Assembly: GCF_000955955.1 (NCBI RefSeq)
Contig: NZ_JYJG01000033.1
Span: 1-44,840, forward strand
Reading direction: 5' to 3'
DNA length: 44,840 bases
Origin: Lentzea aerocolonigenes
GTDB lineage: Bacteria > Actinomycetota > Actinomycetes > Mycobacteriales > Pseudonocardiaceae
A model generated the notes under the pieces. It saw only the letters and a program-made list of their open reading frames with translations. It was not told the DNA's origin and did not search any database. A program made the translations under genes and the position numbers. The stretch's first letter is position 1, and every line of letters begins with the position of its first letter. This document shows, one piece after another, positions 1 through 44,840 of this stretch.

Positions 1-129
1 GGGGAAGCACGGAACCGGAACTCTGACTACGCAACCCAGCCACCTACGGACACGGAACAGGAACCCGACGCACCCGCCGACAGGCGCGAAAAGCCCAAAG
101 ACCGCCCCTCACAACGAGAAGCGGCCTTC

Positions 130-153
130 GAACAGTCAGAACAGTCAGAACAG
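130..153. repeat. Short 9-bp tandem repeat at left edge
   Basis: GAACAGTCA occurs twice in tandem, followed by GAACAG, just beyond the stop codon of the secreted lectin-like gene. The rest of positions 1-174 shows no convincing gene. One plus-strand frame is open from base 1, but its third-position GC is much lower than in neighbouring genes. The repeat may be simple slippage sequence and I assign no function. Confidence 0.5.
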
Positions 154-174
154 CTAAATCGGCGGATCAGCGGG

Positions 175-1083
175 TCACTTCTTGGCTGCTGCCTTGAAGT
201 CCCACTTGGCCACGTCACCAGAACAGGAAGCCGCGGTGACCTTCCCCGACCCGTCCCGGTAGCACTTGGTGTTGTACTGCATGTCCGAGATGGTCTTGTT
301 CGGGTTGATCGACCACTGCTGCGCCGGCCCGCCATCACACTTCTTCAGCAGCACCTTCCCCGACGACAACGTGGTGCACAGCTGAGGCGACCCCTGCTCC
401 ATGAACGCGCCGTGGAACTTGAACTGCTGCGCCGCCGACCCGTTGCACGCCGCCGTCGTCAGCTGCGACCCAGAAGCCCCACCCTGCAAGCACTTCCCGG
501 TCGACACGTTCTTGTACTCGCCGTTGGTCGTCTTCGGCTTGGCGCCGCCGTAGCACTCACCGGTGGAGGTGTTGAAGATCGGCGTGGAGTCCACGGTCAG
601 GTTCGACGGCGGGTTGAGGATGGTCTCCTCCATCACCGGCTTGCCGTCGTCGTGGTAGTTCGTCAGCGCGTCTTCGCAGTCGATGGCGTTCATGGCGTTG
701 CCGCCCTTGCCGCCGACCCACGCGTCGAAGTGCCACAGCTTCGGGCCGCCGTTGGGGCCGTTGCCGTTCCAGTCCTGCTCGCAGGAGGAGCAGGAGTCCT
801 CCATGATGAAGTACTTCTTGACGCGCGGGAAGTAGATCTTGGTGCCCGGCTTGGCTTCCTTGCTGGACGTCGCGAACGTGATCGGGTCCGACCAGGTTCC
901 CTTGCCGCCGGCGGTGTCGTGGATCTTCGGGTACGCGATGTCGCCGCCGGGCGGGGTGTTGTCGTACCAGCCGTAGAAGGTCCAGAAGACCTGTTGTGAT
1001 GCTGCGGCGCTCGCGGGTGACGAAGCGAACAAACCGGACATCATGAGCAAAATACCTGCCGCCACAGACAGGGCGCGTTTCAT
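175..1083 (-). CDS. Secreted protein with C-terminal ricin-type lectin domain
   Basis: A 302-residue exported protein. Residues 1-27 form a Sec signal peptide (MKRAL, hydrophobic core, ASPASA-type cleavage site). The middle region (about 28-170) is rich in G, D and paired cysteines (EDSCSSCEQDW) and may be a double-psi beta-barrel-like fold, a tentative call. Residues from about 185 to the end resemble a beta-trefoil ricin-B domain, with repeated cysteine-containing blades and Q-x-W/F motifs (AAQQFKF, PAQQWSI). It probably binds a polysaccharide outside the cell. GGAGG lies 4 bases before the ATG. A 10-bp inverted repeat sits in the leader. No catalytic residues are evident, so enzymatic activity is unknown. 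Confidence 0.75.
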   Translation of the reverse strand: MKRALSVAAGILLMMSGLFASSPASAAASQQVFWTFYGWYDNTPPGGDIAYPKIHDTAGGKGTWSDPITFATSSKEAKPGTKIYFPRVKKYFIMEDSCSSCEQDWNGNGPNGGPKLWHFDAWVGGKGGNAMNAIDCEDALTNYHDDGKPVMEETILNPPSNLTVDSTPIFNTSTGECYGGAKPKTTNGEYKNVSTGKCLQGGASGSQLTTAACNGSAAQQFKFHGAFMEQGSPQLCTTLSSGKVLLKKCDGGPAQQWSINPNKTISDMQYNTKCYRDGSGKVTAASCSGDVAKWDFKAAAKK

Positions 1084-1100
1084 GCATGCCTCCGCAAGAA

Positions 1101-1138
1101 CCGGTGGACTTAGGCGGCGTGCATGCAGAGTCCACCGG
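1101..1138 (-). promoter_or_regulatory. 10-bp inverted repeat in leader of the lectin gene
   Basis: CCGGTGGACT (1101-1110) and AGTCCACCGG (1129-1138) are perfect complements around an 18-base loop. The element lies between the stop of the CysG-like gene and the start of the lectin gene, both on the minus strand. It could end transcription of the first, though only TTCTT follows it, or act as a leader hairpin or operator for the second. The function is inferred only. Confidence 0.55.
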
Positions 1139-1165
1139 CCGAGCGGCTTTTGTAAAGAAACTTAT

Positions 1166-2374
1166 CTAACTATTTGCGGAAGCAATATCGGCTACCGGAC
1201 CCACCACGATGATCGCGGGCGGACGGACTTCCCAGCGCTTCACGTCGGCGCCGAGTGAGTCCAAAGTGGACCGGAAGACGCGTTGAGAAGCCGTGCTGCC
1301 TTCCTGGATGACGGCGACGGGGGTGGAACCGGGGCGGCCTTCCATCAAAGCTGAAGCGAAGGCACCAGCGCGTTCTACGGCCATCATCAGCACGACGGTG
1401 CCTTGCAGGCGTGCGATCGACGGCCAGTCCACGAGAGAGCGTGGGTCGTCGGGAGCCACGTGACCGGAGACGACAACGACCTCGTGCGCCACGCCTCGGT
1501 GCGTCACGGGCACACCGGCCAATGCGGGCACACCGAACGCTGACGTCACGCCTGGCACGACGGTCACGGGGATGCCGGCCTCGGCGCACGCCAGCAGCTC
1601 CTCGAAACCGCGACCGAAGACGTACGGATCGCCGCCCTTCAAGCGGACGACGAACTTACCCTCCTTGGCGCGGTCGATCAGCGTCTGGTTGATGAACTCC
1701 TGCGTGGCCGCGCGGCCGTAGGGGATCTTCGCGGCGTCGACGACCTCGACGTGCGCGGGCAGTTCCTCCAGCAGTTCGCGCGGGGCCAGCCGGTCGGCGA
1801 CGACCACGTCCGCGTGGGCCAGCAAACGCTTGCCCTTCACGGTGATCAGCTCAGCGTCACCAGGGCCGCCACCCACCAGCGCCACGCCGACCGGTGCGGC
1901 AGCCTGGTCCGCGATTCGCCCGTCCCGCAGAGCAGCCACGAGCCCGTCGCGAACGGAAGCCGAGCGACGGTGTTCGCCACCCGCCAGCACGCCGAGCACA
2001 AGGCCGTCGTGCGTGCCCACGGCTGGAGTGACGGCCGTGCCCTCGACGGCGATGTCCGCGCGCACGCAGAACACACGCAGCGACGAGGCCTCCTCGCCGA
2101 TCTGGGTGTTCACGGAGACGTTGGACGTGCACGCCACCACGTACCACGCGCCCTCGACGTCACCCGGCTGGAAACGCCTCTGGTGCCACGTCAGCTCCCC
2201 CGCGTCGACCATGCCCTGCACGGCGGGCGTGACGGACGGCGACACGAGCTCGACGGCGGCGCCGGACGCGATCAGGCGAGGCAGGCGGCGCTGGGCGACC
2301 GTGCCTCCGCCGACCACGAGGACGCGCCGGCCCCGGAGATCGAGGCCGGCCAGGTAGTGCTGTTCAAACGGCAT
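1166..2374 (-). CDS. CysG-like precorrin-2 dehydrogenase / uroporphyrinogen-III C-methyltransferase
   Basis: A 402-residue bifunctional tetrapyrrole enzyme. The N-terminal part is a Rossmann-type precorrin-2 dehydrogenase (VLVVGGGTVAQRR near residue 20). From about residue 165 comes a SUMT domain with GGGPGDAELIT, RLKGGDPYVFGRG and the VPGVTSAFGVPA motif, which methylates uroporphyrinogen III at C2 and C7 with SAM. The product precorrin-2 feeds both sirohaem and corrin synthesis, so it supplies the cob operon 4 kb upstream on the same strand. I chose the ATG giving MPFEQHYL; a GTG six codons earlier is possible. No strong ribosome binding site is seen at either. The usual symbol would be cysG or cobA, depending on context. 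Confidence 0.88.
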   Translation of the reverse strand: MPFEQHYLAGLDLRGRRVLVVGGGTVAQRRLPRLIASGAAVELVSPSVTPAVQGMVDAGELTWHQRRFQPGDVEGAWYVVACTSNVSVNTQIGEEASSLRVFCVRADIAVEGTAVTPAVGTHDGLVLGVLAGGEHRRSASVRDGLVAALRDGRIADQAAAPVGVALVGGGPGDAELITVKGKRLLAHADVVVADRLAPRELLEELPAHVEVVDAAKIPYGRAATQEFINQTLIDRAKEGKFVVRLKGGDPYVFGRGFEELLACAEAGIPVTVVPGVTSAFGVPALAGVPVTHRGVAHEVVVVSGHVAPDDPRSLVDWPSIARLQGTVVLMMAVERAGAFASALMEGRPGSTPVAVIQEGSTASQRVFRSTLDSLGADVKRWEVRPPAIIVVGPVADIASANS

Positions 2375-2425
2375 GGGTAGAAGCATCCACACCGGACACG
2401 CCGTGTCCAGCCGAAGGGAACATGG

Positions 2426-3139
2426 TCACAGGCTCAACAGCTCGAAAGAGGTAGCGAGAACGCCGCCGAACCGCTCACCCACGGCCTCCGCGGCATGACG
2501 CAGGAACGGTTCCGGCTCGGCCATGTCGCCACCCAGCGCAGCCAGATAGGCCTTGTGCTCGCGCAGAGAGGCCACCGAAGCGTCGAACGAGTCGGTGATG
2601 TCCACGGCGTGCGTGGCCAACGGCGAGGACGCCGCCGCCACGTACCGAACGCCATTCCACGGCTCGAGGCCCAGGTCCTGGAAGATCCACCGGTTGCCCG
2701 CATCGCGAACGGCGTCCACGGCCGCACGACCGACCGCGATGTGGTCCGCCTGGTTCCACCCACCACCGGGCCAGGTGTCGCGGAAGTTGCTGACGATCAC
2801 GAACTCGGGCCGGTGCCGCCGGATCGCCGCCGCGATGTCGCGCCGCAGCGGCACGCCGTACTCGATCACGCCGTCCTGGTGGTCCAGGAACTCGACGACG
2901 GAGACGCCCACGGCCGCGCACGACGCAATCTGCTCCTCGACCCGCAACGGCCCGGAGACCGACGGTTCGAGGGTGTCGATGCCCGCCTCGCCACGGCACG
3001 CGAGCAAGTACGCGATGTTCTTGCCCTGTGCGGTCCACCGCGCGATGGCGCCCGCACCGCCGTACTCCATGTCATCGGGATGAGCGACGACGACCAGCGC
3101 GCTCGACCAGTCCTCCGGCACCGCTTGTAGATCAGCCAT
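2426..3139 (-). CDS. PIG-L (LmbE-like) family deacetylase
   Basis: A 237-residue cytoplasmic protein of the LmbE/PIG-L family, zinc hydrolases that remove N-acetyl groups from amino sugars; MshB and Mca of mycothiol metabolism belong to it. The metal-binding AHPDDMEYG motif lies near residue 20, with further conserved blocks HQDG and WNQADHI. The exact substrate cannot be read from sequence. The ATG lies inside the end of the CDF transporter gene (8-base overlap), so the two are probably translationally coupled. That pairing does not point to a known pathway. Mycothione reductase is encoded elsewhere in the window, but a mycothiol role here is speculation. Confidence 0.8.
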   Translation of the reverse strand: MADLQAVPEDWSSALVVVAHPDDMEYGGAGAIARWTAQGKNIAYLLACRGEAGIDTLEPSVSGPLRVEEQIASCAAVGVSVVEFLDHQDGVIEYGVPLRRDIAAAIRRHRPEFVIVSNFRDTWPGGGWNQADHIAVGRAAVDAVRDAGNRWIFQDLGLEPWNGVRYVAAASSPLATHAVDITDSFDASVASLREHKAYLAALGGDMAEPEPFLRHAAEAVGERFGGVLATSFELLSL

Positions 3140-4028
3140 GCCCCGCAGGATGCGCGTGAACGTGCGCACGCTGCAACCGATGTACCGAATGCCGCAGCCG
3201 GTGCTCCACGTCGTGCGCGATCCGGTGCGCCTCCACGAGAGAAGTCTCCCGCGCCACCACCACGGTCAACTCGGCCAGCTGACCGTGCCCGGACCAGCGC
3301 ATCCGCACGTCCTCAACGGCGAGCACGCCCGGTGTGCCGCCCGCGACCTCGGACGCCTTGCCCACCACCACCGGGTCAGCCGCGTCGAGCAACCGCGAGA
3401 ACACCTGCCGTCCGGCGTCGACCAGCACCATGCCGATGAGCACGGCCACCACCAGGCCGACCAACGGATCGACCCACCACCAACCCAGCCATGAGCCGAA
3501 CGCAGCAGCAAGCACCGCCAACGACGTGTACCCGTCCGTACGCGCGTGCAGCCCGTCAGCCACCAACGCCGCCGAACCGATCCGTCGCCCCACACGGATC
3601 CGCCACTGCGCCACGAACTCGTTGCCCAGGAACCCCACGACCGCCGCCACCGCAACGGCCGGAACAGCCGACACGGGACGAGGGTCGAGCAGCCGCGCCA
3701 CCGCCTCGTACCCGGCGAACACGGCGGAGAACGCCATCAACACCACCACAGCCACGCCAGCGAGGTCCTCAGCCCGCCCGTAGCCGTACGGGAAGCGCAC
3801 CGACGCGGCCCGGCGGCTCAGCCAGAACGCGATGCCCAGCGGCACAGCGGTCAGCGCGTCGGCGAAGTTGTGCACGGTGTCGGCGAGCAACGCCACCGAC
3901 CCGCTGAACACCACGACGACGGCCTGGATCAGTGCCGTCACCATCAGAACGGCGAACGACCACCACACCGTGTGCTGCGGATCGGTGTGGTGGCCGTGTC
4001 CATGCCCGTGTCCGTGCCCGAAGCCCAT
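3132..4028 (-). CDS. Cation diffusion facilitator family metal exporter
   Basis: About 298 residues. A histidine-rich N-terminus (HGHGHGHGHH) is followed by about six membrane segments and a cytoplasmic C-terminal domain, the classic CDF layout. The two metal-site motifs are HNFAD in TM2 and ADGLHARTD in TM5, typical of zinc-type CDF transporters, which exchange Zn2+ or a related ion for protons. The C-terminus is also His-rich. I start at the ATG just before the histidine run. A GTG ten codons upstream (4058) falls within a 13-bp palindrome and is less likely. Neither start has a clear ribosome binding site. The downstream deacetylase overlaps it by 8 bases. Confidence 0.87.
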   Translation of the reverse strand: MGFGHGHGHGHGHHTDPQHTVWWSFAVLMVTALIQAVVVVFSGSVALLADTVHNFADALTAVPLGIAFWLSRRAASVRFPYGYGRAEDLAGVAVVVLMAFSAVFAGYEAVARLLDPRPVSAVPAVAVAAVVGFLGNEFVAQWRIRVGRRIGSAALVADGLHARTDGYTSLAVLAAAFGSWLGWWWVDPLVGLVVAVLIGMVLVDAGRQVFSRLLDAADPVVVGKASEVAGGTPGVLAVEDVRMRWSGHGQLAELTVVVARETSLVEAHRIAHDVEHRLRHSVHRLQRAHVHAHPAGHG

Positions 4029-4052
4029 GACAGGAGACGCTACCCCGAAATT

Positions 4053-4065
4053 GTCCACTGTGGAC
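4053..4065. promoter_or_regulatory. GTCCA-N3-TGGAC palindrome upstream of the CDF gene
   Basis: GTCCACTGTGGAC is a perfect 13-bp inverted repeat 25 bases before the chosen CDF start codon. The same pattern recurs at 1259-1271, 8410-8422 and 28783-28795, where it is inside genes. Here it lies in the upstream region, so it may be an operator, perhaps metal-responsive, but no regulator is identified. Confidence 0.45.
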
Positions 4066-4094
4066 TAATGCACAGGTTTGCTTACTGCCAAAGG

Positions 4095-4108
4095 CTAGTT
4101 ACAACTAG
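4095..4108. repeat. Inverted repeat at protease/CDF junction
   Basis: CTAGTT-AC-AACTAG is a perfect 14-base palindrome overlapping the stop codon of the trypsin-like gene and lying upstream of the CDF gene. The 2-base spacer is too small for an RNA loop, so a DNA-binding site is more plausible than a terminator. The function is unknown. Confidence 0.35.
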
Positions 4109-4881
4109 AGCTGGGCGTTGATGACCGAGTAGTACGGCGCGATCCGGCCGTACACACCGGGGTACTTCGGCGCCGCGCAACCCTGGCCCCACGACGTGTC
4201 ACCGATGAGCTTGCCACCGAACACCAGCGGGCCACCGGAGTCGCCCTGGCAGGTGTCCACGCCACCCTGCGGGAAGCCCGCGCACACCATCGAGGTGTTG
4301 CTGTACTGCGAGTACGCGGTCTTGCAGGTCGCGTCCGAGGTCAGCGGCACGTTGGCCTTCAGCAGGTACCGGGAGGCCGAACCGCCGGAGGACGTGGTGC
4401 CCCAGCCGAGGATCAGCGCCGAGTTGCCCGCCGCGTACAGGGCGGTGTCGGCCGGGGTGGCGAGCGGCAGGGTGGCCGAGCTGATGTTGCGGTCCAGCGT
4501 CAGCACGGCGACGTCGTAGCCGGCGGTCGCGGTGGTGTAGCTCGGGTGGACCCAGATCTTGGTCACGTTGGCCGTGGTGCCGACGGTGGTCTGCTTGTCG
4601 TCACGGCCGTGGACGACGCGCGTGCTGGCGGGCGTGCGGCCCTTCACGCAGTGTGCGGCGGTGACGACCTTGTTGGCCTTCACGAGAGTGCCGCCGCAGA
4701 ACTGGAAGTTGGCGGTCGTCGTCAGCATGACGACCCACGGGTACGTCGCGGTGCTGGCTCGCGTACCGCCGACGATCATCGGCGACACGTCGTCGGCGTT
4801 CGCTGCGGGAGCAGTCATGAAGATGCTCGCGAGGGCAGTGACCACAACGGACAAGATCAGGCGATGCAGGGTTTTCGCCAT
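4105..4881 (-). CDS. Secreted trypsin-like serine protease (S1)
   Basis: 258 residues. A Sec signal peptide ends near residue 29 and a short propeptide leads to the mature end IVGG. The catalytic triad is His77 (TAAHC), Asp123 (YDVAVL) and Ser215 (GDSGGP). Asp209, six residues before the serine, matches the trypsin S1-pocket aspartate and predicts cleavage after Arg or Lys. The AAG-GA box at about 4892-4898 supports the ATG at 4881. The leader contains a 13-bp perfect inverted repeat. It is one of four S1 paralogs in the window, and it lies next to a secreted metalloprotease on the same strand. Confidence 0.93.
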   Translation of the reverse strand: MAKTLHRLILSVVVTALASIFMTAPAANADDVSPMIVGGTRASTATYPWVVMLTTTANFQFCGGTLVKANKVVTAAHCVKGRTPASTRVVHGRDDKQTTVGTTANVTKIWVHPSYTTATAGYDVAVLTLDRNISSATLPLATPADTALYAAGNSALILGWGTTSSGGSASRYLLKANVPLTSDATCKTAYSQYSNTSMVCAGFPQGGVDTCQGDSGGPLVFGGKLIGDTSWGQGCAAPKYPGVYGRIAPYYSVINAQL

Positions 4882-4902
4882 AGCTGCCAGTCCTTCCCGA
4901 TA

Positions 4903-4944
4903 ACGCTGTGTGTGCACGGTGTCGAGCGGCGGCACACACAGCGT
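4903..4944 (-). promoter_or_regulatory. 13-bp inverted repeat in leader of trypsin-like gene
   Basis: ACGCTGTGTGTGC (4903-4915) and GCACACACAGCGT (4932-4944) are perfectly complementary around 16 bases. The element ends 22 bases before the ATG, just outside the ribosome binding site. It could be an mRNA-stabilising leader hairpin or a DNA operator. No conserved family was recognised. Confidence 0.65.
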
Positions 4945-5008
4945 CACGGGCGAGGATTCGGCGGCATAACCGCCATTAGTCGTACATGTCCGACTTCACA
5001 GTTGACTA

Positions 5009-6379
5009 CTAGATGATTTTGCGGTCCTTGAACGCCGTCGTAACAGCGGCGGCATCCGCGTCACCGTAGAGCTTCTTGGCGGCGGCGACGGTCGCGTTCG
5101 CGGCCTTCGCGAAGTCGGTCGACGGCGAGTAGGAGAACTGCGCCTCCAGCACGATCTTCGCCGCCTTCTCGCGGCCGAACTTCTTGTAGATGTCGAACAG
5201 CGCACGCGACCAGATCTCGCCGTCGTCGTGCACCTCACCGGTCTTGTCGGCGATGGTCTTGTTGGTGTCCGTGCGACGGATGCAGTGCGGCGTCGTGGTC
5301 GTGTAGGACGTCGAGTCCCAGTCCATGATGCACGCGTACGGGGTCGTCGCCGTGTCCTTCGAGTCACGGGAGGCCATGATCAACGCCCACCAGTCGCCGA
5401 AGCCCTCACCGATCGCGCCGCCCTCCTCGGTCGAGCCGAAGCCCGGCACCTGGGCGTCCTGGATCGCGTGGCCGAGCTCGTGCCACACCACCTCGAGGTC
5501 CTCGGCGTCGTCCACCCCACCGGTGCCGAAGGTGATCTGGTCCTTCGACGGGTCGTAGAACGAGTTGTCCTCGGTCAGACCGAGCGTCGTGAACTTCTGG
5601 GCCTCGTTGTTGACGTTCTTGAACCCGAGGCTCTGGATGTACTTCTGGGCTTCGGTGATGCCCCAGTAGGCGTTGGTCTGCTCGAAGAACGGGTTGTGGC
5701 GGGTGTACTCGAACTTCCTCGTCGAGCTCTTCGCCAGCTTGCTCGTGGCGCCCGTGATCGACGCGAAGTCGCCCCTGAGGTACCCGGACGTGCCCAAGTT
5801 GGACAGCGTGACCGACTTGTACGCGGTGGTGGGCACCGCTGAGTCCGCGTCGTTCTTGTCCGTGAGGCTCTCGTTCTGCAGCGCCACAACGGGGTTGGGG
5901 CTGAACACCTTGCCGGTGCCCTCGGCGTGCTTGACCAGGCTCTCCGACTTCACCACAGCGCCGGTCTCCGCGTGCACCAGCGTGCGCTCGGATCCCTTGC
6001 CGTTGTCGGAGATCACCTCGTAGACGAGTCCGGTGCCCGGCAGCACCTTGAGGTTTGCCCCTTCGGGCACACCAGCGGACTTCGTCTTCGCGGACTCGGC
6101 GGTGACGGCGGGCGTGACGTCCACCGAACCGACCGCGAGACGGCCGTCGTCCACCGTCTTCACACCGGTCGCCTTGTCGACGTGCTCGACGTAGTAGGCG
6201 CCCAGCACGGGTTTTCCGTCGAAGGTCTGCTCGTACCAGGTGTGCGTGGCGGTCAGCGAATCCTTGACGGTCAGCAGCCGCAGACCTTCTTTGGGAGCCG
6301 CGGCCTGGGCGTTGACGGTCAGCATGGACAGGACGACGCCGGCGGTGCAGGCGACTGCGACGAGACGACGCGATCTCAT
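5009..6379 (-). CDS. Secreted zinc metalloprotease with propeptide (HExxH, thermolysin/fungalysin-like)
   Basis: 456 residues. A signal peptide (1-27) is followed by a long FTP/PepSY-like propeptide to about residue 215, then a catalytic domain. The zinc ligands are in HELGH (300-304), and Glu325 in GEGFGDWWA is the glutamate of the GluZincin clan. The spacing and the WHELGH context resemble M4/M36 peptidases; the exact family needs a profile search. It is secreted as an inhibited precursor and matures outside the cell. GGAG 8 bases before the ATG supports the start. It sits between a trypsin-like gene and the cob operon, with its own upstream region (6380-6482). Confidence 0.88.
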   Translation of the reverse strand: MRSRRLVAVACTAGVVLSMLTVNAQAAAPKEGLRLLTVKDSLTATHTWYEQTFDGKPVLGAYYVEHVDKATGVKTVDDGRLAVGSVDVTPAVTAESAKTKSAGVPEGANLKVLPGTGLVYEVISDNGKGSERTLVHAETGAVVKSESLVKHAEGTGKVFSPNPVVALQNESLTDKNDADSAVPTTAYKSVTLSNLGTSGYLRGDFASITGATSKLAKSSTRKFEYTRHNPFFEQTNAYWGITEAQKYIQSLGFKNVNNEAQKFTTLGLTEDNSFYDPSKDQITFGTGGVDDAEDLEVVWHELGHAIQDAQVPGFGSTEEGGAIGEGFGDWWALIMASRDSKDTATTPYACIMDWDSTSYTTTTPHCIRRTDTNKTIADKTGEVHDDGEIWSRALFDIYKKFGREKAAKIVLEAQFSYSPSTDFAKAANATVAAAKKLYGDADAAAVTTAFKDRKII

Positions 6380-6482
6380 GTCGGTCTCCAGTGCTTCGGG
6401 CCCAAGGCAGGGGGAGGGCCGTGTGCATGGCGACGCTAATCAAGAAAAGTTGAACAGAGACCCTACGAAAGAAGGAAAAACC

Positions 6483-7739
6483 TCAGCGATCCCACACTCC
6501 GGGAACAACAATTACGTCGGCTTCGACCGGATTGTCCAACGTTGGCCCGGTTCCGAACGCGACGAACGCAACCGCCGCACCGTGCGCGGCAAGATCACCC
6601 GCGCCCTCGTGCCGAACCTCCGTGCCGGACCGCAGGATGGGCGAGACCGAGTTGATCGCTTCTGGCGTTCCGACCACGAACGCCGCGCGCCGGATCTCCG
6701 CCTCCGCACGGGGCGTGCGTTCCTCCGCATCGCCCGGCCCGAGTCCGATCAATGCCAGCCTGCCGCGTGGCAGCACTCGCGCCGCCGCCACGGTCACGTT
6801 GTCCCGCTTGAACTTCTCGGCCGCGAGCTCGACCGGCGCGCCGTGCCCGATGATCTGGGCGCCGCGCAACGCCGCCGCTTCCGCCACGCTCGCGGTGCCC
6901 ATCGAGTTGCGCACCACCGAGCTCGGGTTCGGCACGCCGATCTCGGCCAGCTCGTCGGTCGGGAACGTCAGCAGCTCGGCCGTGTCGCCGTGCCAGAAAC
7001 CCCAGTCCTCCACGGCATCCACGATGCCGGGCTCGTCCGCTTTGGCGTCCGCGGTCGCAAATGCCTTGATGGCACGCAGATCCAGACCACCCTGTGCGTC
7101 CAGTTCCGACAGTGCGGCACCAACGCTCGTGGCCGACGCACCGCGAGTCGACCCCACACCGACGACGAGCGTGCGCGGGACGATCCGCAGCACGTTGTCC
7201 TTGGCGCTCGCGGCCCGGTCGTCGACGACGATCACCCAGCTGGCGTCCTCGCCCCCGGCGACGACGTTGGGCGGCAGGGCGGGCAGCGGAAAGCCCAGCG
7301 GGTTGCGCAGCACGACCTTGTCGCCCGCCTCGATGGCGGCGGTGCAGGCCTCGATGTCGCCGTCGGCGGTGGCGTCGAGCTGTTCGACCAGCTCGTCCAG
7401 CACCGAGTCGATCGACGGGCCGCCCGTGACGACGGCCGTGCGGTTCAACAGGTCCGCGACCTGGCGGGCGAACGTGTCCGCGGCACCCGCCAGTGCCACC
7501 ACGAAATGCGCGTCCACGCACACCACGGCGGGGTCGGATCGCCTGTCCCGCAACAACGGCGCGATCAAGCGGACCGCGGAGCCCGCGTCCAGGAACAGCA
7601 CCGCGGCACCCAGGCGCGCCCACAACCGTTGCACGGCGGGCCTGACCGGGCCGTCCGGCACGACCGCGTCCGCACCCAGCAGTCCGGCGAGGTCGGCGGC
7701 GTCACCGCGCTGAGTCACCCCGGCGAAGACACCGATCAC
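6483..7739 (-). CDS. cbiG: CbiG-type cobalamin biosynthesis protein with partial methyltransferase tail
   Basis: About 418 residues. The N-terminal and central domains match CbiG, which opens the delta-lactone ring of cobalt-precorrin-5A in the anaerobic corrin route (VVGVGSTRGAS is a typical CbiG C-terminal motif). From about residue 328 a segment starts as a corrin methyltransferase (LALIGLGPGD), as in actinobacterial CbiG-CobJ fusions, but ends after about 90 residues instead of about 240. It therefore lacks most of CobJ and is unlikely to methylate C17. It is the last gene of the riboswitch-led operon. The start is uncertain: GTG at 7739 fits the family, and another GTG at 7787 is in frame. 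Confidence 0.78.
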   Translation of the reverse strand: MIGVFAGVTQRGDAADLAGLLGADAVVPDGPVRPAVQRLWARLGAAVLFLDAGSAVRLIAPLLRDRRSDPAVVCVDAHFVVALAGAADTFARQVADLLNRTAVVTGGPSIDSVLDELVEQLDATADGDIEACTAAIEAGDKVVLRNPLGFPLPALPPNVVAGGEDASWVIVVDDRAASAKDNVLRIVPRTLVVGVGSTRGASATSVGAALSELDAQGGLDLRAIKAFATADAKADEPGIVDAVEDWGFWHGDTAELLTFPTDELAEIGVPNPSSVVRNSMGTASVAEAAALRGAQIIGHGAPVELAAEKFKRDNVTVAAARVLPRGRLALIGLGPGDAEERTPRAEAEIRRAAFVVGTPEAINSVSPILRSGTEVRHEGAGDLAAHGAAVAFVAFGTGPTLDNPVEADVIVVPGVWDR

Positions 7740-7803
7740 GCCCAGCCACCCCGCAGCCCCGCTGCGGGCACCGCAGCGGAGACGCACCCGGCCAGCACAC
7801 CAG

Positions 7804-8625
7804 TCACTTCTTGGTTCCCCACAACACGGTCACGGGAACCGCCGGAGCGAAACCCGAGTCGAGCAGGCGGGAAGCGGTCCAGTGCACGCCCTCCACCTCG
7901 TAGCCGGCGGCCTGCAACGCATCGCGGGCGGGCACGATCTCGTCCACGCTCTCGGTCACGACGACCACGCGCCGGGCGTTCACGGCCGCACACGCCTTGA
8001 CCTCGGCGAGCTGACCTCGGCCGACGAACACCGCGTCCGGGCGGGGCAACGCGGCCGTGTCCAGTTCGGCTTCCTCGACCCTCACGTCGACGCCGTGCGC
8101 CGCCGCGTTCGCGATGATGCGCACGCACTGCACGGGATCCGGCTCGACCGCGAGCACCGCGGCACCGAGCCGGGCGCACTCCACGGCCACCGCGCCGGAA
8201 CCGGCCAGCACGTCCCACACCAGCACGCCGGGCCGCGGAGCGAGGCGGGCCAGCACGAACGCGCGGACCTCGGCGCCGAGCACGTGCGTGCGACTCGCGA
8301 AGGAGTCGTCCGGCAGTGCCCAGCCGTCGTTCGACTGGAGGAACTCGTTGTCCGCCAGGCACAACACCGCGTCGGGCGCGGTCCAGCGACGGGTCACCGC
8401 GTCTCTTGGGTCCACAGTGGACAGTTCACCGGAGTCCGACACCGTCAACGTGCGGCGCCAGCCCGCGAGACCCGCCCCGATCTCGGCGGGACCGATGCCG
8501 TCCGCGAGCTTGACGATCACGGCGGAGCGGGCGCGGCACACGTTCAGCGCGGGACGCAGCCCGTCCGCCGCGTCGACGATCTCGACGGGACGCCCGGCTA
8601 CCTCCTGCAGCTTCTCCACTGTCAT
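7804..8625 (-). CDS. cobL: CobL/CbiT-like precorrin-6Y methyltransferase, short N-terminal half
   Basis: 273 residues. The C-terminal half (about 100-273) is a CbiT-like SAM methyltransferase with a PDDSF motif and a glycine-rich loop DVLAGSG (canonically DVGAGSG); it would methylate C15 and decarboxylate ring C. Residues 1-95 resemble only the second half of a CbiE domain (C5 methylation) and lack its GxGPG SAM loop. CobL is usually about 400 residues. The start is fixed by a TGATG overlap with the cobM stop, so the shortening is not a start-site error. Whether the CbiE activity is lost or supplied by another gene is unknown. Confidence 0.75.
   Translation of the reverse strand: MTVEKLQEVAGRPVEIVDAADGLRPALNVCRARSAVIVKLADGIGPAEIGAGLAGWRRTLTVSDSGELSTVDPRDAVTRRWTAPDAVLCLADNEFLQSNDGWALPDDSFASRTHVLGAEVRAFVLARLAPRPGVLVWDVLAGSGAVAVECARLGAAVLAVEPDPVQCVRIIANAAAHGVDVRVEEAELDTAALPRPDAVFVGRGQLAEVKACAAVNARRVVVVTESVDEIVPARDALQAAGYEVEGVHWTASRLLDSGFAPAVPVTVLWGTKK
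8410..8422. repeat. GTCCA-N3-TGGAC palindrome inside cobL
   Basis: GTCCACAGTGGAC is a perfect 13-bp inverted repeat within the coding region; on the minus strand it encodes the Ser-Thr-Val-Asp stretch. It is one copy of a dispersed motif in this window. Confidence 0.5.
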
Positions 8626-9659
8626 CAGCTATTCGGCCGCTTGGGCTTGCGAGCGGCGGGCTTCTTCTTCGCGGTCGACGTCGAGGCGCGGACCGTCGGC
8701 GGCTTCGGCTTCTCCGCCGCGACGACGGTCAGCTTCGGCTTGGGGGCCGGCTCCTCGGCCGGCTTGCGCACCGACTGCTGTATTTCCTCGACCGCCGTCC
8801 ACGCCGGGTTCGGCTCGGTCACGGCAGCAGCAGTCACGGCAGCAGCGGGCACGGGCTCGTCGACGCGCGTCGAGATGCGCGTGGCGGCACGGCGCGACCA
8901 GCGGGTCGGCCGGGCGGCGCGGATCGGCTCGTCCACCGACGACGTGGCGGACGTGGAGACACGCCGCGTCGGCTGCTTCACGGCCGCTCCGACCAGGAAC
9001 AACGTCGGGCGGTACAGCTTGTGCTTCTTCACGACCGACTCCAGCTCACCGACCGTGGTGTGCACGACCAGTTCGTCGGCCTGGCTGACCTTGTACGCGA
9101 CCACGACCGGGGTCTGCTCGGAGTAGCCGCCCTGCAGCAGCTTCTCGACGAACTGGCCGGTGCGCGCGCCCGAGACCGTGGCGGCCATCGTGGTCTGCAG
9201 CGCGGCGAACTCGGCGACCAGCTCGCTGCTCTCCGGCGAGATCAGCACGGTCGACGACGCCTCGGTCAGCGTGATCTCGCGGCCGATCTTGGCGGCAGCG
9301 GCGGCGACCACGGCGACACCGGGCACGACGTCGACCTCGAGGCCGAGGCGCACGCACAGGTCGTGCTGCTCCTGCACACGACCACCGGTCGCGGCGTCAC
9401 CCGCGTGCAGACGGACGACCGTCTGGCGCGACGCGGCGGCACGGCGGTAGATGTCCGTGATCTCCTCCTGCGTGACGCGCGAGAAGTCGACCAGCTCGGC
9501 GTCGGCACGGGCGTGCTCGCGGACGCACTCGGCGTCCACCGCAGCGGGTGCCCAGATGACGACGTCCGCTTCCGCGATGCGGCGCGCGCCTCGGAGAGTG
9601 ATGAGGTCGGCGGCACCCGGACCGGCACCGACGAAGGAGACCCGACCGGTCGTCGTCAC
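8625..9659 (-). CDS. cobM: CobM-like precorrin-4 C11-methyltransferase with long basic tail
   Basis: About 344 residues. Residues 1-225 resemble CobM/CbiF, which transfers a methyl group from SAM to C11 of precorrin-4: FVGAGPGAADLITLRG, VVRLHAGDAATGG, QEQHDL, VVPGVAVVAAAAA. The canonical GD-x-x-x-YG and TRxxGRT motifs are altered, so the protein is divergent. Residues from about 226 to the end form a low-complexity Ala/Pro/Lys/Arg-rich tail not known in CobM. The GTG at 9659 has GGAG 9 bases upstream. Its stop overlaps the cobL start by one base (TGATG). It follows cobB by 28 bases in the same operon. Confidence 0.8.
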   Translation of the reverse strand: MTTTGRVSFVGAGPGAADLITLRGARRIAEADVVIWAPAAVDAECVREHARADAELVDFSRVTQEEITDIYRRAAASRQTVVRLHAGDAATGGRVQEQHDLCVRLGLEVDVVPGVAVVAAAAAKIGREITLTEASSTVLISPESSELVAEFAALQTTMAATVSGARTGQFVEKLLQGGYSEQTPVVVAYKVSQADELVVHTTVGELESVVKKHKLYRPTLFLVGAAVKQPTRRVSTSATSSVDEPIRAARPTRWSRRAATRISTRVDEPVPAAAVTAAAVTEPNPAWTAVEEIQQSVRKPAEEPAPKPKLTVVAAEKPKPPTVRASTSTAKKKPAARKPKRPNS

Positions 9660-9687
9660 GACAGCTCCACAGGGGTTCGGCTTTGGC

Positions 9688-11067
9688 TTAAGCGAAGACC
9701 GTACCGTCTGCCGCTCCGGCCACGAACGGGTGGCAGGCTCGCACGAACCGGGCCACGGCTTCCGGATCACCCGCGGGGTGCGTGTGGAGGTACGACGCGT
9801 GCACTCCCCCGGCCACGAATCCTTCCGCGACCGGCCGGGAATCGACGCCGCGCCAGTGCCATGCGGGCGGGGTCGAGTGCGGTGTGGACAACTGCGTGCG
9901 GTGGAACTCGTGGCCGGTCACGCGGCTGCCGGGCGGGTGCAGCGGTGAACTCGCCGAGGCCACCGCGTCCCGGTAGCCCAAGGTCAGCTTCGGCGTCATG
10001 AAGCCCTCGGCGTCGAGCACGCCGCACATCGGGTGGCCGTCAAGTGATCTTGCCAGATAAAGGAGTCCACCACACTCGGCGTGGACCGGCGCACCCGATC
10101 GAGCGAACCGCGCGACGGCTTCGCGCAACTTCGCGTTGGCCGACAACGCTTCCGCGTGCTGCTCCGGGAAGCCGCCGGGGAGCACGAGGCCCGCGGTTCC
10201 CGGCGGGAGATCTTCGTCGTTGAGCGGATCCACGACGGCCACGGCCGCGCCTGCTGCCTTGAGCACCTCCACGTGTTCCGCGTAGCCGAACGTGAAAGCC
10301 GCTCCACCTGCGACGGCGATCAACGGTTCGTCGGTGACCGGTTCGACCTGGGGTTCCCAGGCGGCCACGGCCATCGCGGGCACGGACGATGCCAGTCTGC
10401 GCACGGCATCAAGATCAACGTGTTTGGCCACCGCGGCGGCGATCGCGTCCACCGCCCGGACTGCTTCCGAGCCGTGCTCTGCTGCCGTCACGAGGCCGAG
10501 ATGCCTTGAGGGCAAAGAGAACTGCGGGTCTCGTGGCAGCACGCCGAGGACGTCGAGACCGACCTCGTCGCACGCTGATCTGAGGACCTGCTCGTGGCGT
10601 TCCGAACCGACCTGGTTGAGGATCACGCCGCCGAGCCGGACCGTCGGGTCGTACCCGCGGAAACCGTGCAGCAGCGCCGCGAGTGATCGGCTTTGGCCCC
10701 TTGCGTCCACGACGAACAGCACCGGGGCGTTGATCAGCTTGGCGACATGGGCGGTCGAGCCGACGCCTGCGGTGTCGACGCGGCCGTCGAAGAGGCCCAT
10801 GACGCCTTCGACGACCGCGATGTCACAGCCTTTGGAACCGTGCGCGAACAGGCCGGGGATCCGGTTCTCGCCGACCATGACCGGGTCGAGGTTGCGACCC
10901 GGTTTCCCGGTGGCCAGCGAGTGGTAGCCGGGGTCGATGTAGTCCGGGCCGACCTTGAACGGCGCGACCCGCGACCCGGCGCGGCGCAACGCGGCCATGA
11001 GGCCCGTCGCGACCGTGGTCTTGCCGCTGCCCGAGGCGGGGGCGGCGACGACCAGCCTGTTCACCAC
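9688..11067 (-). CDS. cobB: Cobyrinate / hydrogenobyrinate a,c-diamide synthase
   Basis: 459 residues. The N-terminal P-loop domain (APASGSGKTT, residues 9-18; KVGPDYIDPGYH; EGVMGLFDG) activates the a and c side-chain carboxylates with ATP. The C-terminal class I glutamine amidotransferase domain (LVLPGGFPEQHA, nucleophile in AECGGLLYL, HEFHRT, ASYLHTH) supplies ammonia. The reaction is two amidations of the corrin ring. Two consecutive GTG codons begin the frame; GGAGGA sits 6 bases before the first. It lies 46 bases after cobO and 28 bases before cobM. All key motifs are intact. Confidence 0.95.
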   Translation of the reverse strand: MVNRLVVAAPASGSGKTTVATGLMAALRRAGSRVAPFKVGPDYIDPGYHSLATGKPGRNLDPVMVGENRIPGLFAHGSKGCDIAVVEGVMGLFDGRVDTAGVGSTAHVAKLINAPVLFVVDARGQSRSLAALLHGFRGYDPTVRLGGVILNQVGSERHEQVLRSACDEVGLDVLGVLPRDPQFSLPSRHLGLVTAAEHGSEAVRAVDAIAAAVAKHVDLDAVRRLASSVPAMAVAAWEPQVEPVTDEPLIAVAGGAAFTFGYAEHVEVLKAAGAAVAVVDPLNDEDLPPGTAGLVLPGGFPEQHAEALSANAKLREAVARFARSGAPVHAECGGLLYLARSLDGHPMCGVLDAEGFMTPKLTLGYRDAVASASSPLHPPGSRVTGHEFHRTQLSTPHSTPPAWHWRGVDSRPVAEGFVAGGVHASYLHTHPAGDPEAVARFVRACHPFVAGAADGTVFA

Positions 11068-11113
11068 CTGGTCCTCCGCTGCCCCTGACCGGCGGCGGCG
11101 CCCGTCAGTCGCG

Positions 11114-11728
11114 TCACCACTCGATCCCCCGCTGGCCCTTCTGCCCGGCGTCCATCGGGTGCTTGACCTTGGTCATCTCCACCACGAGGTCGGCCGCGGC
11201 GATGAGCTTGTCGGGCGCGTACCGGCCGGTGATCACGACGTGCTGGTGACCCGGGCGGTTGGCGAGCGTGTCGACCACCTCGTCGACGTCGATCCAGCCC
11301 CAGTGCAGCGGGTAGGTGAACTCGTCGAGGACGTAGAAGCCGTGGCGTTCGGCTTGCAGTCGCCTTGCGATTTCTTCCCAGCCTTCCTTGGCGGCTGCCG
11401 CGTGATCGTCCTCGGTGCCCTGTTTGCGGGTCCAGGACCAGCCCTCGCCCATCTTGTGCCACTCGACGGCGCCGCCCTCGCCGGTCTCGTCGTGCAGCCT
11501 GCCGAGTGCCTTGAACGCGGACTCCTCGCCGACCTTCCACTTGGCGGACTTCACGAACTGGAACACGCCGATGTCCCAGCCCTGGTTCCAGCCGCGCAAC
11601 GCCATGCCGAACGCCGACGTCGACTTCCCCTTCATCTCACCGGTGTGCAGCATGAGCAACGGCCGGTTGCGACGCTGTCTCGTCGTCAGGCCGTCCTTGG
11701 GCACCTCGGTGGGCTGTCCCTGTGGCAC
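11114..11728 (-). CDS. cobO: Corrinoid adenosyltransferase CobO
   Basis: 204 residues, a normal length for CobO/BtuR. It transfers the 5'-deoxyadenosyl group from ATP to Co(I) of cob(I)yrinic acid a,c-diamide or cobinamide. The ATP-binding loop is the atypical P-loop HTGEMKGKSTSAFG near residues 28-41. Other family blocks are GWNQGWDIGVFQF, VLDEFTYPLHWGW, VVITGRYAP and the C-terminal MTKVKHPMDAGQKGQRGIEW. The GTG start has GGAG 9 bases upstream, immediately after the stop of the ChlID gene (12-base gap), so the two are cotranscribed. Confidence 0.95.
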   Translation of the reverse strand: MPQGQPTEVPKDGLTTRQRRNRPLLMLHTGEMKGKSTSAFGMALRGWNQGWDIGVFQFVKSAKWKVGEESAFKALGRLHDETGEGGAVEWHKMGEGWSWTRKQGTEDDHAAAAKEGWEEIARRLQAERHGFYVLDEFTYPLHWGWIDVDEVVDTLANRPGHQHVVITGRYAPDKLIAAADLVVEMTKVKHPMDAGQKGQRGIEW

Positions 11729-11740
11729 TGGGGTTTCTCC

Positions 11741-13645
11741 TTATGCGGCGCGGACGACGCCGGCGAGGTGGTCGGCGCTGAGCTGGTCGAGGCGGACACA
11801 GGTGCCCTGCAGGGCTTCGGCGATCTTCTGCGCCAGGCCGAGGCGGATGTGGCCCTGTTCGCAGTCGACGACCACCACGGCGGTCTGTTCGAGCAGGCCC
11901 GCGGCTTTCAGCGCGTCCTTGGTCGGGTCGCCGCCAAGCCCTGACGACGTGGCGCGGCCGTCGGTGAGCAGGACGACCAGGGGGCGCTTCTGCGGGTCCC
12001 TGAGCCGTTCGATCTCCAGGATCTTGTGGGCCTTGAGAATGCCGTCCGCGAGAGGCGTACGGCCGCCGGTGCGCATCTTCTTGAGGCGCGTCGCCGCCGC
12101 GTCGACCGAAGTCGTCGGGGGCAAGGCGACTTCGGCGTCGTTGCCGCGGAACGTGATCACGCCGACCTTGTCGCGGCGCTGGTAGGCGTCGCGGAGCAGG
12201 GACACGACCGCGCCGCTCACCGCGGACATGCGCTGGCGGGCGGCCATCGAGCCAGAGGCGTCGACCACGAACAGGATGAGGTTGGACTCCTTGCCTTCCC
12301 GCACGGCCTTGCGCAGGTCTGCTGCCGTCAGGAGGAGTCCAGGGCCGCTGCGGCCGCGTTCCTGCTGGTGTGGTGCGGCGTTCAGGAGCGTGTCGACGAG
12401 GTGGAGGCCTGATCCGTCCACTTTGGAGGAACGGACGATCCTGCCGGTGCGGGCCCGGGCCCTGGAACGCTTGCCCGGCGCGCCCTCCCCGACTCCGGGG
12501 ACTTCCAGCAGCCTGGCCTTGAACGCCGGGGCGGGTTCCGGGGCCGGACGGTCGTTGGGCGCGTTTCCGTTGCCCTGGGGGCCTTCCTGCGGTTCAGGGA
12601 GCTCGCCACCGCCGGGGCCGTCGTCGTCCGGGCCGTCGTCAGGTTCTTCGGCGTGCTCGGCTGCCTCGCGCATCGCGTCTTCGAGCTGCTGCTCCTCGAT
12701 GCCCGGCTCGTCGAACGGGTCACGCCTGCGCCGGTGCGGAAGAGCGAGCCGGACCGCGGTCTCGACGTCCATCTCCTCGACCTGCGTGGCGCCTCGCCAG
12801 GCCGCGTGGGCGGTGGCGGCGCGGGCGACGACGAGGTCCGCGCGCATGCCGTCGACCTCGAAAGCCGCGCAGACAGCGGCGATCCGGCGCAGCTCACTGT
12901 CCGGAAGGGACACTTGGCGCAGGTTCTCGCGCGCTTGGGTGATCTGCTGCTTGAGCTTGGCGTCCTCGTCGGCCCACTTCTCGGCGAACGTGGCCGGGTC
13001 GGCTTCGTAGGCGAGGCGGCGCCGGATGACCTCGGTGCGGACACCGACGTCCCGCGCGGCCTTGACCGCGACCGTGAGCCCGAACCGGTCGAGCAGCTGC
13101 GGCCGGAGCTCGCCCTCCTCGGGGTTCATCGTGCCGACCAGCAGGAACTGGGACGGGTGGGAGATGGACACGCCTTCGCGTTCCACGTGTGCGCGGCCCA
13201 TCGCGGCGGCGTCGAGCAGCAGGTCGACGAGGTGGTCGTGGAGCAGGTTGACCTCGTCGACGTAGAGCACGCCCCGGTGCGCGGCGGCGAGCAAGCCGGG
13301 CTGGAACGCCCGCACGCCCTCGGTCAGCGCCTTCTCCAGGTCGAGCGAGCCGACCAGGCGGTCCTCGGTGGCGCCGACCGGCAGTTCGACGAGCTTGGCG
13401 GGGCGTCGCTCGGCGGCTTCGTGCGGCGCGTCCGGGCAGTCGGTGCTGCCGGGGACACACCCGAAGCGGCAGTTCTGCGAGACGTCCAGCTCGGGCAGCA
13501 ACGCGGCGAGGGCACGCACGATGGTCGACTTCGCGGTCCCCTTCTCGCCGCGGACGAGAACGCCGCCGATGCCGGGGTGCACCGCGTTCAGCAGCAGGGC
13601 CAGCCGGAGGTCGTCATGTCCGACGACAGCCGAAAAGGGGAACAT
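11741..13645 (-). CDS. ChlID-type magnesium/cobalt chelatase ATPase subunit (AAA+ plus VWA)
   Basis: 634 residues. The N-terminal AAA+ domain resembles BchI/ChlI (Walker [10 protein letters not shown] at 33-41, [11 protein letters not shown]alker [19 protein letters not shown]). A proline- and acid-rich linker (about 310-370) leads to a C-terminal VWA domain with the MIDAS motif DASGSMA (462-468) and the [11 protein letters not shown] block, as in BchD/ChlD. Such fused proteins sit in actinobacterial cobalamin loci and are thought to power metal insertion with a CobN-like large subunit, which is not in this window. It is the first gene after the cobalamin riboswitch. Three cysteines (59, 63, 70) form a small insertion common in this group. 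Confidence 0.88.
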
Positions 13646-13704
13646 GCTCCAGGGAGTCCTTCCTCGGGTGGTCCACGCCCGTGTCCGGTCGAGTGACGAG
13701 GGGG

Positions 13705-13825
13705 ACGAGTTCCTGACTCCCGGATCCAGGTCCGGTCACAGTCGCGGGCACGGCGCCGGATTCACACCGGCTTCCTCGCGCTCCCCTCACAGCCCCGGCA
13801 TCGTCGCATTTCGCACCTGCCGGTC
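13705..13825 (-). ncRNA. Cobalamin (adenosylcobalamin) riboswitch
   Basis: Read on the minus strand, the region carries the hallmark blocks of the cobalamin aptamer in order: AGGTGC (about 13818-13813), GGAAGCCGGTG (13775-13765) followed by GAATCCGGCGC, the B12 box GCGACTGTGA (13745-13736; consensus GCCACTGTGA), and the closing GAGTCAGGAACTC (13719-13707). It lies 60 bases before the ATG of the ChlID gene and should repress the six-gene cob operon when cobalamin is plentiful. GGGAGTC near its 3' end (13721-13715) is complementary to GACTCCC (13658-13652) next to the ribosome binding site, which suggests control of translation start. The boundaries are approximate. Confidence 0.93.
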
Positions 13826-13850
13826 CAACAGCCAGGTGAGCGACATCGCC

Positions 13851-14810
13851 CTAGATCAGGCTCTGGAACTCCGCCCAGGCCTCCCTGACCTCGTCCGCCG
13901 TCCACTCCAGCGCGGGTTCGGCGACCGTGATCTCGGTCTTGGCGAGCGTTCCGTCCCTCCAGAAGCCGCCGAGGAACTCGCCGCTCACCTCCTTGAGCCG
14001 GGCCGGGTCGCCGGGCAGGTGCAGCGCGAACTGGTGGGTGTGCGGCTCCGGCAGGCCCATCGCCTCCGCCACGACCTTGGCGTGCTGCACCTGGGCGCCG
14101 AGACGGGGCAGCACGGTGTCGAGGCCGTGCATTGCGGAGAGGGCGGCCGGCCACTGCTGGAAGAGCATGCCGCCGTAGCGGTGGCGCCAGACGCGTGCCT
14201 GGTCGATGAAGTCCTGGGTGCCGGCCAGTGCCGCGCCCGACATGCCCTCCAGCGACTTGTAGAACGACACGTAGACCGAGTCGAACAGGCCCGCGATCTC
14301 GGGAAGCGGCTTGCCCAGGCCGTGGGTGCTCTCCCACAGGCGGGCGCCGTCGAGGTGCACCACGGCGTCGCGTTCGCGGGCGGCGTCGACCGTTGCCGTC
14401 AGCTCGTCCCAGGTCGGGAGGATGAAGCCGGCCTCGCGGTCCGGGACCTCGAGCAGCAGCGTGCCGAACGGTTCCGGGCAGGTGGCGACCTCGTCGTTGC
14501 GGACCTTGATCGGACGGAGGCCGGACAGCACGGTCAGCGCGTCGTCCTCGTGGTGCAGCGGGTGGGCCTGGGGGTGCATCGCCACGATCGGGTTGTGGGT
14601 GCGGTCGGCCCAGCACTTGAGGGCGATCTGCTGCGCCATGGTTCCCGTCGGCACGAACAGCGCGGCCTCGGTGCCCAGTAACTGCGCCACCCGCGTCTCC
14701 AGGGCGCCTACCGGGCCGCCGTCGCCGTAGCGGTCGGGCTCGACGTCCGGCACGGGGCCGAGCGTCTCCAGAAGTGTCCGCTTCCTGACCCCGGAGAGCT
14801 GTCGGTTCAT
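13851..14810 (-). CDS. Threonine-aldolase-like PLP enzyme (beta-eliminating lyase family)
   Basis: About 319 residues with the fold-type I PLP features of low-specificity threonine aldolases: GALETRVAQLLGTEAALFVPTGTMAQQ, the cofactor-binding aspartate 154 (HLDGARLWES) and Lys185 in YVSFYKSLEG, which forms the Schiff base. The usual reaction splits a beta-hydroxy amino acid into glycine and an aldehyde. The N-terminus is shorter than in typical members. The ATG at 14810 is preceded by an in-frame GTG. Its upstream neighbour is a P450 ending 22 bases before, so they probably form an operon; the P450 might make the hydroxylated substrate (speculative). Confidence 0.85.
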   Translation of the reverse strand: MNRQLSGVRKRTLLETLGPVPDVEPDRYGDGGPVGALETRVAQLLGTEAALFVPTGTMAQQIALKCWADRTHNPIVAMHPQAHPLHHEDDALTVLSGLRPIKVRNDEVATCPEPFGTLLLEVPDREAGFILPTWDELTATVDAARERDAVVHLDGARLWESTHGLGKPLPEIAGLFDSVYVSFYKSLEGMSGAALAGTQDFIDQARVWRHRYGGMLFQQWPAALSAMHGLDTVLPRLGAQVQHAKVVAEAMGLPEPHTHQFALHLPGDPARLKEVSGEFLGGFWRDGTLAKTEITVAEPALEWTADEVREAWAEFQSLI

Positions 14811-14832
14811 CACCTGGGCATCAAACCTCAGG

Positions 14833-15903
14833 TCAACGGCTCACTGCCACCGACTTCGGGGCGCGGAACGACAGCAGGTTGAGCCACTCGGGCGTGTCGT
14901 CGAGGAGGTGCAGCGACGGTTCGTGCGCGGCGACGGTCTGCAGGGTCACCGCGGCTTCGAGGCGGGCCAGGCCGGCACCGAGGCAGAAGTGGCGGCCGTA
15001 GCCGAACGCGAGGTGCTTGGGGTCGGATTCCTTGCCGCTCAACAACAACACGAGTTCGGCGCCTTGCGGGATGCGGGTGCCGGAGAGGACCACCTCACGG
15101 GCGGTCAGGCGGCGCCAGGTGACGACCGGGGTTTCGGTTCGGAGCACGTCTTCCACGAACGACTCGGCGACGTCGCGGTCTGGCAGGCGGGCCCACAGAT
15201 CGCGGTCCTGGAGGGCGCGCCGGAGGGCGGTGGAGAGCAGCTGGGTCGTGGTCTCCTGGCCCGCGATGAGCAGGAAGTAGCACAGGCCCGCGGAGTCCTC
15301 GGCGGACACGCCGGCGTCGGCGAGAGCGTGGAAGAGCTCGCCGTCGCGGGCGTGGTAGCGCTTGATCAGCCACTGGTGGAAGTCGCCCACGTCGTCGACC
15401 AGTTCGAGCTGGCGTTCGGTGGAGATGTTGCCCCAGAAGAACTCCAGCGAACCCGTGCTCCAGCGCTTGAGCGTCGGGATGTCGACGTTCTCCAGGCCGA
15501 GCAGCTCCATCAGCACGATGGCGGGCAGGTCCCACGCGAGGTCGCGCACGAGATCCGTACCACCCAGGCGTTCCAAAACGAGCTCACGGATGCGAGGCTC
15601 CGCGGCGGCGACCCGAACCGGCGTGAAGAACGACGCGACGAGTCTGCGCAGGCCTGCGTGCGACTCGGAACCGTTGTTCGCCAGGGTCGGCGGCAGCGAG
15701 AAGCGCGCCCTCACCAGGGAACGCAACGCGGCCGGCGCGACCGGGGTGACGGCGGTCAGGGCGTTGTCGGGCAGGTAGGTGACGGGGTCGGCGAGGATCG
15801 CACGCACGTCGTCGTAGGCCGACACCACCCAGCGGCCGTCGCAGAACCGCACCGGTTCGGTGAGCTCGGCACGCGTGAAGGTGAACAGGTCCACGAGCGG
15901 CAC
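14833..15903 (-). CDS. Cytochrome P450 with DxxR in place of ExxR
   Basis: 356 residues, somewhat shorter than the usual 400 at the N-terminus. The oxygen-activating I-helix motif AGQETTT and the heme-thiolate loop FGYGRHFCLGAG are intact. In the K helix the sequence is VEDVLR, which aligns the normally invariant ExxR glutamate with aspartate. It is probably a soluble class I monooxygenase needing ferredoxin, not encoded nearby. It starts at GTG without a clear ribosome binding site, only 28 bases from the divergent BioF-like gene, and overlaps in operon fashion with the aldolase-like gene. A BioI-like role in pimelate supply is one possibility, given the BioF neighbour. Confidence 0.88.
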   Translation of the reverse strand: MPLVDLFTFTRAELTEPVRFCDGRWVVSAYDDVRAILADPVTYLPDNALTAVTPVAPAALRSLVRARFSLPPTLANNGSESHAGLRRLVASFFTPVRVAAAEPRIRELVLERLGGTDLVRDLAWDLPAIVLMELLGLENVDIPTLKRWSTGSLEFFWGNISTERQLELVDDVGDFHQWLIKRYHARDGELFHALADAGVSAEDSAGLCYFLLIAGQETTTQLLSTALRRALQDRDLWARLPDRDVAESFVEDVLRTETPVVTWRRLTAREVVLSGTRIPQGAELVLLLSGKESDPKHLAFGYGRHFCLGAGLARLEAAVTLQTVAAHEPSLHLLDDTPEWLNLLSFRAPKSVAVSR

Positions 15904-15931
15904 GCTAGTCGGCGGATGGGAGACTCAGGCG

Positions 15932-17131
15932 GTGACCGTGAGCACAACTGAGGCGATTTCCAGTGGCGGTGAGTCGACGTTCGACTGGATCGACGTCCGC
16001 TCTGAAGCGCGGGCCAAGGCGGGTCTGACCCGCCGCGTCCGGCCGCGCACCTCGGACTCGACGGACCTCGACCTCGCCAGCAACGACTACCTCGGGCTCG
16101 CGAAGGACAAGCGCGTCGCGGGTGCCGCGGCTGCCGCGACCTTGAAGTGGGGCGCGGGGTCAACCGGCTCGCGCCTGGTCACCGGGTCCACGGAGCTGCA
16201 CGCCGAGCTGGAGTACGAGCTCGCGAACTTCTGCGGCTCGCAGTCGGCACTGGTGTTCAGCAGCGGCTACCTGGCGAACCTCGGCGCGGTCACGGCTCTG
16301 TCCGGCCCCGGCACGGCGATCGTGGCCGACCAGCACATTCACGCGTCGCTGATCGACGGCACCCGGATGTCCAAGGCGGACGTCGTCGTCGCGGACCACT
16401 GCGACGTCGGCAAGGTCCGGCACGCGCTGGAGACCCGCGGCAAGCGGCGGGCGATCGTGGTGACGGACTCGGTGTTCTCGGTGGACGGCGACATCGCGCC
16501 TCTCAACGAACTGCACGAAGCCTGCCGTGCCAACGGTGCCGCTCTGGTGGTCGACGACGCGCACGGGCTGGGTGTGGTCGGGCCCGGCGGACGGGGTGCG
16601 GTCGCCGAGGCGGGCATCATCAAGGCGCCGGACGTGATCACCACGTTGACGCTGTCGAAGTCGCTCGGTGCGCAGGGCGGTGCGGTGCTCGGCCCGAGCC
16701 GGGTGATCAAGCACCTGATCGACACCGCGCGCACGTTCATCTTCGACACCGGCCTGGCGCCTTCCAGCGCGGCGGCTGCTCTCGCGGCGATCAAGATCCT
16801 GCGCGAGGAGCCGGACCGGCCCGAGCGCGCGCTGACCGTGGCGCACGACCTGTCGAATCGGCTGAAGGAAGCCGGTTTCGCCGTCAGCACGCCGACGGCC
16901 GCCGTGGTGAGCGTGCGGGCGCCGTCGCCTGAGCAGGCGTTCCAGTGGGCCGAGAACTGCCGGGCTCAGGGCGTGATCGTCGGCTGCTTCCGGCCGCCTT
17001 CGGTGCCGGACCAGATCAGCAGGCTGCGGCTGACCGCGCGCGCTGATCTGACCGAGGCCGACATCGAGCGCGCGGTGCGCGTGATCAGGGAGTGCGCCGC
17101 ATCGTCAGGTGTGGAATCCCGTCCTCGATGA
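15932..17131 (+). CDS. BioF-like alpha-oxoamine synthase (8-amino-7-oxononanoate synthase family)
   Basis: 399 residues. A PLP-dependent acyl-CoA:amino acid C-acyltransferase, which in biotin synthesis joins pimeloyl thioester to alanine. Visible motifs are LASNDYLGLA, GSTGSRLVTGS, HASLIDG, the aspartate of DDAHG (208-212) and the Schiff-base Lys243 in LTLSKSLGAQGG. Length and motifs fit BioF well, but other alpha-oxoamine synthases cannot be excluded and no bioA, bioB or bioD is present. I chose the GTG at 15932, with GGGAG 9 bases before; an ATG-less extension upstream overlaps the divergent P450. The 3' end overlaps the convergent acetyltransferase by 47 bases. Confidence 0.87.
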   Translation: MTVSTTEAISSGGESTFDWIDVRSEARAKAGLTRRVRPRTSDSTDLDLASNDYLGLAKDKRVAGAAAAATLKWGAGSTGSRLVTGSTELHAELEYELANFCGSQSALVFSSGYLANLGAVTALSGPGTAIVADQHIHASLIDGTRMSKADVVVADHCDVGKVRHALETRGKRRAIVVTDSVFSVDGDIAPLNELHEACRANGAALVVDDAHGLGVVGPGGRGAVAEAGIIKAPDVITTLTLSKSLGAQGGAVLGPSRVIKHLIDTARTFIFDTGLAPSSAAAALAAIKILREEPDRPERALTVAHDLSNRLKEAGFAVSTPTAAVVSVRAPSPEQAFQWAENCRAQGVIVGCFRPPSVPDQISRLRLTARADLTEADIERAVRVIRECAASSGVESRPR

Positions 17132-17543
17132 ACTCCGCCCCCTCCGCCACGAAGCCGAACGACGCGTAGAAGTCCGCCACGTACGTCTGCGCGTCGAGCA
17201 CGCACGACGTGGTGCCGACGTCCGCCAGGGCAGCCTGCATCAGCCGGCGGCTGTAGCCGCGGCCGCGAGCCATGCGGGCAGTGGCCACCCGGCCGATGCG
17301 GAAGGTGCCGTCCGGCTCCTCGAGCAGGCGGAGGTACGCGAGCGGGTCGTGCGAGCCGTCGGCTTCCAGCCAGAAGTGCCGGGTGCCCGGTTCCAGGTCG
17401 CGGTTGTCGACGTCGGCGTAGACGCAGTTCTGCTCGACTACGAAGACGTCCTGGCGCAGCCGCAGGATGGCGTAGAGCTGGGCGGGGCTCAGGTCGAGGC
17501 CCCACTGCCGGCGCAGGGTGGCTGGAAACTGTGTGGTTCGCAC
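17085..17543 (-). CDS. ElaA-type GNAT acetyltransferase
   Basis: About 152 residues. It begins with the ElaA signature (SPAQLYAILRLRQDVFVVEQNC...), followed by the acetyl-CoA-binding loop RIGRVATARMARGRGYSRRLM. ElaA proteins are small GNAT-fold N-acyltransferases whose substrates are largely unknown. I chose the GTG at 17543, 14 bases after the stop of the trypsin-like gene; longer in-frame starts would run into that gene. It probably shares a transcript with the protease. Its 3' end overlaps that of the BioF-like gene. Confidence 0.82.
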   Translation of the reverse strand: MRTTQFPATLRRQWGLDLSPAQLYAILRLRQDVFVVEQNCVYADVDNRDLEPGTRHFWLEADGSHDPLAYLRLLEEPDGTFRIGRVATARMARGRGYSRRLMQAALADVGTTSCVLDAQTYVADFYASFGFVAEGAEFIEDGIPHLTMRRTP

Positions 17544-17556
17544 CGCACCTTGGATA

Positions 17557-18291
17557 TCAGAAGCCCAGCACGGACCGGTAGTGAGCCAGCCGGGTGTAGA
17601 CGCCCGGTTCATCGGGGCGCGCGCAGCCTCGGCCGTACGACACGACGCCGGCCAGCCTGCCCCGGACGACCAGAGGGCCGCCGGAATCGCCCGTGCACGC
17701 GTCACGGTTTCCTCGTCCTGCACACAACATCGCACCCGGCCGGTAGTCCGGCTCCTTAATCATGCACTCCTGGTCTGACAAGATCGGCACGGTCACCTTG
17801 CGCAGCGTCATGGACGGCGGCGTGTTCTCGGCGGTGCGGCCCCAGCCCAGCACCGTGCCCTCGTCGCCGGCCTCGCCCAGAGAGATCGTCCGGTACGGCA
17901 ACGCACGCGCCAACGTCAGCACGGCCACGTCGTCGCCCTTGGTGACCTCGCGGTACTCCGGGTGCCGCCACACGTCGGCGACCTGAACCTCGATGCCGTC
18001 GCCGTGCGCGCGCAGGTCGGTGCGGCCCGCGACCACGTGCAACTGCGCGGCCGGGCGCTGGTTGTTGCCGATCACGCCCTTCAAGGTCGCGCAGTGGGCG
18101 GCCGTCATGACCTTGTCCGGAGCTACCAGGGCGCCGCCGCAGATCAGCTGGCCGTCGGTGGTGGTGATCGCCACAACCCACGGGGTGTCCGACACCCGCG
18201 CGGGTGTCCCCCCAACGATCGCATCAGCGGAAGAAGCACCGCTGACCAGCGCGATCAGCGTCGCCAGCACGGCAAACCGCTTACCCCTCAC
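17557..18291 (-). CDS. Secreted trypsin-like serine protease (S1)
   Basis: 244 residues. The signal peptide ends at about ADA-24, directly before IVGG with almost no propeptide. The triad is His67 (TAAHC), Asp121 (DDVAVL) and Ser203 (GDSGGP); the aspartate of NRDAC gives a trypsin-like S1 pocket. GTG start with GAGGAG 8 bases upstream. It is followed closely by the ElaA-type acetyltransferase gene. The lack of a propeptide suggests it is active on signal-peptide removal. Confidence 0.92.
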
Positions 18292-18363
18292 GGACCACTC
18301 CTCGTTGCGCCAGGTGGACGATCGGTCACCTACGGTAGCGATCGCGCTAGGACGGCGTCAAAA

Positions 18364-18403
18364 CCGGAGATTCTCGTGTTAGTGTCCCGTTAGGCCGGAG
18401 ATT
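18364..18403 (+). promoter_or_regulatory. Direct repeat CCGGAGATT upstream of LysE gene
   Basis: CCGGAGATT occurs at 18364-18372 and 18395-18403, 31 bases apart (three helical turns), in the divergent region between a protease gene and the LysE-type exporter. This spacing would suit a regulator binding one DNA face. No binding protein is identified. Confidence 0.35.
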
Positions 18404-18439
18404 TTGCGGTCAGTGGCACAGATCACGGGGGTATGTACG

Positions 18440-19048
18440 GTGTTGTTCGACTTCGGCCAGGTTCCGGCCTTTCTCATCGCGTGCGTGGTCGTCATCGTGA
18501 CCCCCGGTGTTGACGCGTTCCTGTTGCTGCGCACGTCACTGCGGTCCGGCACCCGCTCCGGGCTGCTCGCCCTCGCGGGGATCCACTCGGCAGCCGCGGT
18601 CCAGGTCGCACTGGTGATCTCGGGGCTCGGCGTGGTGCTCGCGCGGTATCCGATGGTGCTCACGGCACTGCGCTGGATCGGCGCCGCCTACCTGCTCTAC
18701 CTCGCGGTTTCCATCGCGCGGGGCCTCATCAAGCGAGCCGCGGACCAACCGGAGGAGGCCATCAGCAACCGGCCGTTCCGCCAGGGCTTCCTGACCAACA
18801 TCACGAACCCGAAGATGATCCTGTTCTCGCTCGCGTTCCTGCCGCAGTTCATCGGATCGGGTGAACCGGCACCTCAGCTCGCGATGCTGGCGGCGGTCTT
18901 CCTCGGACTCGCCGCGGTCTGGGAGCTGATGATCGTGCTGGCGGCCTCCCGGATGGCCAAGAAGCTCAAGCGCCCAGGCGTCACGACGGCGCTGGACGCG
19001 GTCTGCGCGGCGGTGTTCCTGACCATGTCCGTGGGGCTTGTGCTCTGA
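18440..19048 (+). CDS. LysE/RhtB family amino-acid exporter
   Basis: About 202 residues with five to six predicted membrane helices. The family N-terminal pattern (FLIACVVVIVTPGVDAFLLLRTSLRSG, with the TPGP-like turn) and the mid-protein NITNPKMILFSLAFLPQF block identify LysE/RhtB exporters, which remove excess amino acids such as lysine, threonine or homoserine lactone by proton antiport. The GTG start at 18440 follows a GGGGG stretch. The next gene begins 15 bases later, so the two may be cotranscribed. Confidence 0.9.
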   Translation: MLFDFGQVPAFLIACVVVIVTPGVDAFLLLRTSLRSGTRSGLLALAGIHSAAAVQVALVISGLGVVLARYPMVLTALRWIGAAYLLYLAVSIARGLIKRAADQPEEAISNRPFRQGFLTNITNPKMILFSLAFLPQFIGSGEPAPQLAMLAAVFLGLAAVWELMIVLAASRMAKKLKRPGVTTALDAVCAAVFLTMSVGLVL

Positions 19049-19063
19049 GGCAGACTCGCTCCC

Positions 19064-21271
19064 GTGGCGGATCGACTGCAGGCCCTGCGCGACGCACTGG
19101 CCGCGCACCCCGGTGAACCCGTGCCGTTCGACCGACTGGTCGCCGAGGTCTGGCAGGACGATCCGCCGAAGCACCCGCGCGCGGCGCTGCGCACGTTGGT
19201 CCAACGGCTTCGCGCCACCGAGCGGGTGATCACCGAACCGTCCGGCTACCGGCTCGTCCCCCGCCCGCCCGCGCCCTGCCAGCTCCCCTCGGACCTGCCG
19301 GATTTCGTTGGCAGGAAAGAGGAAATCACAAAGCTGCAGCTGCTGAACGCGCCGGTGCGGGTGATCACCGGCCTGCCGGGTGTCGGCAAGACCGTGCTCG
19401 CCGTGCGGGAGGCGCACCGGTTGCGCGAGCAGTTCCCGGACGGCCAGCTGTACGTCAACCTCCGCGGCTACTCCACCGGCCCGTCGATGACCGTCGAGCA
19501 GGCGCGCGCCAGGTTCGTGAAGGCGCTCGGCGGCGGCCCGGACGATGACTACCGCGCGCTGTTGCGCAACCGGCGGGTGCTGGTGGTGCTCGACAACGCG
19601 ACCGAGGACGTGATCACCCCGCTGCTCCCGGAGGCTCCCGGCTGCGTCGCACTGATCACCAGCCGCGCGGAACTGCCGAGGTTCGCGCAGATCAACCTGG
19701 GTGTGCTGGCGGATCGGGAAGCACGCGAGCTCCTCGAGCGAATGCGCGTCGAGGGCGACCCTGGCGAGCTGATCGAGCTGTGCGCGCGACTGCCGCTGGC
19801 ACTGCGCATCGCCGGGGCGAACCTCGCCGGCCGCCACCTGCCGGACTACGTGGCGGAACTGCGCGAGCACCGGCTGGAGGCGTTGGAGATCGAGGAGGAC
19901 GACACCGCCGTGCGGGCGGCGTTCGACCTCTCCTACCGGAAGCTGTCGGAACGGGCTCGGCGGACGTTCGACTTCCTCGGCGCCGTGCCCGGCCCGGACA
20001 TCCCACGCGGACTCGCCGGCGACGCGATCGACGAGCTCGTCGCGGCGAACCTGGTGCAGGGCAACGGAACCGACCGCTACCAGATGCACGACCTGCTGCG
20101 CCTGTACGCACATTCCCGTGCGACGCAACAAGACCGGCGCACCGTCTTCGACTGGTACCTCACCAGGGCGGACGGTGCCGATGCCGCGCTGAACGCCGGG
20201 TTCACCCGCCTGCTGCCGCCCGTCCCGGAGGCCGTGCCGTGCGCGGACGAGCGCGAGGCCCAGGCGTGGTTCGAGACCGAGCGGGCGAACCTCGTCGCAC
20301 TGGCGGAGGACCAACCGGACGCCGCTCTGGTCACCGCTCTGCGCGCACATCTGTCCCTCACCGGGCACTTCGCCGACCTGCGCTCGATCGCCCGTGCCGC
20401 GCTGGCCAGGGAGACCGGCCAACGCGCGGCCGCGATGCGCGTGTGCCTCGGGTATCTCGACTACCGCTTCGGTGACCACCGCTCCGCCATCGAGCACTGC
20501 GAGCGGGCGATCGCCGAGTTCCGGGCAGCCGACCGGCAGGCGGAGGAGTCCGTGGCGCTCAACATGCTCGCCGGCGCCTATCACAGCCTCGGCGAGCTGG
20601 ATCTCGCGCGCAGGCATCTCGGCGCGGCGATCGAGCTGTACCTGGCGAACGACCTGAAGCCGCACCTCATCGGCGGTCTCGGCAATCTCGGGTTGCTGGA
20701 GATGGAGCTCGGCAACCTCGACGCCGCCGAGGAGACGGAACGCCGCTCGGTCGGCTTGGCGCGCGAGATCGACTTCGTGAGCCAGCTCGCGAACCAGCTC
20801 GGCAACCTCGGCACGGTGCTGACCGTGCGGCAGAAGTTCGCGGACGCGGAGGAGGCTTTCCGCGAGGCGCTGGAACTGGCCGTGCGACACGGCCTGCGTC
20901 CGATCGAGATGTTCGTGCTGGTCGAGTTCGCCGAGATGTTCGCCACCACGGGCAGACGTGACGAGGCCCGCGACCACGCCTCGCGCGCGCTCGAACTGGC
21001 CGGGCAGGACAACCCGTTCATCGAGGTCAACGCCTGCCTGGTGCTCGCGGAGCTGAACCGTTCGATCGCCGAGTACGACGAGGTGCACCGGCGCGCGGCC
21101 GACGCCGGGTTCCGGGTCCTGGAGGTGCTCGCGCTCGCGGGCAAAGCGGCGCTGCTGCGGGAAAGCGGCGACACGGAGGCCGCGGACACGTTGTGCCACA
21201 AGGCGATCGAACGGGCGGAGGCGGCCGGGCTCCGCTACCGCGCCGACCGAGTGCGCGCTCAGCTCAAGTAG
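19064..21271 (+). CDS. AfsR-like NB-ARC/TPR regulator lacking a BTAD domain
   Basis: 735 residues. Residues 1-66 form a winged-helix-like segment (DRLVAEVW...ALRTLVQRLRA...GYRLV), as in OmpR/SARP DNA-binding domains but shortened. An NB-ARC STAND ATPase follows (FVGRKEE at 81, Walker A GLPGVGKT 103-110, Walker B VLVVLDNA), then about eight TPR-like repeats from residue 440 to the end (GNLGLLEMELGNLDAAEE and similar). AfsR and related regulators have a BTAD domain between HTH and NB-ARC; here it is absent. It probably senses a ligand through the TPRs and binds DNA on ATP-driven oligomerisation. Its 3' end overlaps a convergent protease gene by 13 bases. Confidence 0.85.
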   Translation: MADRLQALRDALAAHPGEPVPFDRLVAEVWQDDPPKHPRAALRTLVQRLRATERVITEPSGYRLVPRPPAPCQLPSDLPDFVGRKEEITKLQLLNAPVRVITGLPGVGKTVLAVREAHRLREQFPDGQLYVNLRGYSTGPSMTVEQARARFVKALGGGPDDDYRALLRNRRVLVVLDNATEDVITPLLPEAPGCVALITSRAELPRFAQINLGVLADREARELLERMRVEGDPGELIELCARLPLALRIAGANLAGRHLPDYVAELREHRLEALEIEEDDTAVRAAFDLSYRKLSERARRTFDFLGAVPGPDIPRGLAGDAIDELVAANLVQGNGTDRYQMHDLLRLYAHSRATQQDRRTVFDWYLTRADGADAALNAGFTRLLPPVPEAVPCADEREAQAWFETERANLVALAEDQPDAALVTALRAHLSLTGHFADLRSIARAALARETGQRAAAMRVCLGYLDYRFGDHRSAIEHCERAIAEFRAADRQAEESVALNMLAGAYHSLGELDLARRHLGAAIELYLANDLKPHLIGGLGNLGLLEMELGNLDAAEETERRSVGLAREIDFVSQLANQLGNLGTVLTVRQKFADAEEAFREALELAVRHGLRPIEMFVLVEFAEMFATTGRRDEARDHASRALELAGQDNPFIEVNACLVLAELNRSIAEYDEVHRRAADAGFRVLEVLALAGKAALLRESGDTEAADTLCHKAIERAEAAGLRYRADRVRAQLK

Positions 21272-21981
21272 GTCGTCACGCGCGTGTAGACGCCAGGCGT
21301 GTTCGGACGTGCGCACCCGATGCCCCACGAGACGATGCCCGCCAACCGGCCGTCGACCACGAACGGGCCGCCGGAGTCGTCGATGCACGAGTCGACCCCG
21401 CCCTCGGGATAGCCGGCGCAGAACATGGCTCCGGCGTCGTACCGCGCGTACGCCGCGGAGCACTGCTCGTCCGCCATGACAGGGATGGAGGCCTTGTGCA
21501 GCAACGGACTCTTGTCCGTATTGCTCTCCTCCTGCCGCCCCCACCCGTACACGACGCCGACCTTGCGCGCGTCATACACACCGGTGGTGGCGGCGACGGG
21601 CAGCACCCGGTACGGCATGGGCCGAGCGAGGGTCAGCAACGCGATGTCCTTGCCGCGCGAGGGAGTCGAGTAGCCGTCCGCGATCTGATACTGCGTGACG
21701 ACGGACGAGGATCCGCCGTCCGTGCGGAGGTCGAGCCTGCCGCCGACCACGGTGATCGAACTGGGCGTGCGGCTGTAGACGCAGTGCGCCGCCGTGGCCA
21801 CGAGATCGGGCCCGACCAGCGCACCGCCGCAGAACTGGTAGCCCGACGACGTGGTCAGGGCGACCATCCACGGCGCCTCGTCCACGTCCTCCACCACGAC
21901 ACCGCCGACGACTCTGGGCTCGGCGTGAGCGGGGGTCACCGTGATCACGAGCAGGGCCAGAACCACAGCCGGCAGACGCAT
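21259..21981 (-). CDS. Trypsin-like protease homolog with altered oxyanion hole (possible pseudoprotease)
   Basis: 240 residues. A signal peptide (1-20) is followed by VVGG as the mature end. The triad residues are present: His67 (TAAHC), Asp112 (KDIALL) and Ser203. The active-site loop reads SCIDDSGGP instead of CQGDSGGP, replacing the oxyanion-hole Gly193 (chymotrypsin numbering) with aspartate, as read directly from the DNA. This normally cripples catalysis, so the protein may be inactive, weakly active, or a binding or decoy paralog. The ATG at 21981 lies 22 bases after the stop of another S1 gene in the same operon. Its 3' end overlaps the AfsR-like gene. Confidence 0.88.
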   Translation of the reverse strand: MRLPAVVLALLVITVTPAHAEPRVVGGVVVEDVDEAPWMVALTTSSGYQFCGGALVGPDLVATAAHCVYSRTPSSITVVGGRLDLRTDGGSSSVVTQYQIADGYSTPSRGKDIALLTLARPMPYRVLPVAATTGVYDARKVGVVYGWGRQEESNTDKSPLLHKASIPVMADEQCSAAYARYDAGAMFCAGYPEGGVDSCIDDSGGPFVVDGRLAGIVSWGIGCARPNTPGVYTRVTTYLS

Positions 21982-22003
21982 GGACCCCACTGAACCCAGG
22001 GGT

Positions 22004-22780
22004 CTAGGAGCCGACAACTCCAGTCGGCAAAGCATCCACGACCGGGTGAAGGTCCTTCGCGTACCGGGAGAGCCGGACGTAGACGCCGGGCTTGCCCCTG
22101 CGCGCACAGCCCTCGCCCCACGACGTGACGCCGACGAGCTTGCCGCCCGCGACGATCGGGCCACCCGAGTCGCCCTGGCAGGTGTCGATCTTGCCGCCGT
22201 CGTAGCCCGCGCAGAACATGTCCGTCTTCACGAACTGCGGGTACGCCTCGACGCAGTAGTCGTCCGGCAGCACCGGCACCGTGGCCTGCATGAGGAACCG
22301 CGACGTCTTCCCGTTCTCGCTGGTGCGGCCCCAGCCGAGCGCGCGCAACGGCGTGCCGGGCTGGTAGAGCGCCCGATCGGTCAGCTCGGCGATGGGCAGC
22401 GGCGCGTACGGCAGCGGGCTCTTGAGCGTCAGGACGGCCACGTCCTCGCCCTCGTCCGCCGAGACGTACTGCTTGTGGATCCAGATGTCCGCCGGCGTCA
22501 CCGACACCCCGGAACCACGATCTTGCTTGTCCTCGCGACCGGCGACAACGCGCAGCTCACGAGGACTGCGACCCAGGGCGCAGTGGGCCGCGGTGAGCAC
22601 CTTGGACGGCGCGACGATCGTGCCGCCGCAGAACTGCGCGCCGCCCGAGTCGGTCAGGTAGACCGCCCACGGGTTGGCCTCGATCGAGGCCCGCTCGCCG
22701 CCGATGACCTGCTCACCGGCGGCGGCGGTGCCTGTCGACACCAGCATCGCGGCCGCAACCAGCACCAGGAGTCGTCTCAT
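22004..22780 (-). CDS. Secreted trypsin-like serine protease (S1)
   Basis: 258 residues. Signal peptide 1-22, mature end VIGG. Triad His67 (TAAHC), Asp113 (EDVAVL), Ser205 (GDSGGP); the aspartate of KIDTC predicts trypsin-like specificity. A C-terminal extension of about 15 residues (after LSRYAKDL) is not needed for the fold. GGAG lies just before the ATG. It is the middle gene of a minus-strand set: M48 peptidase, this protease, then the paralog with the altered oxyanion hole, with gaps of 15 and 22 bases. This protease could activate or be regulated by its inactive-looking neighbour. Confidence 0.92.
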   Translation of the reverse strand: MRRLLVLVAAAMLVSTGTAAAGEQVIGGERASIEANPWAVYLTDSGGAQFCGGTIVAPSKVLTAAHCALGRSPRELRVVAGREDKQDRGSGVSVTPADIWIHKQYVSADEGEDVAVLTLKSPLPYAPLPIAELTDRALYQPGTPLRALGWGRTSENGKTSRFLMQATVPVLPDDYCVEAYPQFVKTDMFCAGYDGGKIDTCQGDSGGPIVAGGKLVGVTSWGEGCARRGKPGVYVRLSRYAKDLHPVVDALPTGVVGS

Positions 22781-22795
22781 GACTCCAGATGGTAG

Positions 22796-23818
22796 CTACT
22801 CCGCTGGTCCGTTCGGAGCAACCTTGCTCCACATCCTGCCCGCGGCACCCATGACGGACTCGCCGATGTCGTTGATCGTCTTGATCAACGGGTCGGCGGA
22901 GTTGCTCATGGACTCCTTGTACGACTTCGCGGCGGACTTCACATCGTCCGTGAGGTTGCTCGCCGGCCTGTCGTCCTCGCGGCGCGCGTACGTGCCGGTC
23001 AGGATCTCGCGGTACTCCTCGGTCGCCGACCAGCGCTGCAGCTCGGCGGCCCGCACCACGACCAGCGGGTGCGAACGGTGCTCGGTGTGCAGGAGCTTGA
23101 GGAGGCTGTCGCGGATGTCCTCGACCTCCTCGTACTCCTTCGCCTGCGCGAGGAACGACGCGATGTCGACCTGGCCGCCGAGGTCGCCGGCCATCGCGAG
23201 GTGCGTGCGCAACGCGGCCTGCGGGTCCTGGCACGCGAGCAGGCCCGCGCGGTCGCAGGACAGCTCGGTCTTGCGCTGCCACTCGCGCAGCGCCGCGATG
23301 ACCGCCCGCATGGCGATCGCGCCCGCGGGCACCCAGGCGAACGAGGTGGTGAGGTCGATGAGCCGGCGCAACAGCGTGTTGTAGAGCGCGTGGCCCGACA
23401 TCGCGTGGCCCATCTCGTGACCGATGAGGAACCGCAGCGACTCGTTGTCGAGCAGGTCGACCGCACCGGTGCTGATCACGATGAACGGCTTGTCGATGCC
23501 GTAGGTGAAGCCGTAGACCTGCGCGTTGCGCTCGACGTAGAGCTCGGGGACCTCGTCGAGGTCGAACGTCGCCGCCACCTCGTTGCGGATCCGGTCGATC
23601 AACGGGTACTGCTTCGGGCCGACCCGCACGGAGGAAGCCACCTGAAGCAGGCGCTCACCACGCTCGGAGAAGGCTCCGGCGACCGCCTTGAGGATCGGTG
23701 CCACGGCGGGCACCGCCCTCAGCACCGCGAGGGCGCCTCGGTCGGCAGGATGTTCATAGGCGCGCGGGCTGATCCCCGGGAACCGCACCCTCGATGACTG
23801 CTCAATATCCCCCGTCAC
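22796..23818 (-). CDS. M48 family (Ste24/HtpX-like) metallopeptidase
   Basis: 340 residues. Zinc-binding HEMGH at 134-138 and the third ligand Glu185 in TELSCDRAG define family M48. HtpX-like members are membrane quality-control proteases. Here the hydrophobic stretch around 155-180 (SFAWVPAGAIAMRAVIAAL) may be one membrane segment, but the protein otherwise looks soluble, like the YcaL/LoiP-type members. It starts at GTG after a G-rich box. It is the first gene of a three-gene protease operon and is divergent from the alpha/beta hydrolase gene. Confidence 0.87.
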   Translation of the reverse strand: MTGDIEQSSRVRFPGISPRAYEHPADRGALAVLRAVPAVAPILKAVAGAFSERGERLLQVASSVRVGPKQYPLIDRIRNEVAATFDLDEVPELYVERNAQVYGFTYGIDKPFIVISTGAVDLLDNESLRFLIGHEMGHAMSGHALYNTLLRRLIDLTTSFAWVPAGAIAMRAVIAALREWQRKTELSCDRAGLLACQDPQAALRTHLAMAGDLGGQVDIASFLAQAKEYEEVEDIRDSLLKLLHTEHRSHPLVVVRAAELQRWSATEEYREILTGTYARREDDRPASNLTDDVKSAAKSYKESMSNSADPLIKTINDIGESVMGAAGRMWSKVAPNGPAE

Positions 23819-23887
23819 ACCCCCAGGTTAGACACGATCCGGACAAGGGTGCACGGAATCGGCGCCGGTTGGTTGCAAACTGGCGCG

Positions 23888-24781
23888 GTGACCGACGAAG
23901 ACACCACCGTCCTGCCGCTGCGTGGCGGTGCTTCCGCGACCCTGGTCCGCAGGCGTGCCGCGGCCAACGACCGCGGCGCGATCCTCTACGTGCACGGGTT
24001 CGCCGACTACTTCTTCCAGGAGCACGTGGCCGAGCACTACACCGCCCAGGGTTACGACTTCTACGCGGTCGACCTGCGCGGATACGGCCGCTCGCTGCGC
24101 GAGGGCGAGGTCCCGAACTACACGACCGACATGGCCGTGTACTTCGAGGAGATCGACGCCGCGATCGCCAAGGTTCGCGAAGAGCATTCGCGTGTCGTCC
24201 TGATGGGCCACTCTACCGGTGGCCTCACCACGTCGTTGTGGGCACACGAACGGCGGGATGCCGAGTTGATCAGCGCGTTGGTGCTGAACAGCCCGTGGCT
24301 GGACGTCGTCGAGCCGCCGTTCATGCGTCAGCTGGTTCGCTTGATCGGTCAGGTCGCGCCCAAGGTGAAGATCCGCGCGAACCTCGGCGACGCCTACGGG
24401 TCGGCGATCCACAACTCGCGCAACGGCGAGTGGGACTTCGACCTGAAATGGAAGCCGCTCGCGGGGTTCCCGGTGCTCGCCGGGTGGATCCGGGCGATCC
24501 TGATCGCGCAGGAGAAGGTCCACAACGGACTCGACGTACGCGTGCCCGTGCTGGTGCTGCACTCGGACAAGAGCATGCTGAACGCCAAGGCGTGGAGCGA
24601 GGACGTGTCCAAGGCGGACGCTGTGCTCGACGTCGAGGGCATGCGGAAGTGGGGCCCGAAGATCGGATCATCGGTCCGGGTCGTGGAGATCAAGGACGGC
24701 ATGCACGACCTGTTCCTGTCGTCCGAGCCGGTACGTGCGGCAGCGCTCGCCGAGATCGACGAGTTCCTGAAATCGGCTTGA
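23888..24781 (+). CDS. Alpha/beta hydrolase (monoacylglycerol lipase-like, Hydrolase_4)
   Basis: About 297 residues. The nucleophile is the serine of GHSTGG, with the oxyanion turn YVHGFADY, acid Asp in LHSDKS and His in KDGMHDL, the usual order of the family. The Hydrolase_4/serine aminopeptidase-like group includes monoacylglycerol lipases and lysophospholipases; the exact substrate is unknown. No signal peptide or membrane segment, so it is cytoplasmic. I chose GTG at 23888; an in-frame GTG 13 codons earlier has a better purine box and cannot be excluded. The ABC exporter gene follows after 34 bases. Confidence 0.85.
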   Translation: MTDEDTTVLPLRGGASATLVRRRAAANDRGAILYVHGFADYFFQEHVAEHYTAQGYDFYAVDLRGYGRSLREGEVPNYTTDMAVYFEEIDAAIAKVREEHSRVVLMGHSTGGLTTSLWAHERRDAELISALVLNSPWLDVVEPPFMRQLVRLIGQVAPKVKIRANLGDAYGSAIHNSRNGEWDFDLKWKPLAGFPVLAGWIRAILIAQEKVHNGLDVRVPVLVLHSDKSMLNAKAWSEDVSKADAVLDVEGMRKWGPKIGSSVRVVEIKDGMHDLFLSSEPVRAAALAEIDEFLKSA

Positions 24782-24815
24782 CCTCGTCGTAGGTCGAGGT
24801 TCGAGACTGGTCGTC

Positions 24816-26690
24816 ATGAACATCGACTTCAACGCCTGGTACGCGCTCGAAAGCGCGATGCAGGACGAGAAAAATCGCCGCGTCAGCCGGGCGACGTTGA
24901 AGCGCGTCGCCCGGTTCGCACGGCCGCAGCGCCGTGCCGTGTACGCGTTGCTGGCCACCAGTGCGGTGGCCGCTGTGCTGGCAGTCGCCTCGCCCGTGCT
25001 GGCCGGTCGCGTGATCGACCAGATCACCGGTGGGCGCGACCTCGGTGTGATCGTGTGGCTGGCTGTCGCGATCGCCGGGGTGGCGGTGCTGGAGGCGGGC
25101 TTCTCGCTGGCCGAGCGGTGGCAGTCGTCGCGCGTGGGCGAGGACCTGATCCTGCGGCTGCGGCAGTCCGTCTTCGACCATGTGCAACGGATGCCGATCG
25201 CGTTCTTCACCCGCACGCGCACCGGAGCGTTGGTGTCGCGGCTGAACAACGACGTGATCGCGGCGCAGCGGGCGTTCTCCGAGACGATCTCCGGGGTGGT
25301 CACGAACGTGATCGCGCTGGTGTTGACGCTGGCCGTGATGCTGACGCTGTCGTGGCAGGTCACGGTGCTCGCGATGGTGCTGCTGCCGATCTTCCTGATC
25401 CCGGCGCGGCGGATGGGCAAGCGCTTGGCGTCGATGCACCGCGAGGCCGCCAACCTCGACTCGGCGATGACGACGCAGATGACCGAGCGGTTCTCGGCGC
25501 CGGGTGCGACGTTGATCAAGCTGTTCGGCCGGCCGTCGTTGGAGAGCATGGAGTTCGGGGCGCGCGCTCGGCGCGTGCGTGACATCGGCGTGCGGACTGC
25601 CGTGGCGCAGTGGTTGTTCCTCGTCGCGTTGACCTTGGTGTCGTCGTTGGCGCTCGCGCTGGTCTACGGGCTGGGCGGGTACTTCGCGATCGCCGGGCAG
25701 ATGGCGCCGGGCACGATCGTGACGCTGGCCCTGTTGTTGACGCGCTTGTACGCGCCGTTGACCGCGTTGGCGGGTGCACGGGTCGACGTGATGACCGCAC
25801 TGGTGTCGTTCGAACGGGTCTTCGAGGTGCTGGACCTGCCGCCGTTGATCAAGGAGAAGCCGGGCGCCGTCGCGGTGCCCGACGGACCGGTTTCGGTGGA
25901 GTTCTCGGACGTCCGGTTCGCTTACCCGTCCGCGGACAAGGTGTCGCTGGCTTCGCTGGAAGAGGTCGCGTCGCTCGACACCCGTGGAGGCGAGGAAATC
26001 CTCGGTGGGGTTTCCTTCGTCGCCGAGCCGGGATCGTTGATCGCACTGGTCGGCGCGTCGGGCGCGGGCAAGTCGACCGTTGCCTCGTTGGTACCTCGGT
26101 TGTACGACGCGGACTCCGGCGCGGTGCGACTGTCCGGTGTGGACGTTCGCGAGCTGTCGTTCGACTCGATCCGCGAGACCGTGGGCATGGTGACGCAGGA
26201 CGGGCACCTGTTCCACGAGTCGATCGGGGCGAACCTGCGGCTGGCGGCACCTGCCGCGACCGACGAGGAGATCTGGGACGCCCTGACGCGGGCGCGGCTG
26301 GCCGACCTGGTGTCGTCGTTGCCGGATCAGCTGGACACCGTGGTGGGTGAACGCGGCTACCGGCTGTCGGGTGGTGAACGGCAACGGCTGACGATCGCGC
26401 GGTTGCTGCTGGCCAAGCCGCGCGTGGTGATCCTGGACGAGGCGACCGCGCACCTGGACTCGCGTTCTGAAGCGGCGGTGCAGGAAGCGCTGGTCGAGGC
26501 ACTGGCCGGGCGGACGTCACTGGTGATCGCGCACCGGCTGTCGACGATCCGGGCCGCGGACCAGATTCTCGTGGTTGATCACGGCGCGATCGTCGAGCGT
26601 GGTACGCATGAGGAGTTGCTGGCCCTGGAGGGCCACTACGCCAAGTTGTACCGCACGCAGTTCAGCGAAGAGCCGATCGGAACGCCATGA
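24816..26690 (+). CDS. ABC exporter half-transporter (fused permease-ATPase)
   Basis: 624 residues. The N-terminal half has about six membrane helices (between residues 42 and 325), and the C-terminal half is an ABC ATPase: Walker [10 protein letters not shown] (413-421), Q-loop TQDG, signature LSGGERQ (517-523), Walker B VVILDEA (537-543), H-loop IAHRLS. This is the layout of type IV exporters (MsbA/Sav1866/BmrA type) that work as homo- or heterodimers to expel lipids, peptides or drugs. The acetyltransferase gene starts within its last codons (ATGA overlap), so the two are coupled. An export plus modification pair suggests resistance or tailoring of a small molecule (inference). Confidence 0.93.
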
Positions 26691-27322
26691 CCATTCCCTC
26701 GCCCGACAACCTCTACCCGTTGCCGGACATCGCGCGGACCGTGCAACTGCGGCCGTTGGTGAAGAACCCGCAGATCATCGTCGGTGAGTACACGTACTAC
26801 GACGATCCGTTCCACGCCGAGGAGTTCGAGCGCCGCAACGTGCTCTACAACTTCGGCGAGGAGAAGCTGTTGATCGGGCGGTACTGCGCGCTGGCCGAGG
26901 GCGTCCGGTTCATCATGTCCGGTGGAAATCACCGGACTGACGGGGTGTCGACCTTCCCGTTCACGATCTTCGGTGGCGCGTGGGGTGAGAAGACCCTCGA
27001 CATCGCGCTGGGGGCGGCTTCTCGTGGAGACACGGTGGTGGGCAACGACGTCTGGATCGGGTACCAGGCGTTGATCATGCCGGGGGTGCGGATCGGGAAC
27101 GGGGCGATCATCGCGTCCGGGTCCGTGGTGGTGTCGGACGTGCCGGCTTACGGCGTGGTCGGCGGGAATCCGGCGAAGATGCTGAAGAAGCGGTACAGCG
27201 ACGAGGAAATCGAGTTGCTGGAGCGGATCGCCTGGTGGGACTGGCCGGTGGAGAAGGTCACCGAGCACGTCCGGGTGATCATGGCCGGGACGCCTGCCGA
27301 GCTGGCCGAGGTGGCGGGCTGA
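26687..27322 (+). CDS. Vat/CatB-like hexapeptide acetyltransferase
   Basis: 211 residues, matching the xenobiotic acetyltransferase family (streptogramin A Vat enzymes and type B chloramphenicol acetyltransferases). Features are the left-handed beta-helix with hexapeptide repeats, the catalytic-loop histidine in [45 protein letters not shown] and the C-terminal WWDWP block. Such enzymes form trimers and acetylate a hydroxyl of the drug using acetyl-CoA. Environmental homologs often act on unknown substrates, so a resistance role is inferred, supported only by its 4-base overlap with the ABC exporter gene. Confidence 0.9.
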
Positions 27323-27388
27323 GATCGGTTTGGTGGCGACCGAGTGAACTTCGGCGGCGAATGGTCTTGAGCGCGCGACCATGAGCAC

Positions 27389-29269
27389 ATGGAGTACGAC
27401 CGCTACTGCGACCTGACGATGCGCGGCGGCACGACCAGCGGTGTTGTCTATCCGCTGGCGGTTGCGTCGTTGGCGCGCCACTACGAGTTCAAGCAGATCG
27501 GCGGGGCGTCCGCCGGGGCGATCGCGGCGGCGTTCACCGCGGCCGCCGAGCGCGGGCGTGGTTCCGGTGGGTTCGAGAAGCTCACCAAGCTGATCGACTG
27601 GTTCACGTCCGGGACCGGGGCGGAGCAGTGGCGGCTGGCGCAGTTGTTCCAGCCCAACGAGAAGACGCGGGCGCTGTACCGGATCGTCGTGGCGACGATG
27701 CAGAGGCGGGACACCACCGGACGCAGTGCGATCTCGTGCTTGTTCTTCGCGTTGCTCGGAGCTGTCGGGTTGCGCGCCAAGGGTGTGCTCGGGCTGATGG
27801 CGTTGTTGTGGCTGGGCGGGCCCGTGTTGTGGTCCGCCTGGCTGGCGCCCGAGCAGTACCCGACATGGCTGGCGGTGCTGGTCGTGTTGCTCGCGCTCGC
27901 GTGCATTGTGATTGTGCTGTGGCCGTTGCGCGGGAGTTTGCCTTGGCCTGCGGTGTTGTTCGTCATCGTGCCGTTGGTGCTCGGGTTGGCGTTCTCCAGG
28001 CACTATGCGACGGCTGCGGTGGTTTTGCTGGTGTGGCTCGTGTTGACGTTGGCTGCTGTCAGCGCGTTGACGGTCACGTACGGGTACGCGATGCAGCGGT
28101 ACATGCGGAACAACGCGCGTGCCATCCACTTCGGACTCGTGCCGGGTACCGGGGATTTCACGCCGTCGTGGCTGGATCGGTTGGCGGGCATGCCGAAGCC
28201 GACCGGGGTGCCGCCGCTGGCCGACTGGATCGCGGATCAGTTGGACGACCTCGCGGGGACCGAGCGGGCGTTGACGTTCGGGGATCTCGGCGAGATCAAC
28301 CTGGTGCTGATGACGACGGATCTGTCCGAGGGGCGGCCGTACCGGTTGCCGTTCAAGGGTGAGTGGCAGTACTGCGAGGAGTGCCTCGGGTACGTGTTGC
28401 CGAGCCGGGTCGTCGAGCAGATGAACGGACCTGAGACCGGCGACAGGTGTCCCGAGCACGCGCACATGCCGCTCAGGGAACTGCCGGGCCGTGAGAGCCT
28501 GCCGGTGGTGCTGGCCGTGCGGATGTCGCTGTCGTTCCCCGGGCTGATCGCGGCGGTGCCGTTGTGCCGGGACGGGCGGGTGCACTGGTTCTCGGACGGT
28601 GGCATCACCAGCAACTTCCCGATCCACTTCTTCGACTCGCTGCTGCCGCGCTGGCCCACGTTCGGGCTGAGCCTGCAGCCGTATCCGCCGGGCGACACGA
28701 ACGAGGTGTGGCTGCCGGAGCAGGACGCGTCGACCGCCGGTGCGCACTACGCGCCGCTGACGTCGATGCCGAAGTTCCTGGTGTCCATTTTGGACACGTT
28801 CCTGGACTGGCGGGACACGATGCAGTCGGCGTTGCCGGGCTATCGCGGGCGGATCGCGCACGTGCGCCAGGCCGAGGACGAGGGCGGCACGAACCTGTTC
28901 ATGCCGCCGGCCACGATCAGGAAGCTGGCGTTGCGCGGGCAGAAGGCCGGGGATCTGCTGCGGGAGCGGTTCGAACAGCAGGCGAACACGGACCGGTACC
29001 GGTGGATCCGGCTGCGAATGGCGGTGCGGGAGTACCAGGAGCTCGGCGTGCAGGCTGCGGAGCGGGACGCGATGTACGAGGAGCTGCTCGCACGGTTCCA
29101 GATTCCCGCCGAGCTGCACGAGTGGTTCACGACTCCCCCGGCCGACGGTGACCCCTACAAGGCCCAGATCGAGGTCGCGCTTGACGACGTCGGGCGGTTG
29201 AAGGACGACGGGCCGTTCGACGGCGTGGCGCCGGTCGATCCGGATTTGCGCCTGACGCCACCCGAGTAG
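27389..29269 (+). CDS. Patatin-like phospholipase with inserted membrane region
   Basis: 626 residues. The catalytic dyad is Ser41 in GGASAG (38-43) and Asp403 in SDGGITSNFP, and the N-terminal glycine-rich MRGGTTSGVVYPLA serves as oxyanion loop. About 360 residues separate the two, because residues 116-232 contain three to four strongly hydrophobic helices followed by a soluble segment with CxxC (329-332) and a further C/H pair (354, 357) that could bind zinc. A membrane-tethered lipid acyl hydrolase is likely. No cyclase or other CBASS partner is adjacent, so a defence role is not supported. Start: ATG at 27389 without a clear ribosome binding site. Confidence 0.82.
   Translation: MEYDRYCDLTMRGGTTSGVVYPLAVASLARHYEFKQIGGASAGAIAAAFTAAAERGRGSGGFEKLTKLIDWFTSGTGAEQWRLAQLFQPNEKTRALYRIVVATMQRRDTTGRSAISCLFFALLGAVGLRAKGVLGLMALLWLGGPVLWSAWLAPEQYPTWLAVLVVLLALACIVIVLWPLRGSLPWPAVLFVIVPLVLGLAFSRHYATAAVVLLVWLVLTLAAVSALTVTYGYAMQRYMRNNARAIHFGLVPGTGDFTPSWLDRLAGMPKPTGVPPLADWIADQLDDLAGTERALTFGDLGEINLVLMTTDLSEGRPYRLPFKGEWQYCEECLGYVLPSRVVEQMNGPETGDRCPEHAHMPLRELPGRESLPVVLAVRMSLSFPGLIAAVPLCRDGRVHWFSDGGITSNFPIHFFDSLLPRWPTFGLSLQPYPPGDTNEVWLPEQDASTAGAHYAPLTSMPKFLVSILDTFLDWRDTMQSALPGYRGRIAHVRQAEDEGGTNLFMPPATIRKLALRGQKAGDLLRERFEQQANTDRYRWIRLRMAVREYQELGVQAAERDAMYEELLARFQIPAELHEWFTTPPADGDPYKAQIEVALDDVGRLKDDGPFDGVAPVDPDLRLTPPE
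28783..28795. repeat. GTCCA-N3-TGGAC palindrome inside patatin gene
   Basis: GTCCATTTTGGAC, part of a 17-base inverted repeat GTGTCCA-TTT-TGGACAC (28781-28797). TTT is unusual in such GC-rich coding sequence. It is one of four exact copies of the dispersed motif in this window. Confidence 0.5.
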
Positions 29270-29281
29270 GAGCGGTAACCT
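29252..29281 (+). promoter_or_regulatory. Predicted leaderless promoter of the srmL leader ORF
   Basis: CTGACG (29252-29257), an 18-base spacer and TAACCT (29276-29281) resemble actinobacterial housekeeping -35 and -10 boxes. The next GTG begins 6 bases after the -10 box, exactly where transcription would start, so the transcript would be leaderless and begin with the leader ORF. The -35 box lies within the 3' end of the patatin gene. Confidence 0.6.
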
Positions 29282-29287
29282 GGGTGC

Positions 29288-29335
29288 GTGACGCGATTTA
29301 GCCACCCCCGGCCTGCGGCGGTGGCGCGCGCTTAG
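29288..29335 (+). CDS. Predicted 15-residue leader peptide upstream of srmL
   Basis: GTG ACG CGA TTT ... GCT TAG encodes a 15-residue peptide beginning M-T-R-F-S-H-P-R-P and ending A-R-A. Support is positional: a well-spaced promoter places transcription start on its first base, and its stop codon lies 3 bases before the 5' arm of the hairpin that masks the srmL ribosome binding site. A ribosome finishing this ORF would cover that arm and free the site, as in translational attenuators of the erm type. An internal GCCACC/GGTGGC stem (29301-29325) lies within the ORF. The peptide itself probably has no other role. Expression is unproven. Confidence 0.55.
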   Translation: MTRFSHPRPAAVARA

Positions 29336-29338
29336 AAC

Positions 29339-29392
29339 CTTCCCGTTGGTCGGGGGACTCCGCATCCCACAGAGACCGAGTAGAACGGGAAG
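29339..29392 (+). promoter_or_regulatory. RBS-masking hairpin (putative translational attenuator) of srmL
   Basis: CTTCCCGTT (29339-29347) pairs perfectly with AACGGGAAG (29384-29392), and GGTC (29348-29351) can extend the helix with GACC (29374-29377). The 3' arm contains the whole GGGAAG ribosome binding site of srmL, whose ATG starts 6 bases later. When folded, translation of srmL should be low; translation of the upstream leader ORF would disrupt the 5' arm. Confidence 0.65.
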
Positions 29393-29398
29393 AACCCC

Positions 29399-30427
29399 AT
29401 GTACCGCACCGATGAACTCGTGCGCGCTCTGAGCGTGCGCGACCTCAGCGATCCCGCGCAGGGGCCGCACGCGATGCAGTTGTTGGTCAAAGATCTGCAC
29501 GCCGTCCTCGACAACCCGCGGGAAGTCCGCCATCACCCGCTCGTGCCGGTGGAGCACAACTACGAGCGGCTCGGCTATCCGGCCGACGCGGTCACCAGGG
29601 AAGCGCGCTACACCAGGTACGTCAGCGAGACGTGCATGCTGCGCAGCCACACGACGGCGATGATCCCGCCGGCGATGCGGGCGTCGACACCGGACGTGAC
29701 GCTGGTCTGCCCTGGACTCGTGTACCGCCGGGACACGGTCGACCGCCTGCACACCGGCACCCCGCACCAGCTGGACGTCTGGCGGATCAGCAGGAGCCAG
29801 GAGGATTTCGGTGAACTGGTCGACGTCGTCGTCACGACGTTGTTGCCCGGCAAGCGTTATCGGATGGTCGACGCGCAACACCCGTACACGACGCACGGCA
29901 AGCAGATCGACGTCTGGCACGACGGTGAATGGGTGGAGATCGGCGAGGGCGGACGGACCGCGCGCCACGTCCTCGAAGACCACCCGCACGGCCTCGCGAC
30001 GGGCTGGGGGTTGGACCGGCTTCTGATGCTGCGCAAGGGAATCCCGGACATCCGGCTGTTGCGCAACGAGGACCCGCGGATCGCGACGCAGATGCTGGAC
30101 CTCGACGAGTACCGGCCGATCTCACGGCATCCCGCCGCGATCAGGGACATCTCGATCATGGCTCACGAGAGCGAGGACATCGAGACGCTCGGCGACCAGA
30201 TCCGGGCGCTCACTCCGGAGGACGTGATCGAGGAGATCGCGATCCTGAGCGAGACGCCGGCCGAGGAACTGCCCGAACACGTCCAACAACGCCTGGAAGC
30301 CAGGCCCGGGCAGAAGAACGTGCTGATCCGCGTGACGATGAGGGCGCCGGAACGCACCCTCACCGACCGCGAGACGAACGAGATACGGGACCGGCTGCTT
30401 CAGGGCTTGCGGGCGACAGCGCCGTAG
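29399..30427 (+). CDS. srmL: PheS-related ligase (SrmL-type, monomeric PheRS-like)
   Basis: 342 residues. It combines a class II aminoacyl-tRNA synthetase core like the PheRS alpha subunit (LRSHTTAM at 81-88; motif 2 GLVYRRDTVDRLHTGTPHQ at 106-124; motif 3 GWGLDRLLML at 202-211) with a C-terminal FDX-ACB anticodon-like domain (IRVTMRAPERTLTDRE). This resembles mitochondrial monomeric PheRS rather than bacterial PheST, and it lacks the long N-terminal coiled coil. NCBI uses the name PheS-related mystery ligase SrmL for such actinobacterial proteins; the substrate is unknown. It may activate an amino acid for tRNA or for another acceptor. The preceding leader ORF and hairpin suggest translational control. 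Confidence 0.82.
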   Translation: MYRTDELVRALSVRDLSDPAQGPHAMQLLVKDLHAVLDNPREVRHHPLVPVEHNYERLGYPADAVTREARYTRYVSETCMLRSHTTAMIPPAMRASTPDVTLVCPGLVYRRDTVDRLHTGTPHQLDVWRISRSQEDFGELVDVVVTTLLPGKRYRMVDAQHPYTTHGKQIDVWHDGEWVEIGEGGRTARHVLEDHPHGLATGWGLDRLLMLRKGIPDIRLLRNEDPRIATQMLDLDEYRPISRHPAAIRDISIMAHESEDIETLGDQIRALTPEDVIEEIAILSETPAEELPEHVQQRLEARPGQKNVLIRVTMRAPERTLTDRETNEIRDRLLQGLRATAP

Positions 30428-31194
30428 ATGCTGGTCCAGTCCTCGTAGGAGTCCGGGCGCCAGTCGTTGACCGCGACGACGCCCGGCTCCAGCATCTCCA
30501 TGCCCTCGAAGAACTGGCTGACCTGGTCCTTCGTGCGCATGGTGAGCCGGTTGTCGGAGTTGTTGTAGATCTTGGCAACGCGTGCGGCCTCGGCCTTCTC
30601 CTCGTCGCTCAGGCCGTCCCAGCTGGCGTGGGTGATGGCCACGTGCGAACCGGGCGCGAGAGCCGACATGTACTCGGCAACGGCCTCGTAGGGCCCGTCC
30701 GCGTCGGGGACGAAGTGCAGCGCCGCGATGATCAGCACGCCGATCGGGCGGGAGAAGTCGAGCGTCTCGCGGGCACCTTCGAGGACCGTGGAGGTCGCGC
30801 GCAGGTCGGCGAGGATGGCGTTCGCGTTGGGGTTGTCGGCCAGCAGCGCGTTGCTGTGCGAGACGGCGACCGGCTCGAAGTCGACGTAGACCACGCGGGC
30901 GTCCGGGTTGTCGTGCTGGGCGATCTCGTGGACGTTGCCGACGGTCGGGATGCCGGAGCCCAGGTCGAGGAACTGGTCGACGCCCTGCGAGACGAGATGG
31001 CGGACGACCCTGCGCATGAACGAGCGGTTGGCCTGGGCGCTCTGGGCGACGCCGGGGAAGATCTGCTCCACCTGCTTGGCGGCGGCGCGGTCGGCTTCGA
31101 AGTTGTGCGAGCCGCCCAGGTAGTAGTCGTACATCCGCGCGACGCTCGGGCGCGTGACGTCGACAGTGGACGGGACCCACTTCAGCTCTTCCAT
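30400..31194 (-). CDS. SAM-dependent methyltransferase of the DUF574 (Methyltransf_19) family
   Basis: About 264 residues. The family N-terminus [21 protein letters not shown], the SAM loop [27 protein letters not shown] and the C-terminal [12 protein letters not shown] end identify the S-adenosyl methyltransferase family formerly called DUF574, abundant in actinomycetes and without a defined substrate in most cases. The ATG at 31194 has AAGGA 8 bases before it; an in-frame GTG at 31242 would include an 18-bp palindrome in coding sequence and is less likely. Its 3' end overlaps the srmL gene by 28 bases. Confidence 0.88.
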
Positions 31195-31209
31195 CACGCG
31201 CGCATCCTT

Positions 31210-31227
31210 ACTCGTGTGCACACGAGT
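31210..31227. promoter_or_regulatory. 18-bp perfect palindrome upstream of DUF574 methyltransferase
   Basis: ACTCGTGTGCACACGAGT is a perfect self-complementary 18-mer, 16 bases before the chosen methyltransferase start and about 110 bases before lon. With no spacer it is a DNA operator rather than a hairpin, of a kind bound by dimeric TetR- or GntR-type regulators. No regulator gene is adjacent. Confidence 0.6.
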
Positions 31228-31257
31228 GTCCACCGACGTCACCCGTTGCGCCGCGCT

Positions 31258-31271
31258 CGCTCACAGCGAAC
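31258..31271 (+). promoter_or_regulatory. Candidate ClgR box upstream of lon
   Basis: CGCTCACAGCGAAC matches the core CGCYNANRGCGWWS of the ClgR motif described in corynebacteria. ClgR activates clp and, in Streptomyces, lon protease genes, which fits its place about 70 bases before the lon start codon. Confidence 0.6.
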
Positions 31272-31302
31272 AGCGGAGGGGAACACCACCACGCTCCAGA
31301 TG

Positions 31303-31323
31303 GTTGAGCGGTACAGACTCAAC
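31303..31323 (+). promoter_or_regulatory. Candidate HAIR (HspR) operator upstream of lon
   Basis: GTTGAGC-N7-ACTCAAC has the spacing and most bases of the HspR-binding inverted repeat CTTGAGT-N7-ACTCAAG. HspR represses lon, dnaK and clpB in Streptomyces. The site ends a few bases before the lon ribosome binding site, so binding would block transcription. Confidence 0.65.
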
Positions 31324-31339
31324 TTTGGAGGGTGACGAG

Positions 31340-33688
31340 ATGGGCGAGACTCTGGCCCTGCCGGTACTGCCGCTGGACGACGTCGTGGTGCTGCCCGGCA
31401 TGGTGGTGCCGATCCGCATCTCGGGTGCGGACGCGAGCGCCGAGGCCCGCGCGGCCGTGGACGCTGCTACGACGGCCGCGAACCATCAAGTGCTGCTCGT
31501 CCCACGGCTGGACGGGAAGTACGCGGCAGTGGGAACACTGGCCGAGATCGAGCAGGTCGGACGCCTGCCCGGTGGTGAGCGCGCGGCTGTCGTGCGCGGC
31601 ACCAAGCGCGTGCGCATCGGCACGGGCACCACCGGGCCGGGCGCGGCGCTGTGGGTGAACGCGACGATCGCGGACGAGTCCCCGATCACCGAGCGGACCC
31701 GTGAGCTCGCCCGCGAGTACCGGGCGCTGGTGACGAACATCCTCCAGACGCGCGGCGCGTGGCAGATGGTCGACTCGGTGCAGCAGATCAGTGACCCGTC
31801 GGCGCTGGCCGACCTCGCCGGCTACGCGTCGTACATCGACGAGAAGCAGAAGATCTGGCTGCTGGAGACGGCTGACGTCACCACGCGGCTGGAGAAGCTG
31901 CTCGAGTGGGGTCAGGCGCACCTGACCGAGCTCGACGTCAACGAGACGATCGCGAAGGACGTCAAGGAAGGCGTCGAGAAGCAGCAGCGGGAGTTCCTGC
32001 TGCGCCAGCAGATGGCCGCGATCCGCAAGGAACTGGCCGAGCTCGACGGCAAGCCCGCCACCGAGCAGGAGGACTACCGGGCTCGCGTCGAGGCCGCCGA
32101 CCTGCCGGAGAAGGTGCTCAAGGCCGCGCTGACCGAGGTCGACAAGCTGGAGCGCACCTCGGAGCAGTCGCCGGAGGTGGGCTGGATCCGGACGTGGCTC
32201 GACACCGTTCTCGAGATTCCGTGGAACGAGCGGACCGAGGACTCCTACGACATCAAGGCCGCGCGCGAGATCCTCGACGCGGACCACGCCGGGCTCGACG
32301 ACGTGAAGCAGCGCATCACGGAGTACTTGGCCGTGCGCAAGCGTCGCGCCGACCGCGGTCTGGGCGTTGTCGGTGGACGTCGTTCCGGTGCCGTGCTGGC
32401 TCTGACGGGCCCTCCCGGCGTCGGCAAGACGTCGCTCGGCGAGTCCGTGGCACGCGCGATGGGCCGCAAGTTCGTGCGCGTGGCTCTCGGTGGCGTGCGG
32501 GACGAGGCCGAGATCCGGGGCCACCGTCGCACGTACGTAGGCGCGTTGCCGGGCCGGATCGTCCGCGCGATCAGCGAGGCCGGGTCGATGAACCCGGTCG
32601 TGCTGCTCGACGAGATCGACAAGGTCGGCTCCGACTACCGCGGCGACCCCACGGCGGCGTTGCTCGAGGTGCTGGACCCGGCGCAGAACCACACGTTCCG
32701 CGACCACTACCTGGAGGTCGAGCTGGACCTCTCGGACGTGGTGTTCCTCGCGACCGCGAACGTGCTGGAGTCGATCCCGGCGCCGTTGCTCGACCGCATG
32801 GAACTGGTGCAGCTCGACGGCTACACCGAGGACGAGAAGGTCACGATCGCCAGCGACCACCTGCTGCCGCGCCAGCTCGACCGCGCCGGCCTCACCTCCG
32901 AGGACGTCAAGTTCGAGAAGCCCGCGCTGCACCAGCTGGCGAGCGAGTACACGCGTGAAGCCGGTGTGCGGCAACTGGAACGTGCGCTGGCACGGGTTCT
33001 GCGCAAGGTGACCGCGAAGGTGGCTCTGGGCGATTCGGAACTGCCCGTCGTGGTCGACCAGCCGTCGCTGAAGTCGTACCTGGGCAGCCCGAAGAACACC
33101 CCGGAGTCGGCCGAGCGCACCTCGGTTCCCGGTGTGGCAACGGGTCTGGCCGTCACGGGTGTCGGTGGCGACGTGCTGTTCATCGAGGCTTCCTTGGCAC
33201 CCAAGGACACTGGAGCTTCCGGTGTGACCTTGACCGGTCAGCTCGGTGACGTGATGAAGGAGTCCGCGCAGATCGCGTTGTCGTACCTGCGCTCGCACGA
33301 CGACAAGGCGGCTGCTTTGGACGGTCGTGGCGTGCACATCCACGTCCCGGCGGGTGCGGTGCCGAAGGACGGTCCGTCCGCGGGCGTCACGATGACGACG
33401 GCGCTGGCGTCGCTGCTGTCGGGCCGCCCGGTGCGCTCCGACGTGGCGATGACGGGTGAGATCTCGTTGACCGGCCGGGTGTTGCCGATCGGTGGCGTGA
33501 AGCAGAAGCTGCTCGCCGCCCACCGCGCGGGCATCACGACGGTGCTGCTGCCGTCGCGCAACGAGCCGGACCTGGACGACGTGCCGGAGTCGGTGCGCGA
33601 ACAGCTGACCGTGCACCTGGTGTCGGACGTGTCCGAGGTGCTGGAACACGCGCTCTCGCAGGAGAACGTCGCAGTCGTTGCGGCGTAA
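31340..33688 (+). CDS. lon: ATP-dependent protease Lon (LonA)
   Basis: 782 residues, full length. The N-terminal substrate-binding LON domain ([19 protein letters not shown]), a coiled linker ([18 protein letters not shown]), the AAA+ module (Walker A GPPGVGKT near 356, Walker [11 protein letters not shown]) and the proteolytic domain with the Ser680/Lys723 dyad ([14 protein letters not shown]) are intact. It degrades damaged and regulatory proteins in the cytoplasm. GGAGGG lies 7 bases before the ATG. Candidate ClgR and HspR sites upstream suggest heat- and stress-controlled transcription, as known for Streptomyces lon. A 26-bp hairpin and a U-tract terminator follow. Confidence 0.97.
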
Positions 33689-33697
33689 GAGTTTCGC

Positions 33698-33775
33698 GTG
33701 GTGTGTCCACGGGCCCTCGTCGGCCTGGTTCGTGTCCAGGTGGGACAGACCGGCGAGGGTCCGTGGACACACCAC
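33698..33775. repeat. Long hairpin (26-bp stem) just after lon
   Basis: Beginning 10 bases after the lon stop, 33698-33723 pairs with 33750-33775 over 26 bp with only two G-U pairs (15 outer pairs are perfect: GTGGTGTGTCCACGG with its complement). The 26-base loop holds a second small stem CCTGG/CCAGG (33724-33728, 33736-33740). It has no U-tract of its own. It could protect the lon mRNA 3' end or be cut by RNase III. Confidence 0.7.
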
Positions 33776-33780
33776 TCACC

Positions 33781-33826
33781 CCTCGTGGGGGCAGTAGCGG
33801 CGACTGCTGTCCCCACGAGGCTTTTT
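33781..33826 (+). terminator. Intrinsic terminator after lon
   Basis: CCTCGTGGGG (33781-33790) pairs with CCCCACGAGG (33811-33820), with inner GCAGT/ACTGC, followed by CTTTTT. It is a textbook Rho-independent terminator for lon. It sits 5 bases from the stop codon of the convergent AMIN-like gene and may be used from both sides. Confidence 0.88.
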
Positions 33827-33830
33827 CGCG

Positions 33831-34310
33831 TCAGTAGCGGCCGATGTCGATGACCAGCCTGCTCGGGTTCGTCAGCTGGAACACCCGGTGCCAGGTGCCG
33901 GCGTTGTCGTAACCCACGGCGATTCCCAGCACTGCCTCGAAGTCGCAGTGGAGGGCGACCCTGCGGACGTTGTTCAGGCCGGGCGTCGCGAAGTTCTGCG
34001 ACCCGGTGTAGGTCGGGTTCCCGTTGTCGTCGTGCGCGGCGGCACCGTGCACGTAGATCGACAGGACCTCGTTGCTGCCGGGCATGGAGACAGGGGCGCC
34101 GGACCCGCAGCTGGCGACACCGGCGACCTCCCTGACCCGGTAGTCCGGAGTCACGCCGGACATGTCCAGCACCACCCGGTCGTAGTCGGGGTGTGCGCCG
34201 GTTCGGATGTTCGACAGCGTCGGCACGCTCTGCGCTGACGCCGTCGGGATGAACGTGAAGACCGCGAGCACTGCCATCAGCACCGCGGCCACGCGTCTGT
34301 TCTTCATCAT
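33831..34310 (-). CDS. Secreted AMIN-like domain protein
   Basis: 159 residues. A signal peptide (1-26, ASAQ) is followed by one AMIN-like domain: NIRTGAHPDYDRVVLDMSG, a conserved cysteine pair (CGSG; LHCDFEA), the DNGNPTYTGSQNF block and the closing RLVIDIGRY. AMIN-like domains are thought to bind cell-wall or periplasmic partners; no enzymatic residues are present. It starts with two ATG codons after a GAGAGGGGG box. Codons 3-7 form one arm of a perfect 15-bp inverted repeat with the promoter region. It is a paralog of the next gene. Confidence 0.82.
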   Translation of the reverse strand: MMKNRRVAAVLMAVLAVFTFIPTASAQSVPTLSNIRTGAHPDYDRVVLDMSGVTPDYRVREVAGVASCGSGAPVSMPGSNEVLSIYVHGAAAHDDNGNPTYTGSQNFATPGLNNVRRVALHCDFEAVLGIAVGYDNAGTWHRVFQLTNPSRLVIDIGRY

Positions 34311-34352
34311 TGGCCCCCTCTCAGGGCTTCTCGATATAAGAACAGACGCGTG
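34290..34352 (-). promoter_or_regulatory. 15-bp inverted repeat flanking the start of the AMIN-like gene
   Basis: CACGCGTCTGTTCTT (34290-34304, inside the first codons) and AAGAACAGACGCGTG (34338-34352, upstream) are perfectly complementary; the 33 bases between hold the start codons and ribosome binding site. In RNA, the start region would sit in the loop of a 15-bp hairpin. If transcription starts after the TATAT-like box at about 34333-34338, the repeat acts only as DNA. Confidence 0.7.
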
Positions 34353-34370
34353 ACCCGCGTCACAGTTGCG

Positions 34371-34835
34371 TCAGTTGTGGTCGATGTCCACGACGTACCT
34401 CAACGGGCCATCGGTCGTGAACCACGCGTGGTAGCTCGCGTTCTTCCGGTTCACGCCGATCGCGATCGACAGGACGGCCTCGAAGTCGCACGTGAACGCG
34501 ACGCTCTGCGCGGTCGGCAGACCCGTCTCGAACTTGCGCGATCCGGGGTAGGTCGAGTGCCCGTTCTCGTGCGCGGCGGCCGGCTGCAGCCGCACCTCGA
34601 GGAACTCCTCGCCCAGTGCCGAGACCGGCTTGCCCGAGCCGCAGCTCGTCGGCTCGGTGGTCCGCGTGACGCTGGCCCCCGGCTCGGCACCGGTCAGGTC
34701 GAACACCACGCGGTCGAACGTCGGGTGGTGTCCCGTCCGAACGTTGGTCAGCAGCGTGGTGCCGGCCGCCGACGCGCTCGGCACGATCGTCACCGCCATC
34801 ACGACAGCAGCGAGCCCAGCAAGAAACTTCTTCAT
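34371..34835 (-). CDS. Secreted AMIN-like domain protein (paralog)
   Basis: 154 residues. Signal peptide (MKKFLAG... ASAAG), then an AMIN-like domain clearly related to that of the downstream gene: NVRTGHHPTFDRVVFDLTG, CGSG, YPGSRKF, CDFEAVLSIAIGV, RYVVDIDHN. Function unknown; presumably envelope-associated. AGAGGGGG precedes the ATG and sits within a 6-bp AGATCC/GGATCT hairpin, much as the paralog start lies in a longer hairpin. It follows the polysaccharide deacetylase gene by 26 bases, so the two may be cotranscribed and act together on the wall. Confidence 0.82.
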   Translation of the reverse strand: MKKFLAGLAAVVMAVTIVPSASAAGTTLLTNVRTGHHPTFDRVVFDLTGAEPGASVTRTTEPTSCGSGKPVSALGEEFLEVRLQPAAAHENGHSTYPGSRKFETGLPTAQSVAFTCDFEAVLSIAIGVNRKNASYHAWFTTDGPLRYVVDIDHN

Positions 34836-34861
34836 GAAGATCCCCCTCTTCACGGATCTGG

Positions 34862-35632
34862 CTACCCCAGAAAGTCCTCCAGTGGCACTGGAGTCAACCC
34901 ATCTTGCTTGGCGCGGTTCAAAAACGCCGTGAAATCCTCGACGAACGTTGTACGAAAGTGCATCAGGACGATGTCGCCCGGCTTGAGCTTGTCCCCCATC
35001 TGGAACTGCACGTGGCCGTCGTTGACCGCCGCCGTCCAGTTGACGAGCGCCTTGAACCCGCAGCTCGCGGCGGCCTTGCGGGTCGTCGCGTCGTAGTTGC
35101 CGAACGGCGGCCGGAACAGCGTCGGGCGCTTGCCGTAGTCGTGAGCCAGGAAGTCCGCGTTGCCGCAGATCTCCTGCTTCTGGAACTCGAACGGCTTGCC
35201 CTGCAGGTTCGGGTGGTTCGTGGTGTGGCTGTGGATCGTGGCCGGTAACTGCTTGAAGTAGTCCTTGTGCCCCTCGGCGTACTTGGTGTTGAGGAACAAC
35301 GAGGGCCACACGCCGGCGTTGATCATCAGCTCCTGCGCCTTCGGGTGCTGCACCGCGCCGTCGTCGATCGTGATGAACACGTACGGCTTGTCCGTCGCGA
35401 TGTGCGTGACCACGGGCACCATGCCGTCGGCGGTCGCGGGCGCGTGAGCCTGCACCGTGCCGTACGGGTACGGCGGCTCGAACATGCGCTTCGGCCGCTC
35501 CGGAGTGGTCGTCGTCGGCGCCGGCGAGGACGTCGTGAGAACGGGACCACTGGTTTGCGCGTCGGGCGCCTCTCCGCATGAGACGAGCCCGGCAACCAGT
35601 ACAAATGCAGCAGCAAGCCGCAACCTGGACAT
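34862..35632 (-). CDS. Polysaccharide deacetylase lipoprotein (NodB-like)
   Basis: 256 residues. A lipoprotein signal peptide with lipobox LVSC (Cys19) and a Ser/Thr/Pro-rich spacer (to about 50) tether a NodB/CE4 domain to the outer face of the membrane. Motif 1 reads TIDDG (usually TFDDG), motif 2 is HSHTTNH, motif 3 RPPFGNYD and the distal block VLMHFR. These residues bind a divalent metal and remove N- or O-acetyl groups from peptidoglycan or other polysaccharides. GGAGGGGG 8 bases before the ATG fixes the start. It precedes the AMIN-like gene on the same strand. Confidence 0.9.
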   Translation of the reverse strand: MSRLRLAAAFVLVAGLVSCGEAPDAQTSGPVLTTSSPAPTTTTPERPKRMFEPPYPYGTVQAHAPATADGMVPVVTHIATDKPYVFITIDDGAVQHPKAQELMINAGVWPSLFLNTKYAEGHKDYFKQLPATIHSHTTNHPNLQGKPFEFQKQEICGNADFLAHDYGKRPTLFRPPFGNYDATTRKAAASCGFKALVNWTAAVNDGHVQFQMGDKLKPGDIVLMHFRTTFVEDFTAFLNRAKQDGLTPVPLEDFLG

Positions 35633-35723
35633 CGTATTTCCCCCTCCACGCGGAAGACGCCGCGCAGGCCCTCATGGTTGCACGGGGATAGGCTCGAACT
35701 GATCACAAAGAGGAGGAGAAACG

Positions 35724-36251
35724 ATGAGCCTCGAGCGCCCAGTCGCTCCCGACCCCTACCAGTTGCTCCCGCAGGTCGGCACCTTCGACGTGACGTCGTC
35801 GGACGTGCGCGACGGCGAGCAGCTCCCCGACGCCCAGGTCTTCGAGGGCGGCAACACCTCGCCCCAGCTCTCGTGGTCCGGCTTCCCCGCCGAGACGCGC
35901 AGCTTCGTGGTCACCTGCTTCGACCCCGACGCCCCCACCCCCTCCGGCTTCTGGCACTGGGTGGCCGTGAACCTCCCCGCGACCACCACCTCGTTGGACA
36001 CCGGCGCGGGCAACGACGACGGCACACTTCCGGGTGACGCCTTCCACGTGCGCTCCGACTTCGGCACGCGTGCGTTCGGTGGCGCGGCCCCGCCCAAGGG
36101 CGACCACCCGCACCGCTACTACTTCGTGGTGCACGCGGTCGACGTGGACAAACTCGACGTGGACGGGGACGCCTCGCCTGCCGTGGTGAGCTTCAACCTC
36201 GCGTTCCACACGCTGGCCAGGGCGATCATCACGCCGACTTACCAGCATTGA
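35724..36251 (+). CDS. YbhB/YbcL family PEBP-like protein
   Basis: 175 residues, the usual size for bacterial phosphatidylethanolamine-binding (Raf kinase inhibitor-like) proteins. Signature blocks are [12 protein letters not shown], the ligand-pocket [14 protein letters not shown] and [18 protein letters not shown]. Biochemical roles of this bacterial family are unclear. No signal peptide. GAGGAGGAG lies 7 bases before the ATG. Its 3' end overlaps the convergent transporter gene by 23 bases. Confidence 0.9.
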
Positions 36252-37140
36252 GCAAGCGGCCGGCTCGCTGGGACGTGCCCAGCGAGTTGGCCAGGCTCGC
36301 GCCGCAGATCAGCAGGATGCCCACGATCTGCAGCGGGTGGATCCTGGTGCCGTACACCGACATGTCGACGATGATCGCGACCACCGGGTAGACGAACGAC
36401 AGCACCGCGATCAGCGACGTCGGAAGCTTCTGGTAGCTCGAGTACATCAGCACGTACATGACGCAGGTGTGGATCACGCCGATGCCGACGAGCCACGCCC
36501 AGCCGTTGCCGATCGACGCGGTGCCGGAGAAGTCGACGAACGGCAGCAGCAGGAAGATGCCGGCGGTCACCTGCACGAGAGCGATCAGGTGCGGGCGGAT
36601 TCCCTTGAGCTGCTTGGCGATGATCGTGGCGAACGCGTAGAGCAACGCGGCGAGCAGTGCCTGGCCGATGCCGAGCAGGTAGGAACCGCTCACGGTGACA
36701 CTGGTGATGTCGGTGACCAGCACGACTCCGGCGAACGCGACACCGACCCAGCCGAGCTTGGCCGCGGTGAGCTTTTCCTTGAACACCAACGCTCCCAGCA
36801 GCACGACGTAGAACGGCTGCGTGTGGTAGACGACGGTCGCGAGTGAGATCGACGTCTTCGCGTAGGCGGAGAACAGGAACGCCCAGTTGTAGACGATGAA
36901 GACGCCGCCCAGCAGAGCGAGCAGGAACGTCTTTCGGGTGAAGCCGGTGTCGCTGAAGAAGCCCCGGATCCAGCAGTACAGGCCCAGCGCCCCAGCTCCG
37001 AAAACGCACCGCCAGAACGCCACGGTGAACGGCTGCGCGCCGGACTCGAACACGAACACACCGATGGTCCCGGACAACACCATGGCGATCGTCAGCTCGA
37101 CGATCCCCTTCTTCCGCAGCTCAGCCGCCTGAATGCTCAT
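36229..37140 (-). CDS. EamA/DMT family transporter
   Basis: About 303 residues with ten predicted membrane helices arranged as two EamA repeats (first repeat ends near [22 protein letters not shown]; the second near [14 protein letters not shown]...[14 protein letters not shown]). The family exports metabolites or amino acids; the substrate is unknown. I chose the ATG at 37140; a GTG eight codons upstream is possible. Neither has a strong ribosome binding site. It is divergent from the GlxA-type regulator, which may control it. Confidence 0.87.
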
Positions 37141-37199
37141 GGCACTAAGTTTGCGATGGCTCACATACCGCCAACAGTGGCAGCGTTGACACCCTTCGC

Positions 37200-37205
37200 T
37201 AAGAT
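37200..37205 (+). promoter_or_regulatory. Likely leaderless -10 box of the GlxA-type gene
   Basis: TAAGAT fits the actinobacterial -10 consensus TANNNT and ends 6 bases before the ATG, so transcription would start on the A of the start codon. No ribosome binding site is present, in agreement. Confidence 0.5.
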
Positions 37206-37211
37206 CCTGCC

Positions 37212-38177
37212 ATGCTACGCAGTGTTGCCGTGGTCCTGATCGACGGGGTCGCGCCGTTCGAGTTCGGTGTCGTGTGCGAGGTGTTCGGCATCGACCGGAC
37301 CGAGGACGGCGTGCCGCCGTTCGAGTTCAGGGTGTGCGGGGAACGGCCTGGCGAGCCTCTGCGCACCAACGTCGGCGTGCAGCTGATCCCCGAGCTGGGC
37401 CTGGACGCGCTCAAGGACGCCGACCTCATCGCGGTGCCCGCCGCGAGGCTGCGCGAGCACTACCCACCGGCCGTGCTGCAGGCGTTGCGCGAGGCCCACG
37501 CGAACGGCGCGACGCTGCTCTCGGTGTGCAGCGGGGCGTTCCTGCTCGGCGAGGCCGGCCTGCTCGACGACCGGCCGTGCACGGTCCACTGGCATCACGC
37601 CGCCGCGTTCACCGAGCGCTTCCCCCGCGCCGAGGTCGACCCGAACGTGCTCTACGTGGACGACGGCGACATCGTCACGAGCGCGGGCACGGCGGCGGGG
37701 ATCGACGCGTGCCTGCACATCGTGCGCCGCGAGCTCGGCACCGGCCCGGCCACCGCGATCGCCCGGCGCATGGTCGTGCCGCCGCAGCGGGAAGGCGGGC
37801 AGCGGCAGTTCATCGAGATGCCGGTGCCGACGAACGCGGCGATGAGCCTGCAGCCGGTGCTCGACCAGATGCTGGAGTCTCTCGACGTCGAGCACACGGT
37901 CGCCGACCTGGCCCGCCGCGCACGGCTCTCCGAACGCACCTTCGCGCGGCGGTTCGTCGCGGAGACCGGCACCACCCCGGTCCGCTGGCTGACCGCGCAA
38001 CGCGTCCTGCACGCCCGCAAGCTGCTCGAGGAGACCTCGCTGGCCGTCGAGGAGATCGCGCGGCGCAGCGGGTTCAGCACGGCCGCCCTGCTGCGGCACC
38101 ACTTCTACAAGGACGTGGGCGTCTCCCCCAACGCCTATCGCCGCACCTTCTCCAACAGCACCCCGACCTCGGCGTAA
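37212..38177 (+). CDS. GlxA-type transcriptional regulator (DJ-1/PfpI plus AraC HTH)
   Basis: 321 residues. An N-terminal class I amidotransferase-like (DJ-1/PfpI) domain with the nucleophile-elbow cysteine (LLSVCSGAFLLGEAG) probably senses a ligand. The C-terminal AraC/XylS double helix-turn-helix (about 215-315; LARRARLSERTFARRF, EIARRSGFSTAALLRHHF) binds DNA. GlxA-like regulators of actinomycetes act on development or metabolism. It lies 71 bases from the divergent EamA transporter and appears leaderless. Mycothione reductase follows after 58 bases on the same strand. Confidence 0.92.
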   Translation: MLRSVAVVLIDGVAPFEFGVVCEVFGIDRTEDGVPPFEFRVCGERPGEPLRTNVGVQLIPELGLDALKDADLIAVPAARLREHYPPAVLQALREAHANGATLLSVCSGAFLLGEAGLLDDRPCTVHWHHAAAFTERFPRAEVDPNVLYVDDGDIVTSAGTAAGIDACLHIVRRELGTGPATAIARRMVVPPQREGGQRQFIEMPVPTNAAMSLQPVLDQMLESLDVEHTVADLARRARLSERTFARRFVAETGTTPVRWLTAQRVLHARKLLEETSLAVEEIARRSGFSTAALLRHHFYKDVGVSPNAYRRTFSNSTPTSA

Positions 38178-38235
38178 GACCTGCGTAACACCTGATCGGG
38201 GAACACCGGCTCGCGGCAGATGGTTGGATCGACAC

Positions 38236-39609
38236 GTGAGGCACTTCGACCTGGTCATCATCGGTACCGGCTCCGGCAACTCCATCCCGAACGACTCGAT
38301 GGCGGACTGGAACATCGCCATCCTCGAGAAGGGGACCTTCGGCGGCACCTGCCTGAACGTGGGCTGCATCCCCACCAAGATGTTCGTCCACACCGCCGAC
38401 CAGGCCGCGGCGCCTGCGAACGCCAAGAAGCTCGGCGTGGACGCGCACCTCGACGCGGTGCACTGGCCGCAGATCCGCGACCGCGTCTTCGGGCGGATCG
38501 ACCCGATCGCCGAGGGCGGCCGCAACTGGCGCGCCAACGAGAACGCGAACGTCACGGTCTACGAGGGCACGGCGAAGTTCATCGACGCGCACACGATCGA
38601 CACCGGCACCGGCGAGACGATCACCGCCGACCGGATCGTGGTGGCGGCGGGCAGCAGGCCGACGGTCCCCGAGATCGCGGACATCGAGACGACCGGCTTC
38701 CACACCAGCGACACGATCATGCGCCTGGACGAGCTGCCGGAGAGCCTGATCATCCTGGGCAGCGGCTTCATCGCGTCCGAGTTCGCGCACGTGTTCAGCA
38801 GCTTCGGCGTGAAGGTCACGATGATCGCGCGCTCGAACCTGTTGCTGCGCCACGAGGACCTGGAGATCGCCGAGCGGTTCACCGACGTCGTGAAGCACAA
38901 GTGGGACGTCCGGCTGCAGCGCAAGACGATCCGCGCGGAGAAGACCGAGACCGGTGTCCGGCTGCACATGGAAGGCCCGGACGGCGCGGAAACCGTTGAG
39001 GCGGCTCAGCTTCTCGTCGCGGTCGGCCGACAGGCGAACACGGACCTGCTCGACGCGGGCAAGGCAGGGCTCGAGCTGCACGACGACGGCCGGATCAAGG
39101 TCGACGAGTTCCAGCGCACCAGCCAGCCGCACATCCTGGCGCTGGGCGACATCAGCTCCGACTACCAGCTCAAGCACGTCGCGAACCACGAAGCCAAGGT
39201 CGTGCAGCACAACCTGCTGAACCCGGACGAGCCCAAGGCCAGCGACCACCGGTTCGTGCCGGCCGCCGTGTTCTCGAGCCCGCAGATCGCGAGCGTCGGG
39301 CTCACCGAAGAACAGGCCAAGGCAAAGGGAATTCGCTACGTCACCTCGTCGCAGGCCTACGCGTCCATCGCGTACGGCTGGGCGATGGAGGACACGACCG
39401 GTTTCGCGAAGCTGATCGCCGATCCCGCCACCGGACAGCTGCTCGGCGCGCACATCATCGGCCCGCAGGCGTCGACGGTGATCCAGCCGCTCATCCAGGC
39501 GATGAGCTTCGGCCTGGACGCGAAGTCCATGGCACGTGGGCAGTACTGGATCCATCCGGCGATGCCCGAACTGGTCGAGAACGCCCTTCTCAACCTGCCG
39601 CTGGACTGA
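38236..39609 (+). CDS. mtr: Mycothione reductase
   Basis: 457 residues. A flavoprotein disulfide reductase that regenerates mycothiol from mycothione with NADPH. Visible: FAD-binding IIGTGSGNS, redox pair Cys39/Cys44 (GGTCLNVGCIPTK), NAD(P)-binding ILGSGFIASEFAHVF, second FAD block ILALGDIS, and the C-terminal catalytic histidine segment WIHPAMPELVENALL, which favours Mtr over lipoamide dehydrogenase or glutathione reductase. I start at the GTG giving VRHFDLVIIG; a TTG four codons earlier is possible. It supports assignment of the organism to the mycothiol-producing Actinobacteria. Confidence 0.92.
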   Translation: MRHFDLVIIGTGSGNSIPNDSMADWNIAILEKGTFGGTCLNVGCIPTKMFVHTADQAAAPANAKKLGVDAHLDAVHWPQIRDRVFGRIDPIAEGGRNWRANENANVTVYEGTAKFIDAHTIDTGTGETITADRIVVAAGSRPTVPEIADIETTGFHTSDTIMRLDELPESLIILGSGFIASEFAHVFSSFGVKVTMIARSNLLLRHEDLEIAERFTDVVKHKWDVRLQRKTIRAEKTETGVRLHMEGPDGAETVEAAQLLVAVGRQANTDLLDAGKAGLELHDDGRIKVDEFQRTSQPHILALGDISSDYQLKHVANHEAKVVQHNLLNPDEPKASDHRFVPAAVFSSPQIASVGLTEEQAKAKGIRYVTSSQAYASIAYGWAMEDTTGFAKLIADPATGQLLGAHIIGPQASTVIQPLIQAMSFGLDAKSMARGQYWIHPAMPELVENALLNLPLD

Positions 39610-39673
39610 ATGCCTTGGCCGACAGGGACTTCCGCCGCTGTCGGGAACCGCATTCACCAACAACCATGCAGCG

Positions 39674-40087
39674 ATGACTGACAGAGTCCTCGTCGCGTAC
39701 ACCTCGAAGATCGCCGCCACCGACGAGATCGCCGAGATCATCGGCACCGAACTCGCCGGCTGCGGGCTGAGAGTCACCGTGCTCTCGGTCGCCGCCGCCG
39801 ACACGCTGCACGGGTTCGGTGCCGTGATCATGGGCGACGCCGCGGCCCGCGATGCGCATCGGTTCGTGCGGCGGCACAAGGTTTCGCTGAAACACACGCC
39901 CATGTGGTTGTTCCACCGCGGCACTCCACCCGTGCCCAACGACGTGACCCGCATGGTTCGGAAGCTGGGGGCCAGTGGGCCGGTCAGCTTCGCGGGTGCG
40001 GCACCGGACTGGGATCGGGCGAAGGCGTGGGCCCGCTACCTCGCCGACCAGCTCACGGTGCTGCACCGCGGGTTCGTGTCGAACTAG
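39674..40087 (+). CDS. Small flavodoxin-domain protein
   Basis: 137 residues. It starts like a flavodoxin (VLVAYTSKIAATDEIAEIIGTEL, the FMN phosphate loop) and continues with FGAVIMGDAAARDAHRF. The C-terminal half (SFAGAAPDWDRAKAWARYLADQL) resembles flavodoxin_5/HemG-like proteins but is short. It may bind FMN and act in electron transfer; the partner is unknown. It follows mycothione reductase by 64 bases. The stop overlaps that of the convergent VOC gene by 4 bases. Confidence 0.75.
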   Translation: MTDRVLVAYTSKIAATDEIAEIIGTELAGCGLRVTVLSVAAADTLHGFGAVIMGDAAARDAHRFVRRHKVSLKHTPMWLFHRGTPPVPNDVTRMVRKLGASGPVSFAGAAPDWDRAKAWARYLADQLTVLHRGFVSN

Positions 40088-40488
40088 GCCTGCAGGATGC
40101 GGACGTTGTTGCCGGCCGGGTCGCGGAACACGCAGTCGCGGCTGCCCCACGGCTGATCGGTCGGCTCCTGCACGACGTCGGCGCCGCTCGCCTGCAGCTT
40201 GTCGAACACGCCGTCGAGATCCGGCGTGGCCAGCTGGATGTACCCGTACGAGCCGGCGTCGATCATCTCGGCGATAGCGGTCTTCTGCGTGTCCGTGAGG
40301 CCCTCCGCCATGGCCGGCGGGGAAAGCACGACGGAGGTCGTCGACCCCACCGGGGCGACGGTGATCCAGCGCATCGTGCCCTGGCCGACGTCGACGCGGA
40401 CCTCCCAGCCGAGCAGGTCGCGGTAGAACGCCAGCGAGGCCTCGGGGTCGGTGTGCGGGAGGAACGTGGCGTGAATGTCGATGTCCAT
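40084..40488 (-). CDS. VOC (glyoxalase/dioxygenase superfamily) protein
   Basis: 134 residues with two beta-alpha-beta-beta-beta repeats: FLPHTDPEASLAFYRDLLGWEVR at the start and GVFDKLQASGADVVQEPTD...CVFRDPAGNNVRI at the end. VOC proteins include glyoxalase I, fosfomycin and bleomycin resistance proteins and dioxygenases. Metal ligands cannot be assigned with confidence, and no substrate is predicted. The upstream region holds a small AGAAGC/GCTTCT hairpin (40501-40526). Confidence 0.85.
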   Translation of the reverse strand: MDIDIHATFLPHTDPEASLAFYRDLLGWEVRVDVGQGTMRWITVAPVGSTTSVVLSPPAMAEGLTDTQKTAIAEMIDAGSYGYIQLATPDLDGVFDKLQASGADVVQEPTDQPWGSRDCVFRDPAGNNVRILQA

Positions 40489-40532
40489 GCCGACAACGCT
40501 AGAAGCACCGCGTGCACCCCGCTTCTCGATTC

Positions 40533-40592
40533 CTGACCACCTTCTGACCAGGCGTTCCAGTCACGTCCCAGCGTGATCCAGACGCGTCCCAG
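40533..40592 (+). promoter_or_regulatory. Six helically phased CCA repeats upstream of CHAP gene (SARP-like operator)
   Basis: Heptamers CTGACCA (40533), CTGACCA (40544), GTTCCAG (40554), GTCCCAG (40565), GATCCAG (40575) and GTCCCAG (40586) are spaced 11, 10, 11, 10 and 11 bases apart, about one helical turn. SARP and OmpR-type regulators bind such direct heptamer repeats with 11-bp period near the -35 region. A SARP-type gene ends 3 bases beyond the adjacent CHAP gene, so it is a candidate binder (inference). Confidence 0.55.
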
Positions 40593-40643
40593 AGCCTCCG
40601 TGTCGACTTCATCCCGGCGTCCGGACGGACACCGCAAGACGAC

Positions 40644-41231
40644 ATGCGAGGGGCGAAGAAGAACGTGCGATCCATCAAGAAGACGTTCATCGCGGGAGTG
40701 TTGTCCGCGATCATCAGCACGCTGCTGATGGGCTCATCCGCAACCGCCGCACCCACCGAGGAAGTGCAGATCTCGGCCGCTGCCGACATCGTGCGCATCG
40801 CGACCGCCGAGGTGGGCTACAAGGAGCGGGCGAACAACTGCAACAAGTACAGCGGCGACTGCGCGGCCTGGTGCGGCATGTTCGCCAGGTGGGTGTGGAA
40901 CAAGGCGGGCGTGAAGAAGCTCCCGCCGGCGGGCTACGGCAAGGCGTGGGTGGCGACGTACTGGGCCAAGTGGGGTGCGGACCAGGGGCTGCTCAAGAAG
41001 CGTCCGGCCGGCACCCGCGGAGGATCCCCGAAGGCCGGTGACGCGATCGTGTTCGGCGTTCCCGGCAGCCTCAACGGCCACGTCGGGCTCGTCGTGAAGG
41101 TGCACGCCGACGGCAAGCTGACCACGATCGACGGCAACCTGTCCGACAAGGTCACCAAGCGCACCATCGACCCGAAGACCGCCACCACCAACGGCGGCGC
41201 GGTCTACGGCTACGTGAAGCCGACGTTCTAG
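40644..41231 (+). CDS. Secreted CHAP-domain (NlpC/P60-like) amidase
   Basis: 195 residues. A signal peptide (basic n-region, hydrophobic 15-31, ATAA cleavage near 36) is followed by a CHAP-like cysteine hydrolase domain with Cys77 (DCAAWCGMFARWVW) and His146 (GHVGLVVKV). Such enzymes cut peptidoglycan cross-bridges or stem peptides. A GTG seven codons downstream (40665) is an alternative start. It probably acts in wall remodelling and is likely controlled through the phased repeats upstream. It is convergent with, and overlaps by 4 bases, the membrane SARP gene. Confidence 0.85.
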   Translation: MRGAKKNVRSIKKTFIAGVLSAIISTLLMGSSATAAPTEEVQISAAADIVRIATAEVGYKERANNCNKYSGDCAAWCGMFARWVWNKAGVKKLPPAGYGKAWVATYWAKWGADQGLLKKRPAGTRGGSPKAGDAIVFGVPGSLNGHVGLVVKVHADGKLTTIDGNLSDKVTKRTIDPKTATTNGGAVYGYVKPTF

Positions 41232-42514
41232 AGACGTTCGACCGTGAACTCCTGATCGGCACCACCGGTGCACTGCTCCAGCACCACCTCGGCACCCGGT
41301 GCCAGCGGCTCCTGCACTCCGACGCACAGGTCGGTGTGCAGGGGCCGCAGCCGGTAGCGGTCCTGGCCGACGCGTTCGAACCGGAACTGCTGGAACGCCA
41401 TGTCGTCACGGCACTTGTCCCACGGCTCGAGCCGTGCGCCTTCCCGCACCGAACCTCCCATCGCGCTCAGGCACCCCAGGCCGTTCGCCGGGTGGTCCCA
41501 CCAGATCCTGTCGTTGTCTCCGCCGATCGGTTCGATCAACGTCTTGGGCGGTTCACTGGAACACGCGCCCTGCACGGCGATCGGCGGGCCGTCGTGCGTC
41601 TGCCGGTCGCGGCCCTCGGTCACGCAGAGATCACCCGCCTTCAACCGGGCTGCGTACTTGCCGGTGGGCGCGGACGACGGCGTGGTGGGCGCGCCCTGGT
41701 TGACCAGCACTGCGATCAAGGCGACCACCGCCACCCCGGCCACCGCGAACACCACCGCATGCCGTCGCTTGAGCGCACGCGGGGCGCTTTCGTTCGGCTG
41801 GAGCACACGAGAGGGCCCCGCGTGGGGCGGTTCGGCTTCCGTCAGGATGCGGTGGTGCAGGTCGCGCAGAAGTGCGCTCGGGTCCGTGCCCAGCTCGTTG
41901 GAGAGGGTGCGGCGAAGGCGTTCGAACGACTCCAGCGCCTCGGCTGAGCGTCCACTGCGGTGCAGGGCGAGCATCAGCTGGCCCGCGACGCGTTCGTCGA
42001 GCGGGTGGTCAGCGGCCCGGGTGAGCAACGCCGGGAGCACCTCGCCGTGCCGGCCCTCCTTCAGCGCGACCTCGGCGCATTCGGTCTCGGCGACGTGCTT
42101 CTCCTGCAACAACCGGTCTCGCACGGAGTCGAGCCACGGCGACTGCAACCCGGTGAACGGCTCGCCGCGCCACAACTGCAGCGCCTCCGCGTGTTGCCCG
42201 GCGGAGATCAGCTTCGAGAACCGGTGCAGGTCCACGTCGTCGGCGACCAGCGCGTAACCGCCGGACTTCCGCAGAATCACGTCGTCGCCGAGCACCTGCC
42301 GCAACCGGTAGAGGTAACCGTGCAGCGCGTCTCGCGGCTTGGCGGGCGGATCGTCACCCCAGACCCGGTCGGTGAGCTGGTCGAGCGAGACCGGACGCCC
42401 GGCCTCCACCGCCAGCACGGCCAGAACGCACTGCTGACGTGCGTGCCCGACCTTCAGCTCCTGCCCGTCCCGCGTGACGACGACGTCGCCGAGAAATCCG
42501 AACCCCAGTCTCAC
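41228..42514 (-). CDS. Membrane-anchored SARP regulator with external ricin-like domain
   Basis: 428 residues. Residues 1-92 form a winged-helix DNA-binding domain (FLGDVVVTRDGQEL...LTDRVWGDDPPAKPRDALHGYLYRLRQVLG...GGYALV), and 93-226 a BTAD domain, together a complete SARP module. A basic stretch (248-251) then precedes one hydrophobic helix (252-271) and a predicted outside domain (272-428) with six cysteines and ricin-like QxF motifs (FQQFRFE, DQEFTVE). The order suggests a one-component receptor: sugar or glycan sensed outside, DNA bound inside, as in CadC-type regulators. It overlaps the CHAP gene end, and its target may be the repeats before that gene. Confidence 0.85.
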   Translation of the reverse strand: MRLGFGFLGDVVVTRDGQELKVGHARQQCVLAVLAVEAGRPVSLDQLTDRVWGDDPPAKPRDALHGYLYRLRQVLGDDVILRKSGGYALVADDVDLHRFSKLISAGQHAEALQLWRGEPFTGLQSPWLDSVRDRLLQEKHVAETECAEVALKEGRHGEVLPALLTRAADHPLDERVAGQLMLALHRSGRSAEALESFERLRRTLSNELGTDPSALLRDLHHRILTEAEPPHAGPSRVLQPNESAPRALKRRHAVVFAVAGVAVVALIAVLVNQGAPTTPSSAPTGKYAARLKAGDLCVTEGRDRQTHDGPPIAVQGACSSEPPKTLIEPIGGDNDRIWWDHPANGLGCLSAMGGSVREGARLEPWDKCRDDMAFQQFRFERVGQDRYRLRPLHTDLCVGVQEPLAPGAEVVLEQCTGGADQEFTVERL

Positions 42515-42518
42515 GGGG

Positions 42519-43784
42519 TCAAACGTAGCGAGGACGGCCCGCGATCATGCCCAGAACGGTCAACGCGGCCAGCAGCACCAGCTGCAGCACGAGCGACGTG
42601 GTCCACGAACCGGTGGCTTCCCGCAGCACGCCGAACGCGAACGGCCCGCTCGCCGCGATCAGGTAGCCGAGGCTCTGCGCCATCGCCGAGAGCCGCGCGG
42701 TGTCCGAAGTGGACTTCGTGCGCAACGACATGACCAGCAGCGCCAGCGGGAACATGCCCATGCCGAACCCGATCAGCACCACCCACAGGCCGGGCGCGGC
42801 GGACGGCGCGACGAGCATGCCGAAGATGCCGGCGAACGACAGCACGCCCAGCGCCAGCACCATCGGCGCCTGGCTCTTGAAGCGAGCGGCGATCGGCGGC
42901 ACGAACAAGCTGACCGGGACGCTGAGCAGCATCGAGACGGCGAGCAGCATGCCGGCGGTGTTGCGGTCCACGCCCGAGTCGACGAGCATGGCGGGCAACC
43001 AGCCCATGACGGTGTAGGCGAACAGCGACTGCAGGCCGAAGAACACCGTGATCACCCACGCCAGCGGGCTGCGCAGCAACGACCGCTTCTCGGCCGGGGC
43101 GGCCGAGCGGACCACCGAGGCTTCCGAGCCGTGGCGTGCACCGGCGAACCACACGATCACCGCTCCGGCGGACAGCAGCGCCCACACCCCGACGGCCAGG
43201 CGCCAGGAGCCGAAGAAGTCCTCAAGCCGTGGCGTGAGAGCGGCGGCCAGCGCGGCGCCCGCGGAGAGCGTTCCCGTGTAGACACCCGTGATCAGGCCGA
43301 CCTTGTCCGGGAAGGAAGCCTTCACCACCACCGGGATCAGCACGTTGGACACCGCGATACCGGCACACGCGATGAAGGTGCCGCCCAGCACGACCCACGG
43401 ACCGTCGATCACGCGCAGCACCAGGCCGAGCGTCAGCACCCCCAAGGACAGTCCGATCGCACGGGCCATGCCGAGGCGGCGACCCAGCCAGGGGGCCGCG
43501 AACGCCGCGAAGCCGAAGCAGAGCGCCGGAACGGCCGTCAACGCGCTGGTCCAAGCGGCCGAAACCCCAAGGGCGGCGCGGACATCGACGAGCACCGAGG
43601 CCAGACTGGTCACCGCAGGGCGGAGATTCGCCGCCGCGAGGGCGACCCCGATCGCGAGCAGCGTGGACCCGACCAGCGGAACGTGACGATTCTTGACGAC
43701 CGTCACCCTGCGACCCGGATCGGTGGCAGTCTGTGCGGCACTAGTCGTCTGCTGAATCGTCACGTGCACCACTATCGCAGACAT
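42519..43784 (-). CDS. MFS transporter (CynX/NimT family)
   Basis: About 421 residues with twelve predicted membrane helices. The N-terminal LRPAVTSLASVLVDVRAALGVS block and PWLGRRLGMARAIGLSLG loop are typical of the CynX/NimT group of the major facilitator superfamily (cyanate or nitroimidazole-type exporters; actual substrates vary). The start is uncertain: ATG at 43784 or GTG at 43763; neither has a clear ribosome binding site. It is divergent from a FadR/GntR regulator 27 bases away, which probably controls it. It ends 4 bases before the start of the SARP gene. Confidence 0.88.
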   Translation of the reverse strand: MSAIVVHVTIQQTTSAAQTATDPGRRVTVVKNRHVPLVGSTLLAIGVALAAANLRPAVTSLASVLVDVRAALGVSAAWTSALTAVPALCFGFAAFAAPWLGRRLGMARAIGLSLGVLTLGLVLRVIDGPWVVLGGTFIACAGIAVSNVLIPVVVKASFPDKVGLITGVYTGTLSAGAALAAALTPRLEDFFGSWRLAVGVWALLSAGAVIVWFAGARHGSEASVVRSAAPAEKRSLLRSPLAWVITVFFGLQSLFAYTVMGWLPAMLVDSGVDRNTAGMLLAVSMLLSVPVSLFVPPIAARFKSQAPMVLALGVLSFAGIFGMLVAPSAAPGLWVVLIGFGMGMFPLALLVMSLRTKSTSDTARLSAMAQSLGYLIAASGPFAFGVLREATGSWTTSLVLQLVLLAALTVLGMIAGRPRYV

Positions 43785-43785
43785 G

Positions 43786-43806
43786 GGATGTTCGGATGAA
43801 AGGATG
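43786..43806. promoter_or_regulatory. Three GGATG direct repeats between MFS and GntR genes
   Basis: GGATG occurs at 43786, 43794 and 43802 with an exact 8-base period, filling the 27-base gap between the divergent starts. The last copy overlaps the ribosome binding region (AAGGATGA) of the regulator gene. It is a candidate autoregulatory operator, though FadR-type sites are usually palindromic. Confidence 0.4.
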
Positions 43807-43811
43807 ACGCT

Positions 43812-44483
43812 GTGCCGTTGGCCACTACCCGACGTGCAGGCCTCGTCGACCAGGTGATCGAGCAGATGCGAAGCGCGATCACCAGCGGCGAATGGCCCGT
43901 CGGGCAGCGCATCCCGCCCGAGCCCGAGCTGGTCACCGCGCTCGGGGTGGGTCGGAACACGGTTCGTGAAGCCGTGCGCGCTCTCTCGCACGCCGGCCTG
44001 CTGGAGGTGCGGCAGGGCGACGGCACGTTCGTCCGCGCGACCAGCGAGATCTCCGGCGCGGTCCGCCGCATGTGCGGGACCGAGCTGAAAGAGGTCCTCC
44101 AGGTCCGCCGCACGCTGGAGATGGAAGGCGCGCGCCTGGCCGCGAAGCACCGCACCGACGCCGAGCTGACGCGCCTCACCGAGCTGCTGCGCAAGCGCGA
44201 CGCGGCGATGGAGGCCGAGCAGTGGGCCGAGGTGATCGAGCACGACACCGCGTTCCACGTGCTGCTCGTGCAGTGCTCGCACAACACGCTTCTAGCGGAG
44301 CTCTACCAGGGGTTGACCGAGGCGGTCAAAGCTTCGGTGGCGGCATCTGTCGACACCACGCAGCCTGGTCAGGACCAGGTGTCGCACACCGGGCTGCTGC
44401 ACGCGGTGCGGGACGGCGACCAGGAGAAGGCGGCGATCGAGGCAGGCGGGTTCTTCGAGGAGCTGATCGAGAAGTTCTGCTGA
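43812..44483 (+). CDS. FadR-subfamily GntR transcriptional regulator
   Basis: 223 residues. An N-terminal GntR winged helix (QMRSAITSGEWPVGQRIPPEPELVTALGVGRNTVREAVRALSHAGLLEVRQGDGTFV) is followed by an all-helical FCD ligand-binding domain with the metal-coordinating pattern (EHDTAFH...SHTGLLHAV). FCD members bind organic acids, amino acids or sugars. GTG start with AAGGATGA upstream. It is divergent from the MFS exporter and probably represses it in the absence of the exported compound or its precursor. Confidence 0.92.
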   Translation: MPLATTRRAGLVDQVIEQMRSAITSGEWPVGQRIPPEPELVTALGVGRNTVREAVRALSHAGLLEVRQGDGTFVRATSEISGAVRRMCGTELKEVLQVRRTLEMEGARLAAKHRTDAELTRLTELLRKRDAAMEAEQWAEVIEHDTAFHVLLVQCSHNTLLAELYQGLTEAVKASVAASVDTTQPGQDQVSHTGLLHAVRDGDQEKAAIEAGGFFEELIEKFC

Positions 44484-44487
44484 AAAC

Positions 44488-44516
44488 GCGGACGAAAGTT
44501 GTCCGCATGAGCTCAT
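44488..44516 (+). promoter_or_regulatory. Hairpin and palindrome between GntR and epoxide hydrolase genes
   Basis: GCGGAC-N7-GTCCGC (44488-44506) is directly followed by the 10-bp palindrome ATGAGCTCAT (44507-44516), all within the 45-base gap. There is no U-tract, so an operator for the downstream gene is about as likely as a weak terminator. Confidence 0.35.
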
Positions 44517-44528
44517 AGCGTGGGGGCC

Positions 44529-44840
44529 ATGGAGATCACGCCGTTCCGCATCGAGGTCCCGCAGGCCGAGGTCGACGACCTCCGCGCCCGGCTGGCTCGG
44601 ACGCGCTGGCCCGAGGACGACCTCCCCGGTGTCGGCTGGTCCTACGGCATCCCGCTGAGCTACCTGCGCCCGCTCGCCTCGTACTGGGCCGACGAGTTCG
44701 ACTGGCGGGCGCAGGAGGAGCGGATCAACTCCTACCCGCAGTTCACGACCGAGATCAGCGACCAGCGCATCCACTTCGTGCATGTCCGCTCGCAGAAGCC
44801 GGACGCGTTGCCGTTGCTGCTGATCCACGGCTGGCCGGGC
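44529..44840 (+). CDS. Epoxide hydrolase N-terminal part (cut by window edge)
   Basis: The first 104 codons of a gene that runs off the right edge. The sequence [22 protein letters not shown]-x-[19 protein letters not shown] and [16 protein letters not shown] is the epoxide hydrolase N-terminal (EHN) domain. It then enters an alpha/beta hydrolase core with HFVHVRS and ends at the oxyanion motif HGWPG. Members open epoxides with an aspartate nucleophile, which would lie beyond the edge. GGGGG precedes the ATG. No frameshift in the visible part. Confidence 0.88.

Follow-up and report, generated by a model that had tools for sequence, protein, structure and literature searches.

A putative Phe-codon attenuator leader in front of srmL, a gene for a PheS-related mystery ligase, in Lentzea aerocolonigenes and its relatives

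Results

Organization of the srmL locus

The window, by which we mean the whole stretch of 44,840 nucleotides analyzed here (contig NZ_JYJG01000033.1 of Lentzea aerocolonigenes, forward strand), contains srmL, preceded by a short leader open reading frame (uORF) and by mutually complementary segments:

29252-29257, + strand: CTGACG, first half of a promoter-like pair (N18 to TAACCT)
29276-29281, + strand: -10-like box TAACCT, 6 nt ahead of the uORF GTG
29288-29335, + strand: uORF VTRFSHPRPAAVARA, GTG start at 29288, 15 codons, stop codon TAG at 29333-29335
29297-29299, + strand: putative control codon TTT (Phe), showing a TTT versus TTC bias across leaders
29305-29313, + strand: element A, CCCCCGGCC, whose CCC codon begins six bases past the Phe codon; its partner is B or D
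29301-29325, + strand: uORF-internal hairpin A:B (MFE structure, GCCACC..CCG/CGG..GGTGGC)
29339-29347, + strand: element C, CTTCCCGTT, the anti-SD arm, forming a 9-bp stem with E
29348-29356, + strand: element D, GGTCGGGGG, complementary to A and inside the loop of the C:E stem
29384-29392, + strand: element E, AACGGGAAG, containing the srmL ribosome-binding site
29399-30427, + strand: srmL, PheS-related mystery ligase, ATG at 29399, 342 amino acids, NF051887 match

The promoter-like pair, the GTG-initiated uORF, the 9-bp stem and the srmL ribosome-binding site had been placed at these positions in a preliminary description, and all of them hold to the base; the alternative stem suggested there is the predicted A:B hairpin. 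The Phe codon was overlooked in that description, as was the long-range helix A:D, in which CCCCCGGCC of the uORF pairs with GGUCGGGGG in the loop of the C:E stem. Since a sigma-70 consensus scan found no promoter at the srmL leader, the promoter call rests on the TANNNT box. Judging from the sequence, the transcript would probably begin at or adjoining the uORF start, which would make the uORF leaderless.

No intrinsic terminator was found between positions 29150 and 29500, so that the window lacks the hairpin expected of a transcription attenuator, and an Rfam covariance-model search of positions 28900 to 29700, up to an E value of 1, returned no match to a T-box or any riboswitch. The folding of the 75-nt stem region was unremarkable (z = -1.02, with 24 of 200 shuffles equally good), and that of the 158-nt leader gave z = -2.25, a value equaled by 6 of 200 shuffles. 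It is conservation that lifts this leader above chance.

SrmL matched NF051887 with 450.9 bits against a cut-off of 300, which places it in that family, and stayed below the cut-offs of the PheRS equivalogs (TIGR00468, 81.9 versus 237.45 bits; TIGR00469, 123.1 versus 258.35 bits). The best Foldseek match of its AlphaFold2 model (pLDDT 92.4) was human mitochondrial PheRS (3cmq). Relative to PheRS, F-P-F is replaced by H161-P-Y163, HQxE by HQxD126 and G-C-G by E183-C-G; D126 is nearly invariant, and we take the changed positions to line the Phe pocket of PheRS. The model thus suggests a protein folded like monomeric mitochondrial PheRS with an altered pocket, and this departure from PheRS may mean that its product is something other than Phe-tRNA. 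The family is large: scoring of 7999 candidates gave 5633 proteins with E values up to 1e-20, some of which may be ordinary PheRS relatives.

Conservation of the leader across srmL loci

The leader extends well outside Lentzea. The 155 srmL loci sampled represent 129 distinct 5' regions, and 119 of these show, by pattern, a uORF in which CCC comes six bases after a Phe codon. Another seven have a recognizable leader outside the pattern (in one of them, L111, the frame is shifted and the ORF runs into srmL), which bears out the expectation that the leader ORF would be conserved in relatives; the last three are a Phe-rich variant in a huge phage, a truncated gene without a leader and a locus without upstream DNA. 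The pattern missed L104, L109, L110 (a tandem leader), L111 and L161. L146, L155, L156, L157 and L158 were dropped before the counts on 119 leaders were made, because the leader was mis-picked, srmL was partial or upstream DNA was missing, and L144 and L159 were excluded from a leader alignment.

A TANNNT box lies 6 to 9 nt ahead of the uORF start in 95 of the 119 leaders and is absent from 21 of the 26 leaders in the Myxococcota sample. When TANNNT, start, Phe codon, N6, CCC, stop and complementary 9-mer were all required, 1,576,152 bases gave 99 matches, both strands counted. The peptide identifies 97 of these as srmL leaders; the remaining two also belong to srmL, at L064 and L066, where the leader was read from a neighboring start. 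The scanned loci had been fetched for holding srmL and some overlap, so these figures describe specificity within them rather than genome-wide.

To look for the leader in front of other genes, a pattern was run on 99 relatives and gave 30 matches, of which 19 were assigned to srmL leaders by place; the other 11 compare with 8 for a reversed control, in what is a partial test, since many srmL leaders escape this pattern. The uORFs listed ahead of pheS in the same genome include no similar Phe leader. Viral contigs queried with the window SrmL and the phage SrmL yielded no relatives, ARAGORN placed no tRNA gene next to srmL in 34 loci, and Rfam searches of 12 further loci, up to an E value of 0.5, produced one sub-threshold match (L064, 3883-3963) outside any leader.

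Could the RNA act without its uORF, as a riboswitch or as a site that SrmL binds through its anticodon-binding-like domain to regulate its own synthesis? Within the sequences searched, conserved RNA helices occurred with srmL alone, which would suit such a mechanism, in which the uORF is incidental. Against it, the uORF frame is kept across the 3-nt insertions ahead of the Phe codon seen in 5 of 23 other Lentzea-group leaders, the 119 uORFs begin with start codons (75 ATG, 42 GTG and 2 TTG), and the Phe codon bias lies outside the helices; we consider this reading most improbable. Length differences after the uORF stop in the Lentzea group are not multiples of three.

Choice of the Phe codon in the leader

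Of the 119 leaders, 115 have TTT as their Phe codon and 4 have TTC. In the matched part of the srmL coding regions at the same loci, the counts are 2 TTT and 37 TTC, and in six genes of the window they are 0 and 68; the loci are related, so a Fisher value for this contrast is not a probability. The pattern demands Phe and CC and thereby fixes F and P at those sites by construction; the TTT:TTC ratio and the helices alone escape this constraint, and the choice among candidate leaders also favored TTT. On both sides the leader peptide varies except for the F and the P encoded by the CCC element. As this P follows from CCC, selection appears to act on the codon rather than on the peptide, and a rare Phe codon under selection points to a sensor of amino acid or tRNA, as in trp/phe attenuators.

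The same data bear on the comparison with erm and cat drawn in the preliminary description. These genes have translational attenuators in which a leader ORF is followed by an SD-hiding stem, and that order of elements and the sequestration of the SD are also what the srmL leader displays. An arrest-peptide or drug-sensing leader of this type would stall depending on an antibiotic and on the nascent chain, yet the residues flanking F and the CCC-forced P are unconserved, and what is selected is the codon TTT. We therefore regard a drug-stalled leader as very unlikely.

Covariation and folding of the leader helices

When each leader's own duplexes were ranked against cross-species duplexes, the mean rank was 0.17/0.19 for C:E (59 representatives) and 0.29/0.24 for A:B, and A likewise fit its own D better than that of other species. 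In 33 leaders outside Lentzea, 94.5% of the A:D cells are paired, 5 of the 10 pairs show double changes, and none of 500 shuffles reaches the covariation score; within Lentzea this helix is nearly invariant, so that its covariation evidence comes from outside the genus. For A:B (33 leaders), 88.4% of cells are paired and double changes occur at 2 of 10 pairs, a number reached by 387 of 500 shuffles, while no shuffle of 500 reached the covariation score. By comparison among leaders, then, helices C:E, A:B and A:D co-evolve.

A leader ORF ahead of an SD-sequestering stem, as originally proposed, is thus borne out across groups. The accompanying expectation of covariation in the stem holds at that level and is weakly reflected within the 24 Lentzea leaders, where 93.8% of C:E cells are paired and double changes are found at 2 of 9 pairs. 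Four of these pairs are invariant, a fifth is represented by letters in just 2 rows, and the covariation of 0.066 is exceeded by that of a version slid by one column (0.115).

Visual inspection of Nocardia and Micrococcaceae leaders suggested a general 2:3 helix formed by B and C. Own pairs, however, had little advantage over cross pairs (mean rank 0.49 in a first comparison and 0.45 in that of the GC-rich set), so this helix finds no support in the GC-rich leaders.

In a fold model of 99 GC-rich leaders, SD accessibility averaged 0.23 when a ribosome occupied the Phe codon and 0.22 otherwise; L020, L022, L026, L029 and L030 opened, and L058 and L059 closed. Placing the ribosome at each codon in turn gave no common sign for the direction of control. 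In 23 Lentzea leaders, a ribosome at the leader stop raised accessibility from 0.08 to 0.42, and one at the Phe codon left it at 0.07. The earlier proposal that the SD is freed by a ribosome at the leader stop therefore fits the Lentzea model but fares poorly outside this group, where the effect is small (0.42 to 0.47, 0.15 to 0.18 and 0.26 to 0.30 in three groups).

These results bring up a switch of the opposite sign. A ribosome past the Phe codon, at the leader stop, would mask B and C, allowing A:D to form and turning srmL on; a stall at UUU would turn it off, and SrmL would be made only while Phe-tRNA is plentiful. The window leader (L033) behaves in this way in the model, forming A:D and freeing the SD once a ribosome covers B or occupies the stop, and the Lentzea stop codon, 12 codons past Phe, just clears A if the assumed footprint size is right. 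Besides the small stop effect in the other groups, this reading leaves features of the plasmid and phage leaders described below unexplained, and we judge it rather unlikely. It is close to the stop-region model of the preliminary description.

Leaders of an Azotobacter plasmid and a huge phage

The leader on an Azotobacter plasmid (L093) has segments that pair as 1:2, 2:3 and 3:4 at -15.1, -19.3 and -20.5 kcal/mol, and its last hairpin (3:4) runs into TTTTCTTTT; a terminator scan gives a shorter, five-pair version. The leader of the huge phage (L161), MNTNTTFNFFFSHKMV, contains four Phe codons and is followed, ahead of srmL, by an 11-pair terminator-like hairpin (0.0 expected). The 2:3 pairing was reached by 1 of 2000 mononucleotide shuffles in Azotobacter and by 17 of 2000 shuffles in the phage, and the 1:2 helices were not significant (179 and 437 of 2000 shuffles as good, respectively). 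In both leaders the terminator hairpin is kept in the unconstrained and in the Phe-stalled folds. As far as sequence can tell, the two share a layout of a terminator-like hairpin plus a readable antiterminator. A switch of the opposite sign accounts neither for the four Phe codons before the phage hairpin nor for the 2:3 pairing in the two leaders.

Discussion

The explanation that we favor, with moderate confidence, is ribosome-mediated attenuation: a single rare UUU in the short and probably leaderless uORF would report on the supply of charged tRNA-Phe, and translation of srmL would be set by whether the SD is hidden or exposed, most likely rising when Phe-tRNA is short. During normal leader translation, the default fold A:B plus C:E would keep srmL low. 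A ribosome held at UUU would cover the start of A, so that A could pair with neither B nor D; the downstream RNA would then refold and free the srmL SD or, in relatives with a terminator hairpin, avoid termination instead. SrmL would thus rise when Phe-tRNA runs short; it would be an inducible and monomeric enzyme, similar to mitochondrial PheRS, with the tRNA-Phe system as its target. This direction finds no support in the folding of GC-rich leaders, and in Lentzea the SD is released only with a ribosome near the stop; a single UUU is also few Phe codons for a starvation sensor, and the terminator hairpins of the plasmid and phage leaders persist in their Phe-stalled folds.

More speculatively, and with considerable doubt, actinobacteria, Myxococcota/Deltaproteobacteria, the Azotobacter plasmid and the huge phage might have in common a mobile regulatory cassette, in which a leaderless uORF with a single UUU codon as its sensor and a new switch helix, A:D, are coupled to an emergency enzyme. 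The task of this enzyme would be to rescue tRNA-Phe upon failure or poisoning of the normal PheRS, and, in view of the altered pocket, the amino acid used might be a non-standard one. The regulation of srmL is a concrete clue to the job of a large family named mystery ligase.

The leader appears to be undescribed so far. Nothing on it was found in the titles, abstracts and passages of open-licence papers, the phrase "PheS-related mystery ligase" was not found in the open-licence literature searched, and a term search of a review of duplicated aaRSs did not find PheRS, PheS or phenylalan in the text covered.

Among known systems, E. coli pheST and pheA have trp-type transcription attenuators, which resemble the srmL leader in that a short translated leader holds the Phe control codon(s) and alternative helices can form; the huge-phage leader repeats this plan including the terminator-like hairpin. 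In contrast to pheST and pheA, the srmL leader has one UUU rather than a run, lacks a terminator in the window, has its output at the SD and possesses the extra helix A:D. From erm and cat, whose order of leader ORF and SD-hiding stem it shares, it differs in having a selected Phe codon and no conserved arrest peptide. An actinobacterial aaRS gene under ribosome-mediated control is that of an auxiliary, antibiotic-resistant TrpRS, whose attenuator was reportedly described by Vecchione and Sello in 2010 (cited in PMC4787780).

According to the passages considered of a survey on RNA regulation in actinobacteria (PMC1262725), pheST is a case of classical attenuation, trpS2 and leuS are candidate attenuators in Streptomyces, leuS with terminator hairpins, and there are candidates for Trp, Cys, Leu and ileS; the survey saw no conserved structures in other pathways of amino-acid biosynthesis. 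As candidates, trpS2 and leuS share ribosome-mediated control of an aaRS gene and are not Phe genes; SrmL, for its part, is a relative of PheRS that may have another function. The uORF of the Corynebacterium ilvB-II motif (PMC10272879) resembles the srmL leader as a conserved actinobacterial uORF enriched in pathway residues and differs from it in concerning branched-chain amino acids and in working by transcription attenuation. Human mitochondrial PheRS, finally, shares with SrmL a monomeric catalytic core joined to an FDX-ACB domain fold, as suggested by Pfam domains and the model; SrmL is set apart from the human enzyme by an identity of 24% and by its changed pocket residues.

Conservation of the srmL leader

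Upstream of srmL, a preliminary description had proposed an attenuator consisting of a leader ORF (uORF), a stem within it and a nine-base stem that hides the Shine-Dalgarno (SD) sequence, and every element that it named was found again when the sequence was checked. The elements are as follows.

29288-29335: uORF (GTG to TAG), translated as VTRFSHPRPAAVARA, with the Phe codon TTT at 29297..29299
29305..29313: A, CCCCCGGCC, within the uORF; it pairs with B, the 3' half of the uORF (stem A:B, 29301-29325)
29339..29347: C, the anti-SD arm
29348..29356: D, GGUCGGGGG, between C and the SD
29384..29392: E, the SD, closing the nine-base stem C:E
29399-30427: srmL, matching NCBIfam NF051887 'PheS-related mystery ligase SrmL' (450.9 bits, cut-off 300)

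The predicted fold of the window leader comprises a uORF hairpin and a stem closing on the SD, with a folding energy that is by itself unremarkable (z of -2.25 for 158 nt and -1.02 for the 75-nt stem region). A gene for a 626-amino-acid protein (27389-29269) contains the leader's -35-like box within its 3' end; the protein matched no NCBIfam family and has a hydrophobic middle and GASAGA and DGG motifs, which to us recall patatin-like lipases. A hexapeptide acetyltransferase is also encoded in the window (26687-27322); it is similar to Vat streptogramin A acetyltransferases, with a score of 233.2 bits where the Vat family cut-off is 300, and an ABC transporter gene (24816-26690) adjoins it.

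The leader ORF proved to be conserved well beyond the window. Loci were drawn from named genomes, relatives, the class, the phylum of an Archangium MAG, two further families, plasmids and phages, and the 155 with an srmL match represented 129 distinct 5' regions. A leader pattern comprising a start, a Phe codon followed after six bases by CC, and a stop was matched in 119 of these 129, five rows having been dropped. Outside the 119, loci L146, L155 and L158 do possess a leader, but their rows are among the five excluded because the leader was mis-picked or srmL partial; at L156 the upstream DNA is missing, no leader was seen at L157 (truncated srmL), and L161 carries a phage variant. At L111 (1248-1709) the C run is one base shorter, through a sequencing error or as a real variant, and the uORF reads on out of frame into srmL. 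The remaining three loci have tandem leaders in one frame, with Tyr (TAT) at the Phe position of copy 1 and TTT in copy 2.

L104: 1194-1328, tandem leader
L109: 1191-1328, tandem leader
L110: minus strand, tandem leader whose end is ∼154 nt short of the srmL match

The Phe codon was TTT in 115 of the 119 leaders and TTC in 4; at these loci the matched part of srmL itself contained 2 TTT and 37 TTC, and six window genes contained none and 68, respectively. CGA directly preceded the Phe codon in 91 leaders. Among 59 representatives, the only common residues near Phe were Arg at -1 (43/59) and Arg at +4 (46/59), other positions being variable. Start codons were ATG (75), GTG (42) and TTG (2). Since TANNNT lies 6 to 9 nt upstream of the uORF start in 95 of the 119 leaders, the actinobacterial uORF may be translated from a leaderless transcript; the motif was not found in 21 of 26 leaders of the Myxococcota sample.

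Among the named genomes, the closest srmL relatives of the window are from Lentzea, with 80 to 87% identity across L003-L016, one of which is labelled Nocardia. Partial matches in relatives (G044:C1:2952656-2953360, G081:C6:476008-476706 and L157), with an in-frame stop or beginning at residue 101, suggest that the gene is occasionally lost. On an Azotobacter chroococcum plasmid (L093, NZ_CP066311.1), srmL has transposase genes (IS630 and IS3) and a toxin-antitoxin pair (VapC/Phd-YefM) as neighbours, which suggests mobility.

Co-evolving helices

When pair energies within the 59 representatives were ranked against cross-species pairs, own pairs came out ahead for C:E (0.17/0.19), A:D (0.21/0.16) and A:B (0.29/0.24), and not for B:C (0.45/0.45). 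A and D were paired at all nine bases in 37 of the 59 and at eight or more in 53 (shuffles, 1.0% and 16.6%). An A from another species fitted D fully in 33% of cases, because A and D are themselves conserved. In an alignment of 33 non-Lentzea leaders, of 35 prepared, A:D pairing stood at 94.5%, against at most 65.2% in slid versions, and 5 of the 10 pairs showed double changes. A:B was 88.4% paired in these leaders, with double changes at 2 pairs, a count matched by 387 of 500 shuffles; its covariation score was reached by none of 500. Within Lentzea, A:D hardly varies, and 135 of 500 shuffles equalled all measures.

The nine-base stem was 93.8% paired in 24 Lentzea leaders, and 2 of its pairs showed double changes. 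Four pairs are invariant, one pair has letters in only 2 rows, and sliding the stem by one column raised the covariation score, so that the proposed stem is weakly tested within the genus. It is, however, supported by comparison of the other groups, where the arms change yet keep their complementarity.

Direction of the proposed switch

A ribosome with the Phe codon in its A site would cover the start of A, given the six-base spacing and the footprint size that we assume. In the classical Phe attenuator, stalling at Phe codons switches the gene on. Outside the GC-rich set, the Azotobacter plasmid leader and that of L161 (LR745206.1, 609851-618888), an uncultured phage of 634,780 bp whose SrmL (3992-5071) is 40.5% identical to the window protein, follow the same plan. 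In the former, the segment that follows A forms base pairs with the 5' arm of the hairpin that runs into TTTTCTTTT; with segments numbered as in trp/phe-type attenuators, 2:3 has -19.3 and 3:4 -20.5 kcal/mol, and 2:3 was equalled by 1 of 2000 shuffles. The phage leader, MNTNTTFNFFFSHKMV, has Phe at codons 7, 9, 10 and 11; the segment after it can pair with the 5' arm of a terminator-like hairpin of 11 pairs that lies upstream of srmL (2:3 equalled by 17 of 2000 shuffles). This shared plan favours induction by a shortage of charged tRNA-Phe, and we consider it somewhat probable that the leader is an attenuator with a Phe control codon working in this direction.

Against such induction, the 1:2 helices of phage and Azotobacter were equalled by 437 and 179 of 2000 shuffles, respectively, and both equilibrium folds retain the terminator hairpin with a ribosome on the Phe codons. 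Ribosome-masked folding of 99 GC-rich leaders showed no common effect (SD accessibility of 0.22, and 0.23 with the ribosome at the Phe codon), and in Lentzea the SD opened (0.08 to 0.42) only with a ribosome near the stop. These folds disregard co-transcriptional order and pseudoknots, and A:D together with C:E would form a pseudoknot.

The SrmL enzyme

The structure of SrmL was predicted with a pLDDT of 92.4 from 42 sequences. Its best PDB match by both sequence and fold is human mitochondrial PheRS, a monomer with a catalytic core and an FDX-ACB domain, as we take the matched Pfam accessions to be. Scores against PheRS equivalog models were well under the cut-offs. R110, R111, D112, H118, Q124, H161, Y163, E180 and E183 are invariant over 45 aligned family members, including the phage. 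At positions that presumably line the Phe pocket, mitochondrial F-P-F, HQLE and GCG correspond to H-P-Y, HQLD and EGG (ECG in most of the family) in the SrmL of the window. Given these changes, SrmL is at most a candidate PheRS, and its substrate may be a different amino acid. The source genome also has an ordinary PheS-like gene, with no such leader among the uORFs listed upstream of it.

Comparison with known attenuators

Neither an Rfam family match to the leaders of the window and 12 further loci nor, in literature searched for SrmL's name and for PheRS attenuation in Actinobacteria, a description of the leader was found. An auxiliary TrpRS gene is reportedly subject to ribosome-mediated attenuation. 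Such control of the aminoacyl-tRNA synthetase genes pheST and, as candidates, trpS2 and leuS is described in PMC1262725. While ribosome-mediated attenuation of synthetase genes is thus itself known, the srmL leader appears to be a previously undescribed attenuator, distinguished by a single selected UUU codon, output through the SD in the window and an extra co-varying helix.
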